DNA from: Alphaproteobacteria bacterium
Lineage (GTDB): Bacteria; Pseudomonadota; Alphaproteobacteria; UBA7887
DNA: 64,000 bases
Assembly: GCA_030739735.1 (NCBI GenBank)
Contig: JASLYQ010000003.1
Span: 62,001-126,000 of the forward strand
Reading direction: 5' to 3'
Shown: piece by piece, positions 1 to 64,000 of the stretch
Position numbering within the stretch: the first letter of the stretch is position 1
Layout of the letters: each line of letters starts with the position of its first letter
Program-made: the position numbers and the translations under genes
The notes under the pieces: generated by a model
What the model saw: only the letters and a program-made list of their open reading frames with translations
What the model was told of the DNA's origin: nothing
Database searches by the model: none

Positions 1-1
1 C

Positions 2-715
2 CCAAGGCCCGACCCATTCGGCAGCGTCGATGACGCCGGATTGCAAAGCGGGCATGATCTCGCCGCCCGGCATGTTGACGGTGGTGGCCCCGAGGCGGTT
101 TAGCACTTCGGCGGCTAATCCCGGAATGCGGATTTTGAGACCCGAAAAATCCTCCAGCGAGTTGATCTCCTTTTGGTACCAACCGCCCATCTGGGTGCCG
201 GTATTGCCGCTGAGGAAGCCACGCACGCCGAACGGCGCATAAAGCTCATCCCACAGCGCCTGGCCGCCGCCGTAGAGGATCCAGGCATTGTGCTCGCGCA
301 CGCTCAAGCCGCCTGGGACGGCACAGAAGAAGGGGATGCTCTTGTTCTTGGCGACCCAGTAATAGGCTGCATCGTGCGAGCAGTCGGCGGTGCCCTCGCG
401 CACAGCGTCAAAGGATTCGAAGGCCGGCACCATCTCGCCGGCGGCGAACACCTTGACTGTGAGCCGGCCGTCGGACATCAGCCGGATGGCATCAGCCAAC
501 GCCTGCGCCGCGGTTCCGGCACCCGGGAAGTTCTTTGGCCAGGTGGTCAGCATCTTCCATTCGTGCAGGTTCGAATTGACGGCCGGCGCAGTGCCTGGCG
601 TTTCCGGGGTTCCTGCTACCATCGGCGCAGGTCCTTTGGACGTTGCTAGATGGGCCGCGCTGCCGGCGATCACGGCACCAGTCGCTACGCCGCCGAGAAA
701 ATCTCGTCTGTTCAT
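2..715 (-). CDS. TRAP transporter substrate-binding protein, DctP/TakP family (partial, C-terminus outside window)
   Basis: This is the first 238 codons of a periplasmic solute-binding protein of a tripartite (TRAP) carboxylate uptake system. The N-terminus MNRRDFLGGVATG looks like a twin-arginine-type signal. It is followed by a TTWPKNFPGAGT segment and an AAEVLNRLGATTVNMPGGEI segment, both typical of the 2-oxo-acid (TakP-like) branch. The ATG overlaps the stop of the upstream leucyltransferase gene as ATGA. The membrane subunits DctQ and DctM should lie beyond the left edge. The family call is firm; the substrate is inferred only from resemblance to TakP. Confidence 0.88.
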   Translation of the reverse strand, partial: MNRRDFLGGVATGAVIAGSAAHLATSKGPAPMVAGTPETPGTAPAVNSNLHEWKMLTTWPKNFPGAGTAAQALADAIRLMSDGRLTVKVFAAGEMVPAFESFDAVREGTADCSHDAAYYWVAKNKSIPFFCAVPGGLSVREHNAWILYGGGQALWDELYAPFGVRGFLSGNTGTQMGGWYQKEINSLEDFSGLKIRIPGLAAEVLNRLGATTVNMPGGEIMPALQSGVIDAAEWVGPW

Positions 716-1464
716 CCTTCCCTCCCCTGACTGGATTCCCCATCGCGCGTCAGGCGCACCCATTGCTCGTCGACCAGGCCTTCCAACGGTTGAAAACGCA
801 TTTTGTAGGCCATTTTTGGGCTCTCGGCGATCCAATAGCCGAGATAGACATATGGTAGCCCCAACTCGCGCGCCTGATCGATGTGCCAAAGAATGACGTA
901 GGTGCCGGGGCTGGTGCGGCTGCGGTCGAGGGCAAAGAACTTGTAAACCCCGGACAGGCCGTCGCCTAAACGGTCGCTGAGCGAGGTCGCAGCGAGGCGC
1001 CCGTTCGCCTCGCGGAACTCGACAATATGGGTCTCGACCGGTGTGTCCTCGATCATGGCGCGGTAGTCGGTGAAGTCCATCAGCGCCATGTCGCCGTCGC
1101 TGTGGCGGCCGATCTCGTATGCGCGGAACAGTTCATATTGCTCTTCCGTAGCGACAGGTGGACGCAGGTTGGCCTCGAGATTCGCGTTGCGCCGCATGAC
1201 GCGGCGCAGGGAGCGGCTGAGGCGAAAGTTGGCCACCGGCACGCGGACCGGCACGCAGGCGTGGCAGTCATGGCAGGCTGGGCGGTAGGCGATGGTATGG
1301 CTGCGTCGAAAGCCGGCTTGGCTAAGCAGGTCGTGCAAGCGCACCGCGCCGGGGCCGTTCAGCTCTGTGACAGCTTTCGCCTCCATGCGGCTCGGCACAT
1401 AGGGGCAGGGCTGCTCTGCGGTGCCGTAGAAAAAGCGGATGGCGCATGGGTCTAGGTTCAACAT
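712..1464 (-). CDS. bpt: Aspartate/glutamate leucyltransferase (N-end rule)
   Basis: A 250-residue protein of the bacterial ATE1-like Bpt family, which transfers Leu from Leu-tRNA to proteins with N-terminal Asp or Glu and so marks them for ClpS/ClpAP degradation in the cytoplasm. The N-terminal cysteine motif is visible (C64, C67, C70 in ACHDCHAC), as is the C-terminal acyltransferase segment YVYLGYWIAESPKMAYK near residues 205-221. The length matches the family (about 240-260 residues). It lies upstream of the TRAP binding-protein gene with a 4-base ATGA overlap, an accidental-looking operon partner. Confidence 0.93.
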   Translation of the reverse strand: MLNLDPCAIRFFYGTAEQPCPYVPSRMEAKAVTELNGPGAVRLHDLLSQAGFRRSHTIAYRPACHDCHACVPVRVPVANFRLSRSLRRVMRRNANLEANLRPPVATEEQYELFRAYEIGRHSDGDMALMDFTDYRAMIEDTPVETHIVEFREANGRLAATSLSDRLGDGLSGVYKFFALDRSRTSPGTYVILWHIDQARELGLPYVYLGYWIAESPKMAYKMRFQPLEGLVDEQWVRLTRDGESSQGREG

Positions 1465-1488
1465 TGTACGTCCGTCGGCGAATGGCTG

Positions 1489-3345
1489 TCAGAGGTCATA
1501 ATACCACGGTGCGAACAGTGAGAAAGCGACCCACAATATCAAAATCAGTGGTGCGCCCGCCCGCACATAGTCGCTGAAGCGGTAATGGCCGGGCGCCATG
1601 ACCAGAAGATTGGTCTGGTAGCCGATGGGCGAGGCGAAGGAGCAGCTGGCGGCGAAGATCACGGCATAGACGAAAACCATCGGCTCGATCCCCAGCTGGT
1701 GGGCGAGATTGATAGCGATGGGCGTGAAGAGAACCGCTGCAGCGTTGTTGCTGAGAAGATTGGTGAACAGCGCGATGACCGCAAAAAGCGCGGAAAGTAT
1801 GATCGCGGGGCCGAATTGTGCGAGCCCGGCAATCATCTGGTGCGCCACGTAGGCAGCGGCACCCGTGGTCTCGAGTGCGGCCCCGAGCGCCAGGGTGGCC
1901 GCGACGATCATGACTACGGCGCCATCCACCGCACGCGTCGCCTGGCGCACGTTGAGACAGCCGGTCAGTAGCATCGTCGCTGCACCGGTCACCGCTGCGA
2001 CCACGATTGGCAAGGTGCCGGTGGCTGCCACCGCTACCACAATGGCGAAGATCAGGCCGGCGCGGCGAGCGTGAAAATAGCGTGGCAGGGTCTGCTGTGA
2101 CCATTCCAACAGCACCACATCGCGGTTGGCTCTGAGAGAGTGCACGTTGGCGCGTTGGCCCTGGATCAACAGCACGTCGCCGGCTTCCAAGCGGATCTCC
2201 GTTAGGCGTTGGCGAATCATGCGTGAGCGCCGCTGCACCCCGAGCACGATGCAGCCGTGCTGATAGCGGAAGCCGACATTCTCCAGCGCTTGGCCACAGA
2301 GCCGCGAAGCTGGTGTTACCATGACCTCGGCCAGGGCCTGCTCGCCGCCCTCCCAGGGCGCCTGCTCGCCGGTCTCCTCCGGCCATTGGCGGTCGGTGAG
2401 GCTTGGATGCAGGGCGCCGGGAAACTTAGCCAGGGCTTTAGTGAGGGCACTGCGCGTCGCCGCCACGACGACGACATCACCCGGCTCAAGCGCGACGCTG
2501 TCGAGGGGGGGCAGGAAGGCGTGTTCGCCCCGCTGCACCATGCGCACAGTGGTCTCGGGTAGGCTGCGGAACATGCCGGCAACAGGCCTCTCGCCGATCA
2601 GCGAGGAATCGTCCGCGATCTCGATCTGGGCGATGAACTGGCGCCCAGCTCCGGCGAGCTGCACGGCCATGTCGGCGCGGTCCGGCAACAGGCGCGGGGC
2701 GATGACAATGACGTAGAGCAGGCCGCAGCCGGCCAACACCATGCCGGGCACGACAAAATCAAAAAAGCCGATGCGCCCGAGACCCATCTCTTGGGCAACG
2801 CCGGCGACCAGCAGGTTGGTCGAGCTGCCGATCAAGGTGGTCATGCCGCCGAGGATTGAGGCGAAGCTCAGGGGGATCAGCAAGCGGCTTGCCGAGAGTT
2901 TGAGGCGTCCAGCAAGCGCGGTCATGATGGGAATGAAGATGACTACTACGGGGGTGTTGTTGAGCACGCTAGAGAGAACCGCAACAGGTAGTAGGCTGAT
3001 CAAGAGCGCCAGCGCAGCGCTGCCACCGCTCGCTTGGTGCAACGACGTCGCGACGCCGTCGAGCGCGCCGGTCTGGATAAGGGCCTGGCCAACTACGAGC
3101 AGTCCGATGATGGTGATCAGGCCGGGATTAGCGAAGCCCTGCAGAAGGTTCGCGGCGCCGAGTAAGTTCTCGCCGTTGGGGCCGGGCAGCGGGGCCAGTC
3201 CGAACAGCACCATCAGGCCTGCCAGCAACATCGTCGCTGTTGCGACCATTGGAATGCGTTCGAGCATCAGGGCGATAATGGTTACTGGCACCAGGGCCAG
3301 CACCGCCCACATCTGCCAATAATGCCCGGCAATCAGGCTTTCCAT
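1489..3345 (-). CDS. SLC13/DASS-type anion permease with two TrkA-C (RCK_C) domains
   Basis: A 618-residue inner-membrane protein with hydrophobic segments at both ends. The repeated Asn-rich motifs of the divalent-anion:Na+ symporter fold are seen at NNTPVV (129-134) and in the second half at LLSNNAAAVLF. Between the halves, about residues 210-400 form two soluble TrkA-C/RCK_C-type modules (LEPGDVVVVAA and LEAGDVLLIQG), as in the sulfate/dicarboxylate SLC13 proteins of many alphaproteobacteria. The substrate (sulfate, C4-dicarboxylate or another anion) cannot be read from sequence. It starts at an ATG and sits 24 bases before bpt on the same strand. Confidence 0.85.
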   Translation of the reverse strand: MESLIAGHYWQMWAVLALVPVTIIALMLERIPMVATATMLLAGLMVLFGLAPLPGPNGENLLGAANLLQGFANPGLITIIGLLVVGQALIQTGALDGVATSLHQASGGSAALALLISLLPVAVLSSVLNNTPVVVIFIPIMTALAGRLKLSASRLLIPLSFASILGGMTTLIGSSTNLLVAGVAQEMGLGRIGFFDFVVPGMVLAGCGLLYVIVIAPRLLPDRADMAVQLAGAGRQFIAQIEIADDSSLIGERPVAGMFRSLPETTVRMVQRGEHAFLPPLDSVALEPGDVVVVAATRSALTKALAKFPGALHPSLTDRQWPEETGEQAPWEGGEQALAEVMVTPASRLCGQALENVGFRYQHGCIVLGVQRRSRMIRQRLTEIRLEAGDVLLIQGQRANVHSLRANRDVVLLEWSQQTLPRYFHARRAGLIFAIVVAVAATGTLPIVVAAVTGAATMLLTGCLNVRQATRAVDGAVVMIVAATLALGAALETTGAAAYVAHQMIAGLAQFGPAIILSALFAVIALFTNLLSNNAAAVLFTPIAINLAHQLGIEPMVFVYAVIFAASCSFASPIGYQTNLLVMAPGHYRFSDYVRAGAPLILILWVAFSLFAPWYYDL

Positions 3346-3360
3346 GATCGTGTTCGGTGA

Positions 3361-3825
3361 CTAGTTGCCCGCCGGCGGATCGAGCAGGCGCGCCTTGAGG
3401 GCCTTCGGTAGGGGTTCAGCCCGGCCACTTGCGTGTCCGACGCGCACCAGCACCGCGTCGCCCGAGGCATAGCAGGTGTTGTCGACGAAGATCGCTTCTG
3501 CCAGGCGCAACGAGGAGCGGCCGATCCGCAGCACGCGTACGCCTGTGCGCACATCGCCCGGATAGTGCATCTCGGCCAGAAAATCGATCGATAGGTGGGC
3601 GATCACGAAATCGTCCGCGTCCAGTTCGCCCTCGCGCACGCCGAGGTCGTTCATGAAAGAGATGCGGCCGGATTCAAAAAATCGCGCGAAGATAACATTG
3701 TTAATGTGGCCGAGGGAATCACAGTCCCCCCAGCGCAATATATCGCACTTCCAATAGGGATAGGCAGCGGGGTCCATGCGGTCGAAGTCCTCGCCCGCGT
3801 CTAACTGATGCGTGCTGTCCAGCAT
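3361..3825 (-). CDS. Acyl-CoA thioesterase, 4HBT hot-dog fold
   Basis: About 154 residues if the ATG at 3825 is used; a TTG 12 codons upstream is the alternative start. The motif RWGDCDSLGHINN (residues 31-43) is the active-site loop of 4-hydroxybenzoyl-CoA-thioesterase-like enzymes (Asp near the N-terminus, then HxN). It is followed by the usual FLAEMHYPGDVRTG strand. These are cytosolic homotetramers or hexamers that hydrolyse acyl-CoA thioesters; the substrate is unknown. It lies 15 bases upstream of the SLC13 gene and is probably co-transcribed with it. Confidence 0.83.
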   Translation of the reverse strand: MLDSTHQLDAGEDFDRMDPAAYPYWKCDILRWGDCDSLGHINNVIFARFFESGRISFMNDLGVREGELDADDFVIAHLSIDFLAEMHYPGDVRTGVRVLRIGRSSLRLAEAIFVDNTCYASGDAVLVRVGHASGRAEPLPKALKARLLDPPAGN

Positions 3826-3882
3826 GGCCGCTATTGTGCGTAGCTTGGCCCTGTTTGCCAAGGGCAGAAGGGGTTATCGTAG

Positions 3883-3898
3883 AATCAATTTATTGATT
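3883..3898. repeat. Perfect 6-bp inverted repeat in AT-rich intergenic DNA
   Basis: AATCAA-TTTA-TTGATT forms a perfect palindrome. It lies 58 bases upstream of the thioesterase ATG and 39 bases past the end of the converging small secreted-protein gene, inside a strikingly AT-rich patch (about 3880-3950). It could be an operator or part of a weak terminator. The half-sites resemble FNR half-sites in the reverse arrangement, so it should not be read as an FNR box. Confidence 0.3.
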
Positions 3899-3936
3899 TA
3901 AGAAATTAAAATAAGATAATGATTATATTTGTATTA

Positions 3937-4350
3937 TTAAAATTGTGATACGACGTTATCGGGAACCACGACACCAACTGCATCATCGATCAGCACCACC
4001 TCACAGGCGCAGTTTGTGAGTTTATAGTGCGCCTTCATGTCCTTGCAGCCCTGCATGGCGATGCGGATGGCGGCCTCTTCATTCGCGACAGAATAGGAAA
4101 AGCCGAGCGCCTCGAAGATGGCCTCGTCTAGAAAGGTGGCATCGACCTTCTCCCAGGGAATGCAGGCGACACCAGCTTTGGTCGTCTGCATCTCTCTGTA
4201 ATCGAAGCGCCAATGCTTCATGCTGCGGAGAAACACCTCGCCCGTCCGCGCTGCCACCGTGGCCCCGTCTTCGGCGCGCGTTACGCTGTCCGGCAAGGCC
4301 ATCAGAGCCACTCCCGCCAACGCTACGAGTCCTGCAAAGCTTCGTGCCAT
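3937..4350 (-). CDS. Small secreted protein of unknown function
   Basis: A 137-residue protein from the ATG at 4350, which is preceded by AAGGG at 8-base spacing; a GTG seven codons upstream is less likely. It begins with a clear Sec signal peptide (MARSFAGLVALAGVALMALP, cleavage near TRAED). The mature part has three cysteines: one in GVACIPW, one in QGCKDM, and a C-terminal NCAC pair that could form disulfides in the periplasm. I do not recognise a family. It stands alone between the tRNA/minisatellite region and the thioesterase operon. Confidence 0.6.
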   Translation of the reverse strand: MARSFAGLVALAGVALMALPDSVTRAEDGATVAARTGEVFLRSMKHWRFDYREMQTTKAGVACIPWEKVDATFLDEAIFEALGFSYSVANEEAAIRIAMQGCKDMKAHYKLTNCACEVVLIDDAVGVVVPDNVVSQF

Positions 4351-4464
4351 GATGCGTACCCTTTTCGTCACGCGTCCGCTTTGCTAGCACGGACCTCGCA
4401 ACGCAGACCTCGCTTGCTATTTCGTTTTGTAGCGTTGCCATTTCCCATCTCACTCGACAAAAAC

Positions 4465-4532
4465 TGGAGAAAATGGAGAACCAGGAGAACCAGGAGAACC
4501 AGGAGAACCAGGAGAACCAGGAGAACCAGGAG
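4465..4532. repeat. 9-bp minisatellite (AGGAGAACC unit, about 7 copies)
   Basis: Five perfect tandem AGGAGAACC units (4483-4527) are flanked by a near-perfect unit (4474-4482), a degenerate one (4465-4473) and a truncated one (4528-4532). The array lies between the tRNA-Val gene and the small secreted-protein gene, about 115 bases upstream of the latter's start. An open frame can be read through it (a Trp-Phe-Ser repeat on the minus strand) but has no support as a gene. The copy number is probably unstable. Confidence 0.9.
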
Positions 4533-4564
4533 TGCAAACAACTACGGTAACTAATTGAAACTAG

Positions 4565-4639
4565 TGGTGGGCACGGCTGGGATTGAACCAGCGACCCCCG
4601 CCGTGTGAAGACGGTGCTCTCCCGCTGAGCTACGTGCCC
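4565..4639 (-). tRNA. tRNA-Val, anticodon CAC, 3' CCA encoded
   Basis: The minus strand folds as a complete cloverleaf. The 7-bp acceptor stem GGGCACG/CGTGCCC has discriminator A and an encoded CCA at 4565-4567. The D arm is GCTC...GAGC. The anticodon stem is CCGTC/GGCGG with loop TTCACAC, giving anticodon CAC, which reads the valine codon GTG. The T arm is GCTGG-TTCAATC-CCAGC. The total is 75 nt including CCA. It is a single isolated tRNA gene. Confidence 0.95.
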
Positions 4640-4815
4640 GATGCGGCTGACTTACGCCGGGCCGGCGCGGCCTGTCAAGCAGGGCGGGATTGGGGTGCAG
4701 GGTTCGGATGGCGCGGGTCATCAGCTTGGGGCAAGATGGCCAGGATGGATCAGGAACATAACACGATAGAAGGTGAGGGCCGCTGGCAAGGAGTGCTTGC
4801 GCTCGATGGCCCGGC

Positions 4816-5367
4816 ATGACGCCCGCTACCTATGCCAAAGGTGGGCGCGGCGCGCGCATCGCCTACACCGTCAGCGATAGCCCGCTCGACCGGCTCTTGG
4901 TCGCAGCCACCGGTCGTGGCGTTTGCGCGGTCTATCTCGGCGACGACGACGGCGCGCTCGCTGACGAACTGCGCGAGGAGTTTCCCGAAGCAGAGGTCCA
5001 TGCCGACGATGCTGCTCTGGCAGCGCATGTTGCGGCTGTGCTGTCGGCCGTCGAGACGGGACAAGCAGACCTGCCGCTCGACGTGCGAGCGAGTGCTTTC
5101 CAGGCCTGGGTTTGGCAGGCCTTACGGGATATTCCTCGCGGTCAAACGCGAAGCTATGCGGAGATTGCCAATGCCATCGGTGTGCCAGGGGCGGCGCGCG
5201 CCGTTGGCTCGGCCTGCGCCCGTAACCCGGTGAGCGTCGTGGTGCCCTGCCACCGCGTACTGCGCAGCGACGGTGGGCTCGGCGGCTATCGCTGGGGTTT
5301 GCCGCGCAAGCAACGCCTGCTCGAAATTGAGGCTGCGATCACAAATGCGAGGGGAGATAGAACATAA
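4816..5367 (+). CDS. ogt: Methylated-DNA--[protein]-cysteine S-methyltransferase
   Basis: A 183-residue suicide repair protein that takes alkyl groups from O6-alkylguanine (and O4-alkylthymine) onto its own cysteine. The active-site PCHRV is at residues 144-148 (acceptor Cys145), preceded by the DNA-binding helix-turn-helix region (GQTRSYAEIANAIG) and the recognition helix ARAVGSACARNP. There is no Ada-type N-terminal zinc or AraC domain, so it is Ogt-like and not inducible Ada. It is followed 51 bases later by two dehalogenase genes on the same strand. Confidence 0.93.
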   Translation: MTPATYAKGGRGARIAYTVSDSPLDRLLVAATGRGVCAVYLGDDDGALADELREEFPEAEVHADDAALAAHVAAVLSAVETGQADLPLDVRASAFQAWVWQALRDIPRGQTRSYAEIANAIGVPGAARAVGSACARNPVSVVVPCHRVLRSDGGLGGYRWGLPRKQRLLEIEAAITNARGDRT

Positions 5368-5418
5368 GTGCGGGGTTTGCTACGCTGGCGGGCTCCGTTT
5401 CTGCTGCGAGTCCCAGCC

Positions 5419-6306
5419 ATGCGCGACCTGCCCCGACTTAAGCCCAAACCGATTCCTGTCATCCATCCGGTTCCGGAATATCTCGCCGAAGGCGAGCTGC
5501 GCGAGATTTATGCCGATACCAAGACCGTGCTGCAAGTTCCTTGGATGGGGGTGATAGCTATGGCCTTCGCCCATTATCCGACCTTCTACGGCCGCCTTTG
5601 GCGGGGTTTGCGCGAGAGCTTCGCCAGCACTGCTTTGGTCGATACCTGCGCGGCGTTGCGCTGCGATGTTGAGAACCGCGTCGCTACACTAGAGCCGCCA
5701 CCGATCCGCGGAAGGCTTGAATCACTCGGCTATGCGGCGCGCGAGATCGCGGCCATCGATGATGTAATCGAGGTCTTCTCGCACGGTAACTTCCCCTACT
5801 GCCTGATGGCCACCATCGGGCGGTTGGCGATGGACGGCGAGGAGATTTGCCAGGGCGGTGCGGCAGTGCCCTTTGCTGGTCGCCACGCCCCAGATGTCGA
5901 CGTACCCTTTCTGCTCATGGAGGAGCATCACGCGGACGAGCCTATACGCACGGTCTATGATGACGTGAAGGTGAAACTCGGCCTGCCTTTCGTCAACACC
6001 GACTATCGCGCGTTGGCCCGCTGGCCGAGCTATTTTGCGCTGGCCTGGGACGATTTGGCGGCCGTGGTGTCGACAGCTTACTATGAGCGCCTGGTCGCGG
6101 AGACCCATGCGCAGGTCGTTGCAGCGGCCCGCGCGCTACCCAATCCGCAAGGTCTGAGTGGCGCGGATCTGCGCGAGGCTGCGGTGGCCGATGCTCCGGC
6201 GACAGAGGTTCTGGCCGTGACACGTCTGTTCCAATGGCTGTTGCCGGGATTGTTGATGAACGTGGCCTATTTGCGCCATCAACTGGGGCAGGGAGGAAGC
6301 CGATGA
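5419..6306 (+). CDS. DehI-family (group I) 2-haloacid dehalogenase-like protein
   Basis: About 295 residues from the ATG at 5419; a GTG 51 bases upstream abuts the ogt stop. It resembles the group I haloacid dehalogenases (DehI/D-DEX type), helical proteins built from two pseudo-repeats that hydrolyse D- or D,L-2-haloacids with inversion. Relevant segments are PVPEYLAEGELREIYADTK at the N-terminus, VPWMGVIAMAFAHYPTFY, and in the second half VYDDVKVKLGLPFVNTDYRAL, which carries the region of the proposed catalytic Asp. The stop overlaps the next gene's ATG as ATGA, which strongly suggests translational coupling. The substrate is not proven; family homologs also include proteins of unknown activity. 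Confidence 0.78.
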   Translation: MRDLPRLKPKPIPVIHPVPEYLAEGELREIYADTKTVLQVPWMGVIAMAFAHYPTFYGRLWRGLRESFASTALVDTCAALRCDVENRVATLEPPPIRGRLESLGYAAREIAAIDDVIEVFSHGNFPYCLMATIGRLAMDGEEICQGGAAVPFAGRHAPDVDVPFLLMEEHHADEPIRTVYDDVKVKLGLPFVNTDYRALARWPSYFALAWDDLAAVVSTAYYERLVAETHAQVVAAARALPNPQGLSGADLREAAVADAPATEVLAVTRLFQWLLPGLLMNVAYLRHQLGQGGSR

Positions 6307-6986
6307 GTGACAGCGGGATTCGTGGCGCTACGGCCTGCGTCTTCGATGCCTACGGCACGTTATTCGACGTGCACAGCGCGGTCGGTCGTCATCGGGACAC
6401 CCTAGGCGAGGCGGCTGATGCGGTGTCGGTGACTTGGCGTGACAAGCAACTGCAATATTCTTGGCTGCGCAGCCTTATGGGCGCCTATGTGCCATTTTGG
6501 CAGGTGACGCGCGAGGCCCTCGACTATGCCTTCGCCGTGCAAGGGGTAGAGGATGATGCGTTGGCCGAGGCGCTGATGGGCGCCTATCTCGAGCTCGATG
6601 CCTATCCGGAGGTCAAAAGCACCCTGGAGACCCTGCGTGGACAGGGCATGAGCCTCGCCATCCTGTCAAACGGAAACCGCGAGATGCTCGATGCCGCGGT
6701 CGGCAATGCCGGGCTGAAGCCGTTGTTCGATGCCGTGCTCAGCGTTGAGGCCGTGGGCACCTTCAAACCCCATATCAGCGCTTATCAGCTCGGCTGCGAT
6801 AGCTTCGGTGTGACGGCTGACGAGATATGTTTTTTGTCGTCGAACGCCTGGGATGTCTGCGGTGCAGCGCATTTTGGTTTCCAAGTTGCCTGGATCAACC
6901 GCTTCTCTCAGCCAGTCGAGCGGCTGCCAGGAGAGTGCAAGGCTGTGATCAAGACCCTTGACGAATTGCCGCCACTTATTTTCTAA
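6303..6986 (+). CDS. Haloacid dehalogenase, type II (L-2-haloacid dehalogenase, HAD superfamily)
   Basis: 227 residues, starting at the ATG that overlaps the preceding stop. The HAD motifs are complete: nucleophile Asp15 in VFDAYGTLFD, motif II LSNGN (Ser122), Lys155 in TFKPH, and the diagnostic SSNAWDVCGA (179-188) of L-2-haloacid dehalogenases in place of a phosphatase motif. Arg31 follows the nucleophile region. The cytosolic reaction is hydrolysis of L-2-haloalkanoates to D-2-hydroxyacids by an Asp-ester intermediate. Pairing with a DehI-type gene would let the cell treat both enantiomers. Confidence 0.9.
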   Translation: MSDSGIRGATACVFDAYGTLFDVHSAVGRHRDTLGEAADAVSVTWRDKQLQYSWLRSLMGAYVPFWQVTREALDYAFAVQGVEDDALAEALMGAYLELDAYPEVKSTLETLRGQGMSLAILSNGNREMLDAAVGNAGLKPLFDAVLSVEAVGTFKPHISAYQLGCDSFGVTADEICFLSSNAWDVCGAAHFGFQVAWINRFSQPVERLPGECKAVIKTLDELPPLIF

Positions 6987-7510
6987 AAACCTGCTGACAG
7001 CGCGAGGGCTCGCAGCACCTGCACATGTCCGGGCAGGCGGTTTTGGCGCTCGGTGTGAGGCCGGTGTTGTCTAACGCTTTGGCGCTGTCCAATCGCCGGC
7101 GTAGGACAATCGTGGACTGTCGATGGGCTGCCAGGGTCTCTCTTCAGCGTCGAGTGCGCCGTCGTGGCTTGGTGGCAGCCTTGCGCCCCGCATGCTCGAT
7201 CTGGACGTCGAGCGAATTAACGCCATAAATCTTGCAAAAATCGACGACATGTTTCAGCACACGCCTTCTCCTTGTCTCTGTGGAGGGCAAGGCATCTCGG
7301 TGAGACCCGCACCGCTGGATAGGTCTGGCTAGATGCTGTCAGTAGCAGACCCGTGGTATCCACGATGAAGTGGCTATAGTGCATGAGAGATCAGTCTCTG
7401 ACCAAGCTGCGATTGGCATTATCACTAGAACATAAGCAAAATAAATATTAAGCAGAATAATCGATAGTTAGCGAAATAAAAGTAAAAAGAGGAGATGGAT
7501 GTCGCTGCAC
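6987..7510. other. 524-base region without an intact gene; probable decayed insertion
   Basis: No convincing intact gene is seen. Short open frames on the plus strand at 7025-7228 and 7123-7332 have no recognisable motifs. The right third (7420-7500) turns AT-rich before the accA stop. A short minus-strand stretch resembles an IS5-type transposase (listed separately). The mixed base composition and lack of conserved frames fit old mobile-element debris. Confidence 0.5.
7322..7378 (-). pseudogene. Possible remnant of an IS5-family transposase
   Basis: Read on the minus strand, about 19 codons give YSHFIVDTTGLLLTASS. This resembles the conserved IS5-group DDE stretch around the first catalytic Asp (of the form RHILVDTLGLLL). 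The frame then ends, and neither the second Asp nor the final Glu region can be followed. There are no obvious terminal inverted repeats. Only this short match supports the call. Confidence 0.35.
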
Positions 7511-8464
7511 CTATAGACCTTTTTGACCCATCGCCATAAACTTCTCGCGGCGGCGAGCGCGCAAGTCTCCGCCGGCAATGCCGAGCAGGGGGCGCAACGC
7601 CGTCTCGATGGCATCGCCGACCGCATCCATGACTTGCTTTGGGTCGCGGTGGGCACCGCCGATGGGCTCGGGGACGATAGCGTCGATGACGCCGAGCTTC
7701 TCCAAATCCTCGGCCGTGAGCCGTAACGCCTCAGCTGCGTCTTGGGCCTTATCGCCGTTGCGCCAAAGGATCGAGGCGCAGCCCTCCGGCGAGATCACCG
7801 AATAGATCGCGTTCTCCAGCATTGCTACATGATCGCCCGCGGCGAGCGCCATGGCGCCGCCCGAACCGCCTTCGCCGACAATCACGCAGACCAAGGGCGT
7901 GCGCAGGTTGAGACAAGTCTCGATCGAGCGCGCGATGGCCTCGGCCTGGCCCCGCTCCTCTGCGCCGATGCCGGGATAGGCGCCAGGCGTATCGACCAGC
8001 ATGATGACGGGCAGAGCAAAGCGCTCGGCAAGGCCCATCAGGCGCACCGCCTTGCGGTAGCCCTCGGGTTGGGCCATGCCGAAATTGTGCTGCACGCGGC
8101 CGTCCGTGTCGGCACCCTTCTCGTGACCAATGACCATTGCGGCATAGCCGCAGAAGCGCCCTAGGCCGCCGATAATGGCGCTATCTTCGCCGAACTTGCG
8201 GTCACCGGCCAGCGGCGTGAAATCTTCCAGTAGGTGCTCGACATAGTCACGGAAGTGGGGGCGATCCGGGTGACGCGCAACTTGTACCTTTTGCCACGGC
8301 GCGAGTTTTGCGTAGGTTTGGCGCAGCAGGCGATCGGCCTTGGATTGCAGGCGTGCCACCTCCTCGACAATATTGAGCTCACCATTGTCGGAGAGGTGAC
8401 GAAGCTCCTTGATCTTGCCTTCGAGCTCGGCAATCGGTCGCTCGAAATCGAGGAATGTGTTCAT
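7511..8464 (-). CDS. accA: Acetyl-CoA carboxylase carboxyltransferase subunit alpha
   Basis: 317 residues from the ATG at 8464 (a TTG codon directly precedes it). AccA pairs with AccD to transfer the carboxyl group from carboxybiotin to acetyl-CoA, giving malonyl-CoA for fatty-acid synthesis. The N-terminal helical segment [19 protein letters not shown] and the crotonase-fold core ([62 protein letters not shown]) are canonical. Full length for the family. It ends a minus-strand gene string with malyl-CoA lyase and xerD. Confidence 0.97.
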
Positions 8465-8492
8465 CAAGTCATTTTAGCACAAAGTTATTAGC

Positions 8493-9473
8493 TCATTCTA
8501 AATTGGCGATCTGCTCGGCCTTTTCAACCAGATTGCGCGCTTGTTTGATGGAGGCAATATCGACCAGCCTGCCGTCGAGCGCCACTGCGCCTTTGCCTTC
8601 GGCGAGCGCTTGTTCCATAGCCAAAAGCACGCGACGGGCCTGGTCGACTTCTTCCGCTGGCGGGCTAAAGACCTCGTTGGCCAGCGCGATTTGCGAGGGA
8701 TGGATCGCCCATTTTCCCTCGCAGCCCAGCACTGCTGCGCGACGTGCTTGGGCGCGAAACCCGTCGGCGTCGATGAAATCACCGAAAGGTCCGTCGATTG
8801 GACGCAGGCCGTTAGCTCGTGCCGCCACCACCATGCGGCTCAAGGGGTAGTGCCACATGTCACCCCAATGGACGTCGCGGCTGCCATCCGCGTCTGCGTG
8901 CGTTAGCACCGCATAGTCCTTGTTGGGCCCGCCGACAGAGGTGGTGCGTGCCTTCGTCGAGGCGGCGTAATCGGCAACCCCGAAGTGCAGTGATTCGTTG
9001 CGCGAGCTGGCAGCGGCGATCTCGTCGATATTGGCCATACCAAGCGCGGACTCGATGATCATCTCGAAGCCGATTCGCTTCTTGCGGCCCTTGGCGGTCT
9101 CTATCTGGGTCACCAGCATGTCGAGGGCATAGATATCGGCGGCGGTGCCGGCCTTGGGGATCATGATGAGATCGAGGGCCTCGCCCGCCTGCTCGAGCAC
9201 GTCGACGACGTCGCGGTACATGTAATGGGTGTCGAGCCCGTTGATGCGCACCGAGAGCGTCTTGTCACCCCAATCGACATCGTTTATCGCCTCGACGACG
9301 TTTTTGCGAGCATGTTCCTTGTCGGCTGGGGCCACAGCGTCCTCAAGGTCGAGAAAAACTATATCGACCGGCGCCTTGGCCGCCTTTTCAAAAAACTCTG
9401 TGCGACTGCCGGGGACGGCTAGTTCGCTGCGGTTCAGGCGTGCTGGGACGGGCTCCGGGACGGTAAAGCTCAT
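8493..9473 (-). CDS. L-malyl-CoA/beta-methylmalyl-CoA lyase-like protein (HpcH/HpaI, CitE-like)
   Basis: 326 residues from the ATG at 9473; a frame-extended start would run into xerD. The Mg-binding LDLEDAVAP loop (41-49), the PKAG strand and IGFEMIIESALGMANIDEIA identify the CitE-like TIM-barrel lyases. The long alphaproteobacterial form with FGVADYAAST and a PSQIALANEVFSPPAEE C-terminus matches Mcl1-type enzymes, which cleave malyl-CoA to glyoxylate and acetyl-CoA, and methylmalyl-CoA to glyoxylate and propionyl-CoA. This would fit glyoxylate/acyl-CoA assimilation alongside the methylmalonyl-CoA mutase at 37-39 kb. Citramalyl-CoA lyase activity is an alternative. Confidence 0.85.
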   Translation of the reverse strand: MSFTVPEPVPARLNRSELAVPGSRTEFFEKAAKAPVDIVFLDLEDAVAPADKEHARKNVVEAINDVDWGDKTLSVRINGLDTHYMYRDVVDVLEQAGEALDLIMIPKAGTAADIYALDMLVTQIETAKGRKKRIGFEMIIESALGMANIDEIAAASSRNESLHFGVADYAASTKARTTSVGGPNKDYAVLTHADADGSRDVHWGDMWHYPLSRMVVAARANGLRPIDGPFGDFIDADGFRAQARRAAVLGCEGKWAIHPSQIALANEVFSPPAEEVDQARRVLLAMEQALAEGKGAVALDGRLVDIASIKQARNLVEKAEQIANLE

Positions 9474-9492
9474 CGGGCGAACTCCGTTGGTA

Positions 9493-10401
9493 TTACAGCT
9501 GGGTGAGGGGATGGTGAGCGTGCACCAGCGCACGTAGGCGCTCGTCTAGCACATGGGTGTAGATCTGGGTGGTAGAAATATCGGCGTGGCCGAGCATGGC
9601 CTGGACATTGCGCAGGTCGGCGCCGTGGGCTAGCAGGTGGCTAGCGAAGGCATGCCGCAGCACATGAGGCGAGACTTTCGCAGTATCGATGCCTGCCTCC
9701 ATGGCCAGACCTTGCAGCAGCTGCGCGAAGCGCCGGCGCGTCAGGTGGCCGCTTTTGCCCCGAGAGGGAAAGAGCCAGGGTGAGGGGTCGCCGCCTGGCA
9801 GGAAGCGCTCACGCACCGTGGTGTAAGTGGCGATGGCTTCAGCCGCCGGCTCTCCGAGGGGCACAATGCGCTCCTTGTCGCCCTTGCCGCGCACCAGCAG
9901 CAGGGTCATGTTGCTTTCGAGCGCCGAGAGCGGCAGCCCGACCAACTCAGAGACGCGTAGGCCTGTCGCATAGAGACATTCCACCAACGCCGTCAGCCTG
10001 AGTGCCTGTGGCCCGGTTCGCGCGTGGGCTGCTTCGAGCAGCTGTTCGACATTGTCTTCGCTCAGCACTTTCGGCAGCGGCCGACCACGCAGTGGCGCGT
10101 CGATTGCGTTGGTGGGATCATCTTCGCACGCGGCCTCACTGACAAGGAAGGCGAACAGCTGGCGCAGACAGGAGAGGCGTCTCGCTGCAGTTCTAGCAGA
10201 CAGCCCGCGTTTTGCTAGGTTGCCGATATAGTGGCGCAGATCGTCGCTGTCGGCATCGCGCAAGCTGCGCCCACGCTGAGCGAGGTATGCGCTGACGTCG
10301 CCGATATCGCGCCGATAGGCTGCAATTGTATTGGCGGCGGAGCCGCGCTCGGCAATTAACATTTCGAGGAAGGACTCGACGAGATGGCTGTCTGCACTCA
10401 C
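9493..10401 (-). CDS. xerD: Site-specific tyrosine recombinase XerD
   Basis: 302 residues with an N-terminal SAM-like DNA-binding domain (1-95) and a catalytic domain carrying the full set: Arg149 (ATGLRVSEL), Lys173 (RGKGDKERIVPLG), His246/Arg249 (HVLRH), His272 (LGHADISTTQIYTH) and nucleophile Tyr281. It acts with XerC at dif to resolve chromosome dimers. It starts at a GTG that overlaps the stop of the upstream 602-aa gene (GTGA). Its place beside aroK and accA argues for chromosomal XerD and not a phage integrase. Confidence 0.93.
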   Translation of the reverse strand: MSADSHLVESFLEMLIAERGSAANTIAAYRRDIGDVSAYLAQRGRSLRDADSDDLRHYIGNLAKRGLSARTAARRLSCLRQLFAFLVSEAACEDDPTNAIDAPLRGRPLPKVLSEDNVEQLLEAAHARTGPQALRLTALVECLYATGLRVSELVGLPLSALESNMTLLLVRGKGDKERIVPLGEPAAEAIATYTTVRERFLPGGDPSPWLFPSRGKSGHLTRRRFAQLLQGLAMEAGIDTAKVSPHVLRHAFASHLLAHGADLRNVQAMLGHADISTTQIYTHVLDERLRALVHAHHPLTQL

Positions 10402-12206
10402 GGTGCGCTGCCGATGAGCACCTCAAGAGCCACGGCTTCGGCGGCGTCGCCAAGCCCGACGGCGCGCAGGGCGCGAATCGCGGTGGCGAGTGTCAGGGCA
10501 TCGGCATGGGCTGGGCCTGTCTCGCCGAAGGCCAGGATGATCAACAGCAGGGTCTCGCCACGCCGCTTGGCACGCGCCGCATCGCGTAAGGCATAACGGA
10601 TGCCGACATTCGGAATTTCCGTCACCGTGTGCGACGGCCCGTCAAAGAACAAGGTCCAGGCGTCGTGGCCGATGGTGCGGCCGAGAGCATCAAGGACCAT
10701 GAAAACGCGTGTTGCGACTGCCATCTTCGTCACTTCGTCGTGGCTTGTTGGCAAGTTGTGCCACCATTGCACGGCCATGTCCGCATTCCAGCTGCGGCCT
10801 ATGCCGATATTGGCGGCGGCGAGCATCGGCAAGGTCTCGTTCTGCTGTGCGCGAGCAACTGCATCGTCGGCGGCCGCTAGGGTGAGGCCGAGATACCAGG
10901 CAACCGCAGCCTGCGGCCGGCCACTTGCGAGCAGGGCGCGCACAGCGCTCGGCGCTATCCACATCGTAGTCGGGGAAGGAGTGAGAGTCAGCAGGCTGAC
11001 GCCGACGGCGCGCGCCAGGTGGGCGAAGCCGGGGCCGGCAGGATCCGGCGCCCACAATGCATCCAGCAATATTGCGCGCTGATCCGGATCCGCATGCCGG
11101 CGTATGGCTTGGAACAATAGCGCCCGGGCTAGGCTCGGCACGATGGTGCCGGCTACGCTGCCAGCATCGCGCAATTCGTCTTCGCTGAAGCTCCGCAGGC
11201 CATACAGATCGGCAAGCTCCGTCGGCGACAGTGCCCCGAGGGCGGCGGCACGCTCGCCTGCCGCAAGCCGTGTCTCGAGGACTAGATCGGTGTGCAGCGC
11301 CAGCGTCCTGAGCGCCGGTGCCGACGCGGTGTTCAAGGTTTTGGCGTCAAGCGGCGCCTCCGCAGCGACCGACATCGCCAGGTCGAGGCCAGTCGTGAGC
11401 GAGGGCACCGGGTCGCGGCCTTCGCCGAGCAGGGTCGCCGCCAGGGCTAGGCGCTCGGCATCGGCTGTCCCCGCCTGCTCGCGTGCCAGCGATAATGATA
11501 GTTGTGCCGTGTCATTCTCGCCGCTGCGTTGCTGGCAAAAGATCATGGCTTGCAGCCAGTGCGGATTGGCCGAGGCGCGGATCTCCGCCGCTGCTATGGC
11601 GCAGGCGTCGTCGAAGCGACCGCTCCAGAATAGGGCGTCGGCTTCCTGAGCCTTGACCGCGGGTGAGGCGCCACCGATTGGCACCAACGCCGCCAGCCGC
11701 ACCGCATCTTCCGGTGCCCCGAGGCGAATCAGTGCTGCCAGGCGGGCGGCCAGAAAATCGCTCGGGGCCGGGCCTGCAGGGGCGGCGGCCGCGGTCAATA
11801 AGGCGCGGCGTGCCACGTCGCGCATGGTTGGCGAGGGTGCTGTGGTCGATAGGCGATCGAGCAGGGCGATCACGCGGTCCGTTCGTGCGCCCTGCCAGAG
11901 GTCATGCCCGAGCCCGCCATTGTTATCGTCAAGTAGTCCGATGGCCCCCACATTAACCACCTCCAGTTGGCTGATGGACACGCCTTCGAGCGGCTCGGGT
12001 TCCGCGGGCTCAGGCACGGCCAGCTGCTCCTCGGCAACGGGGTCGGGTAGCAAAAGCCGGCGCGGACCGGGCGGTGCCTCTTCAGCCGCTTCGGCCTCGG
12101 GTAGCATGGGTAGGGGCGCTGGCTCGTCCTGGGCGGTGAGGGCGCAGGGAAGAAGCAGCGCGAGAAGGAAAGCGGGCAGCCGGTGGTTAACGCGGAAAGC
12201 GGTCAT
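10398..12206 (-). CDS. Large exported alpha-helical repeat protein of unknown function
   Basis: 602 residues. A signal peptide (LPAFLLALLLPCALTAQ, cleavage near residue 25) is followed by a Pro/Glu/Ala-rich linker (about 27-75). The rest is a long Ala/Leu-rich stretch that looks like TPR/HEAT-type helical repeats (DALFWSGRFDDACAIAA, ASGRPQAAVAWYLGL). I recognise no catalytic motif. Similar proteins sit between aroK and xerD in related alphaproteobacteria and are sometimes labelled antifreeze polyprotein because of the Ala/Pro bias, a name that should not be trusted. It overlaps a 46-aa membrane-peptide gene by 20 bases upstream and xerD by 4 bases downstream. A periplasmic envelope role is plausible but unproven. 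Confidence 0.7.
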   Translation of the reverse strand: MTAFRVNHRLPAFLLALLLPCALTAQDEPAPLPMLPEAEAAEEAPPGPRRLLLPDPVAEEQLAVPEPAEPEPLEGVSISQLEVVNVGAIGLLDDNNGGLGHDLWQGARTDRVIALLDRLSTTAPSPTMRDVARRALLTAAAAPAGPAPSDFLAARLAALIRLGAPEDAVRLAALVPIGGASPAVKAQEADALFWSGRFDDACAIAAAEIRASANPHWLQAMIFCQQRSGENDTAQLSLSLAREQAGTADAERLALAATLLGEGRDPVPSLTTGLDLAMSVAAEAPLDAKTLNTASAPALRTLALHTDLVLETRLAAGERAAALGALSPTELADLYGLRSFSEDELRDAGSVAGTIVPSLARALLFQAIRRHADPDQRAILLDALWAPDPAGPGFAHLARAVGVSLLTLTPSPTTMWIAPSAVRALLASGRPQAAVAWYLGLTLAAADDAVARAQQNETLPMLAAANIGIGRSWNADMAVQWWHNLPTSHDEVTKMAVATRVFMVLDALGRTIGHDAWTLFFDGPSHTVTEIPNVGIRYALRDAARAKRRGETLLLIILAFGETGPAHADALTLATAIRALRAVGLGDAAEAVALEVLIGSAP

Positions 12207-12327
12207 CGTCGATCGTCTTCTTTACTGCCACGGTGGGTGGCGGGATGTCCCAGGTGGCAAGAAACGCGGTGCTGCCGATGGCGCCGAGTAGGATCAGTAG
12301 TCCGAAAAAGCGAGACAGAAAGCGCAT
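12187..12327 (-). CDS. Small single-pass membrane protein
   Basis: 46 residues from the ATG at 12327: MRFLSRFFGLLILLGAIG and further hydrophobic residues form one transmembrane helix, followed by a Pro-rich WDIPPPT and a charged DDRFPR tail. The 3' end overlaps the start of the 602-aa exported protein by 20 bases, so the two are probably translationally coupled and may work together. The periplasmic WDIP.P......DDRFPR tail looks conserved-type and is too short for many gene finders. Function unknown. Confidence 0.6.
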   Translation of the reverse strand: MRFLSRFFGLLILLGAIGSTAFLATWDIPPPTVAVKKTIDDDRFPR

Positions 12328-12494
12328 TGCGGTCCGTTCTGGAAGGCCGACTTCGCTGCCGGTCAACACGGTTGGCACAGGGTTTGTCGGCCATGCTATA
12401 GTCGCGCCGATCTTTGATGGGACGCAGTCTACCGGCTCGCCTGGGGCGTTTCAACGCACTGCCGCTGCAGGGCACCCTGTTTCGAAGATCGCCT
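12328..12494. promoter_or_regulatory. Divergent intergenic region between the exported-protein operon and aroK
   Basis: About 170 bases separate the minus-strand membrane-peptide gene and aroK. Promoters for both directions should lie here. I can see no confident -35/-10 pair and no operator. The aroK frame is open upstream to 12414 with an ATG there, so part of this stretch would be coding if that start were used. Confidence 0.35.
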
Positions 12495-13040
12495 ATGGCC
12501 GTGATGGACAGCACTTCAGACCCAAGCGCACACACGACGATCGTTCTGGTAGGGTTGATGGGAGCCGGCAAAAGCTCTGTCGGACGTCGCTTGGCGACTC
12601 GCCTGGGCTGTCCGTTCGTCGACGCGGATAGCGAGATTGAGACCGAGGCCGGGCAAACCATCAGCGAGATTTTCGCGCAACATGGCGAGGCTTATTTCCG
12701 CCGCCTCGAGCGCCGTGTGATCGGTCGTCTGCTGGCCGAGCGCGGGCAGGTTCTGGCCATCGGTGGCGGTGCCTTCATGGATTCCGAGATCCGTGCCCTG
12801 ATCGCTGCCGGTGCTGTCAGTGTCTGGCTGCGGGCTGCGCTCGAAATCCTGCTGCCGCGTGTGATGCGACGCGACAATCGTCCGCTGCTCAAGCAGGGTG
12901 ACCCTTGTGAGATCTTGGGCCGCTTGATCGTCGAGCGCTATCCGATCTATGCCGAGGCGGATATCACCGTCGACAGCACGGGCGGACCGCATGAGGTGGT
13001 AGTGCGGGATATCATGCAGGCTTTGGAGGAAGTGCGGTGA
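12495..13040 (+). CDS. aroK: Shikimate kinase
   Basis: 181 residues from the ATG at 12495. It phosphorylates shikimate with ATP on the way to chorismate. The P-loop GLMGAGKSS (20-28), the shikimate-binding D and R residues in FVDADSEIE and FRRLE, the GGGAF loop and the lid Arg in RDNRPLL are all present. An in-frame ATG 81 bases upstream would add an unlikely Arg-rich leader. The stop overlaps the GTG start of aroB (GTGA), a conserved aroK-aroB pairing. Confidence 0.95.
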   Translation: MAVMDSTSDPSAHTTIVLVGLMGAGKSSVGRRLATRLGCPFVDADSEIETEAGQTISEIFAQHGEAYFRRLERRVIGRLLAERGQVLAIGGGAFMDSEIRALIAAGAVSVWLRAALEILLPRVMRRDNRPLLKQGDPCEILGRLIVERYPIYAEADITVDSTGGPHEVVVRDIMQALEEVR

Positions 13041-14161
13041 CTAGCAGCGAGACTGTACGGGTGGACCTGGGCGAGCGCGCCTATGACATCGTCATCGGCT
13101 TCGGCGTGGTCGGTGACGCGGCGCTATACGTGGCGCCATTGCTGCAGCGTCCACAGGTCGTCGTGGTCAGCGACGATACGATTGCGCCGTTGCTGCTGGC
13201 GCCCTTGCGGAATTCGCTTTCCGCCGGTGGCATCGGTGTGGCAGAAATCCTGGTGCCGGCTGGTGAGCGCAGCAAATGCTTCGCTCAGCTAGAAGATCTG
13301 CTTGGCCGCATGCTAGCGCTGCCTGTGGGGCGCGATACCATGGTGCTGGCGCTCGGTGGCGGCGTGGTCGGCGATCTCGCCGGCTTCGCCGCCAGCATCG
13401 CCTTGCGCGGGCTCGACTTCGTGCATATCCCCACCACGCTGCTGGCCCAGGTGGACAGTTCTGTCGGCGGCAAGACGGCGATCGATACGGCGCATGGTAA
13501 GAATCTTGTCGGCACATTTCATCAACCGCGGCTGGTGCTGGCGGACACCGCCGCGCTCGACAGTCTGCCACGGCGCCAGATGCTTGCAGGGTATGCCGAG
13601 ATGGCCAAGACGGCGTTGATTTGCGACGCCACGTTCTTTGCCTGGCTGGAAGACAATGCCGCTGCAGTGCTCGGCGACGGCAATGCTGAGGTGGTTGCGG
13701 CCGCGCGGCGGCACGCCATCGCCACATGCTGTCGCATTAAAGCCGAGCATGTGGCAGTTGACGAGCGCGAGACCGGCAAGCGGACTCTGCTCAATCTTGG
13801 ACACACTTTCGGCCATGCCCTTGAGGCCGAGCTTGGCTATTCGGAGGCGCTGCTGCATGGCGAGGCGGTGGCCATAGGCATGGTTATGGCCTACGAGATG
13901 TCGGCTAGGCTCGGCATGTGCGAGGTGGCGAATGTGGCGCGCGTGCGAAATCATCTGGAGAGTGTCGGTCTGCCAACCGCGCCGCCGCCCCAGCACCGCT
14001 GGTCGGCAGCGGATCTGTTGGCGCACATGGCGCACGACAAGAAAGTGCGCAAAGGCAAGCCGGTTCTGGTACTGAGCCGCGGCATCGGCGAGGCCTTCGT
14101 CTATCGCGACGCGGGCGAAGCAGATATTCTGCCGGTGCTTGAGGCGGCGGTCGCCGGATGA
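13037..14161 (+). CDS. aroB: 3-dehydroquinate synthase
   Basis: 374 residues. This NAD+- and metal-dependent enzyme converts DAHP to 3-dehydroquinate, the second step of the shikimate pathway. The NAD-binding GGGVVGDLAGFAAS, the active-site PTTLLAQVDSSVGGKTAID, and the metal-ligand segments (GYAEM, LNLGHTFGHALE, LLHGEAVAIGM) are all intact. The start is GTG within the GTGA overlap with aroK, so the two are translationally coupled. Full length for the family. Confidence 0.97.
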   Translation: MTSSETVRVDLGERAYDIVIGFGVVGDAALYVAPLLQRPQVVVVSDDTIAPLLLAPLRNSLSAGGIGVAEILVPAGERSKCFAQLEDLLGRMLALPVGRDTMVLALGGGVVGDLAGFAASIALRGLDFVHIPTTLLAQVDSSVGGKTAIDTAHGKNLVGTFHQPRLVLADTAALDSLPRRQMLAGYAEMAKTALICDATFFAWLEDNAAAVLGDGNAEVVAAARRHAIATCCRIKAEHVAVDERETGKRTLLNLGHTFGHALEAELGYSEALLHGEAVAIGMVMAYEMSARLGMCEVANVARVRNHLESVGLPTAPPPQHRWSAADLLAHMAHDKKVRKGKPVLVLSRGIGEAFVYRDAGEADILPVLEAAVAG

Positions 14162-14168
14162 GCGCATC

Positions 14169-15437
14169 ATGACCACCACCCTAGTGCTCACGCTGGCCGC
14201 GATACTGGTGCTGCTCCTGACATCGGCTTTCTTTTCCGGCTCCGAGACGGCGCTAACCGCCGCCTCGCGCTCGCGTCTGCATCACTTGGCGCAGCGTGGC
14301 AACGCACGGGCCCGCCTAGTCGAGCGCCTGGTCGCGCGGCGCGAGCGCATGATCGGCGCCATCCTACTCGGCAACAATGCAGTCAATATTCTCGCGTCGG
14401 CGCTGGCCACTAGCCTGATGCTCGGGTTTTTTGGCGAGGCTGGCGTGGCCTACGCAACCATCGCCATGACGGCACTGATCTTCATTTTCGCGGAAGTGCT
14501 GCCTAAGACTGCCGCCATCCGCAATGCCGAACGCACTGCGCTTGCTGTGGCACCCGTGCTGCGCCCGGCGGTCTCGGTGCTGGCGCCGGCTGTGGCCGCT
14601 GTCGAGGTGGTGGTGGGGGCGATGTTGTGTTTCGGCGGCCGGCGCGAGGCAGGCAAGCGCCTAGTGCCCGTTGCTGACGAACTGCGCGGGCTGTTTGACC
14701 TGCATGCGCAGGAGGGTCATGTGCGCAAGCATTATCGCGACATGCTGCGCAGCATTCTCGACCTCTCAGAAGTCGAGGTGGCGGAGATCATGACCCACCG
14801 CAAGGTGATGGTGATGCTCAATGCAGACCTACCGATCCCCGAGGCCCTGGCGGCGGTGCTCGAAAGTCCCTTTACGCGCATACCTTTGTGGCGTGATAAT
14901 CCGGACAACATCGTGGGTGTGTTGCATGCGAAAGCGATGCTGCGCGCCATGCGCCGCCACGGCGGCGAGGCCGAGGAACTTGATCTCGCGGACCTGGCAG
15001 CGGCGCCTTGGTTTGTTCCGGATACCACCAGCCTAGCCGAGCAATTGGCGGCGTTCCGCGCCCGCCACGAGCATTTCGCTCTGGTGGTCGACGAATATGG
15101 TAGCCTTGAAGGCCTTGTCACACTCGAAGATATTCTCGAGGAGATCGTCGGCGAGATATCGGACGAATACGACCGACCGCAGACTGATGTGCAGCGTCAG
15201 TCCGATGGCAGCTACGTGGTAAAAGGGGCGTTGACCATTCGCGACATTAACCGTGCGCTCGACTGCCGCATCCCAGACGAAGAGGCGGTGACAGTCGCCG
15301 GCCTGGTGATCCACGAAGCCGAGCGCATTCCCGGTGTCGGCGAGAGCTTTGAGTTGCATGGCTTTCGCTTCGAGGTGCTCGGGCGGGCCGAAAACCGCCT
15401 GACAGCCTTGCGGATGACGTCACTCAACAAGGCCTAG
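14169..15437 (+). CDS. CNNM-type transmembrane/CBS-pair protein (CorC/HlyC-like hemolysin family)
   Basis: 422 residues from the ATG at 14169. The N-terminal DUF21/CNNM membrane domain has about four helices, including FFSGSETALTAASRSRL (16-32) and FAEVLPKTAA. A cytosolic CBS pair follows (VMVMLNADLPIPEAL, VVDEYGSLEGLVTLEDILEEIVGEI), and a C-terminal CorC_HlyC domain ends in LGRAENRLTALR. Such proteins are linked to Mg2+/Co2+ efflux or tolerance; the old name hemolysin is misleading. It begins 7 bases after aroB and is probably in the same operon. Confidence 0.9.
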   Translation: MTTTLVLTLAAILVLLLTSAFFSGSETALTAASRSRLHHLAQRGNARARLVERLVARRERMIGAILLGNNAVNILASALATSLMLGFFGEAGVAYATIAMTALIFIFAEVLPKTAAIRNAERTALAVAPVLRPAVSVLAPAVAAVEVVVGAMLCFGGRREAGKRLVPVADELRGLFDLHAQEGHVRKHYRDMLRSILDLSEVEVAEIMTHRKVMVMLNADLPIPEALAAVLESPFTRIPLWRDNPDNIVGVLHAKAMLRAMRRHGGEAEELDLADLAAAPWFVPDTTSLAEQLAAFRARHEHFALVVDEYGSLEGLVTLEDILEEIVGEISDEYDRPQTDVQRQSDGSYVVKGALTIRDINRALDCRIPDEEAVTVAGLVIHEAERIPGVGESFELHGFRFEVLGRAENRLTALRMTSLNKA

Positions 15438-15499
15438 CGTTTGGTCTATGAGATGGTCATCATCATGCCATTGTAGTCTCCGCCGACCGCCAAACCAGT

Positions 15500-15735
15500 C
15501 ATACCCGCCGCATAAGTGTGCCAGAGCTGTCCGCCGGCCGACCAGCTGGGGGATTTCGAGGGCCGCTTCACCGATATTGTGACCTGTCCGTTCACCAACG
15601 AGTGGCGCGGCTGGCCATGCATGCTGCACCAGCTCGTCGGCGGGCACGGTGGTTGTACCCATCTCAGCTAGTTTCTCGGGAGCACGGGAACAACCTGTTT
15701 CCAGACCTCTAGCTTTATCGCGCCACCTAACGTGG
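15500..15735 (+). pseudogene. Decayed DUF2889 gene fragment
   Basis: Two conserved blocks of DUF2889 proteins are readable in one frame: ADQLGDFEGRFTDIVT from 15537 (family form ADGLWDIEGxLxD) and VGGHGGCTHLS at about 15633-15668. These are interrupted by a TAG at 15669-15671, then the family tail FLGSTGTTCFQT. The middle of the protein (roughly 70 residues) is missing. The segment before 15537 continues in another frame (RRISVPELSAGR). It is therefore a remnant with a deletion, a frameshift and a stop. It lies between the CNNM and bolA genes. Confidence 0.7.
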
Positions 15736-16017
15736 CGATGAGGCTTTGTCGGCTTCTTCGGGCGTTTGTGTCGTCAGAGAGAGGGCATGAAGACCGGCAG
15801 CGAATTCGTCGACCAGCAAGCCGTTAATCAGGCGCTGGCGCTCCACGAGCGATTGTCCGGCGAAAGCCTCGGCCACGATGTACACACGGAAATGGCTGTC
15901 GCCACCTGGCCGCGAGCCGGCATGGCCGGCATGCAGGCGGGATTCGTCGACGATGTCGAGTTGGCTCGGCGACAGCTCGTTGGCAATCTTTTGCCGTATT
16001 GATTCACCAATCGTCAC
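15727..16017 (-). CDS. BolA family protein
   Basis: 96 residues from a GTG at 16017. That start is chosen because AAGGAG lies 7-8 bases upstream and the length fits the family; an ATG 14 codons upstream is possible. The hallmark SRLHAGHAG...SHFRVYIVAEAFAGQSLVERQRLI includes the conserved His of the HAGH loop used in [2Fe-2S] binding with monothiol glutaredoxin. BolA proteins act in iron-sulfur trafficking or as morphogene regulators. It is divergent from the J-protein gene, 51 bases between starts. Confidence 0.92.
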   Translation of the reverse strand: MTIGESIRQKIANELSPSQLDIVDESRLHAGHAGSRPGGDSHFRVYIVAEAFAGQSLVERQRLINGLLVDEFAAGLHALSLTTQTPEEADKASSPR

Positions 16018-16068
16018 GATCTGGCTCCTTGCCTTGTTTCGCGCCTGTAACCTCGTCATATTGGCCCT

Positions 16069-16626
16069 ATGAAGGGCTCGAGAGCAACGCGCCAACAGAG
16101 AGTACATTCCTGGTTCGGGAAGAGCGTGGCGACGGCGCGCGGCTGTGAATGGCCCGATTGCCCCGAGATGGGCGATTATCGGGCACCGAAATCGCCGAAC
16201 GAGTTGCGCGAATACCTATGGTTCTGCCTAGATCATGTACGCGAGTACAACAGGGGCTGGGACTATTTCGCAGGTCTCGACGAGGACGCCATCGAATCCA
16301 TCCGCCGGCGCGATTCGGTGTGGCATCGCCCGACTTGGCCCCTTGGTGTGCGCCATGGCAATTTCGCCGACCACGGGCGGGACCCCTTCGGCTTCTTTAG
16401 GGATGATGGGGGAACGCCGCCGCCATGCTCTGATATGCCACGCGACGATGCCCTTGCCCAACTGGGGCTTGACCGGAATGTTACCCTGGAAGAGCTCAAA
16501 AGCCGCTATAAGGCGCTTGTCAAGCGTCACCATCCGGATGCAAATGGCGGCAGCAAGGCCTCGGAAGAACGGCTCAAGAGCATCAACGAGGCCTATACCT
16601 ATTTGCTTAATGCCGTTGGCGCGTAA
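16069..16626 (+). CDS. J-domain protein with a conserved N-terminal Cys/His region
   Basis: 185 residues. The C-terminal 60 residues are a J domain (LAQLGLDRNVTLEELKSRYK, HPD at 155-157), which stimulates DnaK ATPase. The N-terminal half has CEWPDCPEMGDYRAP (Cys26, Cys31) and YLWFCLDHVREYN (Cys53, His56), which could bind a metal, then a Trp-rich WDYFAGL segment. The layout is typical of alphaproteobacterial DnaJ-like proteins next to cobS, not of full-length DnaJ (no G/F or zinc-finger repeats). The client is unknown. Confidence 0.85.
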   Translation: MKGSRATRQQRVHSWFGKSVATARGCEWPDCPEMGDYRAPKSPNELREYLWFCLDHVREYNRGWDYFAGLDEDAIESIRRRDSVWHRPTWPLGVRHGNFADHGRDPFGFFRDDGGTPPPCSDMPRDDALAQLGLDRNVTLEELKSRYKALVKRHHPDANGGSKASEERLKSINEAYTYLLNAVGA

Positions 16627-16664
16627 CCTGCGAAGCGAACACCCCAGTTAGGACGGACTGAAGT

Positions 16665-17669
16665 ATGCCCACCACTCAGGCCACCGCCGAGGCGGTGCAG
16701 AATGCGGATCGAATGCTCGATATCAAAGTGTCGGTGCGACAGACCTTCGGCATCGACACAGATATGGTCGTGCCGGGCTTTTCTGAGCCGGAAGAGCACG
16801 TGCCGGATTTTGACGACGCATATCAATTCGACCCCGAGACGACGCTGGCGATCCTGGCCGGCTTCGGCCATAACCGCCGCGTCATCATCCAGGGTTACCA
16901 CGGCAGCGGCAAGTCAACCCATATCGAGCAGGTTGCGGCGCGGCTGAACTGGCCCACTGTTCGGGTCAATCTCGACAGTCATATCAGCCGTATCGATCTT
17001 GTCGGCAAGGACGCTATCGTGCTGCGTGACGGCCAACAGATCACCGAGTTTCGCGAGGGCATCCTGCCGTGGGCGCTGCAATCACCGACGGCGCTGGTGT
17101 TCGATGAATACGATGCCGGGCGACCCGACGTAATGTTTGTTATCCAGCGTGTGCTGGAGGTTGATGGCAAGCTGACCCTGCTCGACCAGAATCGGGTTAT
17201 CCGTCCGCATCCGGGCTTCCGGCTGTTCGCGACCGCGAATACCGTCGGGCTCGGCGATACCACCGGCCTGTACCATGGTACACAGCAGATCAACCAGGGT
17301 CAGATGGACCGCTGGAACATTGTTGCCACCCTTAACTATCTACCGCATGAGCAGGAGACGGGGATCGTTGCCGCCAAGGTGCCGAACTTCGACAATGAGG
17401 ATGGGCGCAAGCACTTGGAGGCCATGGTAGAGCTTGCCAACCTGACTCGCACAGGTTTCATCAACGGCGATATCTCCACCGTCATGTCGCCGCGCACCGT
17501 CATCACCTGGGCTGAGAACGCCGAAATCTTTAACGATTTCGCTTTCGGCTTCCGTGTCACGTTCCTAAACAAGTGCGACGAGAGTGAGCGTCCGGTGGTG
17601 GCCGAATACTATCAGCGCTGCATGGGCGAGGAACTCAAGGAGAGCGCCGTCAACCTTTTGGTCAGCTAA
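16665..17669 (+). CDS. cobS: Aerobic cobaltochelatase subunit CobS
   Basis: 334 residues. This AAA+ ATPase (MoxR-like) partners CobT and the catalytic CobN to insert Co2+ into hydrogenobyrinate a,c-diamide in aerobic B12 synthesis. Walker [10 protein letters not shown] (78-86), Walker [11 protein letters not shown] near 145 and the sensor [16 protein letters not shown] are clear, and the length is the family norm. It is followed 12 bases later by cobT. cobN is not in the window. Confidence 0.96.
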
Positions 17670-17681
17670 GGCTCGAAGCGC

Positions 17682-19538
17682 GTGTCCGGCGAGCGTAGGT
17701 CCGAGGCATTCAAGCGTGCGGTGGCAAGCACCACGCGGGCTATTGCCGTGGATGGCGAACTCGAAGTCAGCTTCGGCGCCAATGCCGCACGCCTCGACGG
17801 CGAGCGTGTGCTTCTGAGGGCGCCGTCGCGGGAGCTGAGTTCGGAAGAGATCGGTGGGCTGCGCGGAGAGGCTGATGCGCTGGCGCTGCGCAAACGTCAT
17901 CATAATGCCGCCGTGCACAATTCTAGGCGCCCGCCGGGCCAGGTCGCCCAGGCCATTTACGACGGCTTGGAACAGGCTCGGTGCGAGGCCCTCGGTGCAA
18001 ACAGCATGCGCGGGGTGGCAGATAACCTGGATGCGGCGGTGGCCAGCCGCTGTGAGAATTTGCGCCTCGACCAGATAGTACACAAGGACGATGCGCCGAT
18101 CCACGAGGTGATCACGCTATTGGTGCGCGAAAAGCTCATAGGTATCGCACCACCGGAGAGCGCGCAGCGCGTCTGCAACCTCTGGCGGCCCTGGCTGGAC
18201 GAGCGCGCGGCAGAAGACTTCGACGCCCTCTCCGGCCAGTTGCGCGACCAGGAGGGCTACGCCAAGCGCATGCGTAAGCTCATTGCCCATCTCGAGTTTG
18301 CCGATGAGGCTGAAAATGATCCGTCAAGCATGGAGGCTGATTCCGGCGATGATGATGCCGACGATCAGGATGCCGAGGCGCAGGGGGAGGGCGAGGGCTC
18401 GGACCAGCCCGTCGAGATGGAAGGTACGGCCGGTGAGGACGCGGACGATTCCGATGCGGATGACATTGCTGAGGTGGAAATTGAGGGCGTCGATGAGGCT
18501 AGCATGGACGGCGATGACGAGGCGCCTGCTGACGGCGAGCCCTGGCGTCCGCCATACGATCAGTCGAACCGGCGTTTGCCGCCTTATCATGCCTTTGTCG
18601 AAGAATTTGACGAGGTGGTTGAGGCGGGTGAGCTCAGCGAGCCGGACGAGCTAACGCGCCTGCGTGGGCACCTCGACCAGCAGCTTTCCAGCATGCAGGG
18701 TGTCATCACGCGGCTGGCCAACCGTTTGCAGCGGCGCCTGATGGCCAAGCAATTACGCTCTTGGGAATTTGATCTGGACGAGGGCATCCTCGATACGGCG
18801 CGCCTTGCGCGCGTCGTTACTAGTCCGACTTATCCGCTTTCCTACAAGCAGGAGAAAGAGACCACCTTCCGTGATACGGTGGTCACGCTGTTGATCGATA
18901 ACTCAGGTTCCATGCGGGGGCGGCCGATATCGGTGGCGGCGATGAGCACAGATATTCTGGCCCGCACGCTGGAGCGCTGTGCGGTGAAGGTCGAGATCCT
19001 CGGCTTCACGACACGTGCTTGGAAGGGCGGGTGCGCACGCGAGAAATGGCTGGCAGACGGTAAGCCGTCAAATCCGGGCCGCCTCAACGAATTGCGGCAC
19101 ATCGTCTATAAGGCCGCCGACACGCCATGGCGGCGGGCGCGCAAGAATCTGGGGTTGATGCTGCGGGAAGGCCTGCTCAAGGAGAACATCGACGGCGAGG
19201 CGCTGCTCTGGGCCCACCAGCGTCTGCTAGTGCGGCACGAGCAGCGGCGCATCCTGATGGTTATATCGGACGGCGCGCCGGTCGACGATTCAACGCTATC
19301 GGTGAATGCGGGAAACTATCTCGACCGCCATCTGCGCGAGGTTATCCAGTGGATCGAGGTGGCATCGCCCGTGGAGCTGTTGGCAATCGGTATCGGTCAC
19401 GACGTCACCCGCTACTATCGCCGGGCGGTGACCATCGTCGACGCCGAGCAGCTCGGTGGTGCTATGACCGACAAACTAGCGGAGCTGTTCGATGAAGAGC
19501 CGGACAGCATCGAGACCGCCTTCCACAGTGTGGCCTAG
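17682..19538 (+). CDS. cobT: Cobaltochelatase subunit CobT
   Basis: 618 residues from a GTG. Order: N-terminal helical CobT domain (about 1-205), a very acidic linker of Asp/Glu repeats (about 210-290), and a C-terminal VWA domain with the MIDAS motif [11 protein letters not shown] (about 404-414). It forms a two-tiered ring with CobS that drives CobN. The linker's low complexity is normal for the family. Co-transcribed with cobS; its end overlaps the next frame. Confidence 0.95.
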
Positions 19539-20466
19539 GACGGTGATTCTGGTCGCGCTGCTGGCTCTGCCGGTGGCGGCCGAGCCCATCGATGTTCGCT
19601 CACATACCATTTCCCTGACCCAGGGTGTCCAGGTCAAGGCCCGACTCGACGGACTGGTCTATCGCGGCGGCCTCGAGCTGACGTCCTCCGACACGCGCTT
19701 CGGCGGCTTGTCTGGTCTCGTGGTGTCGGATGACGGAGGGCACCTGCTTGCCATCAGCGACATCGGGCTGTGGCTCGAAGCGAGCCTGCATTATGACGAC
19801 GAGGGCAATCTGTCGGGTGTGAGCAATGCCGAGGTCGCACCCCTACGGGCCGCCAGCGGGGCGGTCTTGCGCGGCAAGCGCGACGCCGATGCTGAGGCAC
19901 TGACCGCGCTTGCCGATGGTAGCTACTTGGTCTCCTTTGAGCGTCGCCACAGAGTGCTCCGCTATGCCGCGCCCGGGGCTGACGGCATAGCGGTCTGGAT
20001 GCCGGAGGCGCTGGCGTCGGTGGATGGCAATGGCGGGCTCGAAGCTTTGGTTCCATTGGGTGACGGGCGCCTGCTGGCACTTTGCGAGGACGAATTCGTC
20101 AGCGCTGGCAGGCTTGCCGGCTGGCGCATCGATGGCGAGAAAGCCGAGCCGGTAACCTGGCCCGGAGACGGCTATTTCAAGCCGACTGCCGCCAGCCGTC
20201 TGCCGGATGGCCGCGTGCTTGTGCTGGAGCGCGGCTACACCGCCTTCGCCGGCCCTAAGGGCCGCCTGATGCTCATTGAGAATGTGGCCGAAACGGCCCT
20301 AAGCCGCCGTGAGATTGCGCGCCTCCAGCCGCCCATCCAGGTCGACAATTACGAAGGGTTGGCAAGCCTCACCATGGCCGGGGAAACGCGGCTGTTCATT
20401 ATCAGTGACGATAACTTCAACCCCCTGCAACGCACGTTGCTGCTGAGCTTCGCGCTTCCGGATTAG
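19528..20466 (+). CDS. Exported esterase-like/phytase-like beta-propeller protein
   Basis: About 312 residues if the GTG at 19528 is used; an ATG at 19492 would overlap cobT by 47 bases. A signal peptide ([16 protein letters not shown]) leads into a beta-propeller of the esterase-like activity of phytase family, with [25 protein letters not shown] near the N-terminus, [11 protein letters not shown], and [10 protein letters not shown]...[10 protein letters not shown] near the end. It is probably periplasmic; substrate unknown. It follows cobT in many related genomes without a known B12 role. Confidence 0.75.
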
Positions 20467-20473
20467 ACGGCGA

Positions 20474-20590
20474 CTTGTCCGGCCAGGCCGGCGCGGTGCG
20501 CCACGGCATCAGTTGGGCGCTGATCCGGGCGGCCGCTGCTCAAGCAGGGCGGCTTCCTGACGCGCGATACAGTGTCCGGCGGCGGCTTGC
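20474..20590 (+). pseudogene. Displaced fragment of rpsI (ribosomal protein S9)
   Basis: Bases 20474-20568 match the intact rpsI at about 56998-57106. The first 54 bases differ at only about 4 positions, giving [13 protein letters not shown] as in S9. A 14-base deletion then removes the codons around YEPAL, and the match resumes through CTCAAGCAGGGCGGCTT. Immediately after, 20569-20590 resembles the rpsI stretch that normally lies just upstream (GTGTCCGGCGGCGG). It looks like a rearranged partial copy. It cannot make S9. Its antisense strand encodes the C-terminus of the next gene. Confidence 0.85.
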
Positions 20591-21105
20591 CATTGTGGCA
20601 GCCGACGCATTAGGGCGCGGTAGGGCAGTAGCAGGAGCGCGGCCATGGCTAGCTTGGCGACGTAGTCGCCAACGGCCCAGGTGACCCAGGGCAGGCCCGT
20701 GGCCGCGAAGGCGAGGGCAAAGAAGAGCAGCGTGTCGACGGCCGAGGCGATCAGCGATGAGGCCAGCGGCGCGCGCCACCATTTGAGTTGCCGCATACGG
20801 TGGAAAATCACCACGTCGAACAGCTGTGCCACCAGGAACGCCGTGCCGGAGGCGACGGCGATGCGTGGCGTGCTGGCGATGATCGACAGCACTACGGCGA
20901 GCAAAAAGCCGACTAAGATCACTTGGCGCGCCCGCGCCGGCCCGAAGGCACGATTCGATAAATCCGTGACCAGGAAAGCGAAGGGGTAGGTGAAGGCTCC
21001 CCAGGTTAGCCAGTCGTTGATAGGGAACTGGACGGCGATGTTCGAGACCACGACGACAGCGATCATCGCCGCCACGGGCAGTGCCAACTGTCGCCAAATC
21101 GGCAA
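20509..21105 (-). CDS. VUT-family queuosine precursor transporter (YhhQ-like) with a rewritten C-terminus
   Basis: 198 residues from a TTG (in-frame ATG at 21066 as alternative). It is an inner-membrane protein with about six helices and family motifs NDWLTWGAFTYPFAFLVTDL, GTAFLVAQLFDVVIFHRMR and DTLLFFALAF. YhhQ-type proteins import queuine or preQ bases. Tgt and QueA encoded at 30-32 kb support this role. The last 25 or so residues (IARQEAALLEQRPPGSAPN) are read antisense from the rpsI fragment, so the native tail has been replaced. The transport core appears intact. Its start is 9 bases after the rpmB stop, so the two may be co-transcribed. Confidence 0.82.
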   Translation of the reverse strand: MPIWRQLALPVAAMIAVVVVSNIAVQFPINDWLTWGAFTYPFAFLVTDLSNRAFGPARARQVILVGFLLAVVLSIIASTPRIAVASGTAFLVAQLFDVVIFHRMRQLKWWRAPLASSLIASAVDTLLFFALAFAATGLPWVTWAVGDYVAKLAMAALLLLPYRALMRRLPQWQAAAGHCIARQEAALLEQRPPGSAPN

Positions 21106-21113
21106 GGGAGAGC

Positions 21114-21404
21114 TTATTCGGCCTGCGCGGCCGCCTTGGCGATGCGGTTTTTGAGCCGTCGGCCGAACGCGGTCAGCTCGTTGGTGCGCGCCTTAGCCAG
21201 GTAGGCATCGAGCCCGCCGCGGTGCTCCACCGTGCGCAAGGTGGCCGCGGCCACGCGCATGCGCACCGTCCGCCCCAAGGCGTCGCTATAGAGCGAGCAG
21301 GGCTGCAAATTGACCTGGTAGTGGCGCGGATTGCGGTTGTGCGCGTGACTTACATGCATGCCGCGCAAAGCACCGGTCCCTGACAATTGACAGCGTCGGG
21401 CCAT
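21114..21404 (-). CDS. rpmB: 50S ribosomal protein L28
   Basis: 96 residues from the ATG at 21404: MARRCQLSGTGALRG, then the SHAHNRNPRHYQVNLQ segment, SDALGRTVRMRVAAATLRTVEHRGGLDAYLAKA, and a basic tail. The alphaproteobacterial form has an SHANNKTKRRFLPNLQ-like segment, so this copy is somewhat divergent in the first loop but has the usual length. It is the only L28 visible here; another copy elsewhere cannot be excluded. Confidence 0.9.
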   Translation of the reverse strand: MARRCQLSGTGALRGMHVSHAHNRNPRHYQVNLQPCSLYSDALGRTVRMRVAAATLRTVEHRGGLDAYLAKARTNELTAFGRRLKNRIAKAAAQAE

Positions 21405-21630
21405 CCTCAACCCCTGCAAATGTTACACCAAAGCTCCGGCAAGGTGCTGGAGAGCGCCGGTTTTATGCTACCGTCGCTGCTGCCGTCAAGAGGTGCGGTC
21501 GGTCTCATTGTGGCTCACACAGGGCAGGCGAGGTCTCTCCTCCTCAATTGGGTCTTCTCGAGGGTAGGGCTGCGCCGCCCGCCGGTAATCTCTCTCGCGT
21601 GATCGTCGCTACAGTTGCTAGTATTACGAC
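21405..21630. promoter_or_regulatory. Divergent intergenic region between rpmB and the adenosyltransferase gene
   Basis: 226 bases that must hold promoters for rpmB (minus) and pduO-type cobO (plus). I searched it for a B12-box-like cobalamin riboswitch core and do not see one. No confident sigma-70 hexamer pair stands out, and the plus-strand gene has no strong Shine-Dalgarno sequence before its ATG. Confidence 0.3.
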
Positions 21631-22191
21631 ATGGTTAAGCTCGACAAGATCTATACGCGTGGTGGCGATGCCGGAGAAACCTCTTTGGGCGAGGGTAGCC
21701 GGGTATCCAAGGATAGTCTGCGGGTCGAGGCCTACGGCACGGTCGATGAGGCCAATGCGGTGATCGGCGTGGCGCGTCTCGATTTAACCGGCGAGGTCGA
21801 CGCCATGTTGGTGCGCGTCCAGAACGACCTTTTCGATCTCGGTGCCGATCTTTGTATTCCGCCGGGAACGGAACGGCGGCTGGCCCTGCGCGTGGGCGAT
21901 GCCCAGGTGGCGCGGCTGGAAGCCGAGATTGATACTCTCAACGAGTGCCTGGCACCGCTAAACTCGTTCATCCTGCCGGGCGGCAGCGCAGCCTCGGCGC
22001 ATCTGCACCTGGCACGTACGGTGGTGCGGCGGGCCGAGCGTCTAGTCTGCCGGCTGGCAGGCGAGGAAAAAGTCTCGGCGAACAGCACCGCCTATCTCAA
22101 CCGCCTTTCGGACCACCTCTTCGTGCTTGCCCGCGCCCTTAACGACAAAGGCGCAGCGGACGTGCTCTGGCAACCGGGTGAAAACACCTAA
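21631..22191 (+). CDS. Cob(I)yrinic acid a,c-diamide adenosyltransferase, PduO type
   Basis: 186 residues. It makes adenosylcobalamin from ATP and cob(I)alamin. PduO-family hallmarks are TRGGDAGETSLG near the N-terminus (P-loop-like ATP site), VEAYGTVDEANA, and the C-terminal active-site helix RTVVRRAERLVCRL...NRLSDHLFVLAR. It supplies the cofactor of the methylmalonyl-CoA mutase encoded at 37-39 kb. It is a single gene downstream of a divergent region. Confidence 0.95.
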   Translation: MVKLDKIYTRGGDAGETSLGEGSRVSKDSLRVEAYGTVDEANAVIGVARLDLTGEVDAMLVRVQNDLFDLGADLCIPPGTERRLALRVGDAQVARLEAEIDTLNECLAPLNSFILPGGSAASAHLHLARTVVRRAERLVCRLAGEEKVSANSTAYLNRLSDHLFVLARALNDKGAADVLWQPGENT

Positions 22192-22330
22192 TAGACGTGG
22201 CGAGCCTGCGCGATGGGCTAATTTCGGCTATTACGGACTTGGCTCCGAGCTCAAGGAAAGGTAGCTCGATAAGAATCGTGAGACCAACTATGCCTAGGGC
22301 CCCTTAAGGCCAAGAGAGGGATGATAAAAA

Positions 22331-22714
22331 ATGAAAACAGGCTTGGGCATCCTTACCGCCGCTGCTGTGCTGTGCCTTTCCGTTCTGCCTTTCGGCGCGG
22401 TGCACGAAGCCTCCGCTGGTATCGCCGAAGGCAAGCGCACCTTTTCGGTGCATTGCTCGCATTGCCACGGCCCCTTTGGGCACGGACTGTTCGGGCCCAG
22501 CCTGGTCGACCGCGAGACCCTGCACGGCAACACATACGGCGATATGCTGCTGGTTATCACCAACGGCGTGCCCAATACGGTCATGCGCTCATGGGGTCGT
22601 AACTTTTCTGATCAGCGCTTGCACGATGTCGCGACCTTCGTCTTCAGTCTTTACGGAACCGTGGTGGAAGATGGATTTGCGACGAAGAATTGCGCTGGCT
22701 GTCCGGCACGGTAA
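22331..22714 (+). CDS. Monohaem c-type cytochrome, exported
   Basis: 127 residues with a signal peptide (ILTAAAVLCLSVLPFGAVHEASAG) and one haem-binding CSHCH (Cys42, Cys45, His46). The distal ligand is probably Met85 in NTVMRSWG. Class I cytochrome c features include GKRTFSVHCSHCHG and FSDQRLHDVATFVFSL. A C-terminal KNCAGC adds two cysteines. It could carry electrons in the periplasm; no oxidase or dehydrogenase gene adjoins it. The adjacent gene downstream is a PPK2 pseudogene. Confidence 0.85.
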   Translation: MKTGLGILTAAAVLCLSVLPFGAVHEASAGIAEGKRTFSVHCSHCHGPFGHGLFGPSLVDRETLHGNTYGDMLLVITNGVPNTVMRSWGRNFSDQRLHDVATFVFSLYGTVVEDGFATKNCAGCPAR

Positions 22715-22740
22715 CTGCCGTGGCCAAGACCTGTTTTCCG

Positions 22741-23160
22741 ATGTTGCACACCAAGTTCCGACTCGACCTGAAGAAAAAGTTGCGCGCGTTCAAGTTGAAG
22801 GACAGCTACCTGAAGCGGGAGGTCAAGCTGTAGATCGCGCTGCTACGCGTGCAGCAGGCCTATGTCCGTCAGGGTCGGCCGGCGCGCCACAATCGTCTAA
22901 GGAGCCCGGGACGCTGCCGGCAAGGGCCGCAGCATTCGCAGACTGACCGCCAAGTTTGGTTCCCGCGCTTTCAAGGCCTTGCCGCTTCGAGGAGCGTCCA
23001 CGCAACTGGGCCCGCTAGAGGACTGTGAAGAGGCTTAGCAGATCATGCCAACACCACCTCGACCAAGGATGTGTCGTGGATGGTGGTTTCGGCCAATCAC
23101 AAATGGACGGTGCGTATCACGTCGTTGAATAGCTTATTGACCGGCTGTCACGTGCTGTTT
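22741..23160 (+). pseudogene. Decayed polyphosphate kinase 2 (PPK2) family gene
   Basis: Several PPK2 blocks are readable in order but in different frames. The N-terminal LKKKLRAFKLKDSYLKREVK runs in frame from 22741 to a TAG at 22831-22833, then ALLRVQQAYVRQGR. The Walker A block DAAGKG with SIRRLTAKFGSRAFKALP is shifted by one base from 22910. C-terminal TSTKDVSWMVVSANHKWTVRI lies near 23062-23124. A TAA lies just before the Walker A block, and a large middle portion (lid and Walker B) is missing. An intact PPK2 uses polyphosphate to phosphorylate nucleotides; this one cannot function. Confidence 0.85.
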
Positions 23161-23232
23161 ATATCGAGCCGCCCGAAGTCAACTATGAGATGGTGCCGAC
23201 GCCGAGTGCGAGCTGGGAATCAGTTCGAAAAT

Positions 23233-24000
23233 TTAGGGCTTGAGCCGGCTGATCTGGTGGGGATCGCAGCCCGCTTCGATAGCTAAGCCGTCAGGATCTA
23301 GGACTTGCAAAGTGCGTTTGGAGACGACCAGCAGGTGGGCCTCACGCAGCTCGCGCAGGGTGCGGTTCACGTGCACTGAGGTCAGGCCCAGGGCGTCGCC
23401 GATATGCTCCTGGGTGAGCGGTAGTGGAATCTTAGAGCCGAGCGGTTCGGAGTGGCGTAGGCGCACTCGGTAATAGAGCTCAAGTAGGAATAATGCCACG
23501 CGCTCCCGCGCCGAGCGCCGGCCGATACTGGTCAACAGTTCCTCCACCCGCGCCTCGTCGCGGGCGATGGTCCAGAGCAGACGGCTGGCGAGATCCGGCT
23601 GCTCGCGGATCATGATTTTAACTTTTTCATACGGGAAAACGCAGAAACTGCAACCGGTCAGCGCCTGGGCCGCATTCTCGGCCGGCGCTGGTAAATCGGC
23701 CTGGAAGCCGATGAAGTCACCCGGCAGTAGCACCCGCGTGATCTGCCGCCGCCCGTCTTCCAGCAGGCGGTAATGGAACGCCCAGCCTTCCAGCAGGGTA
23801 AACAGCTCGACAACCGGTTCGCCCTGGCGGATGAAGTCGGTGCCGGCCGGGATTGTGCGGTGTCCCGTCTTGTAGCGTTCCATGATCGACAAGTCGGCAT
23901 CGTCGAGCGGCTCGCAGATAGCTACCTCCCGCACCGGGCAGGCGGCGCAGGGACTGCCAGCCGGCAGCTCGCTAGTCGAGGCCGTCAGCTTGACGGTCAA
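23233..24000 (-). CDS. Crp/Fnr family transcriptional regulator with FNR-type cysteines
   Basis: 255 residues from a TTG. The N-terminal Cys18-x2-Cys21-x7-Cys29 plus a central cysteine in TGCSFCVF gives the four-Cys pattern expected of an oxygen-sensing [4Fe-4S] FNR-like protein. A cyclic-nucleotide-binding fold (about 40-150) and a C-terminal winged helix (LTQEHIGDALGLTSVHVNRTLRELRE) follow. The recognition helix reads SVHVNRTLREL, not the classical E-SR of FNR, so the operator may differ. It is divergent from a NifX-like gene; a weak FNR-like site lies between. Confidence 0.88.
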   Translation of the reverse strand: MTVKLTASTSELPAGSPCAACPVREVAICEPLDDADLSIMERYKTGHRTIPAGTDFIRQGEPVVELFTLLEGWAFHYRLLEDGRRQITRVLLPGDFIGFQADLPAPAENAAQALTGCSFCVFPYEKVKIMIREQPDLASRLLWTIARDEARVEELLTSIGRRSARERVALFLLELYYRVRLRHSEPLGSKIPLPLTQEHIGDALGLTSVHVNRTLRELREAHLLVVSKRTLQVLDPDGLAIEAGCDPHQISRLKP

Positions 24001-24063
24001 GATTCTGGTGTTTCCAACTCCATGGCGCTGCGGCGCCTCCCCTTCGCCCTCTCGATCGCGTGG

Positions 24064-24077
24064 CTAATCTAGATCAA
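24064..24077. promoter_or_regulatory. Candidate FNR-like operator between the Crp/Fnr gene and the NifX-like gene
   Basis: On the minus strand TTGAT-CTAG-ATTAG matches 8 of 10 bases of the FNR consensus TTGAT-N4-ATCAA. It lies about 64 bases upstream of the regulator start and about 90 bases upstream of the NifX-like start, suitable for control of either gene. The match is imperfect and was found by eye. Confidence 0.35.
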
Positions 24078-24167
24078 GGAAGCGCAATAGGCCAGCCGTC
24101 AATATGCTTGGAGTGTGGGGTCTTTTTTTGATCGTCTATAGCGTCGCTTTGGTGGCGGAGAGGCTCC

Positions 24168-24509
24168 ATGTCCCATAAGGTTGCATTGCTCGTATCCGAC
24201 GAGGCCGATAACGCGGCCCTGTCGCCGTTCTTCAGCTTGGCGCCTTGGCTGATGCTGGTGCGAAGCCACGGTGAGCGACCGGTCATCCAGCGCATCGACG
24301 ACCATGACTCCGAGGGCTTGATTTCCTTTATCGCCGGCCTGGCACCGGCACTCATGATATGTGGGCATATCCCGAGTGATGCCGCAAAACGGTTCACCGA
24401 TGCCGGGATTGACGTCCGCGTCGGCCCGTGCTCCGTACCTGCGATCAGCCTCGTGACACGCGCCCACGTGCTGCCGCACCCCAGAGCGACCACGACACCG
24501 AGCGACTGA
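24168..24509 (+). CDS. NifX/NifB-C-terminal-like (dinitrogenase iron-molybdenum cofactor family) protein
   Basis: 113 residues. The pattern KVALLVSDEADNAALSPFFSLAPWLMLV, DSEGLISFIAGLAPALMICGHIPSDAAKRFTDAGIDVRVGP resembles the small single-domain proteins related to NifX, NafY and the NifB C-terminus. They bind Fe-S or FeMo-cofactor precursors, or act in other metal-cluster handling. No nif genes are in the window, so nitrogen fixation should not be inferred. The 3' end converges on the aldolase gene with a 10-base gap. Confidence 0.6.
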   Translation: MSHKVALLVSDEADNAALSPFFSLAPWLMLVRSHGERPVIQRIDDHDSEGLISFIAGLAPALMICGHIPSDAAKRFTDAGIDVRVGPCSVPAISLVTRAHVLPHPRATTTPSD

Positions 24510-24519
24510 TTCCATACCC

Positions 24520-25536
24520 TTAGTCGCCGGAGTTTTCGTTCACCAGATCCAGCGCCACATCGACGATCATGTCTTCCTGACCGCCGACCATGCACCGCTT
24601 GCCCAGTTCTTCGAGGATGTTGCGGGTATCGATGTCATAGGTCTTTGACGCCGTTTCGGCATGGCGCAGGAAGCTCGAATAGACCCCAGCATGGCCGAGC
24701 GATAGGGTCTCGCGGTCGACCCGTACAGGCCGGTCTTGCAGTGGGCGGATCAGTTCCTCCGCTGCGTCCATTAAGGCATGCAGGTCGTAGTCGTGCTGCC
24801 AGCCCATGCGGTCAGCGACCGCCACGAAGACCTCGAGTGGCGTGTTGCCGGCGCCTGCGCCATGGCCGGCCAGCGAGGCATCAACCCGTGTCGCGCCATG
24901 CTGGACAGCGACTACAGAATTGGCGACGCCGAGCGAGAGGTTGTGGTGGGCATGGATGCCGCGCTGGGTTTCGGGCTGCAAGGCTTCAGCAAAGGCGTCG
25001 AAGCGATCTGCCACACCCTGCATGGTAAGAGCTCCTGCGGAATCGGTGACGTAGACGCAATGGGCGCCGTAGCTCTCCATCAGCTTAGCCTGTTCGACTA
25101 ACGGGCCTGGCTCGTTCATGTGAGCCATCATCAGAAAACCCGAGACGTCCATGCCGATCTCTCGGGCACAGGTGATATGTTGCTTCGCGACGTCGGCTTC
25201 CGTGCAGTGGGTGGCGATACGCACCGAGCGCACGCCGGCATCGTAGGCACGCTTGAGGTCCTCGACCGTGCCAATGCCGGGGATCAGTAGCGTGGCGAGC
25301 GTGGCGTGCTCCAGCACTTCCGCGATGACTTCTATCCACTCTACATCCGTATGCGCGGCGAAGCCGTAATTGAAGCTTGAGCCATTGAGTCCGTCGCCGT
25401 GGCAAATCTCGATGGAATCAATGCGCGCGCGGTCGAGCGCTATGGCGATGGCCCGCACCGCGTCGAGACCAAATTGGTGGCGGATGGCATGCATCCCGTC
25501 GCGCAGGGTGACGTCTTGGAGGTATAGTTCCGGCAT
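24520..25536 (-). CDS. 4-hydroxy-2-oxovalerate aldolase
   Basis: 338 residues from the ATG at 25536 (GGAG 6 bases upstream); a TTG two codons earlier overlaps the upstream stop. It is a DmpG/MhpE/BphI-type Mn2+ TIM-barrel aldolase, with the N-terminal [17 protein letters not shown] (metal Asp and catalytic Arg/His), [13 protein letters not shown] (metal His pair) and the C-terminal communication domain. It cleaves 4-hydroxy-2-oxo acids to pyruvate and an aldehyde that is channelled to the dehydrogenase encoded just upstream. Confidence 0.95.
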
Positions 25537-25538
25537 TC

Positions 25539-26471
25539 TCAACTCCGGTTCAAGGCGATGTAACGTTCGGCCGTCCTGAGTGCGGCCGAGGTCATGATGT
25601 CGAGATTACCCGCATAGGCCGGTAGATAATCACCCGCGCCTTCGACCTCGAGAAAGATAGAGGACTTGATGCCGGAAAAATCACCATAGCCCGGAATGTG
25701 CAGCGGATTGTTGTCACCGAAATGCTCGAACTGCACCTTCTGCTTGAGTCGGTAGCCGGGCACGTATTGCTGGACCTGGGTCACCATTTCGCCGACCGAG
25801 CGCTCTATCTCTTCCGGTTCACTGCCTTGGCTGAGGGTGAATACGGAATCGCGCATGATCAGCGGCGGTTCTGCAGGGTTGAGTACGATGATAGCCTTGC
25901 CGTGCCCGGCACCGCCGACGCGCTCCAGTCCGGAGGCGGTGGTGCGTGTGAACTCGTCGATATTGGCGCGCGTGCCGGGGCCGGCCGACTTGCTGGCGAT
26001 GGAGGCGACGATCTCGGCATAGGGCAGGGTCTTCGCCACCCGACCCACCGCGTACACGATGGGGATGGTGGCCTGGCCGCCGCAGCTCACCATGTTGAGA
26101 TTGGGCTCTGCGAAATGTTCCTCCATGTTGACAACGGGTACGACGTAAGGGCCGACCGCGGCGGGAGTCAGATCGACCATGCGCTTGCTATGTCTATGGC
26201 AGACTTCGGCGTGATGGGCGTGCGCCTTCGCCGAGGTGGCGTCGAAGACGAGCTCGATGGCGGCGAACTCTGGCATCTCGACGAGACCATCGATGCCTTT
26301 GGCGGTGGTCGCGATGCCGAGCTTGCGGGCCCGCGCTAAACCGTCCGACTCAGAATCGATACCGGCGATTGCCGCCATGCGCAGACTCTCCGATCTGTGC
26401 GTTACCTTGACCATCAGGTCAGTGCCGATATTGCCTGACCCGATAATTGCGCAGTTTACGTTTCCGCTCAT
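25539..26471 (-). CDS. Acetaldehyde dehydrogenase (acetylating)
   Basis: 310 residues from the ATG at 26471. It is a DmpF/MhpF/BphJ-type enzyme converting acetaldehyde, CoA and NAD+ to acetyl-CoA. The N-terminal Rossmann motif [11 protein letters not shown] (9-19) and catalytic Cys130 in MVSCGGQAT are present, with full family length. It is the channelling partner of the aldolase encoded 2 bases downstream. It is third in the SDR, DapA-like, dehydrogenase, aldolase operon. Confidence 0.95.
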
Positions 26472-26484
26472 GTTGTCTCCTATC

Positions 26485-27396
26485 TCAGGCGCCGGGCAGG
26501 GGGCCCAGATGTTTCGCCCAATGGGCCATAACCTCGAGCCCAAAGTCTGTGATCGGAATGCTCGGCTGGCGCGCCGCACCATTGCGCAAGCCGAGCCTTT
26601 GGGCAAGCAACTGCTTGCCATAGGCGATGAAGTTCTCAACCGAGCTCATCATGAACACGATCAGCGGCAATAGCTCACGGTGGATGCGCTCGGCCTCGGC
26701 GACATTTTCCGGCGTGCCGCTTTGCATCAGCTCGTATATGCGCACCTGCGGATCAAACAAATCTGGCGCAGGAATCATGCCAACGGCGCCAGCACGCAAG
26801 GTGTCCGGAAGTTGGATGCCGGCAAAGCCGCCGAAGATATCGAATGCGCCGTCGGTATCGTCGATCAGCTGTTGCACATAGGTAGCCGGACCTTCGCCTT
26901 TTAGCAGGCAGATATTCGGATGTTGGCGATTCAGTTCCTTGAGGCCGGCGTTCGAGAGGCTGGTGGCCATCAGACCTGGCGCATTCTGGATGGCCAGCGG
27001 CACTGCGGCGCCGTCAGAGACCCGGCCGAAGAAGCGCACATACTCGGCTTCGGGCACGCCGGCAACGGCGGGCGGCTGCAGGATAACCCAGTCGGCGCGG
27101 GCCGCCACTGCTGCTTTTACGAATTCGATTTGACCCGGAACGCTACCCTCGCCCACTGTCACCGCGTAAGGCACGCGCCCAGCGATATCCTCGCCGACCC
27201 AGTCGATGAGCTGACGGCGCTCGGTCACGTCGAGCTTACCGACCTCGGTGGCGAGCCCCATGACGGCTATGCCGTGTGCACCACCTGCGATACAGCCCTC
27301 GACCTGGCGGCGCGTGGCAGCGCGATCAAGACGCCCGTCTTCGTCAAAGAAGCTGTAGAGGATTGGATAAATCCCGTGGAAGTTCGTATGTGCCAC
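26485..27396 (-). CDS. DapA-family (dihydrodipicolinate synthase/N-acetylneuraminate lyase-like) aldolase
   Basis: About 303 residues from a GTG at 27396, chosen for a GAGGA 8 bases upstream; a TTG at 27411 overlapping the SDR stop is the alternative. The TIM barrel has the Schiff-base lysine in [10 protein letters not shown] (Lys166). The usual YNxP tyrosine is replaced (AIQNAPG, Gln137) and the GTTGE loop reads ATEVGK. This argues against lysine biosynthesis and for a catabolic retro-aldol or dehydratase acting on an unknown 2-oxo acid. Operon context points to feeding the aldolase/acetaldehyde dehydrogenase pair. Confidence 0.8.
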
Positions 27397-27407
27397 CGTC
27401 TTGTTCC

Positions 27408-28145
27408 TCAATAGGTTGCGCGGCCGCCAGAGATATCATAGACGGCGCCAGTGCTGAAGCTGCAATCCTCTGACGATAGCCAAGCAATCAATGCTGCAAC
27501 TTCTTCCGGCTGTCCAATTCTTCCCATGGGAATTTTGGAGATGAGATAGTTGTTTTGTTCGGGTGTATTCTGCTTGAGGATAGCTGTCTCGATAGCTGCG
27601 GGGGCGATGCAGTTGGCGATTACGCCCGTGCCAACTGTCTCCTTGCCGAGAGACTTGGTAAAACCGATCACGCCCGCTTTGGCCGCGCTGTAGTGGGAGG
27701 CATTGGGGTTACCCTCCTTACCGGCGATGGAGGAGATATTGACGATGCGGCCATAGCCAGCCTCGATCATCTGCGGCAGCACGGCGCGGCAGCAGAGGAA
27801 GGTGCCGGTGAGATCGATGTCGACTACGCGACGCCAGTCATCGATTGACATATTCCAGACCGTTGCATTGGTGCCGCCGATACCGGCGCTGTTAATGAGA
27901 ATGTCTATCTTGTCGTGGGTGGCAAGGGTATAGGCGAGCGCGCGATCAACTGATGCCACGTCGCTGACATCCATGACGGCAGTTGCGAAGCCGTCCTTTT
28001 GGGCGTTAGCCAGCGCGGCCTCGTCGCGGTCCCACAGAACTGGGTTGGCGCCCGAGGCCAAAATGCGCTGTGCGGTCGCATGGCCGAGGCCGATGGCTCC
28101 ACCCGTGATCACGGCCACTCGGCCGGCGAGATCTATGGCATTCAT
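27408..28145 (-). CDS. Short-chain dehydrogenase/reductase (SDR)
   Basis: 245 residues from the ATG at 28145, preceded by GGGAGAGA. It is a classical SDR: TGGAIGLG cofactor loop (14-21), INSAG, catalytic Ser in VNISSIAG, and Tyr152-x3-Lys156 in HYSAAKAG. Asp39 after the second strand (LWDRDE) suggests NAD(H) preference. It is the first gene of the four-gene minus-strand operon and presumably oxidises a hydroxylated intermediate before the aldol cleavage steps. Confidence 0.9.
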   Translation of the reverse strand: MNAIDLAGRVAVITGGAIGLGHATAQRILASGANPVLWDRDEAALANAQKDGFATAVMDVSDVASVDRALAYTLATHDKIDILINSAGIGGTNATVWNMSIDDWRRVVDIDLTGTFLCCRAVLPQMIEAGYGRIVNISSIAGKEGNPNASHYSAAKAGVIGFTKSLGKETVGTGVIANCIAPAAIETAILKQNTPEQNNYLISKIPMGRIGQPEEVAALIAWLSSEDCSFSTGAVYDISGGRATY

Positions 28146-28419
28146 GACGGCTGTCTCTCCCACGGTTGCTCCCATGGCTTAATAAACCACGAATGGGATA
28201 ACGGTAATTAGGATTCCATGCATTTCTGCAGTACTGCTGCCACCGTAAGTTCGTACTGGCCTCATTGGCTCGCTACGAAAAACAAAATTCTTTATCTGAT
28301 CGAGCTTTGAAGTGCGTCTCTCAGGTCTAGTTTATTTAATGGGTCGCCGGAAATATCTTGTCTGTCTGCCAGTGGGTGGGACAGGTGTGTTAGGCTCGAA
28401 ACACATGGAGGACCGAGGT
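28146..28419. promoter_or_regulatory. Divergent intergenic region, partly AT-rich
   Basis: 274 bases between the SDR operon (minus) and the DUF3365 gene (plus). It should contain both promoters. An AT-richer stretch is at about 28265-28345. No operator or regulator gene for the catabolic operon is apparent. GAGGT before the ATG at 28420 is the ribosome-binding site of the DUF3365 gene. Confidence 0.35.
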
Positions 28420-28983
28420 ATGCATAAACTTGTGATGGTCGCCTTCGCGGCTAGTTTGGCAATGCCGGTGATGGCGGCGGATATGAAGGCGCTGGTGGCC
28501 GAGAGCCGCGGAACCATCAAAGATTTTGTGAGCTCGCTTAAAGCCGCGCTGGTCGTCGCCGTCGAGTCAGGTGGGCCGCTGCATGCGATCGGTGTCTGTA
28601 ATATGGATGCGCCGGCCATCGTGGCCAGCCAATCTGTGGCCTTCCGCGGCCGCGTGGGCCGCACCAGCCTGCGCCGTCGCAATCCCGCCAATGCTCCGGA
28701 CAGTTGGGAGCACGATGTGCTCAATGCTTTCGAAGTGCGTCTGGCGGCGGGCGAGGGTATTTCCGGCATCGACCATGCCGAGGTGGTCAGGGAAAACGGG
28801 CGCACGGTATTCCGCTACATGAAGGCCATTCCCACTGGTGGTGTCTGCCTGACATGCCACGGCGACGACCTCGATCCCGAGATTGCCGCCGCGATCGACG
28901 CGCGCTATCCGGACGATCAGGCGCGAGGCTTCGCCATGGGTGATATCCGTGGCGCCTTCACCGTGCGCCGGCACCTTGACTGA
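28420..28983 (+). CDS. DUF3365 (Tll0287-like) haem-binding exported protein
   Basis: 187 residues from the ATG at 28420 with a GAGG ribosome-binding site. Signal peptide MHKLVMVAFAASLAMPVMA, then the Tll0287-like sensor domain with a conserved Cys60 in IGVCNMDAP, GRTSLRRRNPANAPD, and a single c-type haem motif CLTCH (Cys143, Cys146, His147). Such proteins bind haem c in the periplasm and are suspected redox sensors. Stand-alone here, with no histidine kinase fused. Confidence 0.82.
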   Translation: MHKLVMVAFAASLAMPVMAADMKALVAESRGTIKDFVSSLKAALVVAVESGGPLHAIGVCNMDAPAIVASQSVAFRGRVGRTSLRRRNPANAPDSWEHDVLNAFEVRLAAGEGISGIDHAEVVRENGRTVFRYMKAIPTGGVCLTCHGDDLDPEIAAAIDARYPDDQARGFAMGDIRGAFTVRRHLD

Positions 28984-29158
28984 GGCGACCGGCTGCCATC
29001 TATCACAAGGCGTTATCGATGTCGGCCAGGAAGCCGTGCACCTCTTCCATCATCGAATAGGTATAGAGCGGGATATGCTGTGGTGCTTGCGCATTGCCGC
29101 GGTCCTGTCTAATACCGGGGCGCCCAGACCCGTGCCCGACATCCGGAGGATATAATCG

Positions 29159-29656
29159 ATGAGCGAGAGCCGTATCGGCGTTTATCCCGGCACTTTCGAT
29201 CCGCCGACCCTGGGGCATATGGATATCGTCACCCGGGCGCTGCGCGTGGTTGACCGACTGGTGGTTGCAATCGCCATCAACGCGGGCAAGGGCCCTATGT
29301 TTGAGGTCGACGAGCGCGTGGCGATGGTCGAGGACTGCCTGCGTGCAGCTAGTATCGGTGAGCGCGTGTCAGTGGTGCCATTCAGCAATCTTTTGATGCA
29401 TTTTACCTTGGAACAAAAGGCCGGCGTCATCATTCGTGGTCTGCGCGCCGTGTCCGACTTTGAATACGAGTTTCAGATGGCCGGCATGAATGCCCGCCTT
29501 GAGCCCGAGGTCGAAACCGTGTTTCTGATGGCCTCGGAAGGCATCCAGTTTATCTCTTCACGGCTGGTAAAGGAAATATTCCTGCTGGGGGGCGATGTGA
29601 CACCCTTTGTGACGGAAAATGTTGCACGCTGCCTGGAGGAGCATATATCTCGGTAG
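29159..29656 (+). CDS. coaD: Phosphopantetheine adenylyltransferase
   Basis: 165 residues. It adenylylates 4'-phosphopantetheine in CoA synthesis. The nucleotidyltransferase GTFDPPTLGH (11-20, TxxH-type), RGLRAVSDFEYEFQMAGMN and the C-terminal ISSRLVKEI motif are all present. It begins an apparent plus-strand operon coaD, cyclophilin, queA, tgt, an arrangement common in alphaproteobacteria. GGAGG precedes the ATG. Confidence 0.96.
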   Translation: MSESRIGVYPGTFDPPTLGHMDIVTRALRVVDRLVVAIAINAGKGPMFEVDERVAMVEDCLRAASIGERVSVVPFSNLLMHFTLEQKAGVIIRGLRAVSDFEYEFQMAGMNARLEPEVETVFLMASEGIQFISSRLVKEIFLLGGDVTPFVTENVARCLEEHISR

Positions 29657-29703
29657 GACCCCGGCCGCACCCGACCACAACGCCGCTAGCCCGGGAGGCA
29701 CAC

Positions 29704-30243
29704 ATGCGACGATTTCTGCTGTCAATTCTTACAATAGCGAGCCTAGCCGTGACCGCAACGGAAACCACTGCCGCCGATCCTGAGAGCACCGTTTATATGG
29801 ATCTTGAAGATGGCCGCGTGGTCATTGAATTGCGTCCCGACTTAGCACCCCAACATGTTTCCCGCATTAAGGAGTTGGCGCGTGCTGGCTTTTATGATGG
29901 GCTCACCTTCCACCGCGTCATTGAGGGCTTCATGGCCCAGGGTGGCGATCCTTCCGGTAATGGCACGGGCGGCTCGGGTCAGAACATTCCGGCGGAGTTC
30001 TCGCCGCCGAACGTGGCCCAGCACGTGCGCGGCACGATGTCTATGGCGCGCGCTCAACACCCTGACAGCGCCGATAGCCAGTTCTTCATCTGCTTCCAAC
30101 CGGCGCCTTTTCTCGATGGCAAGTACACTATTTGGGGCCAGGTGGTGGAAGGCATGGAGTATGTCGATAACATCAAGCGCGGTGAGCCCGTGCGCGATCC
30201 CGACCATATTGTCAGCATGCGGGTTGCCGCCGACGTCGACTGA
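29704..30243 (+). CDS. Peptidyl-prolyl cis-trans isomerase, cyclophilin type, exported
   Basis: 179 residues. A signal peptide ([18 protein letters not shown]) predicts a periplasmic location. The cyclophilin core carries the active-site [19 protein letters not shown] (Arg and Phe), MSMAR and SQFFICF segments, all close to consensus. It catalyses X-Pro isomerisation in exported proteins. It lies 47 bases after coaD and 20 bases before queA. Confidence 0.93.
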
Positions 30244-30263
30244 GCGATATCACTGCGCCTCTC

Positions 30264-32407
<2,144 letters not shown>

Positions 32408-32630
32408 ACGGTGAAAATTAATTATTTTATATAATAATATTATATCAGTGTAATAATCGAGTTGAATAATATAATAAATTAATAAACGTTAATAAGTAAT
32501 TGAAAAAAATAATTAAAATTTGAACAAAATGATCATTGTCACTGATCTCCCGGCGTGGAAAGAGAGGTGGCAAAATAAATTAAAATTTTGATTTTTAATC
32601 AATAACTTGTGGGAGATATATCAAGCTGCA
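32408..32630. other. Strongly AT-rich intergenic island
   Basis: 223 bases between the converging tgt and metallo-hydrolase genes. The first 110 bases are almost only A and T, with TATAATAATATTATA-like runs, and a second AT block is at 32568-32610. A central GC-richer stretch (32545-32570) carries TCCCGGCGTGG. No open frame, tRNA or clear hairpin-plus-T terminator can be defended. The contrast with the GC-rich surroundings is sharp. Confidence 0.7.
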
Positions 32631-33275
32631 CTAATCGCGCACGAAGGGGTTGCTGCGGCGCTCCTCGGCGAAGGTTGAGGTGGGGCCGTGGCCGGGGATG
32701 AAGGTGGTTTCGCCGCCAAGCGGCCAGAGCCGTTCTCGGATTGACCGCAGCAGCGTCTCGTGGTCGCCTTTTGGAAAATCGGTACGTCCGATGGAGCCCC
32801 GAAAGAGCACGTCGCCAACCTGGGCGAGCTTCGTGCCGGCATGGTAAAAGACGATATGGCCCGGCGTGTGTCCCGGGCAATGGATCACGTCGAGGGTGAT
32901 CTTGCCAAAGTGCACCGTGTCGCCGCCGTTGAGCCAGCGCGATGGCGTGAAGCTTTCGGCACCCGCGAAGCCGAAGCGCTCGCCCTGTTCCTCGATGCCG
33001 TCGATCCCGAACTTGTCATCGATATGTGGGCCCTCGATGGATGCTCCAGTATGCTCACCAAGGACAGCCGTGCCGCCGACGTGATCAATATGCCCATGGG
33101 TGAGAAAAATCTGCGCAATTTCGGCCCCTTGCTCCTTGGCAACGGCTAGCACGTGCTCGATATCGCCACCGGGGTCGATGACGGCTGCCTTGCCCGTCTC
33201 GGTGCAAACGAGCAGGGTGCAATTCTGTTGAAAAGGCGTTACCGGTATTATTGTCGTACTCAGCTGTGACGTCAT
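32631..33275 (-). CDS. MBL-fold metallo-hydrolase (glyoxalase II-like)
   Basis: 214 residues. The metal-binding THGHIDHVGG (59-68) and later His/Asp ligands in CPGHTPGH and PGHGPTST define a binuclear metallo-beta-lactamase fold. The small size and N-terminal PFQQNCTLLVCTETGKAAVIDPGGD place it with YcbL-like hydrolases. It probably acts on S-lactoylglutathione or other thioesters; not proven. Single gene, convergent with tgt. Confidence 0.9.
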   Translation of the reverse strand: MTSQLSTTIIPVTPFQQNCTLLVCTETGKAAVIDPGGDIEHVLAVAKEQGAEIAQIFLTHGHIDHVGGTAVLGEHTGASIEGPHIDDKFGIDGIEEQGERFGFAGAESFTPSRWLNGGDTVHFGKITLDVIHCPGHTPGHIVFYHAGTKLAQVGDVLFRGSIGRTDFPKGDHETLLRSIRERLWPLGGETTFIPGHGPTSTFAEERRSNPFVRD

Positions 33276-33312
33276 GGTTGCTCCGTTTCTGACGCCCCAT
33301 GGTTAGCACATG

Positions 33313-33807
33313 TCAAAACCGGATCACTAGACCGTCATGCATATTGCCTTCAGCCGATTTTCGGTGTTCTATAGCCCACTGATTGCAACCTTCGCGGGCG
33401 CTCTCGATGTCTTTCAGCATGCGGGGTTGATCAGCACTCGCCACGCATACGAAAAAGTGGTGGTGGCTCCGCCAGTCTAAGCGTGCGCCCGGCCTCTTGT
33501 TGCCAAGCGTGACCCAGGCTCCGACGGGTGAGGCAGTATTGCCAAGATATTGCCTAATCACGGCGGAGATGGCCTGCACCGTTCCAACCGGGCTTGTTGC
33601 TTCTGTATCCCATAGATGTTCCTGCATCAGCAGCGTGCGAAACGCCTCGTGATGGTCGCTGCTGCTGCGGTAGAGTGCATCAGCGATGGTACCGATCGCC
33701 GCGTGGCAGCCGTCCTCTAGGCGGGCCTCCGCTTGCGCCACGCGCAACAGGGTACGTGCTTGGGGAAAATAGACCTGCTCCAGCGGGCGGCGTGTGAACC
33801 GCTCCAC
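33313..33807 (-). CDS. Hypothetical protein
   Basis: 164 residues from a GTG. No signal peptide or membrane helix. Visible features are a basic N-terminus (MERFTRRPLEQVYFPQARTL), a helical middle with HHEAFRTLLMQEHLWD, and a C-terminal half with RSHHHFFVCVAS. I do not recognise the family. Codon usage resembles its neighbours and no competing frame is better, so it is probably real. It ends 37 bases before the metallo-hydrolase start and may be co-transcribed with it. Confidence 0.5.
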   Translation of the reverse strand: MERFTRRPLEQVYFPQARTLLRVAQAEARLEDGCHAAIGTIADALYRSSSDHHEAFRTLLMQEHLWDTEATSPVGTVQAISAVIRQYLGNTASPVGAWVTLGNKRPGARLDWRSHHHFFVCVASADQPRMLKDIESAREGCNQWAIEHRKSAEGNMHDGLVIRF

Positions 33808-34066
33808 GTGAGGCTATTTGTTCAGGTCCGGCGATAGCAGTTGTTAGGTCATGGGCTACAACGAGATAGAAGCAGATGGGTTGCAACAAGAATTTAGGTT
33901 TTTACCCTTGGGCAGCAGCGCTTTAATTTTGGCTGATAACTATTGGCAATATTTGGTGCGGCGCTCATAAACTCTCAGGCGAGGAAAGGCGAGATATGGC
34001 GAAGGTCGGCTGGCGAGGTGGCAAATAATCGACGACGATGATGTCGTCGCCTATGGGCAATGGGTC
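33808..34066. other. Intergenic region with a possible 39-codon leader ORF
   Basis: 259 bases between the hypothetical gene (minus) and the MMPL pseudogene (plus). A short ORF (33851-33970, plus, 39 codons, ending NYWQYLVRRS) is in the same frame as the transporter and ends 96 bases before its GTG. After its stop the transporter frame stays open, but without ATG, GTG or TTG until 34067. The true N-terminus of the transporter may therefore also be damaged. Confidence 0.35.
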
Positions 34067-36370
34067 GTGCGCCGCCGCTGGCTGGTCGCTGGCCTGTCGA
34101 TCGTTATCGCCATTTTGTTGGCAAGCGGTGGGCGATTTCTTACGTTCTCGACTGATTACCGCGTTTTCTTCAGCGAGAAGAACCCGCAGCTCACGGCGTT
34201 CGAGACACTGCAGAACGTCTATTCCAAGGACGATAATCTGCTGGTCGCGATAAAGCCTGGGGAAGGAAACCTGTTTACCGCCGAGACCCTGGCGACAGTG
34301 GCGGCGTTTACCGAGGCTGCTTGGCAGACCCCGTTCTCGACCCGTGTCGACTCTCTGACCAACTATCAGCACAGCGAGGCCGATGGCGACGACTTGATCG
34401 TGGAGGAGCTGGTTGATGCCGATGCCGAACTCGGTGCGGAAGCACTCGCCCGGATCAAGGCGATTGCTCTTGCCGAGCCCCTCATCGTCGATCGCCTGAC
34501 CAACCGTGACGGGCGCACAGCAGGCGTCAACATCACTATGATGTTCCCCCAGGCCAATATGACTGAAGTACCGGCTGTCATGGCACATATCCGCGCCCTG
34601 GTGGCTGAGTTTGCTGCAGCGCACCCCGAACTGCAATTCGTAATCAGCGGCAACACGGCGTTGAGCAATGCGTTTGCCGAGCTCAGCCAGTCGGACATGG
34701 AGAGCCTCGTGCCACTCATGTACGGCGCCCTGGTGCTCGTTATGATCTGCTTTCTGCGCTCGGTGGTGGGCACCATTGGTGCGGTGGTCGTGATCGGGCT
34801 GTCGGCCGCCGCAGCTATGGGCTTTGGCGGCTGGATCGGCGTGGTGCTGACGCCGCCATCGGTGACTGCGCCGACGATCATCCTCACCGTGGCTGTTGCC
34901 GACTCGATCCACATCCTGTCAACCATGCTGAAGGAGATGCGCCTTGGGCGTGGGCGTCATGAGGCCATCGTTGAGGCTCTGCGCATCAACATGCATCCAG
35001 TATTCCTTACCAGCCTGACCACCGCCATCGGCTTCGCCAGCCTGAATTTCTCCGATGCGCCGCCGTTCCGCGATCTCGGCAATCTCACGGCCTATGGAAT
35101 TATTGCGGCTTGGCTCCTGTCGGTGACCCTGCTACCGGCGCTGATGGCGTTGCTGCCCGGCGGTGCCCGCGTGCGCGAGACCAAGGGCCCCGATATGCTT
35201 GAGCGCGGCATGGCCTCTCTTGCCGAGCTTGTCATCGCTAGGCGCAAGCCGCTGCTCTGGGGCACTAGTGCTGTGATCGTGGCACTCGTGACGATGATCC
35301 CGCGTATCGATCTGAACGATGCCTTTGTCGACTATTTCGACCGCGGTGTGCCGTTCCGCGATAACACGGACTTCATCATGGAGAACCTGACGGGCATCTA
35401 CCAACTACACTATTCGCTTTCCGCCGGCGAGGCCGGAGCGATCGCTGAGCCGGACTATCTGGAGCGCGTAGACGCCTTTGCCGACTGGTTCACTGGGCAA
35501 CCGGGGGCGCTGCATGTGAACAGCATCACCGATGTCATGCGGCGCCTAAACCGCAACATGCATGGCGACGATCCGGCGTACAATACGCTGCCGGACGATC
35601 GGTAACTTGCTGCGCAATATCTATTGCTGTACGAATTATCTTTGCCATACGGTCTGGATCTCAATAACCAGATCAATGTTGATAAATCGGCAACGCGTGT
35701 CGTAGTGACGACAGAAAACCTTACCACGCGAGAGTCCCGGGCTTTGATGGCACGCGCCGCGGTCTGGCTCGACAGGAATTTTCCGACTGCGAGGAAGGCC
35801 GAGGCAACGGGTCCTGTGGTCATGTTCTCCTACCTGTCGGAGCGCAACATCAACAGCATGATCCTCGGCACCATTGTCGCCATTCTGCTGATATCGACTT
35901 CGCTGATTCTGGCCCTGCGCGACTTGCGCCATGGCCTGGTTAGCTTGATCCCCAACACCGTGCCGGCGCTTATGGCCTTCGGCTTTTGGGGCATATTGGT
36001 GGGCGAGATCGGCGTTGCGGCCTCGGTTCTCGGTGCGGCTAGCCTCGGTATTATCGTCGATGACACAGTGCATTTTCTGAGTAAGTACCTGCGCGCGCGC
36101 CGTGAGCAGGGACTGTCGGCGGAAGATGCCGTCCGCTACGCGTTTGCTACGGTCGGTGTTGCCCTGACCGTCACTTCCTTTGTCTTGGTCGGAGGCTTTT
36201 CCGTACTTGCCCTATCGAACTTTCTGCCCAACGAGGTGATGGGCCTCATGATGGCTATCGCGATCGCCTGCGCGCTGCTGGCCGATTTCTTACTGCTGCC
36301 GCCGTTGCTCATCGCCATGGACGCAGGGAAGCGCTCGGCGGCCAATGCCAGTACCCGATCAGAACCGTAA
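34067..36370 (+). pseudogene. MMPL/RND-family exporter interrupted by an in-frame stop
   Basis: A roughly 767-codon MMPL/RND-type permease read in one frame from 34067 to 36370, broken by a TAA at 35603-35605. Before it: the first helix, FSTDYRVFFSEKNPQL, and the first membrane half (PTIILTVAVADSIHILSTML, with the intramembrane Asp). After it: LAAQYLLLYELSLPYGLDLNNQ and the second half (GIIVDDTVHFLSKYLRARR). A single-base change from GAA to TAA at a conserved ...DR-E-LAAQY... position is the simplest explanation. Members export lipids or hydrophobic compounds. Two polypeptides could still be made if translation reinitiates, but no clear start follows. Confidence 0.85.
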
Positions 36371-36491
36371 GGCACGGAGTAGCCGCTGCGATTGTGGCCA
36401 CGGAGCTCGTGCCGCCACTACTTTCCGGCACTTCCGTGACAGTGTTTTCACGTTACAGCAGGTTATGCGGGGCTACCCCTAGCAGCCGGCG

Positions 36492-37472
36492 TCAGCTCTC
36501 GGCAAGAAATGCGGCCAGCAAATACGCTGCTGCGGCGGTGGGACTTTCGTGGCCTTCTGATACGGCGTTCTCGACCTCGGGCAGGCAGGCGGCCACGGCG
36601 GGGGAGGTGCGCAAGCGTGCTGCGAGGGTCTCGCTGACTTCTGACCACATCCAAGCGAGCGCCTGTTCCGAGCGCCGTGCGGCCAGCTCGCCGGCGGTAT
36701 CGAGCGCTTCTCGGTGGGCCTCGACGGCCTGCCAAACCTCGGGGATGCCGCCTCCCTCCAGCGCCGAGGCGGCGAGCACCGGGGCGCGCCAGTGGGGTGA
36801 CGTCGAGCGCAACAGGTCGAGGGCGTTCTGGTAGTCAGCGCGGGTGCGCAATGCGATATCGGCCAAGTCTCCGTCGGCCTTGTTCACTACCAGCAAGTCG
36901 GTGCTCTCGATGATGCCGCGCTTAATGCCCTGTAACTCGTCACCGGCGGCAGGCGCCAACAGGAGCACAAACATGTCGACCATGTCGCGCACGGCGACCT
37001 CGACCTGGCCGACGCCGACGGTCTCGACGATCACCACGTCGAAGCCCGCTGCCTCGCAAAGCAGCAGCGCCTCGCGGCTGCGTCGAGCTACACCGCCGAG
37101 GCTTCCGCCAGAGGGGCTGGGGCGAATGAATGCTTGCGGCGACCGGCCAAGTTTCTCCATGCGTGTCTTGTCCCCGAGAATCGAGCCGCCCGCGTGGGCG
37201 CTGGTGGGGTCAATGGCAAGCACGGCAAGGCGGTGTCCGGCCTTAATTAGCTGTGTGCCGAGGGCCTCAATGAATGTCGATTTGCCCACCCCGGGCGCAC
37301 CGGAGATGCCGAGCCGGATGGCCTTGCCGGTGTGCGGCATGAGAGATTCGAGCAGTGTTGTGGCGTCCGCACGATGATCGGTGTGGGTTGATTCAATGAG
37401 TGTGATGGCACGGGCGAGCGCCCGGCGGTCGCCGTTGCGGATTGCTTTGGCACGGTCTTCGGCGTTACTCAC
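36492..37472 (-). CDS. meaB: Methylmalonyl-CoA mutase-associated GTPase MeaB
   Basis: 326 residues from a GTG that overlaps the scpA stop (GTGA). It is a G3E-family GTPase that gates adenosylcobalamin loading and protects the mutase. P-loop GAPGVGKST (58-66), the Asp-containing [18 protein letters not shown] switch, [10 protein letters not shown] and the NKAD guanine-specificity loop are all seen. The C-terminal dimerisation region is complete. Confidence 0.96.
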
Positions 37473-39613
37473 GCCGCACGCCGGCGCGCCTGAAGTAGGC
37501 CGAGAATCTCGCTCGCGGCAGCGGGGATGTTGGTTCCGGGCCCGAATATCGCACCGACACCGGCTGTCTTCAGCTCAGCGTGGTCGGGCTCGGGGATGAC
37601 GCCGCCGCAAACTACGAACACGTCGCCCGCGCCTTGCGCACGCAGGCTCTCAATCATTTCCGGCACCAGCGTCTTGTGGCCGGCCGCCTGGCTGGAGATA
37701 CCGACGATATGCACGTCGTTCTCCAGGGCCTGCCGCGCCGCCTCTTCTGGGGTCTGGAACAGCGGTCCGATGTCGATGTCAAAGCCGAGGTCGGCAAAGG
37801 CAGTGGCTATGATCTTGGCGCCGCGGTCATGGCCATCCTGGCCGAGCTTGACCACCAGCATCCGTGGATGCCGGCCCTCGTGCTCTGTGAAGGCGGCGAC
37901 CTGGCTACGAATTTTAGCAAGATCCTCGTCCGGGTAAGCCGCACCATAAATACCTGTCACACCACCTGTTGAGGCGGTGTGGCGACCATATTCCTTCTCT
38001 AGCGCCATGGAGATCTCTCCCACCGTGGCACGTGCCTGCGCCGCATCTACCGAGAGTGCCAACAAGTTGCCGTCACCGCTGGCCGCTGCGGCCGTCAGCG
38101 CGTTGAGCGTCGTTCGGCAGGCGGTCTCGTCGCGCTCGCGACGCACCCGCTCCAGTCGTGCTACCTGGGCAGCGCGCACGGCGCTGTTATCGATCTGCAG
38201 GATGTGCATGGGCTCGTCATGCTCGGGCGCGAAGCGGTTAACCCCGACGATGACTTCCTCGCCGCGGTCAATGCGCGCCTGGCGCCGTGTCGCTGATTCC
38301 TCGATCCTTAGCTTGGGCATGCCGGCGGCCACCGCCTTGGTCATGCCGCCCATCGCCTCGACCTCGTCGATCAGCGCGCCCGCGTGCTCGATCAGGCTTG
38401 CGGTCAGGCTTTCAACGTAATACGAGCCGGCCAGCGGATCAACGACGGCAGGGATGCCTGTCTCGTGCTGCAGGATGAGCTGCGTGTTGCGTGCAATTCG
38501 TGCCGCGGACTCGCTCGGCAGCGCTACCGCCTCATCGAGCGCGTTAGTGTGCAGTGACTGGGTGCCGCCGAGCACGCCCGCCAACGCCTCGATGGTTGTG
38601 CGCACAACATTGTTGGTGGGGTCCTGTGCAGTCAGCGAGACGCCTGAGGTCTGGCAATGGGTGCGCAACATCAGCGAGCGCGCATCCTCGGGCGAGAATT
38701 CGGCACGCATGCGCTCGGCCCAGAGGTAGCGGGCGGCGCGTAGCTTGGCGATCTCCATAAAGAAATTCATGCCGAGGCAGAAGAAGAATGAAAGTCTCGG
38801 TGCGAACTTGTCCACTGGCAACCCGCTGGCGATCGCAGCGCGCACATATTCGAGCCCATCGGCAAGCGTGAAGGCAAGCTCCTGCACGCAGGTCGCGCCC
38901 GCCTCCTGCATATGGTAGCCCGAAATCGAGACCGAGTTGAAGCGCGGTATGTGCTCGGCCGTATAGGCGATGATGTCGGCGACGATGCGCATTGAGGGCT
39001 CGGGCGGATAGATGTAGGTGTTGCGAACCATAAACTCTTTGAGGATGTCATTCTGGATGGTCCCGGATAGGGTGGCCGGTGCCACACCCTGTTCATCCGC
39101 TGCGACGATATAGCCCGCCATGATCGGCAAAACAGCGCCGTTCATGGTCATTGAGACGCTCATCTCGTCAAGCGGAATGCCATCGAAGAGGATTTTCATG
39201 TCCTCAACCGTATCGATGGCTACGCCCGCCTTGCCGACATCGCCGGCGACGCGCGGATGGTCGGAGTCGTAGCCCCGATGGGTCGGAAGATCGAAGGCAA
39301 CCGAAAGCCCCTTCTGACCACCGGCCAGGTTCTTCCGGTAAAAGGCATTGGATTCTTCGGCCGTTGAGAAGCCAGCATATTGCCGCACCGTCCACGGCCG
39401 TTGCGCGTACATGGTGGCACGCGGCCCGCGCACATAAGGTGCGATGCCGGGCATGGTGTTCAAATGTGCGAGGCCGTCCAGATCGTCCGCCGTATAGAGC
39501 GGCTTGACATCGATGCCTTCCAGCGTTGCCCAGGTCAGGTCGTTGAGCGTGCGTCCCTTAAGCTCACCCGCGGCGGCGGCCTGCCAATCGGCTGTGATTT
39601 TGCCAGCGGTCAT
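37469..39613 (-). CDS. scpA: Methylmalonyl-CoA mutase, large subunit
   Basis: 714 residues. It interconverts (R)-methylmalonyl-CoA and succinyl-CoA using adenosylcobalamin. The N-terminal TIM barrel has [20 protein letters not shown] with the substrate-contacting YAQRPWT segment. The C-terminal B12 domain has the lower-ligand motif DGHDRG (about 592-597), followed by GPLFQTPEE and [10 protein letters not shown] single 714-residue chain matches the catalytic subunit; a small subunit gene, if needed, is not in the window. It is upstream of and overlapping meaB. Confidence 0.96.
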
Positions 39614-39687
39614 CCATTTCCTCTTTCTCTGGCGCGGCGGCGGCGGAGTCTATAGCTTTTTCGGAACCGCGAACAGGGGAGGGAAAC

Positions 39688-40620
39688 GTGAGTCTGCATC
39701 CGCAATTGATCGAGTTCCTGGCTAGGCTCGAAGAGGCCGGCTATCCGGACCAGACCACCGTGCCATTGGACGAGGCGCGTCAGATCACTGTCGATCGTGC
39801 GCAACGTTATTACGGCCCCGAGGAGCCTGTCGGGCGGGTGCTTAATTTCGAAATACCGGGACCTGCTGGGGCCTTGCCAGCACGCCTCTATGCGGTTGCC
39901 GGCGAGCATTTGCCGGTGGTGGTCTACTTCCATGGCGGTGGCTGGGTGCTGGGCGACCGCGACAGTCACGATAAGGGCGTGCGCGCGCTGACAAACGCGG
40001 CCGGCTGCCTGAGTATTTCGGTGGAATATCGCCTGGCACCGGAAAACTCGTTTCCGGCCGCGGTAGAAGACTGCTATGCGGCTTTGTGCTGGGTGGCGGA
40101 GAACGCCGGGCGGTTCGGTGGCGATAGTTCGCGTCTGGCCGTCGCCGGTGACAGCGCTGGGGGCAATCTCGCCACCGTTAGTGCTCTGATGACCAAGGCT
40201 GAGGGCGGACCTGATCTCGCTTTCCAGCTGCTCATCTATCCCGTGCTCGACAGCGCGCTGGATACGCCGTCGGCTCGGGAGCATGCTGAGGGACCGATGC
40301 TGACGGCCCAGCGCATGGCGTATTTCTGGGATGCCTATGTGCCGAATGCGGCGGACCGAGTTGATTGGCGCTGCGCGCCATTGCGCGCACCCGACCTCTC
40401 GGGTCTACCGCCCACCATGATCCTCGCCGCGCCTAACGATCCCTTGTACAGCGAGGGCGAGGCCTATGCCGCACGCCTGGCAGAAGCTGGCGTTGCGGTT
40501 GAGCATGTGCCGATGCCGGGCATGTGCCACGCTACCTTCCAAGCACCAGCTCTGCTCGAAGAATCGCGCCGCGGCATCGATCGCGCCGGGGCGGCGCTGA
40601 AAAGCGCCTTCGCAAGGTGA
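39688..40620 (+). CDS. Alpha/beta hydrolase, hormone-sensitive lipase family
   Basis: 310 residues from a GTG with AGGGAGG upstream. HGGGW oxyanion motif (82-86), nucleophile Ser156 in GDSAGGN, then a catalytic Asp in APNDPLYSEGE and His in GMCHATFQ. It is a cytosolic carboxylesterase acting on short acyl esters; substrate unknown. The last codon overlaps the rhomboid GTG (GTGA). It is divergent from scpA, 74 bases apart. Confidence 0.92.
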   Translation: MSLHPQLIEFLARLEEAGYPDQTTVPLDEARQITVDRAQRYYGPEEPVGRVLNFEIPGPAGALPARLYAVAGEHLPVVVYFHGGGWVLGDRDSHDKGVRALTNAAGCLSISVEYRLAPENSFPAAVEDCYAALCWVAENAGRFGGDSSRLAVAGDSAGGNLATVSALMTKAEGGPDLAFQLLIYPVLDSALDTPSAREHAEGPMLTAQRMAYFWDAYVPNAADRVDWRCAPLRAPDLSGLPPTMILAAPNDPLYSEGEAYAARLAEAGVAVEHVPMPGMCHATFQAPALLEESRRGIDRAGAALKSAFAR

Positions 40621-41286
40621 TTCCGCTTCACGACGACAATCCGATACAATCCATCCCTATCATCACGATTGCACTGATCGCGGTATGCGGCGTTGTCTTT
40701 CTTGTCCAGGTTACGGCCGAGCCGCGCGCGGCGATAGAGCTGATCTATCGCTTCGGAGTCATTCCGACGGTGTTGTTGGGGGACACCGAGTTGCCCGAAG
40801 CGCTCGGTGCTTTGCCGGCCTGGGCGACCGTGGTCTCGTCCATGTTCCTACATGGGGGTTGGCTGCACATGCTCGGCAATATGCAGTATCCCTGACTGTT
40901 CGGAAACAATATCGAAGACGCCATGGGGCATGGTCGCTTCGTCGTCTTCTACCTGGTCTGCGGTATTCTGGCGACGCTGGCGCACGGCATCGCCGATGCC
41001 TGGTTCGGAGATCCCCACCATCGGAGCCAGTGGCGCCATCTCTGGCGTGCTCGACGCCTATCTCGTGCTGTATCCCCGCGCGCGTGTTCTGGTGTTGATC
41101 TTTCTTGGCTTCTTTGTGCAGACTGTGCGTTTGCTGGCGGTAATCGTGCTCGGCTTCTGGATCGTGCTGCAACTGTTTAGCGCGGTTACGCAATCGACCG
41201 AGGCGAGCGGCGTTGCTGTCTTCGCCCATATTGGTGGCTTTGTAGCTGGCATGGCGCTGATCAATTTGTTCAAACGCGGAGTCTAG
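40617..41286 (+). pseudogene. Rhomboid-family intramembrane serine protease, broken by a stop and a frameshift
   Basis: Starts as VIPLHDDNPIQSIPIITIALI at a GTG overlapping the esterase stop. The frame ends at a TGA (40893-40895) within LGNMQYP-stop-LFGNNIEDAMGHGRF, where a Trp codon (TGG) is expected. It reads on in frame to about 41007 and then jumps by one base to EIPTIGASGAISGVL, which carries the catalytic Ser. The tail IGGFVAGMALINL with the catalytic His is intact. Both lesions would destroy the protease. The stop is not evidence of recoding, since TGA ends many intact genes here. Confidence 0.88.
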
Positions 41287-44200
41287 TGGAAGTCTCGCGA
41301 GGCGACGGGAATGGCGTTGCTCTTGGCGAGAAGGTCGAGAAGACATGAGAGGTCGGTGACGTGCTTAGCTATGATGTGGGTGACCAGTCCCTCGCGTTGC
41401 AGGGTACCGTCCACCACGAGCAAGCGCGAACTCAGCACGGTGCGGCGATAGCGCTCAAAGACAGGCGGCCAGACGATGATATTGGCAACGCCGGTTTCGT
41501 CCTCGAGCGTGGCGAAGACCACGCCTTTTGCCGTGCCTGGGCGCTGGCGTACCAGCACCAGACCGGCGACCGTGACGCGCTTGCCGTTGGCCAGCTTGGC
41601 TAGGCGCTCGGCAGGGACGTTTCCGCGTTCGCCAAGCGTCTCGCGCAGTAGCGCTAGGGGGTGGGCCTTCAGCGACAGCCTGAGAAAGCGGTAGTCATCG
41701 CTAACCTCTTCACCGAGCTCGGCGGCAGGCAAGGTTACGGCCGGCTCGAAGTCGGCGACCCCGTCGCCGTGGTGGGGCTCGGCGGCAAACAGTGGCAGAG
41801 GTGGGGCCTCCAGGCCCTTGACCGCCCAGAGTGCCTGGCGTCGGGTTAGGCCAACTGAGCCGAAGGCATCGGCCTCGGCGAGACGGTTGAGTACCGTGGC
41901 CGGTAGACTTGAACGCTGCCACAGCTCGCGGATGCTGCGATAGCCTTCGCTGCGCAGTGACACCAGCCGTGCGCCCTCGTCCTTTGAAAGGCCCTTGATA
42001 TGGCACAGGCCCAGGCGCAGGGTGACGCCGTCGGTGCTTGCTGTTTCAGGCTCCAGCGTGCAGTCCCATTCGCTGGCGTTTATATCGGGCGGGCGCACGG
42101 TGACGCCGTGCTCGCGGGCATCGCGTACCAGCTGTGTCGGGGCATAGAAGCCCATCGGCTGGCTGTTGAGAATAGCGGCCGCGAAGGCGGCAGGATAATG
42201 GCATTTAAGCCAGGCTGAAACATAGACTAGAAGCGCGAAGCTGGCGGCATGGGATTCCGGAAAGCCGTATTCTCCAAAGCCTTCAATTTGCTTAAAGCAG
42301 CGTTCGGCAAAGTCGCGTGGATAGTCGTTGGCGACCATGCCGTTAACCAACTTCTCGTGGAACTCGTGCACCAGGCCTGCTTTGCGAAAGGTTGCCATGG
42401 ATCTACGCAATAAATCAGCTTCATTTGGCGTGAAGTCGGCGGCGACCACGGCGATGCGCATAGCCTGCTCCTGAAATAGCGGCACGCCGAGGGTCTTGCC
42501 GAGCACATCGGCCAGCTCAGGTGAGGGGAGGGCCACGTCCTCCTCGCCATTGCGTCGGCGTAGGTAGGGATGCACCATATCGCCCTGAATGGGGCCGGGG
42601 CGAACTATCGCTACCTCGATCACCAGGTCGTAGAATTTGCGCGGCTTGAGGCGCGGCAACATCGACATTTGGGCCCGGCTCTCGACCTGGAAAACGCCGA
42701 CAGAATCCGCCCGACAGAGCATGTCGTAGACGGCCGGATCCTCGGGCGGCACATCGGCAAGCCCTAGCGGGAGGTTGTGGTGGGCGGCGAGCAGCGCTAG
42801 CGCCTTGCGGATGCAAGTCAGCATGCCGAGGCCGAGTACGTCGACCTTGAGCATGCCGAGCACATCGATGTCATCCTTGTCCCATTGGATGACCGTGCGG
42901 TTTTCCATCGCCGCATTCTCGATGGGCACACTGTCGGATAAAGCACCGCGGGTGATGACGAAGCCACCGACATGCTGCGAGAGGTGGCGGGGAAAGCCGA
43001 TCAGCTCGCCCGCCAGATCAAGCGCGAGGCACAAGCGCCGGTCTGAACCGTTGAGGCCAAGCTCTGCAAGCTGCTCCCCTGACGGCAACTCGCGGCTGAA
43101 GCTCCACAGGCCCTTGGCCAGTGCCGCCACCAAATCGAGCGATAGCCCCATTGCCTTACCCACCTCTCGGATGGCGCTGCGGCCGCGATAGCGGATCACT
43201 ACCGCGGTTAGTCCGGCGCGCTCGCGGCCGTATTTCTCGTAGATGTACTGGATAACTTCTTCGCGGCGCTCATGCTCGAAATCGACGTCGATGTCGGGCG
43301 GCTCGTCGCGTGCCGTCGAGATGAAACGCTCGAACAATACGTCGTGACGGTCCGGGTCGACGGTGGTAATGCCGAGGCAGTAGCAGACCGCCGAGTTGGC
43401 TGCTGAGCCGCGCCCTTGGCAGAGGATGTTACGGCTGCGGGCAAAACCGACGATGTCGTGCACGGTAAGGAAATAGGGGGCGTAGGACAGCTCAGCGATC
43501 AGTGTGAGTTCGTGGTCGAGCTGACCCTGCACTTTGGCCGGAACACCGTCCGGGTAGCGCTCGCGTGCTCCTGCATCCGTTAGCATGGCTAGGTGGCTGT
43601 CAGGAGTCTCGTCTTCCGGCACTACTTCGTCGGGATATTCGTAGGTCAGCTCGTTGAGAGAAAAATCGCAAGATTCAGCGATGGCAATGCTCTGTTCGAT
43701 GGCGTGCGGATAGCGGGCGAACAGACGCGCCATCTCGTCGCCACTCTTAAGGTGGCGTTCGGCATTGGTGGCAAGGCGCAGACCCGCCTCGTCGATGGTG
43801 CAATGCTCGCGGATGCAGGTTAGTACGTCGGCGAGCCGCCGCCGGTTGGACAGGTGATAGCACACGTTGTTGGTGGCGACGAGCGGCAGGTCGACGGCCT
43901 CGGCCAATTCGGCCAGGGTTGCGAGACGATCCTCGTCGTAGCCATCGAAGCCATGGCTTGCGGCGAGGTGGCACTGCCCGCGATAGCGTTCGGCAAGTGC
44001 CGTCACGGCTTGCACGAAGCCGGCATCGGGAACGCCGTCAGGTGGCAGCAGTACCAGGATTTGGTCTTTGGCATGCTCCACCACATCAGCCCAGGTGAGA
44101 TGGCATTCGCCCTTCGGCGCGCGGCGCCGGCCGAGAGTGAGCAGGCGTGACAACCTGCCATAAGCGGCGCGATCGTGCGGCAGGCAGAGTGCGCTCGGCC

Positions 44201-44417
44201 CGTCGACAAGGTCGAGTCGGGCGCCGATCAGCAGCCGGATATTGGCCTCTTTCGCAGCCGCATGCGCCCGCACTATGCCAGCTAGGGTGTTGCGGTCGCA
44301 CACCGCCAAGGCCTCGATGCCGAGCGCCGCCGCCGTCGCCACCAACTCATGTGCGTGCGAGGCGCCTTCCAGAAAGCTAAAATTGCTGACGGCCTGCAGC
44401 TCAGCATAGGGGGTCAC
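41283..44417 (-). CDS. dnaE2: Error-prone DNA polymerase DnaE2 (ImuC)
   Basis: 1044 residues from a GTG overlapping the imuB stop (GTGA). C-family polymerase with an N-terminal PHP domain (YAELQAVSNFSFLEGASHAHELV), the palm with the catalytic aspartates (GSAANSAVCYCLGIT, PPDIDVDFEHERREEV), the finger region (GFPESHAASFALLVYVSAWLK) and a C-terminal OB-type domain (LVLVRQRPGTAKG). It has the shorter DnaE2 length, not that of replicative DnaE. With ImuA and ImuB it performs SOS translesion synthesis and is a main source of damage-induced mutation. Confidence 0.96.
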   Translation of the reverse strand: MTPYAELQAVSNFSFLEGASHAHELVATAAALGIEALAVCDRNTLAGIVRAHAAAKEANIRLLIGARLDLVDGPSALCLPHDRAAYGRLSRLLTLGRRRAPKGECHLTWADVVEHAKDQILVLLPPDGVPDAGFVQAVTALAERYRGQCHLAASHGFDGYDEDRLATLAELAEAVDLPLVATNNVCYHLSNRRRLADVLTCIREHCTIDEAGLRLATNAERHLKSGDEMARLFARYPHAIEQSIAIAESCDFSLNELTYEYPDEVVPEDETPDSHLAMLTDAGARERYPDGVPAKVQGQLDHELTLIAELSYAPYFLTVHDIVGFARSRNILCQGRGSAANSAVCYCLGITTVDPDRHDVLFERFISTARDEPPDIDVDFEHERREEVIQYIYEKYGRERAGLTAVVIRYRGRSAIREVGKAMGLSLDLVAALAKGLWSFSRELPSGEQLAELGLNGSDRRLCLALDLAGELIGFPRHLSQHVGGFVITRGALSDSVPIENAAMENRTVIQWDKDDIDVLGMLKVDVLGLGMLTCIRKALALLAAHHNLPLGLADVPPEDPAVYDMLCRADSVGVFQVESRAQMSMLPRLKPRKFYDLVIEVAIVRPGPIQGDMVHPYLRRRNGEEDVALPSPELADVLGKTLGVPLFQEQAMRIAVVAADFTPNEADLLRRSMATFRKAGLVHEFHEKLVNGMVANDYPRDFAERCFKQIEGFGEYGFPESHAASFALLVYVSAWLKCHYPAAFAAAILNSQPMGFYAPTQLVRDAREHGVTVRPPDINASEWDCTLEPETASTDGVTLRLGLCHIKGLSKDEGARLVSLRSEGYRSIRELWQRSSLPATVLNRLAEADAFGSVGLTRRQALWAVKGLEAPPLPLFAAEPHHGDGVADFEPAVTLPAAELGEEVSDDYRFLRLSLKAHPLALLRETLGERGNVPAERLAKLANGKRVTVAGLVLVRQRPGTAKGVVFATLEDETGVANIIVWPPVFERYRRTVLSSRLLVVDGTLQREGLVTHIIAKHVTDLSCLLDLLAKSNAIPVASRDFH

Positions 44418-45904
44418 CCAAACACTCCATGTAGGTACCAGCGTGGCACCGGCGCGGCGGGGTGGTTGTAGGGGCCTTCACGATAGAGCCAGAAGCGGGC
44501 GCCGGTGATGTCCTCGACGCGGTAGTAGTCGCGCAAAGGCGCGTTCTCGTGCCACCACTCGTCGGCGATGCGCTCGGGCCCGCTGGCGCGGGCCACCTGG
44601 AAAATCTGACCGTGCCAGCGGAATAGCATGGGTGAGCCATCGGGCACCACCGCTACGGCCTCGATGGCGAGCGGCGGCTCGAACAGGCGTACTGGGCGTT
44701 GGTGTGGTGGCCAGGTGGCGTGCACTGTGTCGAGCGCAGCGCGGCGGATGACGGTACGCTCGGGGTAGTGACTGGCGCGTGGGGTGAGGCGCATCACAGC
44801 GTTTGTGCCGAGGCGATTGGTGAGGCGGTCGACGAGGGCGGCAAGGTCGTCGGAATCGTACGCACCTGCGAGATCACCCTGGTGTGCGGGCAGGGGATCG
44901 CTGGTGCTAGCAGCAAGCGTCACCACCTCGATGCCGGGGCTAGTGTTGAGGCCGTCGAGTTTTTCCGCCAGCAACCGCATCAGGGTGGCCTCGTCGCGGC
45001 TGGCCCGGCTGGTACCGACGCGCAAGCTTGTCGCCGTGCCGTCGATACGGAAGACGGTGGCGACAAGGCGGCGGACGCCGCGTCCGGCCCGCGCGAGATT
45101 GGCACAAAGCTCCGTGAGCAAGGCATCCATCGTGGCAGCGAGCAAGGTGGCATCGGCGATCGGCTCGGCGAAGGCGCGGCGTGCTTCATGCGTGGCCGGT
45201 GGTCGGCGCGGTGAGATCGGCTCGTGAATGCGCCCGAGCGCCTGGTCGAGGCGGCACGTCAAAACCTCGCCGAAGCGCGCGACAAGGGGGGCGCGCGGTA
45301 GGTGGCAGAGGTCGCCGATGTGCCCTAAGCCGACGCGGGTGAGCCCAGCGGCGGTCTCTTTGTCGAGCCTGAGAGCGGCGACAGGGAAGGCTGCTAGCGC
45401 TGTTTCGGCCTCGCTGTGGGCGACCACGCCGCCCTTGCCGAAGCGGGCCACAGCCCAGGCTGCGCCGGGACTATCGGCTAGCGCGGCGCGGGCATCGTAA
45501 TGGCGGCGAACGTCGGCAAGCAGGCGGTTGAGCAGCGTTTCCTCGCCGCCGAACAGGTGGGCGCAGCCGCTGATATCGAACCACAGTGCGTCCGTGCCGC
45601 AGATCGCGACCCAGGGCGAAAACCGCAAAGCCCAATCGGCCAGCGCCTCAAGCGCGTGCATCGCCGCTATGGGCGCGGCCGGTGCGGTGGCGAGGCTTGG
45701 CAGCAGGGCTCGCGCGTCGGTCAGCGTCATGCCAGGTCTCAGCCCGGCCGTTTCGGCCGTGCGCGAGGTCGCCGCCAGACGCTCGGTCCCGGCCGCCACC
45801 ACCACCAGCGCGAAAGGCTCAGCCGGCGCGGCGGAGGTTTGCGAGCGCCGTTGCGCGACGTCGGTTTGCCAATGGGGTAGCCAAAGCGAAATCACCCGTC
45901 TCAT
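44414..45904 (-). CDS. imuB: Y-family-like DNA polymerase accessory protein ImuB
   Basis: 496 residues. ImuB keeps the Y-family fold but not catalysis. The N-terminus VISLWLPHWQTDVAQRR lacks the active-site Asp and the DALWFDISGCAHLFGGE segment replaces the SIDE motif. It recruits DnaE2 through the beta clamp. Its first 86 bases overlap the end of imuA in another frame and its stop overlaps dnaE2, a tightly coupled cassette. Intact. Confidence 0.93.
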   Translation of the reverse strand: MRRVISLWLPHWQTDVAQRRSQTSAAPAEPFALVVVAAGTERLAATSRTAETAGLRPGMTLTDARALLPSLATAPAAPIAAMHALEALADWALRFSPWVAICGTDALWFDISGCAHLFGGEETLLNRLLADVRRHYDARAALADSPGAAWAVARFGKGGVVAHSEAETALAAFPVAALRLDKETAAGLTRVGLGHIGDLCHLPRAPLVARFGEVLTCRLDQALGRIHEPISPRRPPATHEARRAFAEPIADATLLAATMDALLTELCANLARAGRGVRRLVATVFRIDGTATSLRVGTSRASRDEATLMRLLAEKLDGLNTSPGIEVVTLAASTSDPLPAHQGDLAGAYDSDDLAALVDRLTNRLGTNAVMRLTPRASHYPERTVIRRAALDTVHATWPPHQRPVRLFEPPLAIEAVAVVPDGSPMLFRWHGQIFQVARASGPERIADEWWHENAPLRDYYRVEDITGARFWLYREGPYNHPAAPVPRWYLHGVFG

Positions 45905-46562
45905 GGGTCCAGTCGAGCCTCCATTGCCGCGGAGCCGACCCGCCCCGGCAATGGGCCAAGGTGAGCCGCCAGCGTGTCATGCCGGGAGTGTCGCCGATGC
46001 TCGGCTGCGTCGGTGCCGGTGCCACCCGCCAGCGCGTGGTTGCGGTCGCTGCGCCCCGGGCGTTGGCCGGGGTCAACAGCAGGCAGGCGGTGTCGCGCTC
46101 GCGCGCGGCAAGGTGCAAGCGCCGGCTGGCGACGAGATCGGTGACATCGCTTTCGCACACCACTGCTGCTAGACAGTCCGCACGTAGGCTTTCCTCGGTC
46201 ACCCACAGCGCCTTGGTGGGGCACCGCGCGCGCACTACGAGCAGACGGGAAGGGTCGAGACCGAAGGCCGGAAGCCCCGGCGCATAGAGATTATTGCTGC
46301 CGAGGCACCAGAGCACCAGCGGCCGCGCCGGTGTGGCGAGATGTGCCGCCAGCGCCGCGGCAAAGCCCGTAGCGGCTCCGCCTATTACCGTCTCGCCGGT
46401 GATCTCATGCAAGGCGCCACGCACCAGTCCGCCGCCGGGCAATGCGTCGTCTATCGCCGCCACACCAAACGGTACCAGTGTGCCAGGCGCCTTTGTCCCG
46501 CCTAGTTCGATGGCCCGGATCCGCGCCTGCAATGTTGCCAACCCGGCAGGCCGCCGTTGCAT
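45819..46562 (-). CDS. imuA: SOS mutagenesis protein ImuA (RecA-like)
   Basis: 247 residues with a RecA/SulA-like core (LVPFGVAAIDDALPGGGLVRGALHEITGE, LVLWCLGSNNLYAPGLPAFGLDPSRLLVV). It is the first gene of the imuA-imuB-dnaE2 operon. A perfect alphaproteobacterial LexA box lies 22-36 bases upstream of its ATG, so the whole cassette should be induced by DNA damage. ImuA modulates RecA activity at damaged DNA. Its 3' end overlaps imuB. Confidence 0.92.
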   Translation of the reverse strand: MQRRPAGLATLQARIRAIELGGTKAPGTLVPFGVAAIDDALPGGGLVRGALHEITGETVIGGAATGFAAALAAHLATPARPLVLWCLGSNNLYAPGLPAFGLDPSRLLVVRARCPTKALWVTEESLRADCLAAVVCESDVTDLVASRRLHLAARERDTACLLLTPANARGAATATTRWRVAPAPTQPSIGDTPGMTRWRLTLAHCRGGSAPRQWRLDWTHETGDFALATPLANRRRATALANLRRAG

Positions 46563-46583
46563 GATATCTCTTACTCCATATTT

Positions 46584-46598
46584 GTTCTCTTTTTGTTC
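46584..46598. promoter_or_regulatory. LexA (SOS) box, GTTC-N7-GTTC
   Basis: GTTC-TCTTTTT-GTTC is an exact match to the direct-repeat LexA operator of alphaproteobacteria (GAAC-N7-GAAC on the coding strand of imuA). Its edge is 22 bases upstream of the imuA ATG, a position where a bound repressor would block initiation. It is the only exact match I found by eye in the window. Confidence 0.9.
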
Positions 46599-46681
46599 TA
46601 ATCGGAATTAAGCAACGGAGTCAAACGGAGTCTCGATTTCCGCAACCGCAATATGGCCTGTGTGTGATCGAGACTTGTGTA

Positions 46682-47077
46682 TCAGACCTTGGTCTCGTTC
46701 TCGTCTTCGTCCGGTAGCGTCTCTGCGGTTTTGGGCTCTTCTTCTTCGGCTATTTTCTCGACCGCCTTAACAAAGCCTTTGCCAACCTCGTAGGCGGTGC
46801 GCACCATCTGGCCGACGCCGAGAGTGCGAAAATCGTCGTCGTAGTCGTTAAGGCCATCAAGATTGGCGAATATGGGATCGCTATTCCACAGCTTACGCAA
46901 CGCGGCACGGCGCAGCGCCGCGGGTACGCGGCGGTCGAGAAAGGGAGTGAAGTCCGAGTCCGTCGTCAGTTCATCGATGGGGGGGAGCGCGGCGACCACC
47001 TCCTCCTCGGAGCGCTCGTCGGCTGCCGCTTCCTCGACAGCCTCTTCGGGGCGCTCGTCTTCGCGGTCGTCAGCCAT
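46682..47077 (-). CDS. DUF3306 domain-containing protein
   Basis: 131 residues, very acidic at both ends (Glu/Asp-rich), with the DUF3306 core DSDFTPFLDRRVPAALRRAALRKLW and SDPIFANLDGLNDYDDDF. Overlaps the DUF3305 gene by 8 bases. DUF3305/DUF3306 pairs travel with formate dehydrogenase and molybdenum cofactor genes and are presumed maturation factors; the function is not established. Last gene of the fdhD-mobA-DUF3305-DUF3306 operon. Confidence 0.88.
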   Translation of the reverse strand: MADDREDERPEEAVEEAAADERSEEEVVAALPPIDELTTDSDFTPFLDRRVPAALRRAALRKLWNSDPIFANLDGLNDYDDDFRTLGVGQMVRTAYEVGKGFVKAVEKIAEEEEPKTAETLPDEDENETKV

Positions 47078-47543
47078 GGCGCGCGCCTTTGCGCTTGCGC
47101 TTGATGAAAGGCTGGTCCACGTGATGTCGATCGATGAAGTGACCGACCAACGCCGTTACTTCAGGCGGCATGGCCACGGCCTCCACGCGCTCGTCGCTAT
47201 CAACATCGTAATCCTCGGCCTCGTATGGGCAGGCTGTGACCACGAAGGGAAGTGGCGGCTGGTCTTCCGCCTCGCCCGGGCGCAGGCCGATGAAGACCTT
47301 CGGCAGGGTTTGCGAGAGGTTTACGCGATAGCCCTCGGTCTCCTTGCGGTGCAGGCCAAGGGGCAAGGTAGCGACGTGGTACAGGGTCGCCTCGCCATCG
47401 CGGCGCATCTCGCGCGGGCGAGTCAGTGGCGCCGCCCCTGGAATAACTGTCACCGCCCGCCACGACCACACGGCCCAGGGGTGATCGATCGGTCGGCGCT
47501 CCAGCACCACGCCGAGCGCCATGGTTTCCTGTGGGGCGGACAT
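47070..47543 (-). CDS. DUF3305 domain-containing protein
   Basis: 157 residues with the family signature MALGVVLERRPIDHPWAVWSWR (read as two parts around residues 8-29), LYHVATLPLGLHRKETEGYRVNLSQ and FVVTACPYEAEDY. Predicted cytosolic. It lies 9 bases after mobA and overlaps DUF3306. Its role is inferred from constant association with formate dehydrogenase maturation loci. Confidence 0.88.
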   Translation of the reverse strand: MSAPQETMALGVVLERRPIDHPWAVWSWRAVTVIPGAAPLTRPREMRRDGEATLYHVATLPLGLHRKETEGYRVNLSQTLPKVFIGLRPGEAEDQPPLPFVVTACPYEAEDYDVDSDERVEAVAMPPEVTALVGHFIDRHHVDQPFIKRKRKGARHG

Positions 47544-47552
47544 GCGGGGACT

Positions 47553-48158
47553 TTAGCCGATACGGGCGAGAATGTCCTCGGCGCGCGCCAGGTCGTCGGG
47601 TTTGTTGGCGTTGAAGAAAGGATCGTAGCGGTCTGCCTCGAAAGCGACCTCGGCCAGGCAATAGCGTGCGGTCCAGATATCGACCTTGCGGACACCTTCG
47701 TCCTGCATGGCGTGGCGCAGGTCTTCGCGCAAGACCACCGGCCAGAGCGCGAAGACCGGATGCACGCGCCCGTTCGAGCTAGCGCAGGCGATATCCGCGC
47801 CGTCTTCGATGGCAGCGGCGAGGCGCGCTACGAGATCGGCCGGAAAGATCGGTGCATCGGTGGCGAAACTCGCAACATGGCTGGCATGAGCCGCTGCCCA
47901 GTCCATCCCCGCCAAGACACCGGCTAGCGGTCCGGCATGGTTGGCGATGGTGTCGGCAATCACTGGCAGGCCAAAGGCCGCGAAGCGCGCCGCATCGCCA
48001 TTGGCATTGATCGCAAGCGTCGCGATCTGAGGCTCTGCGCGCGCGATGGCATGGGCGAGCAGGGGCTCGCCAGCCAGCTCGCACAAACACTTGTCGCCAC
48101 CTCCCATGCGCCGCGCCTTGCCCCCGGCAAGCAGCACGCCGGCGATACTACTCGGCAT
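47553..48158 (-). CDS. mobA: Molybdenum cofactor guanylyltransferase
   Basis: 201 residues. It attaches GMP to molybdopterin, giving the MGD cofactor used by DMSO-reductase-family enzymes such as formate dehydrogenase. The GTP-binding LLAGGKARRMGGGDKCL (9-25), ATDAPIFPADL and the NKPDDLARAE tail are canonical. It overlaps the end of fdhD by 11 bases. Full length. Confidence 0.93.
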   Translation of the reverse strand: MPSSIAGVLLAGGKARRMGGGDKCLCELAGEPLLAHAIARAEPQIATLAINANGDAARFAAFGLPVIADTIANHAGPLAGVLAGMDWAAAHASHVASFATDAPIFPADLVARLAAAIEDGADIACASSNGRVHPVFALWPVVLREDLRHAMQDEGVRKVDIWTARYCLAEVAFEADRYDPFFNANKPDDLARAEDILARIG

Positions 48159-49026
48159 CCTGGGGCTGGCTGCTTTTGCGCCGCACGTGCGCTGGCTCTT
48201 CCGCTACTGTCTCCGGGTCGGCGTCGAAGATGAGGCGGTGTTCGCCGGCCAGGGCGACGAAGCGCTTGCCGCGGGCGCGGCCGATCAGGGTAAGGTTGGC
48301 CTGGCGGGCGAGCTCAACGCCCCAGGCGGTGAAGCCTGAGCGTGAGACGAGGATGGGGATGCCCATCTGCACGGTCTTGATGACCATCTCACTGGTTAGC
48401 CGGCCGGTGGTGTAGAAGATCTTGTCGGCCGCTGCTACGTCGTGGGTGAACATGTAGCCGGCGACCTTGTCGACCGCATTATGGCGGCCGACATCTTCCA
48501 TGTAGAGTAGCGGTTTGTTTTCTCTCGCCAGGACACAGCCGTGAATCGCGCCGGCCTCGAGATAGAGGCTCGGTGTGGTGTTGATAATCTTGGCTAGGGC
48601 GTAGAGCCAGGAGGTGTGCAGGCTGCCTTGCGGCATGCACGTGTCTTCAAAATTCTCCATCAGGTCGCCGAACACGGTGCCCTGGGCGCAGCCCGAGGTG
48701 CGCGTCTTCTTTTTGAGCTTGTCTTCATAGTCGGTCTCGCGCGCGGTGCGCACTACGACTACGTCGACCTCCTCATCATACTCGATGGCGCTGATCTCGT
48801 CGTCGTCGCGCAGCATGCCCTGATTGCGCAGGAAGCCGACCGCCAGGTAATGGGGGTAATCCCCGATCGTCATCATGGTGACGATCTCCTGGGCATTGAG
48901 GAACAGCGTGAGCGGGCGCTCGACGATAACTCGCGTTTCGACTGCCTTGCCGCTCTGGTCGACACCGCGGACGGTCTCGGTGAGATGGGGAGCCTCGGGA
49001 ATGGGCTTAAGTTGGTAAGAGTCCAT
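48148..49026 (-). CDS. fdhD: Formate dehydrogenase accessory sulfurtransferase FdhD
   Basis: 292 residues from the ATG at 49026 (a GTG codon directly precedes it). It transfers sulfur from IscS to the Mo-bisMGD cofactor of formate dehydrogenase. The active-site cysteine is in TSGCAQGT (Cys113), a single-Cys form of the CxxC loop of E. coli FdhD. Also LYMEDVGRHNAVDK, TSEMVIK and SGFTAWGVELARQ. Divergent from the ferredoxin-domain gene (67 bases between starts). Confidence 0.94.
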   Translation of the reverse strand: MDSYQLKPIPEAPHLTETVRGVDQSGKAVETRVIVERPLTLFLNAQEIVTMMTIGDYPHYLAVGFLRNQGMLRDDDEISAIEYDEEVDVVVVRTARETDYEDKLKKKTRTSGCAQGTVFGDLMENFEDTCMPQGSLHTSWLYALAKIINTTPSLYLEAGAIHGCVLARENKPLLYMEDVGRHNAVDKVAGYMFTHDVAAADKIFYTTGRLTSEMVIKTVQMGIPILVSRSGFTAWGVELARQANLTLIGRARGKRFVALAGEHRLIFDADPETVAEEPAHVRRKSSQPQDAE

Positions 49027-49093
49027 CACGTCACTATGCCTCGGGTTCCACGCCTGTCAAACTGCGGGGCTGGGAGACGAGGGAGACGGACTG

Positions 49094-51064
49094 ATGAAGA
49101 TCGGCGGGCGCCGGGTGCTGGTTTGCGATTGCGCCGGCAGCATGGCGGTGGATGGCGAGGCGATCGCGCGCGCTTGCGAAGCTGATGCAGCGCCGCGGCT
49201 GCATTACGCGTTGTGCCGTGCCGATTTTGCCGCCTTTGAGGAAGCGGTGGGGCGCGGCGAGCCTTTGCTGGTGGCGTGTACACAAGAGGCACCACTGTTT
49301 TCCGAGGTGGCCGAAGATGCTGATATTGCCTTCCTCAACATTCGTGAGCGCGCCGGCTGGGCGCGCGAGGGCGATAGCGCCGGGGCGAAGGTGGCGGCCT
49401 TGCTTGCCGAAGCTGCCGTGCCCCAGCCACTGACGCCGGCCGTGACCTTCGAGTCCGCGGGCGAGGTTGTGGTCATCGGCCGGGACGAGCAGGTATTGGC
49501 CGCTGCGGAGCGGCTGTCTGGGCGGCTGTCTGTGCGCCTTCTGCTGGCGCCCGGGGTCGATGTGATGCCGCCGCTGCTGGCGCGCTTTCGCATCCACAGT
49601 GGGCAGGCGATATCAGCGAGCGGCCATCTCGGTGCCTTCTCACTGGTCGCAAACGGCTATGCAGATGCCGACCCCAGCTCCCGTAGTTGGCTGGCCTTCG
49701 GCCCACCTCGAGACGGCGCGACGCTCGACGCCGATCTAATCCTCGACCTGAGTGGTGGCACGCCGCTATTTCCAGCCCATGCCACGCGCGACGGCTATAT
49801 GCGCCCTGATCCGGGGGATCCGCTGGCGGTCGAGCGCGCTCTGTTTGATCTGGCGGATATGGTGGGCAAGTTCGACAAGCCCCGCTACGTCGCCTTCGAT
49901 GGCACCCTTTGTGCCCATAGCCGCAGCCGCAAAACGGGTTGCACGCGTTGTCTCGATGTCTGTCCCACCGGCGCCATCGTCCCGGCCGGGGACAGCATCG
50001 CCATTGACGCTGCGGTCTGTGCCGGCTGTGGTGGCTGCGAGACCGTCTGCCCGACAGGGGCCGTCGCCTATGCCCTGCCATCCGGCGAGACACTGACGGA
50101 TCGGCTGCGCGCCTTGCTCACCACCTACCGCCGGGCCGGCGGCGAGGCGCCCGTGCTGCTGCTGCACGACCTCGCCGAGGGCGAGGCCTTGATCGCCGCC
50201 ATCGCACGCTTCGGAGACGGGCTGCCGGCCAACGTCCTGCCCGTGGCACTCGACAGAACAACCGCATTGGCACCCGACGTTCTGTTGGCAGCTGCTGCTT
50301 TCGGGGCAGGGCGGGTGTTGATCCTTGTAGGCGGCCGTCAGGACGAGGCCCGGACTGGGCTCATGCAAGCCGTCTCGCTGTGCGAGTTCATCCTCCAAGG
50401 CTTCGGCTATGGCGCCGGGTGCATAAGGGTCATGGATGAGCGCAGCCCGGACGGGCTTGCCGTGGCGTTGTGGGAGGATGCCGAAACCTTGGCTTATACC
50501 GATTTCGCACCATTGGGCAGCAAACGAGAGCGTATTGGCTTGGCATTGGCGCATCTGCACTCTCACGCACCCCGGCCAGTGGATGACCTTGCCTTACCGG
50601 CCGGCGCTCCGTTTGGCGCTGTTCGCGTCGATGCCGAACGTTGCACGCTGTGCCAGTCCTGTGTCGGTGCCTGTCCGACCGGTGCCCTCTCGGACAATCC
50701 TGATCGGCCGCAGCTCGGCTTCACGGAGGCACTGTGCGTTCAATGTGGGCTGTGTCGAACAACCTGCCCGGAGGATGTTGTATCGCTAACACCGCGCCTG
50801 CTGTTTACGGCGGCGGCGCGCGAGCGGGTCATTTTGTACGAAGAGGAGCCATTCGCCTGCACTCGTTGCGGGAGGCCTTTCGGTGTGGTCTCGGTCGTCG
50901 AGCGCGTGTTGACGCAGCTCGCCAGGAATCCGTTGTTCGCGGGCGACGAGGCGGCACTCAATCGTGTCCGCATGTGTGAGGATTGCCGTGTCGCGGTGCA
51001 GTTCGAAGCCGAGGCGCCCATGGCCGGGCCGAACCGACCCTTGCCGCGGACGAGTGACGACTGA
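49094..51064 (+). CDS. Multi-cluster 4Fe-4S ferredoxin-domain protein of the formate dehydrogenase maturation locus
   Basis: 656 residues. The N-terminal half (1-270) has no known catalytic motif (VLVCDCAGSMAVDG, LLVACTQEAPLF). Then come two ferredoxin modules: about 282-325 (CTRCLDVCPTG, CAGCGGCETVCPTG) and about 515-560 (CTLCQSCVGACPTG, CVQCGLCRTTCPED), with a final CTRCGRPF...CEDC pair that may bind zinc. Such proteins are encoded beside fdhD/mobA in many alphaproteobacteria and are thought to move electrons during assembly or function of formate dehydrogenase. The catalytic subunit is not in the window. Confidence 0.88.
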   Translation: MKIGGRRVLVCDCAGSMAVDGEAIARACEADAAPRLHYALCRADFAAFEEAVGRGEPLLVACTQEAPLFSEVAEDADIAFLNIRERAGWAREGDSAGAKVAALLAEAAVPQPLTPAVTFESAGEVVVIGRDEQVLAAAERLSGRLSVRLLLAPGVDVMPPLLARFRIHSGQAISASGHLGAFSLVANGYADADPSSRSWLAFGPPRDGATLDADLILDLSGGTPLFPAHATRDGYMRPDPGDPLAVERALFDLADMVGKFDKPRYVAFDGTLCAHSRSRKTGCTRCLDVCPTGAIVPAGDSIAIDAAVCAGCGGCETVCPTGAVAYALPSGETLTDRLRALLTTYRRAGGEAPVLLLHDLAEGEALIAAIARFGDGLPANVLPVALDRTTALAPDVLLAAAAFGAGRVLILVGGRQDEARTGLMQAVSLCEFILQGFGYGAGCIRVMDERSPDGLAVALWEDAETLAYTDFAPLGSKRERIGLALAHLHSHAPRPVDDLALPAGAPFGAVRVDAERCTLCQSCVGACPTGALSDNPDRPQLGFTEALCVQCGLCRTTCPEDVVSLTPRLLFTAAARERVILYEEEPFACTRCGRPFGVVSVVERVLTQLARNPLFAGDEAALNRVRMCEDCRVAVQFEAEAPMAGPNRPLPRTSDD

Positions 51065-51325
51065 CCGGGATGCTGTTCGCGACAAGGGACTTCCGCACGG
51101 GTTAGAAAGAGCGCGGCTATGGCCTCGTCGATCACGCTCTTTGCAAGCATTGTGACGATGCTGCCACAGCAATCATCGATGCATTGGCGATAGGCATCCG
51201 GCTCGGCCGCGTCTTTCGGTTGGAGGTGCGCGAGCGGCGCCGCCATTGCGGTGAAAACCCCCAGATGGCTAAGATATAGCAGATAGCTGGAAACTCTTGT
51301 TGCGCTTCGCTAATCTGTCGCCGTG
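51065..51325. other. Intergenic region, no supported gene
   Basis: 261 bases between the ferredoxin-domain gene and the Sel1 protein. In many relatives a TorD-like chaperone or a small Tat protein follows here; I see no trace of either. A minus-strand frame from 51246 runs far into the ferredoxin gene and has no recognisable motif. Confidence 0.4.
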
Positions 51326-51793
51326 ATGATACGAATTTTCTTTGTTGCGCTGGTCCTGGCGCTTGCTGTTGCCCAATCCGGCCACGCCGCGGACGAGGCC
51401 TGGGCGGCTATCGAACGTGGCAATCTCGACACCGCCATCGCCGTTTGGCGACCGCGGGCGGCGCGAGGCGATGTCAACGCCATGCTCGGACTGGCACACG
51501 TTGCCGCGATGCAAAATGATGATGCGGCTGCCGCAGAATGGTACCGTCAGGCCGCCGTGCGCGGCAACGGGGAGGGCTGCGTGCTGCTCGCCAGCGCCTA
51601 TTTGGAAGGACGCGGCGTGCCTCGTGATCCGGTGCGCGCTTACGCCTGGTACGACTTGGCGGCGCGCCGTGGCCATGCCAACGCGGCGCAGGCACGGGAT
51701 TTTGCCGCCGAGTGGCTTAGCCCGGAGCAGGTTGGCTTGGCCCGCTCGATGATCGTCAGATGGCATGAGGACGATTTCGCCAGCGCCCGCTAG
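51326..51793 (+). CDS. Small exported Sel1-repeat protein
   Basis: 155 residues from the ATG at 51326 (GTG directly before). Signal peptide MIRIFFVALVLALAVAQSGHA, then Sel1-like repeats: AMLGLAHVAAMQNDDAAAAEWYRQAAVRG and LLASAYLEGRGVPRDPVRAYAWYDLAARRGH. These form a short alpha-solenoid, probably a periplasmic interaction module. The partner is unknown. The stop is 9 bases before the macro-domain ATG. Confidence 0.85.
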   Translation: MIRIFFVALVLALAVAQSGHAADEAWAAIERGNLDTAIAVWRPRAARGDVNAMLGLAHVAAMQNDDAAAAEWYRQAAVRGNGEGCVLLASAYLEGRGVPRDPVRAYAWYDLAARRGHANAAQARDFAAEWLSPEQVGLARSMIVRWHEDDFASAR

Positions 51794-51802
51794 GTGCCCT
51801 TC

Positions 51803-52267
51803 ATGAGCGGCCATTTGAGCCTCCTAGCCGCCGATATAACGATCCTTGCGGTCGACGCCATTGTCAATGCGGCAAACGAATCACTGTTGCCAGGTGGCGG
51901 TATGGACGGCGCCATCTGCCGTGTCGCAGGGCCGCGCCTGACCGGGGCTACCAGTTGCCAGCGGCACGGGTCATTCATACGCTGGCGCGACGGCAAGCAG
52001 GGCGAGCCGGAGGCGTTGGCTAACTGCTACCGCAACAGCCTCGTCCTGGCGGCTGAGAACGCCATCCGCAGCATCGCTTTTCCCGCTATATCAACAGGTA
52101 TTCACGAATTTTCTGCCGAACAGGCAGCGGCGATCGTGGTCGACGAACTGCGCGTTGGCCTCGAACGACATTCGACGATCGAGCAGGTGTTGATGGTCTC
52201 GTTCGGCGAGCGTGATCACACTATTCTGAGCCAAGCCTTGGCGGTGGCGGAAAGGAACGGCCCATGA
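51803..52267 (+). pseudogene. Macro-domain (ADP-ribose hydrolase-like) gene with an internal deletion and shifted frame
   Basis: Open for 154 codons but internally damaged. N-terminal DAIVNAANESLLPGGGMDGAI and C-terminal LANCYRNSLVLAAENAIRSIAFPAISTGI are normal for macro domains. Between them the expected GEA...GYxLPAxxVIHTVGP block is gone from the reading frame. Bases 51946-51981 still encode GYQLPAARVIHT but in the +2 frame, so a deletion shifted the frame and a second small deletion restored it. Roughly 25-30 residues, including part of the ADP-ribose pocket, are lost or scrambled. Overlaps cutA by 4 bases. Confidence 0.7.
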
Positions 52268-52581
52268 CGGATGCCATGCTGGTCTATGTCACGGCGAAGT
52301 CCCGTGACGAAGCCTTCGCCCTGGGTCGAGCGTGCGTCGAAGCGCGTCTGGCGGCATGCGCCAATGTCATTGACGGCATACATTCGGTCTATCGTTGGCA
52401 GGGTGCAGTGGAGGAGGCGGACGAAGCGGTACTGTTGTTAAAAACGCAAGGGTCTTGCCTGGAAGGCCTGACAAGGCTGATTCAGGTGCAGCACGCATAC
52501 GACTGCCCCTGCGTAGTGGCGGTTCCGGTGCTTGGCGGCAACCCGGATTATCTGGCCTGGATTGCAGAGTCCTGCGATTAG
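52264..52581 (+). CDS. cutA: Divalent-cation tolerance protein CutA
   Basis: 105 residues of the trimeric CutA1 fold: LVYVTAKSRDEAFALGRACVEARLAACANVI, SVYRWQGAVEEADEAVLLLKT and YDCPCVVAVPVLGGNPDYLAWI. It has been linked to copper tolerance, but the core function remains uncertain. Its ATG overlaps the end of the macro-domain frame (ATGA), so translation of the damaged gene may still matter for cutA expression. Confidence 0.93.
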   Translation: MTDAMLVYVTAKSRDEAFALGRACVEARLAACANVIDGIHSVYRWQGAVEEADEAVLLLKTQGSCLEGLTRLIQVQHAYDCPCVVAVPVLGGNPDYLAWIAESCD

Positions 52582-52744
52582 CTAGACGTAGTGGATCAGC
52601 GTTCCCATCAGGTCGTTGCGCCGCCAGCCTCGTCGCGAAGCTAGCCCCATCGTTCATCGCAATAACGTGTGTTCTCTCCATTCTGCATGATTCATGCGGA
52701 GGGTTCGCGAGCGAGGTCAAACTCGTCCCCAATCGGTGCGGTGG

Positions 52745-54079
52745 TCACACCTTTGCCAGGGCTTGATCGAGATCGGCGATAATGTCCTCGACGCTTTCGA
52801 TACCGATCGACAAGCGCACCACATCGGGCCCAGCTCCGGCACCGATCTGCTGCTCCTCGGTAAGCTGGCGGTGCGTCGTTGAGGCAGGATGCAAAATCAG
52901 GCTGCGCGTGTCGCCAATATTGGCGAGGTGAGAGAACATGTTCACCTCGTCGACAACGGTCAGGCCGGCGTCGAAACCGCCTTTGAGGCCGAAGGTGAAC
53001 ACCGCCCCGGCTCCCTTGGGCATGTATTTTTTGCCGAGCTCGTAATAGGGACTCGATTCCAGGCCCGAGTAGGACACCCAACTCACCTTGGGGTGCTCCT
53101 CGAGCCACTTGGCCACCGTTAGGCTGTTCGAGCAATGACGCTCCATGCGCAGTGGCAGTGTCTCAACGCCCTGGAGCAGGTTCCACGCCGCCGTCGGATT
53201 GAGGGTTGGGCCGTAATCGCGCAGGGCCACCGCGCGCACTTTCATGGTGAACCCGAAATCGCCGAAAGTCTCGGCGAAGACCAGGCCGTGATAGGCGGGG
53301 TCCGGCACTGAGAGGGCAGGGAACTTGTCGTTTTGGCGCCAATCAAACTTTCCAGATTCGACGACAATGCCGCCCATGGTGTTGCCATGGCCGCCTATGA
53401 ACTTGGTCGTCGAGTGCACCACCAGATCGGCCCCCCATGCGAAGGGCCGGCAGAGATAGGGCGAGGCCAGAGTGTTGTCGATCACCAGCGGAATGCCGTT
53501 CTCGTGCGCGATGGCTGCTACGGCCTCAAGATCGACAATGATGCCGCCGGGGTTGGCCAGGCCTTCGAGAAAGATGAACTTGACCTTGTCGGTCATCGCC
53601 TTCTGAAAATTTTCCGGGTCGGTCGGGTCGACGAAGTGACACTTCCAACCGAGCTTCGGAAAGCTGACACCAAACTGGGTGACCGAGCCGCCGTAGAGGT
53701 TACGCGAAGAGATGAACTCATCGCCCTGTTGCATGAGCGTTGCGGCGACTAGGAACTGGGCCGCATGTCCGCTCGCTGCTGCCACTGCGCCGCGTCCGCC
53801 TTCGAGCGCTGCCACGCGCTCCTCCAACACTGAAACGGTCGGATTGGTCATGCGCGAATAGACGTAGCCGAAGGTCTGTAGGTTGAACAGCGAGGCGGCA
53901 TGGTCGGCGTCATCGAAGACGTACGATGTCGTCTGGTATATCGGTGTCGAGCGCGCGCCGGTGGTCGGATCCGGCCGCGCACCGGCGTGGACCGCCAAGG
54001 TCTCCATGCCGAAGGCTCGCGGCGTTTCCTTGCCGCCTGGAACGTTCGAGACGACTTCGTCGATGGGGGTGCTGCTCAT
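52745..54079 (-). CDS. metY: O-acetylhomoserine (thiol)-lyase / aminocarboxypropyltransferase
   Basis: 444 residues. A PLP enzyme of the Cys/Met metabolism family that makes homocysteine from O-acetylhomoserine and sulfide (or methionine from methanethiol). N-terminal TLAVHAGARPDPTTGARSTP, NPTVSVLEERVAALEGG and PLP lysine Lys226 in VHSTTKFIGGHGN. The acceptor may be acetyl- or succinylhomoserine. It is the last gene of a minus-strand string with two CoA-binding proteins and an enoyl-CoA hydratase. Confidence 0.94.
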   Translation of the reverse strand: MSSTPIDEVVSNVPGGKETPRAFGMETLAVHAGARPDPTTGARSTPIYQTTSYVFDDADHAASLFNLQTFGYVYSRMTNPTVSVLEERVAALEGGRGAVAAASGHAAQFLVAATLMQQGDEFISSRNLYGGSVTQFGVSFPKLGWKCHFVDPTDPENFQKAMTDKVKFIFLEGLANPGGIIVDLEAVAAIAHENGIPLVIDNTLASPYLCRPFAWGADLVVHSTTKFIGGHGNTMGGIVVESGKFDWRQNDKFPALSVPDPAYHGLVFAETFGDFGFTMKVRAVALRDYGPTLNPTAAWNLLQGVETLPLRMERHCSNSLTVAKWLEEHPKVSWVSYSGLESSPYYELGKKYMPKGAGAVFTFGLKGGFDAGLTVVDEVNMFSHLANIGDTRSLILHPASTTHRQLTEEQQIGAGAGPDVVRLSIGIESVEDIIADLDQALAKV

Positions 54080-54085
54080 GGATAT

Positions 54086-54643
54086 CTACCTTGGGGGTCT
54101 GAGGGTCTTAGCGGATATGATAGCGGAATTGATGCCGCTCCAGCTCAACTCACCAGACAAGCGGGCATACTCGATTTTCGGGCAGCGGTTCATGACCACC
54201 TCGAGGCCCGCAGCCTCGGCCAGTTCGGCTGCCTTGTCGTTGCGCACCGTCAGCTGCATCCACAGTACCTTTATGCCCTTCTCATCCTTGTTGGCGATCA
54301 CTTCCTTAGTGATTTCCAGAGCTTCCTCTGAGGTGCGGAAGATATCGACCATATCGAGCTTGTCGGGCACATCTAAAATGCTGGCATGGACCTTTTCACC
54401 GAGGATTTCCTCGCCGGCCCGGGCCGGGTTTACTGGAATCACGCGATAGCCCTTCTTGGTCAGGTACTTCATCGCGTAAAAGCTCGGCCGCTTCCAGTGG
54501 GTGCTGGCACCAACCATGGCAAAGGTGCGGATGCTGGTTAGGATGCGGCGCAGCTTTTCATCCGTATAGAAATCATGCTGCGGTAAATAGATGAGGTTGT
54601 TGTCGCTGGTCTCGCGCGCGAGGGGCAATACTATGTCGGCCAC
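54086..54643 (-). CDS. CoA-binding domain protein (YccU-like), copy 1
   Basis: 185 residues from a GTG. Rossmann-type CoA-binding domain: FAMVGASTHWKRPSFYAMKYLTKKG, VNPARAGEEILGEKVHASI, DIFRTSEEALEITKEVI and a final MNRCPKIEY. The family binds CoA or related nucleotides; the role is unknown. It lies 6 bases upstream of metY, a pairing common in alphaproteobacteria. It is paralogous to the next upstream gene. Confidence 0.9.
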   Translation of the reverse strand: MADIVLPLARETSDNNLIYLPQHDFYTDEKLRRILTSIRTFAMVGASTHWKRPSFYAMKYLTKKGYRVIPVNPARAGEEILGEKVHASILDVPDKLDMVDIFRTSEEALEITKEVIANKDEKGIKVLWMQLTVRNDKAAELAEAAGLEVVMNRCPKIEYARLSGELSWSGINSAIISAKTLRPPR

Positions 54644-54711
54644 CTTGTGATGTTCTAGTTTGGAAGTGGGATGTCTCGCAAACGGCAGTAATATCTAAAC
54701 TGTGGCGATAC

Positions 54712-55173
54712 CTAGGCTGCGGCGCTACGGCTGTCAACTTTGCGTTGGTCGGGTCCGCCGAGCAGGCGGAAGTGCTCGGTCTTTATGCAGCGATCGACGA
54801 TGATTTCTATGCCGGCATCCGTAGCCTTGGCGGCGGCTTTATCGTTGCGCACGCCCTGCTGCAGCCAGATTACTTTGGCGCCGACGGCGATCGTCTGATC
54901 GACGATGTTGGCGACCGCATCGGAACGGCGAAAGACATTGACCAGATCGATCGGTTTTTCGATATTGGCAAGGCTACCGTGAACTGGACGACCCAGTATT
55001 TCCCCATCCACCGCATTCGGGTTCACTGGGTAGATACGATATCCCATCGCTTGGAGGTATTGCATGATGCGGCAACTCGGCCGTTCCCAGTCGGTGCTGG
55101 CACCGACCACCGCGATGGCCCGCGTCCGGCTAAGAATACGGGTCAGACGGGTGTCGTCGTCGCTGCCGCTCAT
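54712..55173 (-). CDS. CoA-binding domain protein (YccU-like), copy 2
   Basis: 153 residues: IAVVGASTDWERPSCRIMQYLQAMG, VNPNAVDGEILGRPVHGSL, VFRRSDAVANIVDQTI and VDRCIKTEH. It is clearly a paralog of the neighbouring gene, shorter at the N-terminus. Its ATG overlaps the enoyl-CoA hydratase stop (ATGA), so it is expressed with that enzyme. The two copies are 68 bases apart. Confidence 0.9.
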   Translation of the reverse strand: MSGSDDDTRLTRILSRTRAIAVVGASTDWERPSCRIMQYLQAMGYRIYPVNPNAVDGEILGRPVHGSLANIEKPIDLVNVFRRSDAVANIVDQTIAVGAKVIWLQQGVRNDKAAAKATDAGIEIIVDRCIKTEHFRLLGGPDQRKVDSRSAAA

Positions 55174-55976
55174 TCGCCGCGCCAGACCGGCTTGCGTTTC
55201 TCCAGAAAGGCGTCGATGCCTTCCTCGGCGTCGCGCTTGAGCATATTCTCGGTCATCACCTGGGCGGTATAGGCATAGGCGTCGTCGAGCGGCATCTCGA
55301 GCTGCCGATAGAACGCCTCCTTGCCGATGGCAAGGCTGACGGGCGATTTGTTGGCAATTTGGCCGGCCAGGCCTGCAACTGTTTCATCCAGGTCATCCGG
55401 TGTCACGACGCGATTGATCAGGCCGTTTTGGCGCGCGGTTTCGGCGTCAACCATGTCGCCGGTCAGTAGCATTTCCATCGCCGCCTTGCGGCCGGTGACG
55501 CGGCTCAGCGCAACCATCGGTGTCGAGCAGAACAAGCCGATCTTGACGCCCGGCGTGGCAAATTGCGCAGCGCTCGACGCTATTGCAAGGTCGCAGGTCG
55601 AGACCAGCTGGCAGCCGGCCGCCGTGGCGATGCCGTGCACCTTGGCGATGACCGGTTTGGGCAGGCGCGTGATGGTGATCATCAGGCGGCTGCATTGGGT
55701 GAACAGCGCCTCGTAGGTCTGGCGCGACGGATCAGAGCGGATCTCCTTGAGGTCGTGACCAGCGCAGAAACCTGGGCCGGCTCCGGCAATCACCACGACC
55801 TTGACCGAGTTGTCTTTGGCAATGGCATCGAGCGCCGCCTGCAGGCTGGTCATCAGGCCGACCGAGAGCGCATTGCGCGCTTGCGGGCGATTAAGCGTGA
55901 TGATGGTGACGCCGTCGGCTCCATCTTCGCGCAAGACCAAATTTTCTGCGGCTTGCTCCGCGGTCGCGGTTGACAT
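55170..55976 (-). CDS. Enoyl-CoA hydratase/isomerase family protein (crotonase)
   Basis: 268 residues. Crotonase fold with oxyanion-hole segments LNRPQARNALS and AGPGFCAGHDLKEI, then KVHGIATAAGCQLVSTCDLAIAS. The active-site glutamates of classical hydratases are not clearly in place (AGCQLVSTCD where many have AGGGxELA), so substrate and exact reaction (hydratase, isomerase or other) are open. It begins the ECH-CoAbinding-CoAbinding-metY run. Confidence 0.88.
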   Translation of the reverse strand: MSTATAEQAAENLVLREDGADGVTIITLNRPQARNALSVGLMTSLQAALDAIAKDNSVKVVVIAGAGPGFCAGHDLKEIRSDPSRQTYEALFTQCSRLMITITRLPKPVIAKVHGIATAAGCQLVSTCDLAIASSAAQFATPGVKIGLFCSTPMVALSRVTGRKAAMEMLLTGDMVDAETARQNGLINRVVTPDDLDETVAGLAGQIANKSPVSLAIGKEAFYRQLEMPLDDAYAYTAQVMTENMLKRDAEEGIDAFLEKRKPVWRGE

Positions 55977-56103
55977 CTTCTGGGGGCTCCTCGATTTCAG
56001 CCAAGTGGGGCAGATTAGCGGTTTGTCTCAGCGGCTGCTACGATGGTATAAGGTATTATATTACCTATAAGTTAAAGTCCTGCAATCATGAATAAAATCT
56101 TCA

Positions 56104-56132
56104 TTGACAGACAAATTTCTGCGGCCATACTG
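56104..56132 (+). promoter_or_regulatory. Candidate sigma-70 promoter for rplM-rpsI
   Basis: A perfect -35 TTGACA (56104-56109) is followed after 16-17 bases by CATACTG (56126-56132) as a -10-like element, about 46 bases before the rplM ATG. The surrounding 56040-56120 stretch is AT-rich, unlike its neighbours. It was read by eye only. Confidence 0.5.
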
Positions 56133-56177
56133 CGCGCCTTACGACCCGACTGACACTGTGAACCGGACAGCGCTGTT

Positions 56178-56642
56178 ATGAAGACCTATTCAGTCAAGCT
56201 GAGCGACGTGGAGCAGGGCTGGTTTGTGATCGACGCCGAGGGCGTGGTGCTTGGTCGCCTCGCCACTGAGATCGCCCGCCGCCTGCGTGGCAAGCACAAG
56301 CCGACCTTCACTCCGAACATGGACTGCGGCGACAATATAGTCGTGGTTAATGCCGAGAAAGTGCGCCTGACCGGTGCCAAGCGGGACAAGAAGGTTCACC
56401 AGTGGCATACCGGCTATCCCGGCGGTATCAAGTCACGCACTTATGGTGTCATTCTCGAAGGCGCGCATCCGGAGCGGGTGATCGAGCTAGCGGTGAAGCG
56501 CATGATTCCGCGCGGGCCTTTGGGCCGAACCCAGATGGGCAAGCTGCACATCTATGCTGGCGACGAGCATCCGCACGAGGCGCAAAAGCCAGAGAGTCTG
56601 GATTTTGCTGCCCAGAACCCGAAGAATGCGAGGAGCGGGTAA
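56178..56642 (+). CDS. rplM: 50S ribosomal protein L13
   Basis: 154 residues: [51 protein letters not shown] and the conserved [21 protein letters not shown]. It is an early-assembling large-subunit protein. It is followed 3 bases later by rpsI, the universal bacterial rplM-rpsI pair. Full length and intact. Confidence 0.98.
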
Positions 56643-56645
56643 CCG

Positions 56646-57176
56646 ATGGCCGACGAAAAACGCACCCTCGATGATTTGAAGGACATGGTGGAAGGCGCTG
56701 CCGCCCAGGCTGAGGGCGGCAACGATGGATCTGTCGTCGCGCCGCTAGCGCCTGAGGAAATCGCCGTAGAGCAGCCGGAAATCGATTCTCTCGGCCGCGC
56801 CTATGCCACGGGCAAGCGCAAGAACGCGGTTGCCCGCGTTTGGATTAAACCGGGTAGCGGCCGAGTGATGGTGAATGGCCGCGACCAGGAGGTCTACTTT
56901 GCCCGTCCCGTGCTACGCATGATCCTGCGCCAGCCTTTCGAGGCGGCGGATCGCAACAACCAATACGATGCGGTCTGCACGGTGTCCGGCGGCGGTTTGT
57001 CTGGCCAGGCCGGCGCGGTGCGCCACGGCATCAGCCGGGCGCTCATCCGGTACGAGCCGGCGCTGCGGCCGGTGCTCAAGCAGGGTGGCTTTCTAACGCG
57101 CGATTCTCGCGTCGTGGAGCGCAAGAAGTACGGCAAGCCGAAAGCGCGCAAGAGCTTCCAGTTCTCTAAGCGCTGA
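56646..57176 (+). CDS. rpsI: 30S ribosomal protein S9
   Basis: 176 residues, longer than E. coli S9 because of an acidic N-terminal extension of about 45 residues ([11 protein letters not shown]), common in alphaproteobacteria. The core [33 protein letters not shown], and the basic tail ending in [11 protein letters not shown], which reaches the ribosomal P site, are intact. A partial copy of its 3' half is found at 20474-20590. A strong terminator follows. Confidence 0.98.
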
Positions 57177-57202
57177 TTGGGCTCTCCCGACAGGTTTTAT
57201 CG

Positions 57203-57233
57203 CGGGCGCCCGGCAGCGGGCGCCCGTTTCTTT
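57203..57233 (+). terminator. Rho-independent terminator after rpsI
   Basis: An 8-bp GC-only stem (GGGCGCCC / GGGCGCCC, 57204-57211 with 57218-57225) has a GGCAGC loop and an outer C-G pair, followed by GTTTCTTT. It lies 27 bases past the rpsI stop and before argC, so argC is probably transcribed from its own promoter. Confidence 0.85.
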
Positions 57234-57268
57234 ATGTATAATCATCAGGCAGGCGAAGAGGGCAGGCC

Positions 57269-58315
57269 ATGAGCGAGACCAAGATCACCATCGCCGTGCT
57301 TGGCGCCAGCGGCTACACGGGCGCCGAGATGCTGCGCATCGCCGCAACGCATTCGGCTATGCATATCGTGGCGCTGACCGCTGAGCGCCGGGCTGGGCAG
57401 GATGTGGGTGCGGTCTATCCTCATCTCGCCGGCATGGGCCTACCGCCCATGTGCAAGATCGAGGAGATGGGCTGGCAGGGTGTGGATGCGGTGTTCTGTT
57501 GCCTGCCGCACGCCACCACGCAAGAAGTGGTCGCGAGTCTGCCAGAACACCTCAAGGTGATCGACCTCTCGGCCGATTTTCGGCTGCGTGACGAAGCGAT
57601 CTACGCCGAATGGTACGGCCATGAGCACCTGGCGCCGGCACTGCAGCCCGAGGCAGTCTATGGCCTGACTGAGCATTATCGAAGTGAGATTGCCAAGGCG
57701 CGCATCGTCGCTTGTCCTGGCTGTTATCCGACCTCGGCGCTGTTGCCCTTGCTGCCCATCGTTGCGGCGGGCCAGATCAAGGTGGGCGATATCGTCATCG
57801 ATTCCAAGTCGGGTGTCACTGGTGCTGGGCGGACACCGAAGGAGGGCACGCTCTATGCTGAGGTGGCCGAAGGTATCCATGCCTACGGTATTGCCCAACA
57901 CCGACACGCGCCGGAGATAGAGCAGGAACTCACCGTGGCTGCGGGTCAGGCGATTACGGTGAATTTCACGCCGCATCTGGTGCCCATGAACCGGGGCATT
58001 CTCTCGACCATTTATGTACGTCTAGTGAACGGCGTCGATATTGCGGCCTTGCGGGCGAGCTTGCGGGCGGCCTATGACGACGAGGCCTTCGTGCGCCTGC
58101 TGCCTGAGGGCCAGACTCCGGCCACCCGGCACGTGCGCGGCTCCAACCATTGCCTCATCGGTGTATTCGAGGACCGCGTGCCCGGCCGCGCCATCTTGGT
58201 CTCAGTGCTCGACAATTTGGTTAAGGGGGCCGCCGGCCAGGCTGTGCAGAACTTCAACGTCGCGTTCGGCCTGCCCGAGACTATGGGTCTGGAGAGCCAG
58301 CCGCTATTTCCATGA
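57269..58315 (+). CDS. argC: N-acetyl-gamma-glutamyl-phosphate reductase
   Basis: 348 residues. It reduces N-acetylglutamyl-phosphate to the semialdehyde with NADPH, the third step of arginine synthesis. Rossmann GASGYTGAE (12-20), catalytic Cys152 in CPGCYPTSA, and the GVTGAGR and NFTPHLVPMNRGIL segments are typical of the long-type ArgC. The context with rplM-rpsI is conserved in alphaproteobacteria. Confidence 0.96.
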   Translation: MSETKITIAVLGASGYTGAEMLRIAATHSAMHIVALTAERRAGQDVGAVYPHLAGMGLPPMCKIEEMGWQGVDAVFCCLPHATTQEVVASLPEHLKVIDLSADFRLRDEAIYAEWYGHEHLAPALQPEAVYGLTEHYRSEIAKARIVACPGCYPTSALLPLLPIVAAGQIKVGDIVIDSKSGVTGAGRTPKEGTLYAEVAEGIHAYGIAQHRHAPEIEQELTVAAGQAITVNFTPHLVPMNRGILSTIYVRLVNGVDIAALRASLRAAYDDEAFVRLLPEGQTPATRHVRGSNHCLIGVFEDRVPGRAILVSVLDNLVKGAAGQAVQNFNVAFGLPETMGLESQPLFP

Positions 58316-58470
58316 GCGGGTTGCCGGCCGAGGACAGCCCACCACGACAACCACAAAGATGCTAAAACCGGACGAAAAATTCGAGCGTAACGGCGGTCCA
58401 TATGCAGAGGAACAAAACGAAGCAAAGAATGATCAAACTGAGCATTATAGGCGTCGCCGTGCTGCAGCCC

Positions 58471-59220
58471 TCAGACATGCTGGCCGCCGTTGATATGGAT
58501 TTCTGCACCGTTGATGTAGCTCGATTGCTCAGAACAGAGGAAATAGATGGTCTTCGCGACCTCTTCCGGGGCACCGAGCCGGCGCATGGGAATGTCCGGT
58601 AGCAGTGCTTTCTCGGTGCCCGGCGAGAGGATGGCGGTCTGAATCTCGCCCGGTGCAATGGCGTTGACGCGGATGCCATAATGCCCGAAGTCTGCCGCCA
58701 TCTCGCGCGTCAGCGAAGCCAGTGCCGCCTTCGATGTCGCGTAGGCTGCGCCCGCGAAGGGGTGCACGCGACTGCCGGCGATGGATGTTACGTTGACGAT
58801 GGCGCCCTGGGCCGCCTTCAGTTCCTCGATGAGACCGCGCGCGAGCGCGATAGGGGCAAAAAAATTTACACGAAAAACGCGTCGCCAGTCGTCCATGTCC
58901 GTCTCCAGTGTGTCGAGACGCTCGCCATCGGTCCCCTTGATGGAGATTCCGGCATTGTTGACCAATGCCTCCAGCGGCGCGCCGTTGAGCATCTCGCGCA
59001 AACGCGCGATGCGGTCGTGCAACGTCTCGGTGTCGCCGAGGTCGATCTGTAAGTGATCCTCAGGGCCGGCTTCCCATGGGCAGTCTTCGGGAAAGGCCTG
59101 GCGCGAACACGTGATCACCCGCCAGCCGGCACTGGAAAAGCGCTTGACCGTGGCGTGGCCGATGCCGCGGCTGGCGCCGGTCAACACGATGGTCTTGCGG
59201 GGGGTATTGGGCAACGCCAT
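58471..59220 (-). CDS. SDR-family oxidoreductase downstream of PHA synthase
   Basis: 249 residues from the ATG at 59220, only 5 bases after the phaC stop, so co-transcribed. Classical SDR: TGASRGIG (14-21), VNNAG, catalytic Ser in NVTSIAGS, Tyr160-x3-Lys164 in YATSKAA. It might be an acetoacetyl-CoA or 3-oxoacyl reductase feeding polyester synthesis, but key PhaB residues cannot be confirmed, so only the family is sure. Confidence 0.88.
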   Translation of the reverse strand: MALPNTPRKTIVLTGASRGIGHATVKRFSSAGWRVITCSRQAFPEDCPWEAGPEDHLQIDLGDTETLHDRIARLREMLNGAPLEALVNNAGISIKGTDGERLDTLETDMDDWRRVFRVNFFAPIALARGLIEELKAAQGAIVNVTSIAGSRVHPFAGAAYATSKAALASLTREMAADFGHYGIRVNAIAPGEIQTAILSPGTEKALLPDIPMRRLGAPEEVAKTIYFLCSEQSSYINGAEIHINGGQHV

Positions 59221-59225
59221 GACGT

Positions 59226-61019
59226 CTACCTTTCCTTCTGGATCACATAGGTGCCGGGCGCCGGACAAAGCGGTTGCAATGCTCTGTCACCCGGTGTTCT
59301 GGCAGCCACCATGGGGCCAGCGTGGCGACTCTGCCATTTGTGCCAATCCTGCCACCACGAGCCGTTTTGCTGCACGGCGCCTTCGAGCCAGGTCTCGGAA
59401 TCCTTGGGCTTCTTGGTGTTCGTCCAGTGGGGGTATTTAGCTATCGCAGGGGCATTGGTGACGCCGGCTATATGGCCTGAGCCTGTCAACACAAAGCGCA
59501 CCGGGCCACCATAACAGTGTACGCCGGAATAACAGCCTTGCCAGGGCGCAATATGATCCTCCTTGGCAGCCAGCAGATAGGCCGGCACGCTGATCGCGCC
59601 AAGGTCGATCTGCTGGCCAGAAAGGGTGATCCCGCCGGGCTGCACTAACAAGTTCTTCTGGTACATGTTGCGCAGATAGAAGGCGTGCATCGTCGCTGGC
59701 ATGCGTGTCGAATCTGCGTTCCAGTAGAGCAGATCAAACGGTGCTGGATCCTTGCCGAGCAAATAGTTATTTACGACAAACGACCAGATTAAATCTTTGG
59801 CACGCAGCATGTTGAAGGCGGTTGACATGGCGCTGCCGTCGAGCATGCCGCCTTGCTCCTCCATGCGCTTCTCCAGCGCAGCGATCTGGGTATCGTCGAT
59901 AAAGACACCAAGATCGCCGGGTTCCGAGAAATCGAACAAGCTTGCCATGAACATGGCCGAGCGAATGCGCTCGTCACCAATAGCCGCAAGATAGCCGAGG
60001 GTAGAAGCCAGCAGCGTGCCGCCAAGGCAAAGCGATGCTGCGACGACCTCGCGCTCTCCTGTAGCCTGCTCGATGGCATCGAGTGCTTCGAGCGGTCCCT
60101 CACGCATATAGTCCTCGAAGTTTTTGTCCGCGAACTCCGGCCCCGGGTTGACCCAGGAGATGGCGAAGACCGTATAGCCCTGATCGGTGGCCCATTTGAG
60201 GAGCGAGTTCTGGGGGCGCAGGTCAAGCACATAGAACTTGTTGATCCACGGTGGCACCACCAGCAACGGCCGTTGGCGCACCGTCTCAGTGGTTGGCTGA
60301 TATTGGATCAGCTCCATCAGCTCGTTGCGGAAGACCACCTGACCGGGGGTCGCGGCTATATTGCGGCCGATCTCGAACGCGTCATCATCGGTCATGCTGA
60401 TCTTTAGCTCGCCGCCACCGCGCTCGAGATCGGCTAGCATATTGTAGAGCCCGCGCACCAGGTTGTCGCCATTGCTGTCGACGATCGCCTCTATCACGGC
60501 CGGGTTGGTGGCGGCGAAGTTGGTCGGCGCCATAGCATCGACGAACTGGCGCGTATAGAAATCGACCTTGCGCGCGGTCTCGGGATCGAGATCGTCGATA
60601 CCCTCTACTATGCCTTGCAGGTAGCGGGCGCTGAGCAGATAGGACTTCTTGATGGTCTCGAACACCAAATTTTTCTGCCAAGCGGGGTGGCGGAATCGGT
60701 GGTCGTCCGGGGCGGGCGCAATAGTCTCGGTGTTGTCATCTGGTGCCTGACCCAGCATCCGCTCCACGGTATTCTGCCATAGAGATATCTGCAACTGGCA
60801 GAATTTTATCTGAGCCTTGGCTAGCTGTGCCGGATCGGCCATCAAGCGCTGGGTCATGGCAGTAAAGGCTGCGACGATAGGTGCCAGGTTTTGGGCCGAG
60901 GTGGTGCCGGCTGGCGACACCGTCATCTGCTGCATGATGCGCTGGCTGCCCTCGGCAGTGTAGCTCCATGTCCCGGCCGGGATTTTTCCTGTCTCCGATT
61001 GCTGATGTTGACTCGACAC
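59226..61019 (-). CDS. phaC: Class I poly(3-hydroxyalkanoate) synthase
   Basis: 597 residues from a GTG. N-terminal PhaC domain, then the alpha/beta-hydrolase core with the lipase-like box SLCLGGT carrying catalytic Cys331. VPPWINKFYVLDL and the later SGHIAGVTNAP contain further conserved residues (the general-base His and Asp region). It polymerises (R)-3-hydroxyacyl-CoA to granules in the cytoplasm. Full length for class I. An SDR follows directly; phaA, phaP and phaR are not adjacent. Confidence 0.95.
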   Translation of the reverse strand: MSSQHQQSETGKIPAGTWSYTAEGSQRIMQQMTVSPAGTTSAQNLAPIVAAFTAMTQRLMADPAQLAKAQIKFCQLQISLWQNTVERMLGQAPDDNTETIAPAPDDHRFRHPAWQKNLVFETIKKSYLLSARYLQGIVEGIDDLDPETARKVDFYTRQFVDAMAPTNFAATNPAVIEAIVDSNGDNLVRGLYNMLADLERGGGELKISMTDDDAFEIGRNIAATPGQVVFRNELMELIQYQPTTETVRQRPLLVVPPWINKFYVLDLRPQNSLLKWATDQGYTVFAISWVNPGPEFADKNFEDYMREGPLEALDAIEQATGEREVVAASLCLGGTLLASTLGYLAAIGDERIRSAMFMASLFDFSEPGDLGVFIDDTQIAALEKRMEEQGGMLDGSAMSTAFNMLRAKDLIWSFVVNNYLLGKDPAPFDLLYWNADSTRMPATMHAFYLRNMYQKNLLVQPGGITLSGQQIDLGAISVPAYLLAAKEDHIAPWQGCYSGVHCYGGPVRFVLTGSGHIAGVTNAPAIAKYPHWTNTKKPKDSETWLEGAVQQNGSWWQDWHKWQSRHAGPMVAARTPGDRALQPLCPAPGTYVIQKER

Positions 61020-61198
61020 GGCCCTTTTGCCTTTCGTTGTTCGCGCAAGTCGGCAATTGCCGCACCCCGCGTCCTCAGCGCTTGTGTCGCCTTGCCGATG
61101 TTATAGACTTGCCGTGTAGCACTTCGTTGACCCGTGCCCAGGTATGGTGCTGACGCGACGTCAGCTGCTGGCTCGACCAACAGAGGCCAATATCGACC
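61020..61198. promoter_or_regulatory. Divergent region between phaC and the OmpA-like lipoprotein
   Basis: 179 bases that should contain both promoters. I see no confident promoter hexamers or operator. Nothing else is recognisable. Confidence 0.3.
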
Positions 61199-62236
61199 AT
61201 GACTTTACTTAGCTCCAGCGGCGCAGTTCTGCAAGTTGCCACAGTTGTCGCCTTGACGGCATCGCTAGCCGCTTGTTCGTTGGTTCCAGATGAACTCAAT
61301 CCCGCTGAGTGGATCGGTGCGATCGATAGCCAGGAAGGCAACGATGACGCCTTGAGCTCTGAGGAGAAGGCCCGCATCGAAGCGGAGAGTCAACAGGGTA
61401 TTCCGGGCGAGGAGGATCCGTTCCCTGAGCTTGGTGCTGTCCCGGGCGGAGCGCCGGTGGTGACCAGCTTCGACGAGCGCGAGGATATTGCCGAGAGTCT
61501 GATCGCCGACCGTGCCAACGTCGATTACGTAGACAATCCTGCGGCAAATGACGCCAAGCTGGCGCGCCGGGCCGCCGATTTGGTCGCGTCGCCGCCGCCG
61601 GGTGGCGAAATGGTGCCTGGGACCGCGCCGGTCGAGGAGCCGATGCCGGTATCGTCTCCACGTATCGAGGTCGTCGATGTCGAAACCGCGGAACATGCAC
61701 CTGTACCGATGCCTGAACCTGAGATGGTGCCTGTTGCGACCCCGGTCGTCACGGCGCCGCCTCTGCCTCCGCCACCACCGATCACGCTGAATCCTGAGGT
61801 CGTCGGAGAAGCGGCAGAGAATCCCATGCCGTCGCCCGAGACCTTCCATGCGGGCGGGGTGCAGCGCTTGCTCCATGCTGGGGTGATCTATTTTGTGCAC
61901 GGCTCGACCGGTCTGTCGACACGGGACAAGGAGGTGCTGGCCGGAGTGGTGGAGGCCCACAAGGTCCATGGTGGTAGCGTGCGTATCGTCGGCCATGCCA
62001 GCCGGCGCACCGATTCCACGGATTCCGTCAAAGCGAAGATTGCTAATTTCAGCATCGCCCATGACCGCGCCCGTGTCGTAGCCCTGGAGATGACCCGTCT
62101 CGGCATCCCGGCTGACCGCATCTATATCCACTCGATGTCGGACCAGGCCCCGGCCTATTCCGAAGCCACAACCCATGGCGAGGCGGCCAATCGGCGGGCC
62201 GATATCTATCTGGATTTCTACAGCGGTGCGCAGTAG
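61199..62236 (+). CDS. OmpA-like peptidoglycan-associated lipoprotein
   Basis: 345 residues. An N-terminal lipoprotein signal with lipobox LAAC (Cys26) is followed by a long Pro/Glu/Val-rich spacer (about 120-205) able to span the periplasm. The C-terminal OmpA/MotB domain (about 220-340: VIYFVHGSTGLSTRDKEVL, IVGHAS, ARVVALEMTRLGIPADRI, EAANRRADIYLDF) binds peptidoglycan. It is probably anchored in the outer membrane and tethers it to the wall. The long disordered spacer is its main peculiarity. Confidence 0.87.
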   Translation: MTLLSSSGAVLQVATVVALTASLAACSLVPDELNPAEWIGAIDSQEGNDDALSSEEKARIEAESQQGIPGEEDPFPELGAVPGGAPVVTSFDEREDIAESLIADRANVDYVDNPAANDAKLARRAADLVASPPPGGEMVPGTAPVEEPMPVSSPRIEVVDVETAEHAPVPMPEPEMVPVATPVVTAPPLPPPPPITLNPEVVGEAAENPMPSPETFHAGGVQRLLHAGVIYFVHGSTGLSTRDKEVLAGVVEAHKVHGGSVRIVGHASRRTDSTDSVKAKIANFSIAHDRARVVALEMTRLGIPADRIYIHSMSDQAPAYSEATTHGEAANRRADIYLDFYSGAQ

Positions 62237-62260
62237 ACCCCTGGAGACCAGAGGTCGCCA

Positions 62261-63502
62261 GTGCCGCGTCAAGCGACAGGTTATATGAGCGAAGAATTCG
62301 AACGTATCGAGAGGCTGCCGCCTTACGTCTTTGCAGAAGTCAACGAGATGAAGCGTCGTGCCCGTGTGGCGGGGCGAGACATCATCGACTTTGGCATGGG
62401 CAATCCGGACACCGGGACGCCGACGCATATTGTCGACAAGCTCGTGGAAGTGGTGCGCGATCCACGCACCCATCGCTACTCAAACTCCCGCGGCATCCCC
62501 GGCCTGCGCAAGGCGATGGCGGCATATTACCAACGCCGCTTCGGGGTGGCGCTTGATCCGGAGAGCGAAATAATCACGACCCTGGGCTCCAAGGAAGGCC
62601 TGGCCAACCTCGCCCAGGCGATGGCGGCGCCTGGTGACATCATCCTGGCACCGAATCCGAGCTATCCGATCCACCCCTACGGCTTCGTGATTGCCGGAGC
62701 GACGGTGCACGATGTGCCTTGCGGGCCTGGCATCGACACCTTGGAGGAGCTGGAGCGCGCCGTTTCCGCTTGCCCGAAGAGACCGAAGGCATTGGTGCTG
62801 AACTTTCCCAATAATCCAACTGCCGAAGTAGTTGACTTGGACTTTTATGAGCGCGTGGTGGCGTTCGCGCGTGAGGCTGGCATCTACATCCTGTCCGACC
62901 TCGCATATGCGGAGATCTTCTTTGATGACGAGCCGCCGCCGTCGATCTTGCAGATCCCCGGCGCCCGCGACATAGCGGTAGAATTCACGTCGCTCAGCAA
63001 GACCTATTCTATGCCCGGCTGGCGAATCGGTTTCGCTGCAGGCAATGCGCGGCTGATACGCGCCCTGACCCGGATCAAGTCGTACCTCGACTATGGCGCT
63101 TTCACGCCGATCCAGGTGGCGGCGACGGCGGCGCTGAAAGGTCCGCAGGGCTGCATCGCCGATATCCGTGCTCGCTATCGCGAGCGCCGCGACGTGCTTG
63201 TGGAAAGCTTCGAGGCAGCCGGCTGGTCTATCCCGGCACCGCGCGCGACCATGTTCGCCTGGGCGCCGATTCCTGAAGCCTGGCGCGAGGTCGGCTCGCT
63301 CGAATTCTCTAAACGCCTGTTGGCCGATGCCGAAGTTGCGGTTTCGCCCGGCATCGGCTTTGGTACTTTGGGTGAGGGTTTTGTGCGTATCGCGCTGGTG
63401 GAAAATCGCCAACGCATTCGCCAGGCGGCGCGTAATGTTAAGGCGTTTCTGGCCCAGGCCCAGCCGGCCGCCGCGGCGTCGCGCCGGGTGGTGATATCAT
63501 GA
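62261..63502 (+). CDS. PLP aminotransferase, class I/II (AlaC/LL-DAP aminotransferase-like)
   Basis: 413 residues from a GTG with GAGGT five bases upstream; ATG at 62285 is the alternative. Fold-type I aminotransferase: NPDTGTPTH, SNSRGIPGLRKAM, NFPNNPTAE, PLP Lys near residue 247 in SLSKTYSMPGWRIGF. It resembles the alanine/valine AlaC and LL-diaminopimelate aminotransferase branch. Its stop overlaps the homoserine dehydrogenase ATG (ATGA); this pairing is common in alphaproteobacteria and suggests amino-acid biosynthesis, possibly coupled to the aspartate family. Confidence 0.88.
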   Translation: MPRQATGYMSEEFERIERLPPYVFAEVNEMKRRARVAGRDIIDFGMGNPDTGTPTHIVDKLVEVVRDPRTHRYSNSRGIPGLRKAMAAYYQRRFGVALDPESEIITTLGSKEGLANLAQAMAAPGDIILAPNPSYPIHPYGFVIAGATVHDVPCGPGIDTLEELERAVSACPKRPKALVLNFPNNPTAEVVDLDFYERVVAFAREAGIYILSDLAYAEIFFDDEPPPSILQIPGARDIAVEFTSLSKTYSMPGWRIGFAAGNARLIRALTRIKSYLDYGAFTPIQVAATAALKGPQGCIADIRARYRERRDVLVESFEAAGWSIPAPRATMFAWAPIPEAWREVGSLEFSKRLLADAEVAVSPGIGFGTLGEGFVRIALVENRQRIRQAARNVKAFLAQAQPAAAASRRVVIS

Positions 63503-64000
63503 GCGCGCCATTGCGTATCGCCGTCGGGGGCCTCGGCACAGTGGGCGTGGGCACGGTCTCGCTGCTGCGCGAAAACGCCGCCCTGTTATCGGTGCGTTGC
63601 GGGTGTGCCATTGAGGTGGTGGCCGTCTCGGCCCGCGACCGCACCAAAGACCGCGGCATCGATCTCGCTGGGCTTGAATGGGTAGACGATCCCGTGGCCC
63701 TTGCCAATACCGGGTGCGACGTGGTGGTCGAGTTGATCGGCGGCGAGAATGGTCCGGCCCTGGCTTTGGTCGAGCAGGCGCTGGAGCGGGGCAAGGCGGT
63801 GGTCACGGCCAATAAGGCGCTGATTGCCCATCACGGCGAAGCGCTCGCCAGCATTGCTGAAGCTAATGACGCGCCATTGGCATTCGAAGCTGCGGTTGCC
63901 GGCGGCATCCCCATACTCAAAACGCTGCGTGAAGGCCTGGCCGCCAACCGTGTCAGCCGCGTTACCGGCATTCTCAATGGCACCTGCAACTACATGCTGA
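63499..64000 (+). CDS. hom: Homoserine dehydrogenase (partial, C-terminus outside window)
   Basis: The first 167 codons of homoserine dehydrogenase, which reduces aspartate semialdehyde to homoserine for threonine and methionine. NAD(P) loop VGGLGTVGVGT (8-18), KAVVTANKALIAHHG, the catalytic region AFEAAVAGGIPILKTLREGL and GILNGTCNYML are intact up to the edge. It feeds the O-acetylhomoserine sulfhydrylase encoded at 53 kb. Confidence 0.95.
   Translation, partial: MSAPLRIAVGGLGTVGVGTVSLLRENAALLSVRCGCAIEVVAVSARDRTKDRGIDLAGLEWVDDPVALANTGCDVVVELIGGENGPALALVEQALERGKAVVTANKALIAHHGEALASIAEANDAPLAFEAAVAGGIPILKTLREGLAANRVSRVTGILNGTCNYML

Follow-up and report, generated by a model that had tools for sequence, protein, structure and literature searches.

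A rearranged rpsI fragment at the predicted C-terminus of a YhhQ-type transporter gene in an alphaproteobacterial genome

The analysed window is a 64,000-nucleotide stretch of alphaproteobacterial DNA, in which two convergent genes meet at a short, rearranged partial copy of the ribosomal protein gene rpsI. The nearest relative with this locus is a genome of the same family that provides the best match to the transporter gene (G002); all of the comparison genomes lie outside the genus. The features of the locus, in window coordinates, are as follows.

19492–20466, plus strand: convergent neighbour encoding a phytase-like esterase-domain protein (PF13449), whose stop codon adjoins the insert; the same neighbour is present in G002
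20458–20586, no strand: stretch lacking homology to G002, spanning 129 nt in the window and about 46 nt in G002 (alignment of the syntenic loci)
20468–20528, plus strand: rpsI-derived block A, corresponding to 56990–57050 (55/61 identical, E 4e-17, BLASTN against the window)
20529–20568, plus strand: rpsI-derived block B, corresponding to 57065–57104 (36/40 in the gapped alignment)
20569–20589, plus strand: rpsI-derived block C, corresponding to 56979–56999 (19/21, E 0.16 taken alone, BLASTN)
20509–21105, minus strand: predicted queuosine-precursor (preQ0/preQ1) transporter of the YhhQ/COG1738 type (PF02592, E 1e-25; TIGR00697 above cut-off)
21114–21419, minus strand: rpmB, encoding ribosomal protein L28, immediately upstream of the transporter gene (PF00830, E 2.6e-18)
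56646–57176, plus strand: intact rpsI, encoding 30S ribosomal protein S9, the homologue of the fragment (NF001099, E 4e-60, above cut-off)

The minus-strand gene is predicted from its profile matches to encode a YhhQ-type preQ0/preQ1 transporter. Its product scores 91.3 bits with PF02592 (cut-off 27.2) and 94.5 with TIGR00697 (cut-off 50.95), which places it in the family, and falls below the cut-off of the narrower PRK11212 equivalog (110.6 vs 252). The reading frame runs into the rpsI copy on the opposite strand, as the original prediction had stated: the last ~24 codons (20512–20586) are antisense to the copy, the frame is open throughout it, and the stop at 20509 lies inside it.

The gapped alignment matches window positions 20468–20568 to rpsI 56990–57104 with 91 of 101 bases identical and one deletion, that of the 14 rpsI bases 57051–57064 between blocks A and B. 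The ungapped core of block B (20537–20568, corresponding to rpsI 57073–57104) is identical at 29 of 32 positions (E 6e-6, BLASTN against the window). Pairwise alignment thus bears out the earlier reading of an rpsI match with a 14-base deletion but shifts its limits, the copy starting at about 20468 instead of 20474 and the matching stretch of the intact gene ending at 57104; the count of about four mismatches in the first 54 bases is corrected to six in the first 61. The view that the copy is rearranged holds, as the source of block C (20569–20589) precedes and overlaps that of block A in the intact gene, so that the copy is permuted in the order A-B-C. The gapped alignment of A and B together scores 134, compared with 41 for the best of approximately 20,000 random 126-mers drawn from a 565-kb portion of this genome and aligned against rpsI. 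A match to rpsI of the quality of block C was found for one of 49,897 random 24-mers, and its position adjoining A and B is not due to chance.

No rpsI-like sequence other than this copy and rpsI itself is present in the 2.64-Mb genome. A mobile repeat was rejected on this single-copy status and on the lack of a palindromic or unusually stable fold. The copy has no Rfam match, terminator or promoter and its fold is ordinary, with z-scores of -0.31 on the plus strand and 1.11 on the minus strand; an RNA element or terminator was rejected on these grounds.

Self-comparison of a ~565-kb sample of the genome returned 46 self-matches at E values up to 1e-3. Eleven of these were inspected and only one other clear gene scrap was identified, at C1:10777–10978, and a genome-wide scrap phenomenon was rejected on these figures. 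This second scrap, 204 bp long and frameshifted, duplicates with 90% identity the beginning of the gene at C1:11253–12374, which lies about 1.3 kb away; the differences between the two show no clear codon-position bias. The same contig contains two intergenic inverted repeats, one of 137 bp at 73% (C1:11059–11195) and one of 60 bp at 93% (C1:103329–103388), which are possibly MITE-like or strong hairpins. A 117-bp match of 80% joins C1:45136–45252 and C2:79558–79674, both of which encode the end of a similar protein, and one of the two may be degraded.

The G002 genome carries the same gene pair in the same arrangement and has no rpsI piece at this site; its transporter ends in LPVWQPNSAANA followed directly by the stop codon. 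Homology to G002 halts at 20587 and restarts at 20457, and rpsI-derived DNA makes up nearly the whole of the 129-nt interval between. The fragment is thus a partial gene copy at a site that is empty of it in G002, as expected of an inserted gene scrap. No clean microhomology is apparent at the junctions, with a possible TTG on the transporter side and a possible CGGCG on the other. An assembly or binning artefact, in which the scrap would be a chimera of the metagenome assembly, is suggested by the draft state of the genome (69 contigs) and by the presence of the insertion in one genome only. However, 12 base differences, a deletion and a permutation separate the copy from the genome's rpsI. 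The copy is flanked on both sides by the gene ends of a syntenic pair within a contig of 184,580 bp, and the contamination estimate is 0.15%. An artefact of this kind is highly doubtful, and the 12 substitutions and the permutation, within a gene pair shared with G002, make it very unlikely that the copy is simply rpsI duplicated during assembly.

Among the 60 transporter homologues listed, nearly all end within a few residues of the end point of the G002 protein, and the rare exceptions carry unrelated sequence. The ~24-residue tail is absent from every one of these 60 homologues. Because the homologues end near the G002 end point and none carries the tail, the last ~24 residues of the predicted transporter are new and lineage-specific as judged from sequence comparison, in line with the comparison of C-termini that the original prediction had proposed.

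Identity of the scrap is 90% with the rpsI of its own genome, 78% with the G002 gene and no more than 83% with the others examined. Nine of the 12 differences from its own rpsI fall at third codon positions (P ~0.004) and all nine are synonymous; counted by site, the figure is 8 of 11 (P ~0.009). In the frameshifted comparison scrap at C1:10777–10978, 9 of 19 differences fall at third positions, the split over codon positions 1, 2 and 3 being 7/3/9. The synonymous excess in the rpsI scrap and the lack of such a bias in the other indicate that the divergence arose in a working rpsI. From these sequences, the donor was probably either the allele of a related strain or the native rpsI, which would have changed later. 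The copy has the base of most relatives at sites 57086, 57092, 57095 and probably 57002, which makes the genome's own rpsI the changed one at these positions. A base C at the position of rpsI 56996 is common to blocks A and C and occurs in none of 12 rpsI genes, which ties the two blocks to one donor. The copy has few changes of its own, namely 56995, 57035, 57036 and perhaps 57072 (three or four in ~120 bases), and more would be expected in a neutral scrap whose age matched the synonymous divergence (rough Poisson estimates of P from 0.02 to 1e-5, dependent on the assumptions made). This scarcity implies that the donor had already diverged, that the native rpsI has been exchanged or changed since, or that the copy is constrained.

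The synonymous excess would also fit a formerly working second copy, with the scrap as what survives of a complete second rpsI, or of a longer segment gained by horizontal transfer, once present at the site. Such an origin is improbable: no further rpsI piece lies nearby, the blocks are permuted, and the insert takes up almost all of the space between the two gene ends.

The likely explanation of the locus is a single event of illegitimate insertion or replacement, which changed the C-terminus of the transporter incidentally, with a slightly diverged working rpsI as donor and a neutral tail as outcome. A short rpsI piece of approximately 126 bp (source 56979–57104) would have been inserted at the junction of the two convergent genes, or swapped there for ~46 bp, by illegitimate recombination or a template-switch event. 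The A-B-C order and the overlapping ends would follow from a head-to-tail intermediate, either tandem or circular, that was opened at a point inside the piece. The insertion would have removed the stop codon of the transporter gene, and the next in-frame stop, supplied by the antisense strand of the insert, would have added the ~24 residues. Ku, ComEC and DprA had no match in the whole genome (98.8% complete); the control genomes responded, and DprA and ComEC were found in most of them. Neither competence-driven uptake nor classical NHEJ is evident as a route on this basis, and because the three proteins were not found, template switching or other illegitimate recombination is tentatively favoured over them. 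A literature search on the recombination mechanism returned nothing direct.

The original prediction had described the fragment as recycled into the C-terminus, which stands as a description of the reading frame and not as a claim of useful function, as the tail occurs in no homologue inspected and neither a terminator, an RNA structure, a second copy nor a repeat family was detected. AlphaFold2 predicts a helical core for the transporter with high confidence and a helix at residues 169–190, in the tail, with moderate confidence (block means 68–77), a region to which no homologues contribute. This helix, the frame that remains open through the scrap and the apparently small change in the copy since insertion would each fit an exapted tail, in which the residues read antisense from rpsI would be maintained by selection as a functional C-terminus in the cytoplasm. 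Against this, the tail is known from a single genome, the structural core is already complete in its absence, and a recent insertion from a diverged donor explains the few copy-specific changes equally well; conservation among relatives, the mark of an exapted tail, was not found among the homologues inspected, all from outside the genus. Functional recycling is unsupported by these comparisons, and selection for the tail seems very unlikely.

The 3' end of the rpmB-yhhQ transcript, as predicted from sequence, would be complementary to ~100 nt of rpsI mRNA. It is extremely improbable that this end regulates ribosomal protein S9 in trans as an antisense RNA and that the rpsI-derived sequence has been retained for this role. 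Most likely the scrap does nothing beyond lengthening the protein; it is commonplace genomic debris that so far shows no sign of a function. The insertion raises no new question about transporters or ribosomal proteins, and its value is as a clear small example of a chance gene-scrap insertion that alters the end of a protein through loss of its stop codon. In addition, the pattern of synonymous differences suggests that scraps of this kind can preserve a source-gene allele since lost from the genome.

Segments exchanged in the Acinetobacter events reported in PNAS are reportedly usually shorter than the ~120 bp found here. The replacement of chromosomal DNA by short heterologous segments in Acinetobacter (Harms et al. 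2016, 10.1073/pnas.1615819114, in the reference list of PMC8116780) resembles the present case in that a short unrelated segment from the same or a related genome reportedly takes over a short chromosomal stretch. In contrast, the scrap here is ~120 bp long and permuted, and lies in a genome without detectable ComEC or DprA. The Rickettsia palindromic elements (RPEs), which form repeated palindromic families, also occur as insertions in reading frames (PMC3767692), and the likeness lies in 100–150 bp of inserted DNA joining a protein-coding frame in an alphaproteobacterium, whereas the scrap here is a single-copy piece of a known gene with no unusual fold. Along its conserved length the transporter gene belongs with the YhhQ/COG1738 queuosine-precursor transporters (PMC5372724), from which it differs in its extra, lineage-specific C-terminus of ~24 residues.

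Follow-up and report, generated by a model that had tools for sequence, protein, structure and literature searches.

The window, by which we mean the whole 64,000-nucleotide stretch of DNA that was analysed, encodes a Crp/Fnr-family regulator and, divergent from it, a small protein that is most likely a member of the regulon kept beside its own regulator and no part of a nitrogenase. The mechanism that we favour, with confidence that stands about level, is that an FNR-type regulator acting at low oxygen activates the divergent gene for a protein that handles metal or iron-sulfur clusters. A NifX-fold protein would thus gain a place outside nitrogen fixation, as the conserved and apparently FNR-activated partner of a low-oxygen regulator, and such partner pairs are found on both chromosomes and conjugative plasmids. 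The genome holding the window comprises 2.64 Mb in 69 contigs. The features of the locus, in which the two genes face away from each other start to start with 167 bp between them, are as follows:

22901 to 23230, plus strand: remains of a degenerate polyphosphate kinase 2 gene (ppk2) adjoining the regulator, given for context and outside the module
23233 to 24000, minus strand: Crp/Fnr-family regulator of 255 amino acids with a TTG start, open reading frame confirmed
24064 to 24079, plus strand: FnrN/FixK-type site CTAATCTAGATCAAGG, matching TTGANCNNGATCAANG at 10 of 12 positions and oriented toward the small gene
24100 to 24105, plus strand: -10-like hexamer CAATAT at class II spacing, 36 bases on from the first base of the site, matching TATAAT at three of six positions
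24157 to 24163, before the small gene: ribosome-binding-like sequence GGAGAGG, recognised by eye
24168 to 24509, plus strand: small protein of 113 amino acids with a predicted NifX/NifB-C/orange-protein fold, open reading frame confirmed

The regulator scores well above the Pfam cut-offs for PF00027 (51.5 bits, cut-off 27.5) and for PF13545, HTH_Crp_2 (59.8 bits, cut-off 27). Both cysteine elements described in the first-pass annotation are present: the N-terminal sequence C-A-A-C-P-V-R-E-V-A-I-C is a C-x2-C-x7-C motif of the FnrN type, a subgroup in which the third Cys is displaced by two residues (PMC7713065), and the central Cys lies within F-C-V-F-P and corresponds in alignment to the central Cys of FNR from A. 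fischeri. From this motif, the regulator probably holds a [4Fe-4S] cluster on four cysteines. The recognition helix is TSVHVNRTLRELR, and here too the earlier description of a non-FNR helix agrees with what was found, as T-S-V-H-V-N-R replaces the E-x-x-S-R of FNR and the final Arg alone is retained. The Glu, Ser and Arg residues of the second helix are important for recognition of the FNR box (PMC7713065). Binding of this regulator to an FNR box is therefore not assured, since the Glu and Ser used by FNR proteins are absent from its helix. The text available from PMC12531629 holds nothing on an HVNR-type helix. Comparison with curated models gave FnrL, Fnr and FixK as the best matches, all far below their cut-offs (114.4 bits against 300 for the FnrL equivalog).

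The ppk2 remnant next to the regulator consists of two fragments, one similar to the N-terminal part of PF03976 (E 0.0043) and the other to its C-terminal part (E 0.0053), and is interrupted by stops and frame changes. An intact ppk2 gene adjoins the paired regulator on an Ancylobacter plasmid (L009).

The small protein on its own matches PF02579 (Nitro_FeMo-Co) with only 15.3 bits (E 0.026), below the cut-off of 26.3, and seven of nine members of its family match the same model at E<=1, the best at 5.3e-4. A profile built from the nine members matches orange protein 2wfb (E 4e-5) and also 1rdu (E 0.0036). The membership in the NifX/NifB-C group proposed from the sequence was thus borne out by profile search, and the predicted fold agrees with it. 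The AlphaFold model, built from seven sequences, has a mean pLDDT of 78.3 and a pTM of 0.73 (pLDDT 45-59 for the other four of the five models). All of the first 12 rows returned by Foldseek for this model belong to the NifX/NifB-C superfamily. VIA-align placed orange protein first (Z 13.9, rmsd 2.2, 107 residues aligned), with NafY at 10.6 and NifX at 9.7; its first 11 rows all fall in the one NifX/NifB-C/orange-protein superfamily (Z 9.7-13.9), and the next, unrelated row scores 6.3. Model and profile together assign to the small protein the predicted ribonuclease-H-like fold of NifX, NafY, the NifB C-terminal domain and orange protein. All 12 homologues retain Cys88, and all but that of G002 retain Cys65 (11 of 12). 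In the model these residues follow strands 82-85 and 62-65, respectively, which would be neighbours as in a ribonuclease-H-like sheet.

The statement that no nif genes lie nearby holds well beyond the neighbourhood of the pair, as no match to PF02579 at E<=0.001 was found anywhere in the genome holding the window and nifH (E<=1e-10) is absent from all six paired genomes, four of which are incomplete or slightly contaminated. The suggestion that the module is independent of nitrogen fixation fits this lack of nifH.

The small gene was found in 16 records, comprising seven chromosomal contigs and nine plasmids. Searches recovered it from five of 96 relatives and from five of 385 genomes drawn from the class, among which G105 was new; L025 is one further genome contig, and nine of 72,556 plasmid records carry the gene. 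In 14 of the 16 records the regulator gene lies next to the small gene in divergent orientation (judged by coordinates in two of the plasmids), and the co-occurrence that the first-pass annotation had proposed as a check is thus conserved. The plasmid pairs have roughly 0.8 to 1 kb from one start to the other, and some of them enclose a hypothetical gene in this interval. The exceptions are Xanthobacter plasmid pXAUT01 (L058) and L025, in neither of which was a remnant of the regulator seen. The pairing also holds when approached from the regulator. The five of the 96 relatives that encode a homologue of at least 54% identity are exactly those with the small gene, and the next-best relative regulator (G086; 162 bits, 43% identity) is unpaired. 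Among 53 plasmid records, eight have the plasmid-type regulator at 63% identity or above, and these are precisely the ones with the small gene; the regulators of the other 45 records are below 60% identity, and at most 38.9% among the matches listed. The plasmid regulators are 40-46% identical to that of the window, carry the HVNR helix and fall within its group in a tree of 30 regulators. In this tree the paired regulators group together with G086, a long branch inside the group (support 82/75), and separate from both the group into which the 11 unpaired proteins having the Cys motif fall (100/100) and a group without the motif (100/99).

Several records were set aside or are of separate note. 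G065 was not counted as a member on account of four stops in frame, nor were G684 and G667, weak matches with E about 7e-4 from a draw of 398 genomes across the phylum. The small genes of L007-L010, on Rhizobiaceae and Ancylobacter plasmids for which the gene table is incomplete, have no annotated feature beneath them, though conserved. On pXAUT01 of Xanthobacter autotrophicus Py2 (around 12000 of L058), an annotated hypothetical gene on the opposite strand overlaps the small gene, and an FNR-type site is present. The small gene of L025 (about 5990-6336) sits between an anthranilate synthase-like gene, which it follows directly, and a gene for a CBS-domain protein (both named by eye). At L131:1003-1815, G105 encodes another regulator that combines the Cys motif with an HVNR-type helix but has no NifX-like neighbour. 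A search of viral contigs for relatives returned none, and no title or abstract in the literature searched describes the pair.

The surroundings of the pair bear on whether the two genes are merely carried together, as low-oxygen genes with a common control region that move as a unit and do not depend on each other functionally. The plasmid copies lie in mobile islands of low-oxygen and copper type, with copper, cytochrome, arginine-deiminase or DUF2933 genes as neighbours, and five of the nine plasmid records are near-identical, all of which is compatible with such passive linkage. However, the chromosomal pairs occur in three families with one arrangement and differing surroundings: the end of a cytochrome oxidase subunit I gene in G006, a multicopper oxidase and cytochromes c in G002 (by eye), and hemN with a methane/phenol/alkene hydroxylase-type gene in G105. 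We consider passive linkage very unlikely.

The site between the two genes matches the alphaproteobacterial FnrN/FixK consensus, which is TTGANCNNGATCAANG (PMC4999443). It was initially described as a weak FNR site; its presence at 24064 is confirmed, but the term weak under-called it, given ten of 12 FnrN/FixK positions and a class II location. The idea that the site is strong by itself was rejected, because sites of its quality number eight across the window against 4.55 expected, which is chance level, and the case rests on position and recurrence. The best site within 250 bp before the small gene is significant in the window (p = 0.013), in G003 (0.027) and in G033 (0.002), as well as in four plasmids (0.005, 0.003, 0.003 and 0.001) and in pXAUT01 (0.021). 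No significant site was found in the same interval in G006 (0.21), G002 (0.67), G105 (0.15) or L025 (0.49), so that eight of 12 homologues have a site at p<0.05.

In E. coli, the site lies at about -41.5 in 19 of the 23 directly FNR-activated promoters whose starts are known (PMC3688515), from which a -10 hexamer is expected 36 bases on from the first base of the 14-base site. This offset was tested in the ten of 12 homologues with a site of at least 8/10 in the region -150 to -85; G002 and L025, which have none, were dropped. At offset 36 the TATAAT scores add up to 36/60, more than at any other offset from 20 to 69 (mean 14.2 elsewhere), a sum reached in none of 200,000 random-offset draws, and individual relatives match TATAAT at up to five of six positions. 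The hexamer had been seen by eye beforehand in the window, G003 and G033; the seven homologues unseen beforehand sum to 24/42 at offset 36 (1/200,000 draws). The five chromosomal rows alone give 1/100,000, the plasmid rows being related and not independent. On the regulator side the -10 scores at the same offset are 1, 3 and 1 in the three cases tested. The site therefore serves the small gene, although the regulator gene may also be affected. By its sequence, the layout corresponds to a class II FNR promoter directed at the small gene, with a predicted start at about 24112.

Which protein reads the site was approached through the other Crp/Fnr proteins of the paired genomes. The genome holding the window encodes two proteins above the HTH_Crp_2 cut-off, and the paired regulator is the likely activator because the other is CRP-like, with R-E-T-V-A-R in its helix and no Cys motif. 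In G033 the paired regulator is the only Crp/Fnr protein found. Among the proteins examined in G002, G003 and G006 there is no other with the Cys motif (a short G006 match, L137, gave no row), and G002 encodes one unpaired Cys-free regulator with E-x-x-S-R. That last protein, the second HVNR-type regulator with cysteines in G105 and the altered helix of the paired regulator itself would all suit a different reading, in which the site belongs to another FNR/FixK protein and the HVNR-type regulator reads some other sequence as a mere neighbour; plasmid hosts may likewise have a FixK or FnrN of their own. Yet the window and G033 have good sites in genomes where no other FNR-type protein was found, and we judge this reading quite unlikely.

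Further sites in the genome holding the window suggest, though they do not prove, that the paired regulator acts as the cell's FNR in spite of the altered helix. A site-type pattern with up to one mismatch has nine matches against none for the reversed control; a single palindrome, read on both strands, accounts for two of these matches, and at least two fall within coding genes. The intergenic sites precede hemA, a second hemerythrin gene, a 2-oxoacid:ferredoxin oxidoreductase-type operon, and a PAS/BTAD regulator gene with a cytochrome c and a molybdopterin (NarG-like) enzyme, from which a hemerythrin gene diverges. Both hemA and hemN are known FnrN targets (PMC4999443). These other sites have a poorer -10 match at the class II offset (scores 3, 0, 2 and 3). 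The two hemerythrin genes (L085 and L090) are each near an FNR-type site. A conserved hemA site as a general feature was rejected: it is clear in the genome holding the window only, weak in G002 (7/10) and absent in G105, the region being cut by a contig end in G003 and limited to 208 bp in G033, and G006 having no hemA match at the cut-off. Genome-wide counts of exact TTGATN4ATCAA boxes do not separate genomes with the regulator from those lacking it and were rejected as evidence. The gene neighbours of exact boxes in G003, G033 and G105 are mixed, with many boxes inside coding frames; by eye, plausible ones are a universal stress protein (G033) and a small secreted C-x2-C-H protein (G105). 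For the evolution of FNR, it appears that FnrN cysteines combined with a different DNA-reading helix can serve an ordinary FNR box as the sole FNR of a genome.

Under the favoured reading, the regulator would sense oxygen as an FNR-type protein through its [4Fe-4S] cluster and, at low oxygen, would bind 24064-24079. Once bound, it would activate the small gene from the class II promoter. The small protein would in turn bind a metal or an iron-sulfur cluster close to Cys65 and Cys88, where the neighbouring strands end, and may buffer the cluster or hand it to proteins needed under low oxygen.

The distribution of cysteines among the regulators limits what else the small protein could do. All four cluster cysteines, three N-terminal and one central, are present in the regulators of the window, G002, G003 and G006, and the N-terminal motif is present in G105; one is missing in G033 and the plasmid regulators have none of the four. 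Cluster delivery to the regulator is unlikely to be the general role of the small protein, since plasmid regulators devoid of cluster cysteines keep the partner. It would then chiefly be either an output protein for low-oxygen conditions or a partner that passes information to the regulator. As such a feedback partner or co-sensor, the NifX-fold protein would bind the regulator or take or give a cluster and so tune its activity, and the Cys-free plasmid regulator could rely on it for sensing. The near-strict pairing is tighter than expected for an ordinary regulon member, and the partner retains Cys88 throughout and Cys65 in all homologues but one, with all four cysteines of the plasmid regulators lost together. 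Against this, two small genes, those of pXAUT01 and L025, have no adjacent regulator, and the co-sensor role seems to us possible but doubtful. A split sensor, in which the cluster-binding partner sets the activity of the regulator and oxygen or metal sensing in the plasmid lineages has passed from a FixK-like regulator to the partner, is in our estimation unlikely. With the Cys-free plasmid regulators, it can be tested directly whether sensing resides in the partner.

Among known systems, the window regulator resembles the FnrN/FnrL-type regulators of Alphaproteobacteria in domain layout, in the C-x2-C-x7-C motif with a central Cys and in the box TTGANCNNGATCAANG, but differs from them in a helix with neither Glu nor Ser, in its separate branch of the tree and in falling under the FnrL cut-off. 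The plasmid members resemble FixK-type (Cys-free) regulators in having no cluster cysteines and in being neighbours of FixK2-dependent gene types: in B. diazoefficiens, DUF2933 and isoprenylcysteine methyltransferase genes are of the FixK2-dependent kinds, and bll7993, which adjoins a DUF2933 gene, is itself FixK2-dependent (PMC9104804). Unlike FixK-type proteins, however, they carry the HVNR helix and group with the window regulator in the tree.

The small protein shares its fold with NifX, NafY and the NifB C-terminal domain, but its setting differs in that nifH is lacking from the six paired genomes and its PF02579 score is below the cut-off. Orange protein (ORP) is its best match by both structure and profile, and MrpORP binds a [3Fe-4S] cluster through its NifX-fold domain (PMC6345978). 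In contrast to ORP, the small protein has an invariant Cys88, a near-invariant Cys65 and an FNR-type regulator next door. The iron-sulfur storage protein IssA belongs to the same domain family as NifB and NifX (PMC5524996); it has a C-terminal tail with a single Cys and forms large particles, whereas the small protein is without such a tail.
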